From a virus: a stretch of DNA of 21,030 bases. The stretch is taken from the IMG/VR virus record IMGVR_UViG_3300025652_000688, positions 1 to 21,030 of that record. The stretch is one strand, 5' to 3'. Shown piece after piece: positions 1 to 21,030 of the stretch; the stretch's first letter is position 1, and every line of letters begins with the position of its first letter. The translations under genes and the position numbers were made by a program. The notes under the pieces were generated by a model. It ran no database searches. It was not told where the DNA came from and was given only the letters and a program-made list of their open reading frames with translations.

Positions 1-22
1 CCACAAAAGTATATATAGGCAT
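1..22 (-). CDS. Start of a phage gene, cut by the window edge
   Basis: Only the first seven codons are present (MPIYTFV), running off the left edge. A GGAG lies at 34-37, 11 nt ahead of the ATG. The opening MPxYTF is common at the start of small conserved phage proteins, but no function can be assigned from seven residues. A second ATG at 39, in another frame, opens the competing reading MEILTQC and cannot be excluded. A late-promoter-like octamer and a terminator lie between it and the HAD gene. Confidence 0.45.
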
Positions 23-47
23 TGTGTCAATATCTCCATTATCTTTA

Positions 48-73
48 ATAAAAAAGACAGCACGGGGCTGTCT
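48..73 (-). terminator. Rho-independent terminator after the HAD gene
   Basis: On the minus strand a 7-bp stem AGACAGC/GCTGTCT (55-61 with 67-73) closes a 5-nt loop and is followed at once by a run of six T. It lies about 40 nt after the stop of the HAD hydrolase and ends that transcript. Confidence 0.85.
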
Positions 74-96
74 AATCATAGTGTACCCTTCAAGGA

Positions 97-104
97 TATT
101 TATA
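97..104 (-). promoter_or_regulatory. Possible T4-type late promoter (TATAAATA)
   Basis: The minus strand reads TATAAATA, an exact match to the T4 late-promoter -10 octamer, pointing toward the partial gene at the left edge. I found no other exact copy in the window. It sits between the HAD stop codon and the terminator hairpin, so a transcript from it would meet the hairpin within about 20-40 nt. Chance is a real alternative in AT-rich intergenic DNA. Confidence 0.35.
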
Positions 105-115
105 TCGAAGGAAAC

Positions 116-700
116 TCACGACAGCATTTCGTAGATTTCTTTCCAAGTGTCGACGACCACAACATCATCATTGACGTAGTCCTTAGAGAAGCTGTGTCGA
201 ACAAGCACCGAGGTCAGTCCCATCTTAACTCCCAGCTCAGCGTTTGGTACCTTGTCCTCTATCCATAAGCATCCACTATCGATGTACGGCAGCAGAGCTT
301 CATCTTTATCTGCGCCAGTATCGAGACAGACGATCTTCTCAAATGCAGTCTTCCCGAACAGATTCTCGATATTCTGCTTTCGTAGGGTTCCAGCATACTG
401 GTTTAGACTTAGACTGGTGATGCAGTGAAAGACACATCCAAGTTCCTCGTGCATCTTACGAACATACTTAACAGCATCTCGTAGAGGCGGAAGATATCCA
501 ATTGCAGCACTTTCATTAAAGTTCTTTATGTGGCCGGACATAGTTGACTTGTCCATGCCGTACACTACCGATAAATCGTAGGTATCGACATTGGCGGCTT
601 GCTTATATCCGTGCTCACTCATCCAGTTATTAAAGGTGTATAGCCAATCTAGAAGAACGCCATCACAGTCGACAAGTACTAACTTTTCACTAATTCTCAT
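116..700 (-). CDS. HAD-superfamily hydrolase, deoxyribonucleotidase-like
   Basis: A 194-aa soluble protein with the HAD motifs in order: motif I DCDGVLLDW with Asp11 and Asp13, motif II CITS around residue 95, the motif III Lys in DKDEAL near 132, and motif IV WIEDK with Glu148-Asp149. The short helical cap between motifs I and II and the overall size resemble 5'(3')-deoxyribonucleotidase-like phosphatases common in T4-like phages, which would act on nucleoside monophosphates. The substrate is inferred, since HAD proteins vary widely. ATG start at 700 with a weak AAGAGA upstream. It is the only gene between its own strong promoter (731-759) and the terminator at 48-73, so it looks monocistronic. 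Confidence 0.75.
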   Translation of the reverse strand: MRISEKLVLVDCDGVLLDWLYTFNNWMSEHGYKQAANVDTYDLSVVYGMDKSTMSGHIKNFNESAAIGYLPPLRDAVKYVRKMHEELGCVFHCITSLSLNQYAGTLRKQNIENLFGKTAFEKIVCLDTGADKDEALLPYIDSGCLWIEDKVPNAELGVKMGLTSVLVRHSFSKDYVNDDVVVVDTWKEIYEMLS

Positions 701-730
701 ATCAATCTCTTTATTAAGTTGTTATATCAC

Positions 731-759
731 ATTGTATCATATATTGTTAGCAGTGTCAA
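731..759 (-). promoter_or_regulatory. Sigma-70-type promoter for the HAD gene
   Basis: TTGACA (759-754), 17 bp, TACAAT (736-731) on the minus strand, starting 3 bp after the stop codon of the 54-aa gene upstream. Confidence 0.85.
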
Positions 760-762
760 CGA

Positions 763-927
763 TCAGTCGAAAAACGAATCCGAGTCCTTATAAGATCTCT
801 TCTCTCGTCTAGCCTTTTGGATGTCGGCTTTTCGTTTATCGTATCGCTTAGAGTCTTTCTTTTTACCGATAGACTCTCTCGCATTATCTTCTTCGATCCA
901 CTCACGAAACTTCATTTCTTTGGACAT
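763..927 (-). CDS. Small Lys/Arg-rich phage protein (54 aa)
   Basis: An uninterrupted frame of 54 codons, ATG at 927 and TGA at 763-765, beginning MSKEMKFREWIEEDNARES. It is strongly charged: about a third Lys/Arg mixed with Asp/Glu and almost no hydrophobic residues, so a long helix or a disordered nucleic-acid-binding peptide is likely. The Shine-Dalgarno is weak (AAGAG about 10 nt ahead). It follows the DUF6433-like gene by 28 nt and fills the interval up to the next promoter, which supports it being real. No family recognised. Confidence 0.6.
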   Translation of the reverse strand: MSKEMKFREWIEEDNARESIGKKKDSKRYDKRKADIQKARREKRSYKDSDSFFD

Positions 928-955
928 TGATACACACTCTTACTTTAGGTTAACG

Positions 956-1432
956 TTATACTACTTTTCTAGGTCGACCACGACCACGCTTTACTTCACC
1001 AACTGCTACGGGATCGCTAATGATTGGCCCAAAAGCTTCAATGATCACCTCGACAGGTAGTTCTGGATATGGAGTCTTTGATAACATTCGAACTAACAAC
1101 TTTGCATCTTCTCGATCAACAGCTTCTAGTATTTGGATAAACAAAGACTCTCGTTTAATCTGGCTCAGATTCTCACCTTCAGTCAATTCGTTGATCAGAT
1201 ATACAATCTTCCTAGCCTCTCGATACAACAGACCATGCGATTCGTTATGCACCGAAGGCGTGTAGGGTGGGGCAGTCGAAGGAATGCTGAATGTGAACTT
1301 CTTGTCGTACATAAAGATTAGAATATTTCTCAATGGGATCGAGTTATTCTTCTGTAGGTACGCAACTTTATCAGCAGTCTGCTCGATGGCACATACCTGT
1401 GTGATAATCTCTGCTAATGATTCTGTAGTCAT
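956..1432 (-). CDS. DUF6433-like phage protein with C-terminal AT-hook-like tail
   Basis: A 158-aa protein resembling the DUF6433 family found next to RNase H in marine T4-like phages: a helical N-terminus, a central segment with TAPPYTPS (about 53-60), then a helix with EDAKLLVRML. The last residues, KRGRGRPRKVV, form a basic GRPRK core typical of minor-groove-binding AT-hooks. Molecular function is unknown; a role in replication is inferred from the neighbour. Its ATG lies 1 nt after the RNase H stop, with GGAG inside the last RNase H codons, so the two are translationally coupled and share a promoter. Confidence 0.65.
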   Translation of the reverse strand: MTTESLAEIITQVCAIEQTADKVAYLQKNNSIPLRNILIFMYDKKFTFSIPSTAPPYTPSVHNESHGLLYREARKIVYLINELTEGENLSQIKRESLFIQILEAVDREDAKLLVRMLSKTPYPELPVEVIIEAFGPIISDPVAVGEVKRGRGRPRKVV

Positions 1433-1433
1433 G

Positions 1434-2285
1434 TTAAAACTCCGTTATGCTAGGCATTAAGTTCTTAAGTTTGTTTTTAATAAAGTAATTCATCAACTGA
1501 CTTCGATCTTTGGTGTTCTCTTCAGCGTAGCTTTCCAGAATCGTCTCTTGGATCGATTTTGGAATCTCAGTCAGGTCAATCATTGACTTATTTCTCATAT
1601 AGTTCCGTTTTACTTCACTATCCATTTTATTTATGTCCACCCATTCTAGTATCCGCTTTTTAGTGACCGGACGCTGACGGATGTTCATAACAAGTGCATT
1701 GTCTGCTGATAGTACGTTTGGCACGCCATCACTAGCATCACCACGAAGAATGTGTTCAAACAAGAACTCTTCTGGGTTAGACTGAGAGATCCAGCGCTTA
1801 CGAGTAGGATCGTACTGCTTGACGTTAGCGTATGTATGCAACTGTGCAAAGTCTTTATCGCCAGACAGAATCAAAATAGGCTCACCCGAGTTCAGTACTT
1901 TGCCCTCTTTATGGACGATGGTGCCAATGATATCATCCGCTTCACACGTCTCAATCTGCATGACCTTGTACGGGAAGAACTCTTTCAGTTCCTCTCGAAT
2001 GTTATTCAATGCAGCGAAGATCGAATTCCAATCTAACTCCGACTTCTCACGGGACTTCCGACGATTCGCCTTATAGTACGGATATGCCTGTCGTCGCCAA
2101 TAGTTCTTATCGTCACAGCAGATCAACAGCTCGCCGAACTCTTGCGTGAACTTTTGACGATTCATGCGCAAGGTGTTCAAGATCATATGCCGTAGCATAT
2201 TCTCATCAACTTGGGCGTTAGTGTGGCTACCAATCTGTGCCATCATGTTTGAAATCATAACTTGATTCAAGTCTACCAGTATCAT
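1434..2285 (-). CDS. rnh: RNase H / 5'-3' exonuclease, T4 Rnh type
   Basis: A 283-aa FEN-family nuclease that in T4 removes RNA primers from lagging-strand fragments. The acidic metal ligands are visible: Asp5 (LVDLNQ), Asp58-Asp59 (CCDDK), Glu115/Asp117-Asp118 (CEADDIIGT), Asp143 and Asp145 (SGDKDFAQL), and GDASDGVPN at 182-190. The YWRRxxYxYYKxNRxKxRE stretch (62-80) and the closing ITEF both match T4 Rnh, and the length is close to its 305 aa. Start ATG at 2285 with GGAG 8 nt upstream. It follows its own consensus promoter and is coupled to the DUF6433-like gene downstream. Confidence 0.93.
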   Translation of the reverse strand: MILVDLNQVMISNMMAQIGSHTNAQVDENMLRHMILNTLRMNRQKFTQEFGELLICCDDKNYWRRQAYPYYKANRRKSREKSELDWNSIFAALNNIREELKEFFPYKVMQIETCEADDIIGTIVHKEGKVLNSGEPILILSGDKDFAQLHTYANVKQYDPTRKRWISQSNPEEFLFEHILRGDASDGVPNVLSADNALVMNIRQRPVTKKRILEWVDINKMDSEVKRNYMRNKSMIDLTEIPKSIQETILESYAEENTKDRSQLMNYFIKNKLKNLMPSITEF

Positions 2286-2317
2286 AATGTATCTCCAGCT
2301 TTATCTATTGAGGTCTA

Positions 2318-2346
2318 ATAATAACATAGTTTATGCGGGTTGTCAA
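2318..2346 (-). promoter_or_regulatory. Sigma-70-type promoter for rnh
   Basis: TTGACA (2346-2341), 17 bp, TATTAT (2323-2318), between the 119-aa gene and rnh. Confidence 0.85.
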
Positions 2347-2354
2347 GTAATATC

Positions 2355-2714
2355 TCACACATCTTCATCGTCTACATATAGGTCTTCCAAAAACTCACCA
2401 AGTAACTTCGAGTAGTCTACGTCCTCATGTGCATATATGCTATTCGATATAGTATGAAATGGATGCTCCTCTCCAACTGTCCTATAGAATAATGCCTCTA
2501 TGGTATCGATCAACACCCGAATCTCCAGCACAGCCAGAGGATTAGCGTCGATTTTGACTCCTATCAGCTCCAGCCCTGCAACGATGTCCTTAGCTGAGCT
2601 GACGGCGAAGTACTTTGCCATGGAAAGCTCGCTCTGATTTACAGTCATCTCGACGGCATCGTCTTGCGCTTTGATCTTCTTTCGTGCCGCTTCGAAATCG
2701 ATTATCGTTGACAT
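2355..2714 (-). CDS. Conserved-looking phage protein, unknown function (119 aa)
   Basis: Not recognised. It starts MSTIIDFEAARKKIKAQDD, a charged N-terminal helix, followed by mostly helical sequence and a very acidic end (EDLYVDDEDV). No Cys, no membrane segment. Its ATG shares the A of the TAA stop of the 383-aa gene upstream (TAATG), with AAGG about 10 nt ahead, so translation is probably coupled to that gene and both use the promoter at 3894-3922. Confidence 0.75.
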   Translation of the reverse strand: MSTIIDFEAARKKIKAQDDAVEMTVNQSELSMAKYFAVSSAKDIVAGLELIGVKIDANPLAVLEIRVLIDTIEALFYRTVGEEHPFHTISNSIYAHEDVDYSKLLGEFLEDLYVDDEDV

Positions 2715-3865
2715 TAGTTCAGTACCTTCAGAATGATAGTCTCTCTATTAATACGTCCATCAGACGCACTCTCTTTGGTAGTCAGTGCTTTGAATCCTTT
2801 AAGTGCCTTAGCTTTGGTTCCTTTACCAACCAACTCTAACATCTCTTCAGGCTTTCTCAGCATCTTCTTAATCGACAGTTCCTCGTCGAATCCCTGAATC
2901 GTACTGCCCTTGACGATGAATCCTTCTCGCCGATTACTGACTAGATACTTCAGAACACGAGTCTTTGTGTTGAATAAGTAGACTGCCTGAGCACCAACGA
3001 GCTTCACGGGATCAACACTAGTGATCTTATACTCTTTGGATTCTTTAAGGTATAACACCTTGGCGACTTGAGTACTAGCGGGTGTTGCTTTCTTAGCACG
3101 TGGCTTACGAGTGGCCTTCTTACTGATCAAGTACTTCTCGCAATCCTCTACGATATTGGATACGAAAGTGTAGAACGCTTTCTGCTTACGAACGCCAAGG
3201 TTATTATAGCCTTCGAGTAGCTCCTCAGTCTTATCAAAGACAAGCTCTCGTAACTCCTCTTGCATAACCATGTAGACAGCGCCAGCATCTCGTGCCGTCT
3301 GCGCAGCAGAACCAGCCTTCTTCATCTCATTATAGATAGACCAGTCCTTATCAAGGGTACCAGCCAAAAACTCATCAATGAATCCTTCGATCTCGCCGAG
3401 AAAATCGGCAGTCTTTTCGGCTAAAAGCTCGACAGGAGTCTTGCGCTTCACTTCAGACTTTGCTGTAACTTCGGCTGGGATACTCGCTTTATTGAACTTA
3501 CCACGTTCGATGATCTCTTCTGCCCACATCAACTGAGTTGCTTTATTCTTAGCGCTCAGTACGCAACCATTCATCTCCATCCTGCATAGACCTGCCAATG
3601 TTGACGAAGACATCCAAGATTCTGCGTAGGAGTAATACTCAACACCCTCCGGCATATACTGTGCCATCCAACTCTCGACCCACTGACAGTATGCCTTCTT
3701 CTCATAAAAGTACCCATAATGACGTATGGTATCATCAAGATTCTTCTTGTATGCAGCAGGCTTGACGACAGACCAATCAACGGTCTCACGACCGATATGA
3801 CCTTCTTCTACCTGTCGCTGTGACTTACTTTTGCGGGGTGCGGCTTTGGTTGTTACTTTAGCCAT
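2714..3865 (-). CDS. Two-domain conserved T4-like phage protein, unknown function
   Basis: A 383-aa protein of a type I remember from marine T4-like phages, without an assigned function. It has a basic disordered N-terminus (residues 1-17), a mainly helical N-terminal domain to about 245, a basic Ala/Pro/Lys linker (RKPRAKKATPAS, about 253-264), and a compact beta-type C-terminal domain with VYLFNTKTRVLKYL (295-308), FIVKGSTIQGFDEE (316-329) and LRKPEEMLE (336-344). The basic tail and linker suggest nucleic-acid contact, which is inference. ATG at 3865 with GGAG 8 nt upstream. It heads a two-gene operon. Confidence 0.8.
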   Translation of the reverse strand: MAKVTTKAAPRKSKSQRQVEEGHIGRETVDWSVVKPAAYKKNLDDTIRHYGYFYEKKAYCQWVESWMAQYMPEGVEYYSYAESWMSSSTLAGLCRMEMNGCVLSAKNKATQLMWAEEIIERGKFNKASIPAEVTAKSEVKRKTPVELLAEKTADFLGEIEGFIDEFLAGTLDKDWSIYNEMKKAGSAAQTARDAGAVYMVMQEELRELVFDKTEELLEGYNNLGVRKQKAFYTFVSNIVEDCEKYLISKKATRKPRAKKATPASTQVAKVLYLKESKEYKITSVDPVKLVGAQAVYLFNTKTRVLKYLVSNRREGFIVKGSTIQGFDEELSIKKMLRKPEEMLELVGKGTKAKALKGFKALTTKESASDGRINRETIILKVLN

Positions 3866-3893
3866 GCGATTTGCTCCATTCAGTTTAGAGTGT

Positions 3894-3922
3894 AGTATAA
3901 CATGAGCTTATTGGTTTGTCAA
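3894..3922 (-). promoter_or_regulatory. Sigma-70-type promoter overlapping the end of the glycosyltransferase gene
   Basis: TTGACA (3922-3917), 17 bp, TATACT (3899-3894). The -35 lies in the last codons of the glycosyltransferase gene, whose stop is 3908-3910. Drives the 383-aa gene. Confidence 0.85.
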
Positions 3923-4858
3923 CAAGTTTAGCAGAAAATCCGTCCACTGAATACTTCGACTCTTGCATGAATACGTGGTATCTATAAATGTCTTATCCTG
4001 TGCCAACTTCATGGCGATGTTTCGTCTAGGTCCAAGTCTGCCATATAAAGCAACAACATTGGCTAGCTCTTGATAGAACGTATTCAGGTGGATCTCTTTA
4101 TCTTCGGAGTAACCGTACATCGAGGTTAGACCTCTGGATATCTCAGGAAAAGACCCATATGATGAGTGTATACACATCATTTCGGCAGACATGCACTCTA
4201 GCAGGGGAGTGTGTGTTGCCGCTGGATATATGTTCGGAAAGAGTAGTATGTGGCACACGTCTAGTACGGGCACACGTCTAGTTAGTCCTAGATAGTCGGC
4301 CTCATTGGTATGGAATATGACCTTTGGATGACTTCTAACTTCAGCAGCAAACTTCGCATGTAATTTGTTATTCTTATCCTTGAGACCTCCGTAGACACTG
4401 AAGTCAGTAAAGACGTACAACAACATATCTGGATTTTTAGGAGAGAGTTTCTTAAATGCCGAGAACGCTATATCGAGACCATTTCTTGGGTCACCAACGA
4501 ACAGAAGGTTTACTCCGGTAGATGGCTTAGGTGCTTTTGCTATAACATCGATCGCATTTGGCATCACAATACCAGCACTATAAGGAACGCCAAGAAACAA
4601 GTTATACATGCTTTGTTGCCAATGGGTAAGGAATACGATACAGGTGTACTTATTCCAACCACCATCGGCGAGATGCTGCACGGCGGGATCGTCGGCAGCT
4701 TCATTGGGCATGTACAACGTGATGGACTTCGTACTCTTCTGTGACTCACTCGTGATGAATGTCACTTGATTAAGAATAGTCTGATTAACATCTCTCTTGA
4801 TAAGAGCTATCGTTGCTTGTACGTTATTAGCTAAGGCCATCTGGCAATTGTGTCCCAT
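3908..4858 (-). CDS. Glycosyltransferase, GT-B fold, GT4-like
   Basis: A 316-aa protein. Signs of a GT-B glycosyltransferase: CIVFLTHWQQSMY then VMPNAIDV (72-105), the end of the acceptor domain; LLFVGDPRNGLDIAFSAF (118-135), the start of the donor domain; and the donor-sugar signature LLFPNIYPAATHTPLLECMSAEM (205-227) with Glu221 in the conserved acidic position. It would transfer a sugar from a nucleotide sugar; DNA base, host glycan or virion protein are all possible acceptors. The N-terminal Rossmann half looks shortened. Its ATG at 4858 lies 32 nt inside the preceding WYL_2 gene and has no good Shine-Dalgarno, so it may depend on coupling. Last gene of the operon from the promoter at 5866-5894. 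Confidence 0.7.
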   Translation of the reverse strand: MGHNCQMALANNVQATIALIKRDVNQTILNQVTFITSESQKSTKSITLYMPNEAADDPAVQHLADGGWNKYTCIVFLTHWQQSMYNLFLGVPYSAGIVMPNAIDVIAKAPKPSTGVNLLFVGDPRNGLDIAFSAFKKLSPKNPDMLLYVFTDFSVYGGLKDKNNKLHAKFAAEVRSHPKVIFHTNEADYLGLTRRVPVLDVCHILLFPNIYPAATHTPLLECMSAEMMCIHSSYGSFPEISRGLTSMYGYSEDKEIHLNTFYQELANVVALYGRLGPRRNIAMKLAQDKTFIDTTYSCKSRSIQWTDFLLNLLTNQ

Positions 4859-5099
4859 TTACCGATCTAAGATTTGCCCAACGAAATGCTTTCCAAGCAC
4901 TTCCTTCGACGTCCCACACCGAGCAGCTTTCGGTGTTTGTTTTACGAGCTACTGCGCCAGGCTTAGCCTCCGCTGGAGTAGATACGATCTTATCCTCATT
5001 TAAGGTAGCTACCATAGTTCGCATGGTGCCATCGACTTTCACGAACTCGATACTCACATCGTCAAGTCGCATTGTTGCTAAGATATCATCTTTAGTCAT
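4827..5099 (-). CDS. WYL_2 / DUF2693 family Sm-like SH3 beta-barrel protein
   Basis: A 90-aa protein with the pattern of this phage family: MTKDDILATMRLDDVSIEF at the start, then TMRTMVATLNEDKI, and near the end SVWDVEGSAWKAFRWANL. The family is predicted to form a small Sm/SH3-like barrel and is common in T4-like phages; function unknown. ATG overlaps the glutaredoxin stop as ATGA, with GGAG 8 nt upstream, so translation is coupled. The 3' end overlaps the start of the glycosyltransferase by 32 nt. Confidence 0.75.
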   Translation of the reverse strand: MTKDDILATMRLDDVSIEFVKVDGTMRTMVATLNEDKIVSTPAEAKPGAVARKTNTESCSVWDVEGSAWKAFRWANLRSVNGTQLPDGLS

Positions 5100-5335
5100 A
5101 TTGTTTCTCCATCATTAATATTATCATTCACTGCTTGAGCAAAATCTGGGTAACCACCAATCTTACGGTCTCCCCAAACTATTTGTGGTACACCCGGAAT
5201 CTCAGGAAATTGCTCCAAAAACTCCTCGGGATGCTCTAAGATATTTTTGTACTTATAATCAAGTTCAAACGTATCTGCTAGCTGAGTACATTTCGTGCAA
5301 TACACACATCCAGGCGCTCCATATATCGTAATCAT
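5096..5335 (-). CDS. Glutaredoxin, T4 NrdC-like (CVYC active site)
   Basis: A 79-aa single-domain glutaredoxin: a beta strand, the redox site GCVYC at about 9-13, the cis-proline motif GVPQI (about 48-52), and GGYPDFAQAV closing the fold. T4 NrdC also carries CVYC and reduces the phage ribonucleotide reductase; the same job is inferred here. A second glutaredoxin domain is fused to NrdA in this window. The frame is open to a TTG at 5347, but ATG 5335 has GGA 9 nt upstream and gives the normal family N-terminus. ATGA overlap with the WYL_2 gene. Confidence 0.88.
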   Translation of the reverse strand: MITIYGAPGCVYCTKCTQLADTFELDYKYKNILEHPEEFLEQFPEIPGVPQIVWGDRKIGGYPDFAQAVNDNINDGETI

Positions 5336-5350
5336 CTTTTGATCCAACTG

Positions 5351-5647
5351 TTACTGTGGGTGTCTGATCAGCGCTAACTTCTCAGACTTGGTTACAACAT
5401 CCTTGTCGAATCGATCCTCATCCAAGACTATCATCAGGTTATCTTCACTTATACCTTCATAGTCAACTACATGCTCTCCTAGCTGTAGCTCCATACTAGC
5501 TTGAACAGGAGTATCATCTCGTTCAATCATATCCAGAGCTATCTTTAGATCTCCCTTAGTAGGTACTTGATCAGAAGGGATAAAGTATCGCTTCCGAATA
5601 GTAGCTATTGTAGTCACCATCACGTATTCAACATCAGTCTTACTCAT
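5351..5647 (-). CDS. Conserved-looking phage protein, unknown function (98 aa)
   Basis: Not recognised. Starting at ATG 5647 it reads MSKTDVEYVMVTTIATIRKR, an opening beta strand with a basic turn, then an alternating strand/helix pattern and an acidic middle (MIVLDEDRFDKD). No Cys and no membrane segment. ATG 5647 has a near-perfect GGAGG 5 nt upstream, so I prefer it over the in-frame TTG at 5668. It overlaps the preceding 61-63-aa gene by 8 nt and precedes glutaredoxin by 15 nt. Confidence 0.75.
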   Translation of the reverse strand: MSKTDVEYVMVTTIATIRKRYFIPSDQVPTKGDLKIALDMIERDDTPVQASMELQLGEHVVDYEGISEDNLMIVLDEDRFDKDVVTKSEKLALIRHPQ

Positions 5648-5831
5648 AGTATCCTCCGATCTTCTCAAACTTGCGTCTGGTCTTGCTGAACATCCTAAGA
5701 GGTTTTCTAAATACCTTCAGTACACCTCCCAGTTGTTGATGGGCTACCAAGTGTCCCTGCTCGTTTACGTGATATATTCCTTTATATCCAACATCTGATG
5801 GTTCATTCACTTCTTGTAGAATCATAATCAT
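5640..5831 (-). CDS. Small basic phage protein, first gene of the glutaredoxin operon
   Basis: A 63-aa protein (61 aa if ATG 5825 is used). After a short acidic start it has GYKGIYHVNEQGHLVAHQQ, then a strongly basic end with FRKPLRMFSKTRRKFEKIGG. No family recognised. The start reads ATGATTATG, the same doubled start seen at three other genes here; neither ATG has a strong Shine-Dalgarno. It lies 35-41 nt after the promoter -10 and overlaps the next gene by 8 nt. Confidence 0.7.
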   Translation of the reverse strand: MIMILQEVNEPSDVGYKGIYHVNEQGHLVAHQQLGGVLKVFRKPLRMFSKTRRKFEKIGGYYE

Positions 5832-5865
5832 ATCAGCTGTTCTCGTATCTCAATTCAATATGTAC

Positions 5866-5894
5866 ATTATATACCATCTAGCAACACGTGTCAA
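5866..5894 (-). promoter_or_regulatory. Sigma-70-type promoter for the glutaredoxin operon
   Basis: TTGACA (5894-5889), 17 bp, TATAAT (5871-5866); perfect consensus hexamers. Reads through five tightly packed genes down to the glycosyltransferase. Confidence 0.9.
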
Positions 5895-5913
5895 CACTTA
5901 TTTTGGATTATAT

Positions 5914-6345
5914 CTACTTCACGAGTGGTGCGTTTACCTGTTGCTTTGCATCGATAATCACCGCATTAGCATCATCAATCGCCTTATCTGACGCTTGGTA
6001 ATACCGCTCATACGCATTGATGATCGACTGTTGCTGGTGTACGTAAGCCCTGATGTCAGATAGATTGAGACCAAGGTTCTCGTATCCGGTGTCGGTAATA
6101 GCGAAGAATACTGGAGAATGTCCGTCTGCACCCAGTCCCAGAAGCTTTTCTTTGAAGTTCGTGGCATTGATAACAGACCATTCAACTCTTCGTAGATACA
6201 ACTCGTCTGCTTCGGGCAGAACTAACTTTGGCTTATCAACAGGCTCTGCGGACAATTCAATCCTTTGCGGGACCGTGCTACATCCACTAATCAGTGTTAT
6301 AGCGATCAAACAACCAAGGACATTCGCTATTGAACGCTTTACCAT
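5914..6345 (-). CDS. Outer-membrane spanin-like lipoprotein
   Basis: A 143-aa protein with a lipoprotein signal peptide: basic MVKR, a hydrophobic stretch and the lipobox ISGC with Cys22 as the predicted lipidated residue. The mature part is Pro-rich at first (about 25-45), then helical. It begins inside the 3' end of the inner-membrane partner gene, in another frame, with a 59-nt overlap; that is the classic two-component (Rz/Rz1-type) spanin layout, which fuses inner and outer membranes at lysis. AGGAG 7 nt ahead of ATG 6345. The mature part is longer than many o-spanins. The assignment rests on architecture, not on sequence similarity. Confidence 0.65.
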   Translation of the reverse strand: MVKRSIANVLGCLIAITLISGCSTVPQRIELSAEPVDKPKLVLPEADELYLRRVEWSVINATNFKEKLLGLGADGHSPVFFAITDTGYENLGLNLSDIRAYVHQQQSIINAYERYYQASDKAIDDANAVIIDAKQQVNAPLVK

Positions 6346-6748
6346 CCGTTGACTCCTTTTCAGTATCAGTTAATTCTGCGCCAGACAACAGCTCGAAGCA
6401 TCGGTTAGCCCTGTCGGTCGCTATGTTGATAATACGCTCTATTAGAACAGGCTTGTTAGACGCTAGATAACCTATATCGTTCTTATCTAACTTATCAGCT
6501 AGCGTCTGGTTCTGCCTACGAATCGCCACAAACTCGTCGTTGAGTTGTATCAGTGATTCGCTGGCATCATCATAGTCGACCTGGAGCTGATCGATCGTAT
6601 CTTCGCTGATCTGAATAGCGATGCCAAGCTTGGCGTTATTCTCATTAAGAATTGCCATCTTGGCTTGGGTATCAGCATAGTACCAATAGAACGCTCCTCC
6701 AGTGAGGACTGTCACTAATGCCATGATACCAGCTAACTTCATTCCCAT
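6287..6748 (-). CDS. Inner-membrane spanin-like protein (i-spanin)
   Basis: A 153-aa type II membrane protein: one N-terminal transmembrane helix (about residues 5-24, ending GGAFYWYYA) followed by a long periplasmic helical, coiled-coil-like region (about 30-90) rich in Gln, Asn, Asp and Leu, and two Cys in the C-terminal part (RCFELLSG, SECPW) that could crosslink dimers. This is the topology of an i-spanin, and the lipoprotein gene overlaps its end. AGGAG 6 nt before ATG 6748. No endolysin or holin gene is seen nearby in this window. Confidence 0.65.
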   Translation of the reverse strand: MGMKLAGIMALVTVLTGGAFYWYYADTQAKMAILNENNAKLGIAIQISEDTIDQLQVDYDDASESLIQLNDEFVAIRRQNQTLADKLDKNDIGYLASNKPVLIERIINIATDRANRCFELLSGAELTDTEKESTDGKAFNSECPWLFDRYNTD

Positions 6749-6757
6749 GTCTATCTC

Positions 6758-7141
6758 CTACTCAGTATCATCTTTGCGTACAGATACGTGTTTGTCCTGG
6801 ACGCCCCAGTCAATACTCAACCAGTCCGTATCTTCGTCCATAAGAGTGACTCTATCTCCAAGTTGTGCCTTTACGTTATCATAAAAGTGGGAGATATTAT
6901 CCTCTAATCGATAGCTGTATTTATTGCAGATATACACAGAACCAGAGTACCCGTGGAAGTTATACGAATGCTCAACGTCTTCAACTCCAACGATACCACT
7001 ATTGAACCTCCAGGTATCGCTTCTTGTGCCAACCTGCCGATCTCCGCCTGCAAGGACTTTATATATTGGAGCAGCAGTCTCGTTCTCCTGTAGGCGGATC
7101 ACTACCCAATTATCGGGTTCGTACTCGTTATTTTCGCTCAT
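6758..7141 (-). CDS. Conserved-looking T4-like phage protein, unknown function
   Basis: A 127-aa acidic protein from ATG 7141 (MSENNEYEPDNWVVIRLQEN); the ATG at 7153 is also in frame but has no Shine-Dalgarno, whereas GGGA lies 6 nt before 7141. The pattern NWVVIRLQE...YKVLAGG...DTWRFNSGI...YNFHGYSGSVYIC is one I remember in hypothetical proteins of marine T4-like phages. The sequence suggests a beta-rich fold. No function assigned. It lies just upstream of the spanin pair. Confidence 0.7.
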   Translation of the reverse strand: MSENNEYEPDNWVVIRLQENETAAPIYKVLAGGDRQVGTRSDTWRFNSGIVGVEDVEHSYNFHGYSGSVYICNKYSYRLEDNISHFYDNVKAQLGDRVTLMDEDTDWLSIDWGVQDKHVSVRKDDTE

Positions 7142-7177
7142 ATTCAATCCCATAAACTTTCGAAGTATCGACTATTT

Positions 7178-8320
7178 TCATGACAATATATCTCCGATTC
7201 GATGCGCCAGTTCGGAAAACCAAAGATCATCGTGGCCACGTGTAGTCTCCGCTGCTGTACCAATACGAATGCCACTAGTCTCTACGAAGCTACGTGGGTC
7301 GTTCGGAATACCATTCTTATTCACAGTTATCCCATGCTTCTCTAATAAGTCTGCTGCCTCACGACCACTATACTTGCTCTTACTGAGATCCATTAAGATG
7401 ATATGACTGTCTGTCCCACCCGTCTGTACTGGTAAACCACGTTCCACAAACACATCGCACATGGCCTTAGCGTTACTCACAACGTCCTGAGCATATGCAC
7501 CAAAGTCTTCACGTCCAGCTTCAATGAAGCACTGTGCCTTAGCAGCAATGACATGCATCAATGGGCCACCCTGAGTACCTGGGAAGATAGCGCTGTTGAT
7601 CTTACGAGTATAGTCTGGGTTGTTCCAAAGTATAACTCCTCCACGGGGACCACGTAACGTCTTATGTGTGGTGCTCGTTATAACATCAGCGTATGGCACT
7701 GGGCTTGGATATGCGCCACCTGCGATCAATCCAGAATAGTGAGCCATATCGACCATAAGCAACGCACCAACAGAGTCCGCAATCTCACGAAAGCGCTTCC
7801 AGTCGATCACCCGTGGGTATGCGCTTGCGCCTGCAACGATCATCTTAGGACGAACATAAGTAGCTCGTTCAGCAATAGCATCATAGTCTAATAGACCATT
7901 CTCGTCAACCCCGTAAGTATGCGCACTATAGATCTTACCAGAGATGTTCGGTGGGCTACCATGAGACAGGTGACCACCACTCGCTAGATCCATACCAAGA
8001 ATCTTATCTCCTGGTTGTAGAAAAGCTTGATATACTGCTGTGTTGGCATTGGCTCCTGAGTGAGGTTGCACATTAGCAAATTTCACATTAAACAACTCAC
8101 ATAAGCTATCAATGGCGAGCGTTTCAATATCATCCATATTGTCACAACCATTATAGTATCGCTTACCTGGGTAGCCTTCGGCGTACTTGTTGGTGAATAC
8201 ACTACCAGCCAAATCCATGACTTCTTGACTCGCAAAATTCTCACTAGCAATAAGCTCAACTGTAGACTTTTGTCTTACAACTTCACTATCATGAATTTTG
8301 GATATTCTAGGATCAAGCAT
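7178..8320 (-). CDS. glyA: Serine hydroxymethyltransferase
   Basis: A 380-aa PLP enzyme that converts serine and tetrahydrofolate to glycine and 5,10-methylene-tetrahydrofolate, the one-carbon donor for thymidylate synthesis. Visible: ELIASEN (22-28), GYPGKRYY (49-56), GGHLSHGSP (115-123), DMAHYSGL (191-198), the PLP-lysine motif STTHKTLRGPRGG with Lys220, FPGTQGGPLMH (246-256) and SGIRIGT with Arg352. All residues I can match to E. coli GlyA catalysis are kept. It is shorter than E. coli GlyA (417 aa), lacking about 15 residues at the start and about 25 at the C-terminus. ATG at 8320 overlaps the preceding gene by 8 nt; Shine-Dalgarno is moderate. Likely works with phage ThyX. Confidence 0.95.
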   Translation of the reverse strand: MLDPRISKIHDSEVVRQKSTVELIASENFASQEVMDLAGSVFTNKYAEGYPGKRYYNGCDNMDDIETLAIDSLCELFNVKFANVQPHSGANANTAVYQAFLQPGDKILGMDLASGGHLSHGSPPNISGKIYSAHTYGVDENGLLDYDAIAERATYVRPKMIVAGASAYPRVIDWKRFREIADSVGALLMVDMAHYSGLIAGGAYPSPVPYADVITSTTHKTLRGPRGGVILWNNPDYTRKINSAIFPGTQGGPLMHVIAAKAQCFIEAGREDFGAYAQDVVSNAKAMCDVFVERGLPVQTGGTDSHIILMDLSKSKYSGREAADLLEKHGITVNKNGIPNDPRSFVETSGIRIGTAAETTRGHDDLWFSELAHRIGDILS

Positions 8321-8531
8321 TTCTTAATTCCCTCTTATACGTTACAGTTGACCCGATGTCGGCACCGAGAGAAGGACATATCAGAATTCGTTCCGGCAAT
8401 CCGTCTAGATCTTTATCGCCGCTTTCGCCGCAAATAAAGTAGATTCCCGGATACTTATCTGATTGAGCATGTACAACGATCTTCCTTAGCTTAAGGTACA
8501 ACTCGTACTCTGCATCACTGATTTCTCTCAT
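8313..8531 (-). CDS. Small phage protein upstream of glyA, unknown function (72 aa)
   Basis: Not recognised. MREISDAEYELYLKLRKIVV forms an amphipathic helix; then YFICGESGDKDLDG and a C-terminal part with ILICPSLGADIGSTVTYK. Two isolated Cys, not a metal-site arrangement. AAGGG 6 nt before ATG 8531 is a good ribosome binding site. Its end overlaps the glyA start by 8 nt, so it probably feeds translation of glyA. Confidence 0.7.
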   Translation of the reverse strand: MREISDAEYELYLKLRKIVVHAQSDKYPGIYFICGESGDKDLDGLPERILICPSLGADIGSTVTYKRELRNA

Positions 8532-8542
8532 GCCGAACCCTT

Positions 8543-8899
8543 CTATTTACACTCGCACATCTTCGCACCTGACGTAGATTTCATGTGGGCATCGATGATA
8601 TCTTGCAGTCGATCGTTCTCGAACAATAGCTCCTCTCGATCGTCAATAACGTCATTCAACAAATCGTCATAACACCAATCTGTGGAAGAGTCCTCATCGA
8701 CATGCCGGGTGGTGATGTATTCACCAGCCTCGAAAGGATATCCAGCTCCCCGCAGGAAGTTCTGAAACAAAGACAGCATTGAGTCCAGATCCATGTCATG
8801 GTCATATGACGTATGCTCGATTTCGATATCGGGTTGCTCGCTCATAGACTTTTGTCCATAAGAGTAGTTAGTGAACTTAAACGCTGGAGTATTTGACAT
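8543..8899 (-). CDS. Acidic phage protein, unknown function (118 aa)
   Basis: Not assigned a function. A strongly acidic protein with a central helix DLDSMLSLFQNFLRGAGYPF (57-76) followed by a second helix rich in Asp/Glu and ending with MCECK. The segment around FQNFLRGAGYPF resembles small conserved proteins in other phages. AGGAA 7 nt before ATG 8899. It follows the GroES-like gene by 10 nt and precedes the 72-aa gene by 11 nt, so all belong to one transcript with glyA. Confidence 0.72.
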   Translation of the reverse strand: MSNTPAFKFTNYSYGQKSMSEQPDIEIEHTSYDHDMDLDSMLSLFQNFLRGAGYPFEAGEYITTRHVDEDSSTDWCYDDLLNDVIDDREELLFENDRLQDIIDAHMKSTSGAKMCECK

Positions 8900-8909
8900 T
8901 TTTATATTC

Positions 8910-9176
8910 CTATTTGATAATTGCTTTGATGTGATCTACATGGAGGATAGCTGCTTTCTTGCCTTCAATCGTGACAGGCATTGCCTCTGACCACTTTAGA
9001 TAGATTTCCTGACCAACCTCCAAGTTACCTTGGTTGGCTACATCCAAACTCATCGACAACACTATACCAGGCTTTGAAGCTTTATCAATTTCTGCCCCAG
9101 ATAGGATGATGCCACCAGCTGTTTGAGTTGGAGCCTCAGATTCGGTTACAAGCACATTTAATCCTAACATTTTCAT
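8910..9176 (-). CDS. GroES / T4 gp31-like co-chaperonin
   Basis: An 88-aa protein with a GroES-type layout: an opening strand MLGLNVLVTESE, the mobile-loop segment PTQTAGGIILSGA carrying the GGIxL motif that binds GroEL, then KPGIVLSMS and a closing strand ILHVDHIKAII. T4 gp31 replaces host GroES so that GroEL can fold the major capsid protein; the same role is inferred. ATG 9176 (or 9170) is preferred, with GGGAAGA upstream; the in-frame ATG 9191 has no ribosome binding site. A GroES fold is clear, but whether it fully replaces host GroES cannot be read from sequence. Confidence 0.82.
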   Translation of the reverse strand: MKMLGLNVLVTESEAPTQTAGGIILSGAEIDKASKPGIVLSMSLDVANQGNLEVGQEIYLKWSEAMPVTIEGKKAAILHVDHIKAIIK

Positions 9177-9237
9177 AGTTCGTCTTCCCATTTAAGTTTA
9201 TATTATGTCACATTGTCATACTCTGGGTATGACTATT

Positions 9238-9408
9238 CTAGCTTTTGGAAACTTTACTTATTGTCCAAGTATCATCGCCATTCTCAGTCCAAATCAACGT
9301 ATCTGCCACGTTCCAACCAACTTCTTTCATGAAGTCTTCCTGAAAGTTTAGTAGACGCTCATCTGGATCATCCGGGTCAGCCTCTACTGTCGCAGTCCAG
9401 CTTCTCAC
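9238..9408 (-). CDS. Small phage protein with GWxxxDTLIW motif (56 aa)
   Basis: A 56-codon frame from GTG 9408 to TAG 9238-9240. The GTG overlaps the stop of the SH3-like gene upstream as GTGA, with GGA about 9 nt ahead, so translation is coupled. The protein reads RSWTATVEADPDDPDERLL, then EVGWNVADTLIWTENGDDTW and ISK. The GW..GDTL.W pattern recalls short phage proteins with a swapped-hairpin (AbrB-like) beta core, a weak analogy. Function unknown. Confidence 0.68.
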   Translation of the reverse strand: MRSWTATVEADPDDPDERLLNFQEDFMKEVGWNVADTLIWTENGDDTWTISKVSKS

Positions 9409-9683
9409 AGGATCAGTCCACTGGTAGCTTCAATATAAGACTTACCAACAGCAACGCTAGTCAAGGAGGTGAAAACTATTCCACCAACATAGAACGTCAT
9501 GCTGCTTGGATCGATCTCTCCGGTAACACAAACTCCGCTACCAAATCCCATACCTTGCTCACCATTAACAAGCATCTTAGGCTTAGCTATCGTCAAAGAT
9601 GTCGCATCCTCTTTGACGTACTTGCCGATAAACTCGCCAGCCACGGTAATTACAGTGATGATATCGTTCTTCATATAACTCAT
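9405..9683 (-). CDS. Small beta-barrel (Sm/SH3-like) phage protein (92 aa)
   Basis: A 92-aa protein with alternating strands: DIITVITVAGEFIGKYV, SLTIAKPKMLV, GFGSGVCVTGEI and FYVGGIVFTSLTSVAV. The opening resembles the Sm-like barrels phages use for RNA or protein contacts; that fold is inferred from the strand pattern only. AGGAGA 6 nt before ATG 9683. It is the first gene after the promoter at 9777-9805 and has a leader of about 85 nt. Its stop overlaps the 56-aa gene. Confidence 0.7.
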   Translation of the reverse strand: MSYMKNDIITVITVAGEFIGKYVKEDATSLTIAKPKMLVNGEQGMGFGSGVCVTGEIDPSSMTFYVGGIVFTSLTSVAVGKSYIEATSGLIL

Positions 9684-9776
9684 AATCTTTCTCCTGATGT
9701 TTCACAATTGATGTCACACTATATCTCTGCTGCGTTATCTACTTCTTTGTCACAATACGATCATTGCTACCCCTTA

Positions 9777-9805
9777 ATTATACTACAATTAGACTGTGTT
9801 GTCAA
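9777..9805 (-). promoter_or_regulatory. Sigma-70-type promoter for the GroES/glyA gene group
   Basis: TTGACA (9805-9800), 17 bp, TATAAT (9782-9777), preceded by GTAG. The -35 lies 2 bp from the metallopeptidase reading frame end (9808). The rest of 9684-9776 holds no gene I can support. Confidence 0.9.
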
Positions 9806-9807
9806 GC

Positions 9808-10242
9808 TTAATTTATGTCTCTATTGAAGGGAAAGCATTCAACGAAGACCTGCTTCTCTAATCGGTATGCTTCTTTTTCCCAGGGCTGGTTGTCGTACTG
9901 ATATCCACCAGCATTACGTTTCTTCCATCGGAACTGACCCATCTTACCATGAGTTAGATCAGCTCGAAAGAATTGTTTAGCATGTATCAGTTCATGGGCT
10001 AGGGTCTGCATCTGTTCGAGGAACATTAACTTAGTTCCATCAGACTCTTTGGCTATGGTCACTATTGAGAACTTAGTGTCTCCTATACAGTTGCCTAGAA
10101 TCTCATCCTCTAAAGATGTGACGAATTTGATTATTAGTACCTTAGAGGAGAGTCTATCTAGCTTGAGGTGCTTTAGACATGCTATGACGTATTCCCTCAC
10201 GACAACTGGGTTCTTATGCTTACCCCTGATGTCGAAGTTCAC
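9808..10242 (-). CDS. Putative zinc metallopeptidase (HExxH)
   Basis: A 144-aa protein with a zinc-metallopeptidase helix TLAHELIHAKQFF: His83 and His87 as ligands and Glu84 as the base. Further along, QPWEKEAYRLE (119-129) carries Glu122 and Glu124, one of which could be the third ligand, as in gluzincin or SprT-like proteins. The basic patch RWKKRNAGGYQY lies between. Similar small HExxH proteins occur in T4-like phages; the substrate is unknown. Start GTG 10242, sharing its G with the TAG of the upstream gene; AAGG about 10 nt ahead. Confidence 0.68.
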   Translation of the reverse strand: MNFDIRGKHKNPVVVREYVIACLKHLKLDRLSSKVLIIKFVTSLEDEILGNCIGDTKFSIVTIAKESDGTKLMFLEQMQTLAHELIHAKQFFRADLTHGKMGQFRWKKRNAGGYQYDNQPWEKEAYRLEKQVFVECFPFNRDIN

Positions 10243-10418
10243 TACTTCGTGCCTTGGCGGACGAGCTTTGGTACAGCACTAGCGATAATCCCTACTCCCA
10301 ACAGGACGATGGCGAGTGTTTGAATCAACGGTGGGCCTTGGGTGCCAACCTCCATAGCGAAGTCTTCTTGACCAACTGCGCCCATAATAAATATTAGTCC
10401 AACTATCATTCTGATCAT
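10242..10418 (-). CDS. Two-helix small membrane protein (58-60 aa)
   Basis: A short membrane protein: helix 1 IRMIVGLIFIMGAVG, a loop with acidic residues, helix 2 PLIQTLAIVLLGVGIIASAV, and a basic tail KLVRQGTK that should face the cytoplasm. Proteins of this layout, starting MRxIVGL...GAVG, are frequent in marine phages; function unknown. The start reads ATGATTATG (10424 and 10418); GAGAG is better spaced for 10418. First gene after the promoter at 10452-10480. Confidence 0.65.
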   Translation of the reverse strand: MIRMIVGLIFIMGAVGQEDFAMEVGTQGPPLIQTLAIVLLGVGIIASAVPKLVRQGTK

Positions 10419-10451
10419 AATCATTCACTCTCAATCGTCAATTCAGATTAC

Positions 10452-10480
10452 ATTATACTACACTGAAACATCATAGTCAA
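10452..10480 (-). promoter_or_regulatory. Sigma-70-type promoter for the membrane protein/metallopeptidase pair
   Basis: TTGACT (10480-10475), 17 bp, TATAAT (10457-10452), preceded by GTAG. Confidence 0.85.
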
Positions 10481-10514
10481 GTACTTTCGAAGCTATTTTA
10501 GAACAAATCAACTT

Positions 10515-10574
10515 CACTTGACATCTCTCTCAATACCCACGTATTATCTCATAGTACTGTAGTGATGTCAAGTG
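10515..10574. promoter_or_regulatory. Face-to-face promoters framed by an 11-bp inverted repeat
   Basis: CACTTGACATC (10515-10525) and its perfect inverse GATGTCAAGTG (10564-10574) flank 38 bp. The minus strand reads TTGACA (10571-10566), 17 bp, GATAAT (10548-10543). The plus strand reads TTGACA (10518-10523), 18 bp, TATTAT (10542-10547). The two -10 boxes overlap, so only one polymerase could bind at a time. The minus promoter would run into the promoter at 10452-10480; the plus one would make RNA antisense to the 104-aa gene. Confidence 0.55.
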
Positions 10575-10584
10575 CTATATTGAT

Positions 10585-10899
10585 TTATTTGACTGCTTCC
10601 ACGAACTCGCCATCGGGCTTCGCCAGTTCCTTCTTCGCTTTGATGGCATTTTTAGCTTCCAACACCTTCTTGGCATCACGATCTGCTCTGGCAATCTTCA
10701 GCGCCTTTACTTCCTTGGCCTTCGTTCTAGCTATCCTAGCATTAGCAGAGTGTCTGATCCGATCATCCTTTGGTGCGATATCCACATTTGGTACGATTTC
10801 AGCGAACTCGATTGTCTCTGGAAGATCTTCTTCAAATCCATCAGCGTCAATTAGTTCATCTATCATTACGTCCAATTCTTCTAAACTCATATCACTCAT
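10585..10899 (-). CDS. Charged helical phage protein, paralog of the 68-aa gene
   Basis: A 104-aa protein in two parts: an acidic N-terminal half (about 1-45, LEELDVMIDELIDADGF) and a basic, Ala/Lys/Arg-rich helix (about 50-95) with ANARIARTKAKEVKALK then IARADRDAKK. The basic part repeats the pattern of the 68-aa protein two genes upstream (IARRARQDVKRI, KLAKEDRED), suggesting an old tandem duplication. Function unknown; DNA or protein scaffolding is possible. AAGGGAG 7 nt before ATG 10899 is an excellent ribosome binding site, lying inside the end of the overlapping upstream gene. Confidence 0.75.
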   Translation of the reverse strand: MSDMSLEELDVMIDELIDADGFEEDLPETIEFAEIVPNVDIAPKDDRIRHSANARIARTKAKEVKALKIARADRDAKKVLEAKNAIKAKKELAKPDGEFVEAVK

Positions 10900-11062
10900 C
10901 GAAAAACTCCCTTAAATGTTCAAATAGATCACGTGCATTAACTTCAATTCGCCATTCATCATCTTCTTCAATATCTTCGAAGTGTAACACCATATCACCA
11001 CAATCGTCAATTACTACAGTTGTTTGTTCGTCTAGATGTACAACTTCGTCCACACTTTTCAT
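10892..11062 (-). CDS. Small acidic phage protein (56 aa)
   Basis: A 56-codon frame, ATG 11062 to TGA 10892-10894, beginning MKSVDEVVHLDEQTTVVID. Very acidic (about a third Asp/Glu), with a likely N-terminal hairpin and a C-terminal helix ARDLFEHLREFF. AGGAG about 10 nt before the ATG. The end overlaps the next start by 8 nt, a spacing repeated across this genome, which supports it as a real gene. It sits between the two paralogous basic proteins. No family recognised. Confidence 0.65.
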   Translation of the reverse strand: MKSVDEVVHLDEQTTVVIDDCGDMVLHFEDIEEDDEWRIEVNARDLFEHLREFFDE

Positions 11063-11090
11063 TCACATGCTACTCCTAATGTAATATCAA

Positions 11091-11297
11091 CTAAGCGTCT
11101 GAATCGACTTCACTGTTCCGAGACTTGGCTCTATCCTCTCTATCCTCCTTCGCCAACTTGATGCTCACGATCCGCTTAACATCCTGTCTGGCCCGACGAG
11201 CTATAGTAGACTTGGATATCCTATTAGCCTTGTCTGACCTAGATCCAATCGGGTCAATGAGTACTTCAACGAATTCTTCTGGTGCGAGATTTGACAT
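11091..11297 (-). CDS. Charged helical phage protein, paralog of the 104-aa gene
   Basis: A 68-aa protein: a short acidic N-terminus (NLAPEEFVEVLIDPIG) and a basic helix STIARRARQDVKRIVSIKL then AKEDREDRA. The spacing of Ile-Ala-Arg, Val-Lys and Asp-Arg residues follows the 104-aa protein downstream. No known family. GGAGA 6 nt before ATG 11297. Probably transcribed together with the two following genes; no clear promoter is seen just upstream. Confidence 0.7.
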   Translation of the reverse strand: MSNLAPEEFVEVLIDPIGSRSDKANRISKSTIARRARQDVKRIVSIKLAKEDREDRAKSRNSEVDSDA

Positions 11298-11348
11298 AAC
11301 TATTCTCCATGCAGTTAGAGGTAAGACAGGCGTCTCTTTGGTTATCTT

Positions 11349-11525
11349 TTATACGTGAGACATCACATTGGCATCATGCTGGTGTCGATCTAGCGTCCAC
11401 TTCGCCTCTGCGACTACTTCTTCGATCAAGTCTGGCGAAATCTTGCTTAATTTGAGTAACTCTATGGAGTCTATTAGAGTTGTGATTTGAGTGCGATATT
11501 GGTAAATCGCTTGTACGTTTGTCAT
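11349..11525 (-). CDS. Small helical phage protein between tRNA-Thr and the paralog pair (58 aa)
   Basis: Starting at ATG 11525 this is a 58-aa all-helical protein, MTNVQAIYQYRTQITTLID followed by LLKLSKISPDLIEEVVAEA. The longer open frame from 11594 is not credible because it runs into the tRNA-Thr gene; ATG 11525 has AAGGAG 9 nt upstream. Not recognised. It begins about 32 nt after the tRNA-Thr 3' end, so it is probably read on the tRNA transcript. Confidence 0.68.
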   Translation of the reverse strand: MTNVQAIYQYRTQITTLIDSIELLKLSKISPDLIEEVVAEAKWTLDRHQHDANVMSHV

Positions 11526-11556
11526 TGCGACATTCTCCTTAGCGAACTTCATAATA

Positions 11557-11631
11557 TGGTGCCCCCAGAGAGATTCGAACTCCCGTCTAAGCATTACAAG
11601 TGCTTTGCTAAACCAACTCAGCTATAAGGGC
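11557..11631 (-). tRNA. tRNA-Thr (anticodon TGT)
   Basis: A cloverleaf on the minus strand: acceptor GCCCTTA/TGGGGGC with two G-T pairs, D-stem GCTG/TAGC, anticodon stem AAGCA/TGCTT around loop CTTGTAA, T-arm GGGAG-TTCGAAT-CTCTC, discriminator A and an encoded CCA. It reads the codon ACA. Last tRNA of the cluster in transcription order. Confidence 0.93.
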
Positions 11632-11677
11632 ATAAAGATTGTTGCTATACTATATGTATATCATATAGATATAGACT

Positions 11678-11824
11678 CTATGCGTCGTCTATCCAAGCTC
11701 TATCGGCAGAAGGTCCTTTGATCTTAGACTGCTTCTTCCTGTCTACGTGGGTGACAGGTCGATTGAACTTCTCCATGTTCTTTGCTATAAAGTTCTGTTG
11801 CTTGGTCTTTCGTGTAGTGCTCAT
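11678..11824 (-). CDS. Small basic phage protein (48 aa) between tRNA genes
   Basis: From ATG 11824 it encodes 48 aa, MSTTRKTKQQNFIAKNMEKF then NRPVTHVDRKKQSK, a Lys/Arg-rich protein. The pattern NFxAKxxxxFNRPxTHxDRKK recalls short basic proteins (DUF7230-like) widespread in phages and proteobacteria, a tentative link. The frame is open upstream to 11872, but that part lies over the tRNA-Tyr gene. The Shine-Dalgarno is weak (AGG about 10 nt ahead). Confidence 0.6.
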   Translation of the reverse strand: MSTTRKTKQQNFIAKNMEKFNRPVTHVDRKKQSKIKGPSADRAWIDDA

Positions 11825-11841
11825 ACATGTATTGCCTAAAA

Positions 11842-11925
11842 TGGTGGATAGTATTGGAATCGAACCAATCATGAGTTTCCTCGGCGGAGTTACAGTCCAC
11901 TGTCACACCTTGTGACCTACTATCC
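11842..11925 (-). tRNA. tRNA-Tyr (anticodon GTA)
   Basis: A class II cloverleaf: acceptor GGATAGT/ACTATCC, anticodon loop CTGTAAC with stem GTGGA/TCCGC, a long variable arm with GAG-GAAA-CTC, T-arm ATTGG-TTCGATT-CCAAT, discriminator A and encoded CCA. Reads UAC and UAU. Confidence 0.95.
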
Positions 11926-11933
11926 ATAATAAG

Positions 11934-12013
11934 TGCCAGTCAGGGAATCGAACCCTTTCACTCCTGCGATATGACACCTGGATATCTATTGGAGTTAGCA
12001 AACATGCCCTGGC
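11934..12013 (-). other. tRNA-like element without an ordinary anticodon arm
   Basis: It has a good T-arm (AAGGG-TTCGATT-CCCTG, four pairs) and a matching acceptor end (GCCAG 12013-12009 with CTGGC 11939-11935), spaced as in a tRNA. In place of the D and anticodon arms there is one long hairpin: ACTCC/GGAGT (11991-11995 with 11960-11964), an internal loop, GATAT/ATATC (11982-11986 with 11968-11972) and a 9-nt loop. No 7-nt anticodon loop with T33 can be drawn, and the 3' CCA found in the other tRNAs is missing. It may be a decayed tRNA or a tRNA mimic. It starts 5 nt after the tRNA-Leu CCA. Confidence 0.5.
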
Positions 12014-12018
12014 GTAAT

Positions 12019-12103
12019 TGGTGCGGACGGAGAGACTCGAACTCTCACACCTTGCGGCACCAGAACCTAAATCTGGCGTGTATACCAATTTCACCACGTC
12101 CGC
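12019..12103 (-). tRNA. tRNA-Leu (anticodon TAG)
   Basis: A class II cloverleaf: acceptor GCGGACG/CGTCCGC, anticodon stem CCAGA/TCTGG around loop TTTAGGT, a variable arm with GCCGCAAGGTGT, T-arm GAGAG-TTCGAGT-CTCTC, A73 and encoded CCA. Reads CUA, a rare codon in many hosts. Confidence 0.95.
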
Positions 12104-12109
12104 ATAAAG

Positions 12110-12184
12110 TGGCTCGGGTACCAGGAATCGAACCTAGCTATCACAGATTAACAGTCTGCTGCCACACCTTGCGGCCCTACCCGA
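12110..12184 (-). tRNA. tRNA-Asn (anticodon GTT)
   Basis: Acceptor TCGGGTA/TACCCGA, D-arm with GCC...GGC around CGCAAGGTGT, anticodon stem GCAGA/TCTGT with loop CTGTTAA, T-loop TTCGATT, discriminator G as is usual for Asn, and encoded CCA. Reads AAC and AAU. Confidence 0.95.
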
Positions 12185-12230
12185 TCAATAAATCTTAACA
12201 TAGTCTATATAGTGCGCTCAATATCGGTGA

Positions 12231-12500
12231 TTACCAATACTGCGATATCAACGAGCTAATTGAGTTTGGATTCCGCATCACACTCACCGCATCATCTTTT
12301 CCTAAACCAACGTCTAGCTTAGCTAACGACACAGCAACCTCTTCCCTAAGCTCCATAGCATCCACGACGTACTTCTCAACAACATATAGTCTAGTCTGCT
12401 TACGTACTTTCATAGATTCGTACATAGCAATCTGGGACTCGATATCGGCAATATCACTAACTAACAGCTCTTGAAACGACTTAGCTTGTAACATATTCAT
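12231..12500 (-). CDS. Coiled-coil phage protein inside the tRNA cluster (89 aa)
   Basis: An 89-aa, largely helical protein, MNMLQAKSFQELLVSDIAD then IESQIAMYESMKVRKQTRL, with heptad-like Leu/Ile/Val spacing over about residues 8-65 and a short loop-rich end (RNPNSISSLISQYW). It probably forms a small oligomer. Not recognised. AGGA 7 nt before ATG 12500. It lies between tRNA-Arg (25 nt upstream) and tRNA-Asn (46 nt downstream) on the same strand, so it should be on the tRNA transcript. Confidence 0.75.
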   Translation of the reverse strand: MNMLQAKSFQELLVSDIADIESQIAMYESMKVRKQTRLYVVEKYVVDAMELREEVAVSLAKLDVGLGKDDAVSVMRNPNSISSLISQYW

Positions 12501-12525
12501 GGTATTATCCTAACACATCATTAAT

Positions 12526-12602
12526 TGGTGCGCCCAGCAGGACTCGAACCTGCAACCACTCCCTTAGAAGGGGAGTGCTCTATCCATTTGAGCCATGGGC
12601 AC
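12526..12602 (-). tRNA. tRNA-Arg (anticodon TCT)
   Basis: Acceptor GTGCCCA/TGGGCGC with a G-T pair, D-arm GCTC...GAGC, anticodon stem CTCCC/GGGAG with loop CTTCTAA, T-arm GCAGG-TTCGAGT-CCTGC, A73 and encoded CCA. Reads AGA, rare in many Gram-negative hosts. Confidence 0.95.
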
Positions 12603-12866
12603 ATAAAGTGGCAGTACGTTGCCAGCGGGATCTTTGACCTTTCAGTCCCCCACCGTACGGGGTTGTAGCTGCTCATGTCCCCTCCCATCTGAGCAAATGG
12701 TTACAAGAGGTGCCTTACAAAATTCTGTAAGATTTTAAGAGAATCGTCTCTAAGACATAACTACGTTTACTGTGAAGTCGGCCAGGAATGCCCAACCCAT
12801 TACACAGTGAACAACACTCTCAGCAGTAATTGAAAATGCTGTTCACTACACTCTCTTCTATAAATT
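12603..12866 (-). ncRNA. Structured non-coding spacer in the tRNA cluster
   Basis: The 264 nt between tRNA-Ile2 and tRNA-Arg hold no credible gene but many short stems: TGGCA/TGCCA (12609-12613, 12620-12624), CCCC/GGGG (12648-12651, 12659-12662), TGCTCA/TGAGCA (12670-12675, 12690-12695), CTTACA/TGTAAG (12714-12719, 12726-12731) and AGAGA/TCTCT (12738-12742, 12747-12751). Larger pairings compete: 12803-12812 can pair with 12765-12774 (10 bp, one G-T) or, through 12806-12813, with 12840-12847 (8 bp). The upper-left part faintly resembles a decayed tRNA. Function unknown; it would be transcribed with the flanking tRNAs. Confidence 0.4.
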
Positions 12867-12943
12867 TGGTGGGCCTTCCCGGACTCGAACCGGGGACCTG
12901 ACGATTATGAGTCGTATGCTCTAACCAACTGAGCTAAAGGCCC
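12867..12943 (-). tRNA. tRNA-Ile2 (anticodon CAT), less likely elongator Met
   Basis: Acceptor GGGCCTT, D-arm GCTC...GAGC, anticodon stem ACGAC-loop-ATCGT region with CTCATAA, T-arm CCCGG-TTCGAGT-CCGGG, A73 and encoded CCA. C4 and C5 in the acceptor stem and the CGACTCATAATCG anticodon region match E. coli tRNA-Ile2, whose C34 is changed to lysidine by TilS so that it reads AUA. E. coli elongator tRNA-Met differs at these positions. Identity is inferred; the tRNA itself is clear. First tRNA of the cluster. Confidence 0.9.
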
Positions 12944-12954
12944 AAATCTCTACA

Positions 12955-13293
12955 CTAGGCTCCAGTCCAGTATACTGAGTACTCACTGTTGTCGAGTATG
13001 TTAGCTCGACCGAAGTTTCGAGCAGGACTAGCCCAGCTGTTGGCTTTGAGCAGAGTTCCCTGCTTGAAGGTCTTGTCAGTATCGCCCTTCACTACAAAGC
13101 CCCAAGCGGCACGGTTAGATAAGATTTTTATGTACTTACTACCCTCGGCAACTTCTAGTCCGGCTTCAAATTTAGCAAGCATTTCTAAACGATGTGGAGG
13201 CATCTCGTCACCTTCATAAGGCATGTTAAACAATGATGCTTTATAGTCAGTCTTAATCTTCTCTAACAGAGTAGCAATCGCAGTCTTCATCAT
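12955..13293 (-). CDS. Conserved-looking phage protein with KYIKI and SWASPARNFGRANI motifs
   Basis: A 112-114-aa protein of unknown function. The C-terminal half, GSKYIKI...GFVV...FKQGTLLKANSW then ASPARNFGRANILDN and YSVYWTGA, is a pattern I remember from small proteins conserved across many phages; the N-terminal half is a helical segment. No catalytic motif is evident. The start is ATGATTATGATG; ATG 13293 is best spaced from GAGA, with 13299 and 13290 also possible. Its stop is 12 nt before tRNA-Ile2, so it may share the tRNA transcript. Confidence 0.72.
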   Translation of the reverse strand: MMKTAIATLLEKIKTDYKASLFNMPYEGDEMPPHRLEMLAKFEAGLEVAEGSKYIKILSNRAAWGFVVKGDTDKTFKQGTLLKANSWASPARNFGRANILDNSEYSVYWTGA

Positions 13294-13323
13294 AATCATT
13301 GTCTCTCATCAGTTTATGTATCC

Positions 13324-13352
13324 ATTATACTATAACATTACTAGGTTGTCAA
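13324..13352 (-). promoter_or_regulatory. Sigma-70-type promoter upstream of the tRNA cluster
   Basis: TTGACA (13352-13347), 17 bp, TATAAT (13329-13324), preceded by ATAG. It drives the 112-aa gene and probably the tRNA cluster, since no terminator is seen between them. Confidence 0.9.
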
Positions 13353-13360
13353 CACTTTTA

Positions 13361-13861
13361 TCAAAATAGTCCATAATTCTTTTTAGCTCGTCGGTAGACA
13401 TCTTCCGTACCCATCGCAGCAAGTAGGCTAGCAGTCTCTACTTTGAATGTCTCCCAGAACTTTGGATCATATTGCTGTATACTTAGGCTGTTGTGGAACA
13501 TATCAAGTGTCTTAATGACTTTAATTGAGTATGGAGCTTTAGCTAATCTAGCTTCGCACAGCTTCTTGCGTGACTCTCTGTCGCCTACAAAGTTCGGCGT
13601 TTTAGTCAGGAACCAGACACCCTGCGCAACTGCTTCACCGAACAACTCTTCAATCTCTTCTATGGTAGCATCTGTGTCTTCAACAGTGTCGTGTAGTACT
13701 GCTATTGTGGGAGAGATGCCCGGATCAACATCCATTGCTCTCAAGTACTCGTCGATCATCTTGGCCACCGCAAGAGGGTGTTCTATGTATGGCTCGCCGG
13801 TGTACTTTCGTACTTGACCTTCGTGTTTGGCTGTCGCATATTCTATGGCTTTGGTCAACAT
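13361..13861 (-). CDS. HD-domain (p)ppGpp hydrolase-like protein (SpoT/MESH1 type)
   Basis: A 166-aa single-domain HD protein with the residues of the RelA/SpoT hydrolase site: Arg18 (GQVRKYTGE), His28 (YIEHPL), His57-Asp58 with Glu61-Asp62 (LHDTVEDT), and Asp120 with Asn124 (TLDMFHN). Enzymes of this type use Mn2+ to remove the 3'-pyrophosphate of (p)ppGpp. No synthetase, TGS or ACT domain is present, so it is a small alarmone-hydrolase-like enzyme. It might damp the host stringent response, which is inference; another nucleotide substrate is possible. ATG 13861 is favoured over 13867 by AGAGAG 6-7 nt upstream. Confidence 0.8.
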   Translation of the reverse strand: MLTKAIEYATAKHEGQVRKYTGEPYIEHPLAVAKMIDEYLRAMDVDPGISPTIAVLHDTVEDTDATIEEIEELFGEAVAQGVWFLTKTPNFVGDRESRKKLCEARLAKAPYSIKVIKTLDMFHNSLSIQQYDPKFWETFKVETASLLAAMGTEDVYRRAKKNYGLF

Positions 13862-13889
13862 GATCATCTCTCTCTTGAGTTACTAGTGT

Positions 13890-13918
13890 ATTATACTATA
13901 CAGCTTGTGCGATGTCAA
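13890..13918 (-). promoter_or_regulatory. Sigma-70-type promoter for the HD hydrolase
   Basis: TTGACA (13918-13913), 17 bp, TATAAT (13895-13890), preceded by ATAG. The spacer and -35 lie within the last codons of the upstream 93-aa gene. Confidence 0.9.
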
Positions 13919-14177
13919 CACTTTCTTGCACATATTCTTTAATATAATCAACGAAGTACTTAAGCTCTTCTTCTGACTTGATGATGTCTGGTACTTGAAC
14001 ACTAACGTCATAACGGGTGCTAAGCTTGAGATATGTGCCGGATATGTCATAAGAAGCTATCTCGTAACGCTTCTGTGGGGGTGCTTCCATGAGTCCAATC
14101 ATTACCTGATATGTACCAGTCTCGATTGATATTCCTTGATCATTGGCGTAACTAACTAAAGATGTCGATATACTCAT
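13896..14177 (-). CDS. Small phage protein, unknown function (93 aa)
   Basis: Not recognised. MSISTSLVSYANDQGISIE, then a strand-rich centre (TYQVMIGLMEAPPQKRYEI, YLKLSTRYDVSVQV) and a C-terminal helix EEELKYFVDYIKEYVQES. The layout suggests a small alpha/beta domain; no catalytic motif. ATG 14177 is preferred to the TTG just before it, with AGGAA 5 nt upstream. It has its own promoter and its 3' end carries the promoter of the next gene. Confidence 0.7.
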   Translation of the reverse strand: MSISTSLVSYANDQGISIETGTYQVMIGLMEAPPQKRYEIASYDISGTYLKLSTRYDVSVQVPDIIKSEEELKYFVDYIKEYVQESVDIAQAV

Positions 14178-14203
14178 CAAAATTCCTATTAAGTTTGTAA
14201 TAC

Positions 14204-14232
14204 ATTATACATCAAATACTAAGAATTGTCAA
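14204..14232 (-). promoter_or_regulatory. Sigma-70-type promoter for the 93-aa gene
   Basis: TTGACA (14232-14227), 17 bp, TATAAT (14209-14204). The -35 lies in the last codons of the 63-aa gene, whose stop is at 14219-14221. Confidence 0.9.
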
Positions 14233-14410
14233 CCTGTTTCCACTGTTCTATTAGGAACGACTCATTAGTCTCTAGCCACTCTTCGTACTTGTACACAGAT
14301 ACCTTTCCAGACCAAGTGAATACCTCACTCTTATGTTCTTCGAACAGACCTCTAGTCCATGAGGTATAGTCATCTTCTGGTGCTGTGTATGATTCCCAAG
14401 CTTCAGTCAT
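14219..14410 (-). CDS. Small acidic Trp-rich phage protein (63 aa)
   Basis: From ATG 14410, MTEAWESYTAPEDDYTSWTR then a central FTWSGKVSVYKYEEWLE. It has five Trp in 63 residues and many Glu, so a small globular or protein-binding domain is likely. Not recognised. GGAG 6 nt upstream supports 14410; the TTG at 14422 is a frame extension only. Monocistronic under the promoter at 14438-14466. Confidence 0.7.
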   Translation of the reverse strand: MTEAWESYTAPEDDYTSWTRGLFEEHKSEVFTWSGKVSVYKYEEWLETNESFLIEQWKQVDNS

Positions 14411-14437
14411 AGTGTTCTCCAATCTCGTTATACATAC

Positions 14438-14466
14438 ATTATACTACATATCTATATAGCTGTCAA
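14438..14466 (-). promoter_or_regulatory. Sigma-70-type promoter for the 63-aa gene, divergent from the lipase
   Basis: TTGACA (14466-14461), 17 bp, TATAAT (14443-14438), preceded by GTAG. It lies in the 92-bp gap between the 63-aa gene and the plus-strand lipase; no equally clear plus-strand promoter is seen there. Confidence 0.9.
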
Positions 14467-14502
14467 GTCTTTTTCACAAATAGTACCAATAAGGAGCTTC
14501 AT

Positions 14503-15285
14503 ATGACCCAGATATCATCACTATCTCAATTAGAACGATCGTTAATGTTTGTTAAACTATCTGCTATTGCATATTTCGACCCAGCATCAGCCAAACGTGC
14601 AGCTAAGAGACTTGGATTCACGTCAGTCGAATTCTATGACAAATCTGGTGCCCAAGCATATCGGTTCCAGAACAAGCACGATTTGGTCATAGCATGTCGT
14701 GGCACAGAGCCAACGCAGTTTAGTGATATTAAGGCAGATCTACAGACAATGCCCGTTCGATCAGAAAGCGTGTCTCGTGTGCATCGTGGGTTTAAGACTG
14801 AGGTAGACGATATTTGGCCAGATATCCGTAATGACATCAGCCGTAAGGCGAATGTGTCTAGAAAGCTTTGGTTCTGCGGACACTCACTAGGTGCTGCTAT
14901 GGCGACTATTATGGCTGCACGATGTAAGAACGACGAGTGGTTGAGCGATCCAGAACAGCTTTACACTTACGGGTCACCTAGAGTCGGCTGGAGGGGTTAC
15001 TGCAAGGCAATAGACGTTGAGCATTATCGATGGAAGAACAACAACGATATAGTGACATCTGTACCCTTACTGGCAATGGGATACAGACATCACGGCACGG
15101 AGCAGTACATCAATGCGTATGGACTCATTCGAAATCCCACTACTTGGCAGAGAATCAAGGACAAGTGGCGTGGGATGCTGCTAGGAGCTAAGATGGGTCA
15201 TATCGACGTGTTCGATGACCATAACATACATTACTACATCACTTACATCGAAAGAGCGTGTAAAGAGGAATCCGAAGCAAGCTAA
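14503..15285 (+). CDS. Class 3 lipase (alpha/beta hydrolase)
   Basis: A 260-aa protein with the Lipase_3 layout: VIACRGTE (62-69) contributing the oxyanion region, VHRGFKTEV (93-101), the nucleophile elbow CGHSLGAAMA with Ser128, YTYGSPRVG (154-162), the acid in NNNDIVTSVP with Asp182, and a C-terminal His, probably His240 in DDHNIHYY. The triad looks intact. Expected activity is ester hydrolysis of lipids or a related ester. No signal peptide or transmembrane segment, so it acts in the cytoplasm, reaches the envelope at lysis, or rides in the virion. It is the only plus-strand gene; AAGGAG 6 nt before ATG 14503. Its TAA overlaps the nuclease stop on the other strand. Confidence 0.87.
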   Translation: MTQISSLSQLERSLMFVKLSAIAYFDPASAKRAAKRLGFTSVEFYDKSGAQAYRFQNKHDLVIACRGTEPTQFSDIKADLQTMPVRSESVSRVHRGFKTEVDDIWPDIRNDISRKANVSRKLWFCGHSLGAAMATIMAARCKNDEWLSDPEQLYTYGSPRVGWRGYCKAIDVEHYRWKNNNDIVTSVPLLAMGYRHHGTEQYINAYGLIRNPTTWQRIKDKWRGMLLGAKMGHIDVFDDHNIHYYITYIERACKEESEAS

Positions 15286-15719
15286 CTCTTACTGTCTGGG
15301 CCGAATTTCTCAATAAGGCCCTTTACATGACTCTTGTGTATCTTTGCTTGTACGATACCATTGTGCCAGTCGTCTGATAGAAGTACTCCTCTGACGATCT
15401 GCTCGTGTAACTCTAGATACGACATCTCACCTCGCTTGTTGCATAGATGTATGATCTCCCTATCAAAGTTGTCTATGCCAGTCTCCTCGACCAACAGCTT
15501 GACGTCCTCGCTTGATCCATAGTACGTCTTCCAGTCGCTTTCCTTTACGACCTTCCGCTTTCGAGTCTTTCCCTTTAGAGGTGCCAGTCGTCGAGTTGAT
15601 TCGAATAGCTTCTTACCTAGATACTTCTTTCCTGTGTGCTTGATGGTAATAATATAAACAAACCCCACATAATCACCAATCATCTCGCTGGTGAACTCAT
15701 TACCATCATATGTCCACAT
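15282..15719 (-). CDS. GIY-YIG-like phage endonuclease
   Basis: A 145-aa protein from ATG 15719, beginning MWTYDGNEFTSEMIGDYVG. The motif GFVYIITIKHTGKKYLGKKL (about 19-38) corresponds to GIY-x-YIG; WKTYYGSSEDV and FDREIIHLC follow as in GIY-YIG nucleases, and Glu in SYLELHEQ suits the metal-binding acid. Similar free-standing proteins occur in T4-like phages. It could be a homing-type or DNA-processing nuclease; the catalytic Arg cannot be placed with certainty. The start shares a base with the zinc-ribbon stop (TAATG). The frame reaches 15752, but that start lies inside the upstream gene. Confidence 0.7.
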   Translation of the reverse strand: MWTYDGNEFTSEMIGDYVGFVYIITIKHTGKKYLGKKLFESTRRLAPLKGKTRKRKVVKESDWKTYYGSSEDVKLLVEETGIDNFDREIIHLCNKRGEMSYLELHEQIVRGVLLSDDWHNGIVQAKIHKSHVKGLIEKFGPDSKS

Positions 15720-15889
15720 TAATCCCAGTTCTCCTCTTCGCCGATGTCCCATGCAACAGAGGCTTCGTCTGATTCAAAATCCGACTCGGAACCACATATT
15801 GGACAAAATGCAATTGGGTCTTCCATGTTGGTGGTCTCTATGGTACATTCGCTTTCACAGTTCTCGCAGACTAAATCCTGTCTTTTCAT
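15719..15889 (-). CDS. Small zinc-ribbon protein (56 aa)
   Basis: MKRQDLVCENCESECTIET opens with a CxxC knuckle; 19 residues later FCPICGSES gives the second CxxC, so four Cys should bind one zinc. The rest is acidic (about a third Asp/Glu), ending EEENWD. Such proteins are common in T4-like phages and may bind nucleic acid or proteins; function unknown. ATG 15889 has AAGGA about 10 nt upstream; the frame extends to a TTG at 15934 without a ribosome binding site. Coupled by TAATG to the nuclease gene. Confidence 0.75.
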   Translation of the reverse strand: MKRQDLVCENCESECTIETTNMEDPIAFCPICGSESDFESDEASVAWDIGEEENWD

Positions 15890-15912
15890 AGTCGTTATAT
15901 CCTTATTTCGTA

Positions 15913-15924
15913 GGACTCGAGTCC
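15913..15924. repeat. 12-bp perfect palindrome upstream of the zinc-ribbon gene
   Basis: GGACTCGAGTCC is its own reverse complement and sits 24 bp before the zinc-ribbon start, in a 98-bp gap that also holds TAGTA-TGTA-TACTA (from 15961) and the nrdB terminator. It may be an operator or an mRNA hairpin; chance is possible. Confidence 0.35.
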
Positions 15925-15984
15925 CAGCATTCAATTACGGACGCATCAATTGCGCTTGTGTAGTATGTATACTATATCCCAGAT

Positions 15985-16008
15985 AGCAAAAAAGACCCGA
16001 AGGTCTTT
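15985..16008 (-). terminator. Rho-independent terminator after nrdB, UUCG tetraloop
   Basis: On the minus strand AAAGACC-TTCG-GGTCTTT (16008-15991) is a 7-bp stem with the extra-stable C(UUCG)G loop, followed by further T (15990-15988). It lies 20 nt after the nrdB stop and ends the thyX-nrdA-nrdB transcript. Confidence 0.92.
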
Positions 16009-16028
16009 ATAGTTACTTGCTATTGGTG

Positions 16029-17033
16029 TTATGCGGCGCAGCCATCGCCATCTTGGCCACATACTTCGCCAGCGGGGGCATTGTCTCCCCAGCCCCAATC
16101 GCCTTCCATTCCGTTGACAGAGTACTCAGTAACACGCTTCTCAAAGAAGTTATCATGAGATGCGCCGTTGAGTACCCAATCTAACCAAGGCATCGGATTG
16201 TCTTTCACCTTAAACTTAGGCTTCATGCCAAGTTGCAGTAATCGACGATCAGCAATGTGGCGGATATATTGCTTGACTTCCTTTTCGGTAATGCCTTCCT
16301 GATCCTTACCATCAAACGCCAACTTGATGAACTTGTCTTCTAGCTTAACAGCATTAGTTGCCATCTCGTAGATCTTGGACTTTAGCTCATCGTTCACGAT
16401 ACGGGGATGCTCTTCTACGAACTCACGAAACAGCTTAGAGTTGCCCTGTACGTGCATAGTCTCATCACGTATGCTCCATTCAACGATGGTTCCCATACCT
16501 TTCATCTTACCGAAACGTTGGAAGTTTAGTAACATAACGAACGAGGCAAACAGTGACATGCCTTCGTTGAACACCGACTGTGCCACAACTAACGCCAGAC
16601 CTGTATGAGAGTTGATGTTACCCTCTTTCATGAAGTCTAGCTTATCCGCCATTTCAGAATACTCCAGAAACGTATGGAACTCCTCGTCAGGTAAACCGAG
16701 TGTGTCATTCAGCAGAGCATATGCCCGTTGATGAACTCCCTCACGGTTAGCAAACGATGCGAGCATGTTACGAATCTCGTTGTTCTTGAACTTGGGTATC
16801 ATCAGTTCATGGTAGTTCTCGCCAACTTGAACATCAGACTGCGTGAATAGTCGAAGGATCTGTGTGACGAAATCCTTCTCCTCATCGGACAACTTAGTCT
16901 TCCAGTCTTGTACATCCTCCGAAAGCTCAGCTTCAGACTCTACCCAGTGAATCTCTTCGTGTTTAGTCGTCAGCTCCACCGCCCATGGGTATTTGAAGGG
17001 GCGGTAGCTTTTGGATACATCTAATAGTGACAT
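16029..17033 (-). CDS. nrdB: Ribonucleotide reductase class I, beta subunit NrdB
   Basis: A 334-aa radical-generating subunit. The diiron ligands and tyrosine align by spacing with E. coli NrdB: Asp67, Glu98, His101, Tyr105 (REGVHQRAY), Glu157 (NEGMSLF), and Glu191/His194 (RDETMH). The Asp67-Glu98 and Glu157-Glu191 distances equal those in E. coli, so a tyrosyl-radical enzyme is expected. The protein is shorter than E. coli NrdB (376 aa) between the two ligand pairs. Odd: the C-terminal tail, which normally binds NrdA, contains two Cys (EVCGQDGDGCAA). ATG 17033 with AAGGA 6 nt upstream; 44 nt after nrdA, with a TATAAT in the gap that lacks a good -35. Confidence 0.95.
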   Translation of the reverse strand: MSLLDVSKSYRPFKYPWAVELTTKHEEIHWVESEAELSEDVQDWKTKLSDEEKDFVTQILRLFTQSDVQVGENYHELMIPKFKNNEIRNMLASFANREGVHQRAYALLNDTLGLPDEEFHTFLEYSEMADKLDFMKEGNINSHTGLALVVAQSVFNEGMSLFASFVMLLNFQRFGKMKGMGTIVEWSIRDETMHVQGNSKLFREFVEEHPRIVNDELKSKIYEMATNAVKLEDKFIKLAFDGKDQEGITEKEVKQYIRHIADRRLLQLGMKPKFKVKDNPMPWLDWVLNGASHDNFFEKRVTEYSVNGMEGDWGWGDNAPAGEVCGQDGDGCAA

Positions 17034-17077
17034 GCATTTTCCTTATTTGTATTATGAGTATATTATAACATATAACA

Positions 17078-19078
17078 TTAACCAGAGCAAGCTAAACATT
17101 CGTCATCTTCAGAGTTTTCTATAGGCTTATTCAAGTATTCCAACAACTCGTTGTACGATCCAATGTATTCACCTGCGATGTATATCTGAGGAACAGTCTT
17201 CACACTCTTACGACCAGTCACTTCGGCTGCGGTCTTACCTACAGAGGCTAGATCGATATCCTCGAACGGTATTCCACGTAAAGTCAGCTCTTCTTTCGCT
17301 AGAGTACAGTATGGGCAGTCCTTCTTAGAGTATACGATGCTCCGCATATCCCCCTGAAGCGCAACTCGTTCCACTTTCTCTGATACGTTCTCGGCACGTT
17401 GCTTAGCTTCCGTACGAAGATAGTATAGTCCCTTCAGACCCTCTTTCCATGCACGAAGATGCACTTGGTTAACATACGCTTTCGGAGCTCCTGATGGGAA
17501 GAACAGATTTACGGACTGTCCTTGACAGATATACTTCTGTCGATCAGCGGCATGACGTACTACCCAGTTTTGATCCAACTCGTCAGCTGTCTTAAACACA
17601 GACTTCTCGCCTTCGGTTAAGAACGGCAGATGTTGAACGGAACCCTTTTTAGTTATAATGGATGTCCAGTTAACATCGTTATTCTCGCCCTTCTGATCCA
17701 ACAGTGCGACTAGGTACTTGTTCTTCACTAGAAAAGAGCCAGCACGTGTACGGTGTGTGTACGCATTCGCCTTCAGTGGCTCGATAGATGGACTTGTAGC
17801 TAGAATTACACCACTTGAAGCATTAGGAGCAATTGCCAGAAGATGCGAGTTACGTCGACCAGAATCTGGGCCATCAGGATAAGCACCACGTTCTACTGCC
17901 AGTCGCTCGGTTTCAGCTACGGCTTGAGTCTTGATGTGCTTAAATACTACATCGTTGATCTCTTTGGCTTTATCGGATTCCCAAGCAACGCCATGTTTCT
18001 GTAGAAGGCTGTGAAAGCCCATTGCACCCAGTCCTATCGATCGTTCTCGACTCGCACTAAACTTAGCTCGGTCGATCGTGTCTGGCGCATTTTCAACAAA
18101 ATAGCTAATAACGTTATCAAGCATACATATGAGGTCAGCAACAATTGGAGTATCCTTCCATTCATCGTAGTATTCTAGGTTAAGAGACGACAAGCAGCAA
18201 ACCGCTGTACGCTCCTCGTTAGTCGGTAAATGTATCTCATTACAGAGGTTTGAGCCATTGATCTTCAGCCCTAAGTCTTTCAGTGGCTGTGGCAGATCTC
18301 TATTGGCAGTATCGATGAAGTTCATGTATGGCTCGCCTGTACGGAACCGAGTCTCGATGATACGTTCCCATAGCTTACGTGCGTCAACACTCTCTTTAAC
18401 AGTTCCATCTTTCGGGTCACGTAAATCGAACTTCTTTCCTTCGGCAGCGGCAATCATGAACTCGTCGGTGATGTTAACTGCGTTATGTAGGTTCAAGGCT
18501 TTACGTTGCACATCACCAGTAGGGATCCGCATATTAAGGAATTCAATGATATCAGGATGCGAGATATCCATGTATGCTGCATAAGATCCCTTACGAGTCT
18601 TACCTTGACGATACGCAATCATATCAGCATCTACTGTATGAAGGAAGGGCATCGGTCCTGGCGCAACATCGGATACAGTTCGAACATCACTCCAATGACC
18701 ACCAACGCCACCGCCGTATACGGATAACCAACGAAGTTCCGCAGTGTGTGATATGAGACCCTCTAGCGTGTCCGGGACATAAGTCAGGAAGCAAGATATC
18801 GGCATCCCTTTGCTCTTGTTCGACTTACCGGGAGCGTTTGATAGTACTGGACTTGCGAACATAAACCACTTATTTGAGACATATGTGTATAGTCTCTGCG
18901 CTAAAGCTTTATCAAGTTTACCTTCATAGTGCGACCAAGCGAGTGCAGCTCTCTTAAACGCTTCTTGTGGAGAAGTTTCGTCATCTGTTAAGTAGAAGTC
19001 CTTCAACATACCAATTGCGTAAGATTCTAGTAGATCATCCTTTTCTTTATCTATCTTAATTGTCATTTTCTTTCCCAT
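17078..19078 (-). CDS. nrdA: Ribonucleotide reductase class I, alpha subunit NrdA with inserted glutaredoxin domain
   Basis: A 666-aa catalytic subunit that reduces ribonucleotides with the radical from NrdB. Catalytic residues: Cys96 (PISCFL) and Cys294/295 as the redox pair, NLCNEI (277-282) with thiyl Cys279, Asn277 and Glu281, and the radical-path tyrosines 552-553 (LYYLRT). No N-terminal ATP cone is seen, so dATP activity control is likely absent. Residues about 578-650 form a complete glutaredoxin domain (MRSIVYSKKDCPYC, then TVPQIYIAGEYIGS), followed by the usual swinging redox tail with Cys661/Cys664 (ECLACSG). ATG 19078 has no clear Shine-Dalgarno; ATG 19066 with GGGAAAG upstream may be the real start. 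Confidence 0.95.
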   Translation of the reverse strand: MGKKMTIKIDKEKDDLLESYAIGMLKDFYLTDDETSPQEAFKRAALAWSHYEGKLDKALAQRLYTYVSNKWFMFASPVLSNAPGKSNKSKGMPISCFLTYVPDTLEGLISHTAELRWLSVYGGGVGGHWSDVRTVSDVAPGPMPFLHTVDADMIAYRQGKTRKGSYAAYMDISHPDIIEFLNMRIPTGDVQRKALNLHNAVNITDEFMIAAAEGKKFDLRDPKDGTVKESVDARKLWERIIETRFRTGEPYMNFIDTANRDLPQPLKDLGLKINGSNLCNEIHLPTNEERTAVCCLSSLNLEYYDEWKDTPIVADLICMLDNVISYFVENAPDTIDRAKFSASRERSIGLGAMGFHSLLQKHGVAWESDKAKEINDVVFKHIKTQAVAETERLAVERGAYPDGPDSGRRNSHLLAIAPNASSGVILATSPSIEPLKANAYTHRTRAGSFLVKNKYLVALLDQKGENNDVNWTSIITKKGSVQHLPFLTEGEKSVFKTADELDQNWVVRHAADRQKYICQGQSVNLFFPSGAPKAYVNQVHLRAWKEGLKGLYYLRTEAKQRAENVSEKVERVALQGDMRSIVYSKKDCPYCTLAKEELTLRGIPFEDIDLASVGKTAAEVTGRKSVKTVPQIYIAGEYIGSYNELLEYLNKPIENSEDDECLACSG

Positions 19079-19131
19079 TGAAAGCTAAGGTAGACGGAGA
19101 CCAGATCGCATCATCCGGTCCCGGCCTTATA

Positions 19132-19800
19132 TTATGTGTTTATGAAGTCTTCGATCATAGGGAAGATTCGGGTGATTGCATTACCAATCTCTCGAGCCAG
19201 TTCCATATGTTCCTTTTGAGTCCCATTTGCAGAACGAAGTTCCACATAGTGAATCCATGATCGGATGGTGCCATTGGCGTATAGACGTGATACGGTGTTC
19301 CCTTCGGGAAGCACTGACCTAGCTTGCTCTTTCGCTATGCCATTTTCGATAGCCCATTTGTATGCCATTTTTGCTTCGTGAATGATCATCGACTGTTTAG
19401 CTCCCCACGCTATAGCTAGCTCGTCGTCATCACACTCTATTGAGTTCTGCCGGTTCTTAGTATCTTGTAGACGTGTTTCACGTACTACGAAAGAATTTTC
19501 CATGTCGTTAGGATTAGCGTACCGCTGGGAGAACTCTTGGAAAGAGAATGATCGATGTCGTAGAAACTGTCGAGCAATATCACGAGTTGTTTCGACCTCA
19601 ATTGTAGCAGAAGCCATCTCGAACGGGCTCCAGTGCTTATGTTTGATCAGATATGCAAGCAATTTATCACTAGACTCTAGATTCATCTGTCCTTGAGGAT
19701 TAGAGACTTTTGCGCAATAAGCAATCATATCCTGCACTCCGGTCAATCCATCTGTAGAGTATGGTGCAGGTTGCGTATAACCCATCAATTTTGCTTTCAT
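19132..19800 (-). CDS. thyX: Flavin-dependent thymidylate synthase ThyX
   Basis: A 222-aa enzyme that methylates dUMP to dTMP using methylene-tetrahydrofolate and reduced FAD, releasing tetrahydrofolate. The ThyX signature RHRSFSFQEFSQRY (81-94) is complete, with ARSVLPEG (160-167) and a YVELRSANGTQKEH segment (185-198) forming the nucleotide-binding end. The length is typical. ATG 19800 with AAGGA about 9 nt upstream. It follows the primase by 135 nt and precedes nrdA by 53 nt, so dTMP synthesis and dNTP production sit on one transcript. The phage SHMT elsewhere in the window makes its co-substrate. Confidence 0.96.
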   Translation of the reverse strand: MKAKLMGYTQPAPYSTDGLTGVQDMIAYCAKVSNPQGQMNLESSDKLLAYLIKHKHWSPFEMASATIEVETTRDIARQFLRHRSFSFQEFSQRYANPNDMENSFVVRETRLQDTKNRQNSIECDDDELAIAWGAKQSMIIHEAKMAYKWAIENGIAKEQARSVLPEGNTVSRLYANGTIRSWIHYVELRSANGTQKEHMELAREIGNAITRIFPMIEDFINT

Positions 19801-19935
19801 TATATACTTTCCTTATAATTTAAATGTTGCACAAAGTTTTCTTGTAGCGACTTATTGTCGCCGGTCTCTTATATATCTATATCACAAACCGCTTTTCGGC
19901 GTTTTCGTGCTATTGTAACACTACATTACAATTCT
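19801..19935 (-). promoter_or_regulatory. thyX leader with hairpins, no clear promoter
   Basis: The gap holds a GC-rich hairpin GCGAC-TTATT-GTCGC (19847-19861) about 50 nt before thyX, and a weak terminator-like structure CGC-TTTTCG-GCG with flanking A/T pairs (19886-19904). No TTGACA-17-TATAAT promoter is present, unlike the lower part of the window, so this block may be read from a different promoter class or from upstream. Nothing else is supported here. Confidence 0.35.
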
Positions 19936-20973
19936 CTAACACTTCCTCCAGTACGTAAGTTTTAGCTTGCCCTCCAATCCGTGATACGTATTAGCATCTA
20001 CGGTACGTTTTAAAGTGTCTCTGCTTATACCACTCATTATAACATCATTCAGATCTTTGTCAACTATTTTCGAAGGCCAGATGAAGACTTTATATCCTCT
20101 GTCTAGACACTTCTCCATTCTAGCGACGATCTCTTTATTACGTGGCTCGTTATCGAATACGAACACTGCATTCTCGACATCATCCAAACCACTGGCATTA
20201 CCATCGGCACCTGCCATAGCAACGGCGTTATCTAGGAATAGACTATCGATCGGTCCCTCAACGACATAGTACTTCCGTGTGAAATCGACTTCATTCAGAC
20301 CAAATAGCTTAGGCATGGTATCGTCGATCATTATAGTTATGTATCTAAGTTCAGATGAGTTGAAAGCTCTTGCGTTGAATCCAAACACAACACCATACTT
20401 ATCAATGAACGGCATGATCAGTCTTGGACGATCTCGCTCAACGGTAGGTAGCTTACCTGGTATGATGGAGTTTACCCATTCATTGAACTTTGGGGCATAG
20501 TATAGCTTATAGTGGACATCTGATGGTATTTGTCGTTGCACTAGATACTTCTTAACAAAGTGGTCATGCTGTAGAGCCGACACTTTCTTGATACGCAATA
20601 GAGGCGAACCCTTCTTCTTAAAGTTCGGTGCCGTCATTCTGAGTGCATCTAACGGCTTAGATGGACTTTCTTCAAACAGCTTGCGTCTTTCGCCACGCTC
20701 TAGGGCAGAGTCGATTACGTACTCATTGTATAGATTATGATCTATAAACTTAAGTAGATTGCGTAGACTGTGTGAGGCATTGCAGTTGTGACAGTAGAAT
20801 ATAGCACTGTTATCTTTCTCGAGAATCCAACCTCGTGCCTTACTTTTGTTCTTCTGAGAGTCTCCGCATATAGGGCATCTGAAGTTAGCCCTATAGGGAG
20901 AGTGTGCTTTTACTGAATATCGTTCTACCCGTGTGGATAGGATACCAGCGAACTTTAGATCTGTGACGTTCAT
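19936..20973 (-). CDS. 61: DNA primase, T4 gp61 type
   Basis: A 345-aa primase that makes RNA primers at the phage replication fork with the gp41-type helicase. It has an N-terminal zinc finger FRCPICGDSQ (Cys33, Cys36) and FYCHNC (Cys61, Cys64), with KSKARGW between as in T4 gp61; then the TOPRIM core YYVVEGPIDSLFL with Glu239, VFVFDNEPRN with Asp274, and DKDLNDVI (305-312). VNSIIPG and LIMPFID also follow gp61, and the length is near T4's 342 aa. The frame is open to TTG 20985, but ATG 20973 has GGAG 6 nt upstream and begins like the family. That ribosome binding site is inside a hairpin. Confidence 0.94.
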   Translation of the reverse strand: MNVTDLKFAGILSTRVERYSVKAHSPYRANFRCPICGDSQKNKSKARGWILEKDNSAIFYCHNCNASHSLRNLLKFIDHNLYNEYVIDSALERGERRKLFEESPSKPLDALRMTAPNFKKKGSPLLRIKKVSALQHDHFVKKYLVQRQIPSDVHYKLYYAPKFNEWVNSIIPGKLPTVERDRPRLIMPFIDKYGVVFGFNARAFNSSELRYITIMIDDTMPKLFGLNEVDFTRKYYVVEGPIDSLFLDNAVAMAGADGNASGLDDVENAVFVFDNEPRNKEIVARMEKCLDRGYKVFIWPSKIVDKDLNDVIMSGISRDTLKRTVDANTYHGLEGKLKLTYWRKC

Positions 20974-20979
20974 GATGAA

Positions 20980-21027
20980 CTCCAATGACTTGTGAATACT
21001 GTAAGCGTATTATATCAAGAATTGGAG
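20980..21027 (-). promoter_or_regulatory. Hairpin covering the primase ribosome binding site, with an internal -10-like box
   Basis: On the minus strand CTCCAAT (21027-21021) pairs with ATTGGAG (20986-20980), CTTG (21019-21016) with CAAG (20992-20989), and AATAC (21011-21007) with GTATT (20999-20995): 16 pairs in 48 nt around a 7-nt loop. The GGAG that serves the primase start is in the 3' arm. A TATAAT (21014-21009) lies in the 5' arm; its -35 would be outside the window. Confidence 0.6.
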
Positions 21028-21030
21028 GTG

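Follow-up and report, generated by a model that had tools for sequence, protein, structure and literature searches.

A non-coding spacer with two strong 5' hairpins in a phage tRNA cluster is a candidate small RNA

What is a 264-nt stretch without a convincing gene doing between two tRNA genes of an uncultured T4-type phage? The question is raised by the viral contig IMG/VR record IMGVR_UViG_3300025652_000688, whose entire 21,030 bp are referred to here as the window. ARAGORN identified six tRNA genes in the window, all on the minus strand (11557-12943), and the 264-nt gap fits exactly between two of them (Table 1). A first-pass annotation had described this spacer as densely structured, with switch-like, mutually exclusive pairings, and had proposed either a functional RNA or the remains of several tRNAs. 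The spacer contains no ORF of 50 aa or more, save one running into tRNA-Arg, and an Rfam scan at gathering and permissive cutoffs matched the spacer to no family. As to tRNA remains, a permissive cmscan of positions 12560-12900 with the tRNA covariance model returned nothing but the flanking tRNA-Arg, truncated at the edge of the scanned stretch; no tRNA scored inside the spacer. A 114-aa ORF leads into the tRNA cluster and is itself preceded by a perfect promoter match, and because of this upstream match co-transcription of the spacer with the tRNAs is likely. A 6-nt leader, CTTTAT, directly precedes tRNA-Arg, tRNA-Leu and tRNA-Thr of the cluster and is possibly a processing signal.

Table 1. 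Positions of the features discussed in the text; L numbers denote related contigs.
Feature	Contig	Position	Strand	Remarks
Spacer, candidate small RNA	window	12603-12866	minus	non-coding, 264 nt, bounded by two ARAGORN tRNAs
Hairpin 1	window	12806-12848	minus	up to 17-18 bp, 8-nt loop; inner pairs p 0.97-1.0
Hairpin 2	window	12769-12808	minus	directly adjoins hairpin 1; basal pairs p 0.68-0.93
Direct repeat copy 1, GAGAGTGT	window	12848-12855	minus	seen in sequence
Direct repeat copy 2, GAGAGTGT	window	12814-12821	minus	3' arm of hairpin 1
3' part of spacer	window	12603-12764	minus	weakly structured; TGCCA-CTTTAT end before tRNA-Arg
Upstream tRNA, anticodon CAT	window	12867-12943	minus	ARAGORN Met; allelic to tRNA-Ile GAT in L001
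Downstream tRNA-Arg(TCT)	window	12526-12602	minus	ARAGORN
114-aa ORF upstream of tRNA cluster	window	12955-13299	minus	conserved in relatives
Sigma-70-like promoter match	window	13324-13352	minus	perfect TTGACA-17-TATAAT; likely transcription-unit start
Differing tRNA slots	window	12867-12943, 12110-12184, 11557-11631		
Differing tRNA slots	L001	6925-7001, 8236-8311		
Differing tRNA slots	L021	622-698		
175-nt RNA	L008	9152-9326		
175-nt RNA	L002	9150-9329		
175-nt RNA	L111	3540-3710	minus	
175-nt RNA	L142	11704-11875	minus	

The spacer as a whole folded better than its dinucleotide shuffles (z = -3.61, 0 of 200 shuffles equally good; z = -3.30 and 1 of 200 in a second run). Across both strands of the window, no 46-nt fold is more stable than hairpin 1 (-23.7 kcal/mol), and none of 100 spacer shuffles reached its stability. 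For hairpin 2, the 44-nt stretch 12765-12808 gave z = -3.1 (2 of 200 shuffles). When hairpin 1 was left out, the remaining spacer gave z = -0.55, with 63 of 200 shuffles folding equally well; the 3' 162 nt gave z = -1.34 (18 of 200), and the last 56 nt about -0.4. The folding signal is thus confined to the two 5' hairpins, approximately one third of the spacer, while the remaining ~160 nt are shuffle-like. The claim of a structured spacer therefore holds for these two hairpins, whereas the high density of stems, with five further small hairpins, was not borne out. Of 158 overlapping 264-nt windows taken from this strand, 7 reached z ≤ -2.8, two of them overlapping the spacer, so the whole-spacer z is by itself unremarkable; it is the local hairpin 1 that is unique. 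The lowest z among these windows was -4.27, at 10471-10734 (minus), a segment that is partly intergenic and partly takes in the 3' end of a 104-aa ORF.

We then looked for homologues of the spacer. About 100 distinct related contigs were gathered via the neighbouring proteins, NrdB and a lipase-like protein. NrdB is the small subunit of ribonucleotide reductase, and the copy in the window shares 82.6% identity with its counterpart in Phage C48C1 and 67% with the one in Methylophilales phage Melnitz. Both phages are listed in Kyanoviridae, and Phage C48C1 and Methylophilales phages are the closest named relatives. Among the related contigs the spacer was present only in two near-identical ones: L001 (IMGVR_UViG_3300025806_000625; 264 of 264 positions identical) and L021 (IMGVR_UViG_3300010368_000263; 205 of 206, the contig starting within the spacer); pairwise identities among these two contigs and the window are all >98%. 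The sole change in L021, CACAGT to CGCAGT in hairpin 2, converts a U-A into a U-G and keeps the pair. Given that these genomes diverge by only about 0.3-0.5% outside tRNA genes, the identity of the spacer says nothing on selection. Blastn of the spacer against phages gave chance matches only. Searches with exact spacer patterns found no diverged homologue in viral contigs, where matches to a covariance model of the hairpins (R2) were the pattern itself or weak, and returned nothing from genome contigs; neither R2 nor a model of the 3' part (R1) found a distant match in about 100 related loci or in T4. Conservation in related phages, on which the first-pass annotation had made its proposal depend, accordingly extends to near-identical genomes only, which partly counts against that proposal, and covariation of the spacer itself is not assessable because no diverged homologue was found. 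Two relatives, L008 and L032, carry small ORFs between the homologue of the 114-aa gene and tRNA-Arg(TCT), and have neither the CAT tRNA nor the spacer.

A different RNA was found in the tRNA clusters of relatives. Just upstream of tRNA-Arg(ACG), a non-coding RNA of ~175 nt is present in L008 (the same in L009/L010), L002 (= L121 contig), L111 and L142. In a four-sequence alignment fitted to a model, compensatory changes occurred at 8 pairs in two helices (columns 62-67/100-105 and 110-116/126-132), a number reached by 0 of 500 shuffles and compared with a maximum of 2 in slid controls; an earlier three-sequence MAFFT alignment had already shown eight compensated pairs in these two helices. 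A further helix is formed by TCTGA/TCAGA in L008 and L142, TCTGG/CCAGA in L111 and TCTAGTATGA/TCATACTAGA in L002. Of the first helix, the 5' arm lies inside it and the 3' arm outside, which would make an H-type pseudoknot topology likely. A pairing between a loop of this RNA and its CACCC segment was also considered and is unsupported in the form considered (40% of cells paired, probably in the wrong register). The 175-nt RNA had no Rfam match, and its model (R3) found no match in the window. It shares with the spacer the phage group and the tRNA-cluster setting, but the two match neither in sequence nor by model, and compensatory changes and pseudoknot evidence belong to the 175-nt RNA only. 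It indicates that genuine structured RNAs do occur in the tRNA clusters of this phage group, and a functional RNA in the spacer thereby becomes more probable a priori, though it is not proved. In a related phage, a 188-nt non-coding spacer lies between tRNA-Ala and tRNA-Asn (L061 5273-5460, L073 12039-12226), with GTCACCA shortly before the next tRNA and z = -1.3 to -1.5.

Phage T4 offers the closest precedent. Its tRNA cluster carries two non-tRNA RNAs, RNAC (species 1) and RNAD (species 2), beside tRNA-Arg; they have been described as late RNAs and examined by Northern blot (PMC9697503), and the small RNAs from the T4 tRNA region are described as lacking a known function (PMC3014915, PMC9697503). 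Like these, the spacer lies inside the tRNA cluster and adjoins tRNA-Arg, and its folding significance is comparable to that of RNAC, for which the same test gave z = -4.6. The likeness does not extend to sequence: models R1 and R2 matched nothing in the T4 locus (L106). A T arm like that of a tRNA (GGGTTCGAATCCC) is part of RNAC, and RNAD finishes with a CACCA-like sequence, whereas the 3' end of the spacer, with its shuffle-like fold, has no T arm and only TGCCA before CTTTAT. GOLLD and ROOL, structured phage and prophage RNAs often found near tRNA islands (PMC12286853), differ by their far greater size and complexity (many GOLLD RNAs are longer than 800 nt), and their Rfam models did not match the spacer. 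By position only, the spacer may thus be regarded as a candidate for the broad group of non-tRNA RNAs in phage tRNA clusters. Elsewhere in the window, positions 11930-12016 (minus) hold a tRNA-like element not called by ARAGORN, with a 5-bp acceptor, a D-like arm and a T arm (GGGTTCGATTCCC) reminiscent of that in T4 RNAC; a ~26-nt stretch replaces the normal anticodon loop and CTT stands in place of CCA. The folding z of this element is only -1.5, and Rfam returned no whole-tRNA match.

The reading we favour, to which we assign a probability of roughly 0.45, is that the spacer is a functional small RNA released from the tRNA operon transcript. The spacer would be transcribed as a non-coding segment of a single such transcript, and its 5' ~86 nt would fold into two adjacent hairpins able to stack on each other. 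Excision of the flanking tRNAs by tRNA maturation enzymes would free it as an RNA of ~260 nt or as a shorter 5' hairpin fragment. The freed RNA would most likely be a phage small RNA, possibly stable and functional, and a positional relative of T4 RNAC and RNAD that shares no sequence with them. This reading is supported by the concentration of the folding significance in hairpins 1 and 2, by the flanking tRNAs and the perfect upstream promoter match, by the lack of an Rfam family and of a convincing ORF in the spacer, and by the precedents of T4 RNAC/RNAD and of the relatives' 175-nt RNA. It is weakened by the lack of a diverged homologue, by the restriction of significant structure to about a third of the spacer, and by the small ORFs that L008 and L032 have upstream of tRNA-Arg(TCT) instead. 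The proposal of a functional RNA in the tRNA cluster is hence plausible from the 5' hairpins, the absence of a convincing gene, the probable co-transcription and the phage precedent. We consider it rather doubtful that the spacer encodes a small phage RNA of a new class which, freed by tRNA processing, would act in infection and would be one of several unrelated RNAs rotating through T4-type tRNA clusters; such rotation is suggested by the relatives' 175-nt RNA. Host RNases, ribosomes or a tRNA-targeting defence are examples of what such an RNA might decoy or regulate. Non-homologous structured RNAs at this kind of location in other T4-type phages would suggest the tRNA operon as a recurrent site of small RNAs, and covarying families of this sort would give comparative material for probing the function of tRNA-cluster RNAs; the spacer taken alone is a candidate only.

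The strongest competing explanation, tentative but well within consideration, is that the hairpins serve the precursor, either by insulating the tRNAs from each other or by giving RNase III or RNase E an entry, and that the excised spacer is degraded. A long stem directly downstream of a tRNA, structure limited to the 5' third and the lack of sequence conservation in relatives are all consistent with such a role. However, the gap between the Asn and Leu tRNAs (12104-12109) consists of 6 bases without a hairpin, so that a hairpin is not needed for processing, and a mere spacer of 264 nt would be a long one. Alternatively, the stretch could be a functionless insertion or remnant, brought in together with the tRNA-CAU gene as foreign or decayed sequence in place of the small ORFs of relatives. 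The arrangement in L008 and L032, together with the apparent exchangeability of tRNA slots in the cluster, fits this explanation, which we nevertheless judge unlikely: the window's strongest hairpin would not be expected in a random remnant, and the permissive scan gave no tRNA remnant.

A conditional attenuator or riboswitch, as put forward in the first-pass annotation, is very improbable. The complementarities underlying it, of a segment 1 with a segment 2 and of segment 2 with a segment 3, are present in the sequence, as are the CAGCA/TGCTG stem and the direct repeat, and a perfect 8-bp stem with a competing 9/10 stem sharing at least 6 bases arose in only 0.4% of 500 shuffles. Yet the two pairings do not exclude each other. 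In the computed ensemble, the core of the segment 1/2 helix (12844-12831 with 12809-12822, p 0.97-1.0) forms together with the outer part of the segment 2/3 helix (12808-12803 with 12769-12774, p 0.68-0.93), while the inner four pairs proposed for the latter have p = 0. The contest is reduced to three bases (12806-12808), that is, to a 3-bp branch migration, and two exclusive helices of comparable stability were not found. Furthermore, terminator-like matches did not exceed chance (one, at 12624-12609, with 1.1 expected), no Rfam riboswitch matched, and the spacer is followed by a tRNA and not by a regulated ORF. With GCATTTTC, copy 1 of the direct repeat could form a weak 8-bp hairpin early on (-7.4 kcal/mol), which hairpin 1 would displace as transcription proceeds; this early hairpin would be a folding intermediate rather than evidence for a regulated switch. 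Least credible of all is a short gene in the 3' part, with its start at an ATG that closely follows GGGAGGGGAC, since despite a good Shine-Dalgarno-like sequence and a 55-aa open frame (12688-12521, through tRNA-Arg), about half of the frame is made up by the tRNA gene, and tblastn with 29 residues around the start found no match in 50,697 phage records.

The comparison of near-identical phages yielded one further observation on the cluster: in genomes that elsewhere match the window at >99% identity, individual tRNA slots hold clearly different alleles. Compared with L001/L022 (blastn), the six tRNA genes show 28 differences, 18 of them in Thr, 10 in the CAT/GAT slot and none in the remaining four, against 35 across the other 12,640 bp; compared with L021, all 29 are located in the Asn gene, with 54 across the other 11,140 bp. 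The differences end at or near the tRNA boundaries. The anticodon is unchanged in the Asn and Thr slots, while the Ile-like slot reads CAT or GAT. One reading is that tRNA alleles may be exchanged, perhaps driven by tRNA-targeting defences, as has been argued for other phages (PMC10264068). Another is mosaic assembly, beside which we set the observation that the acceptor stem of the L001 Ile allele is imperfect.
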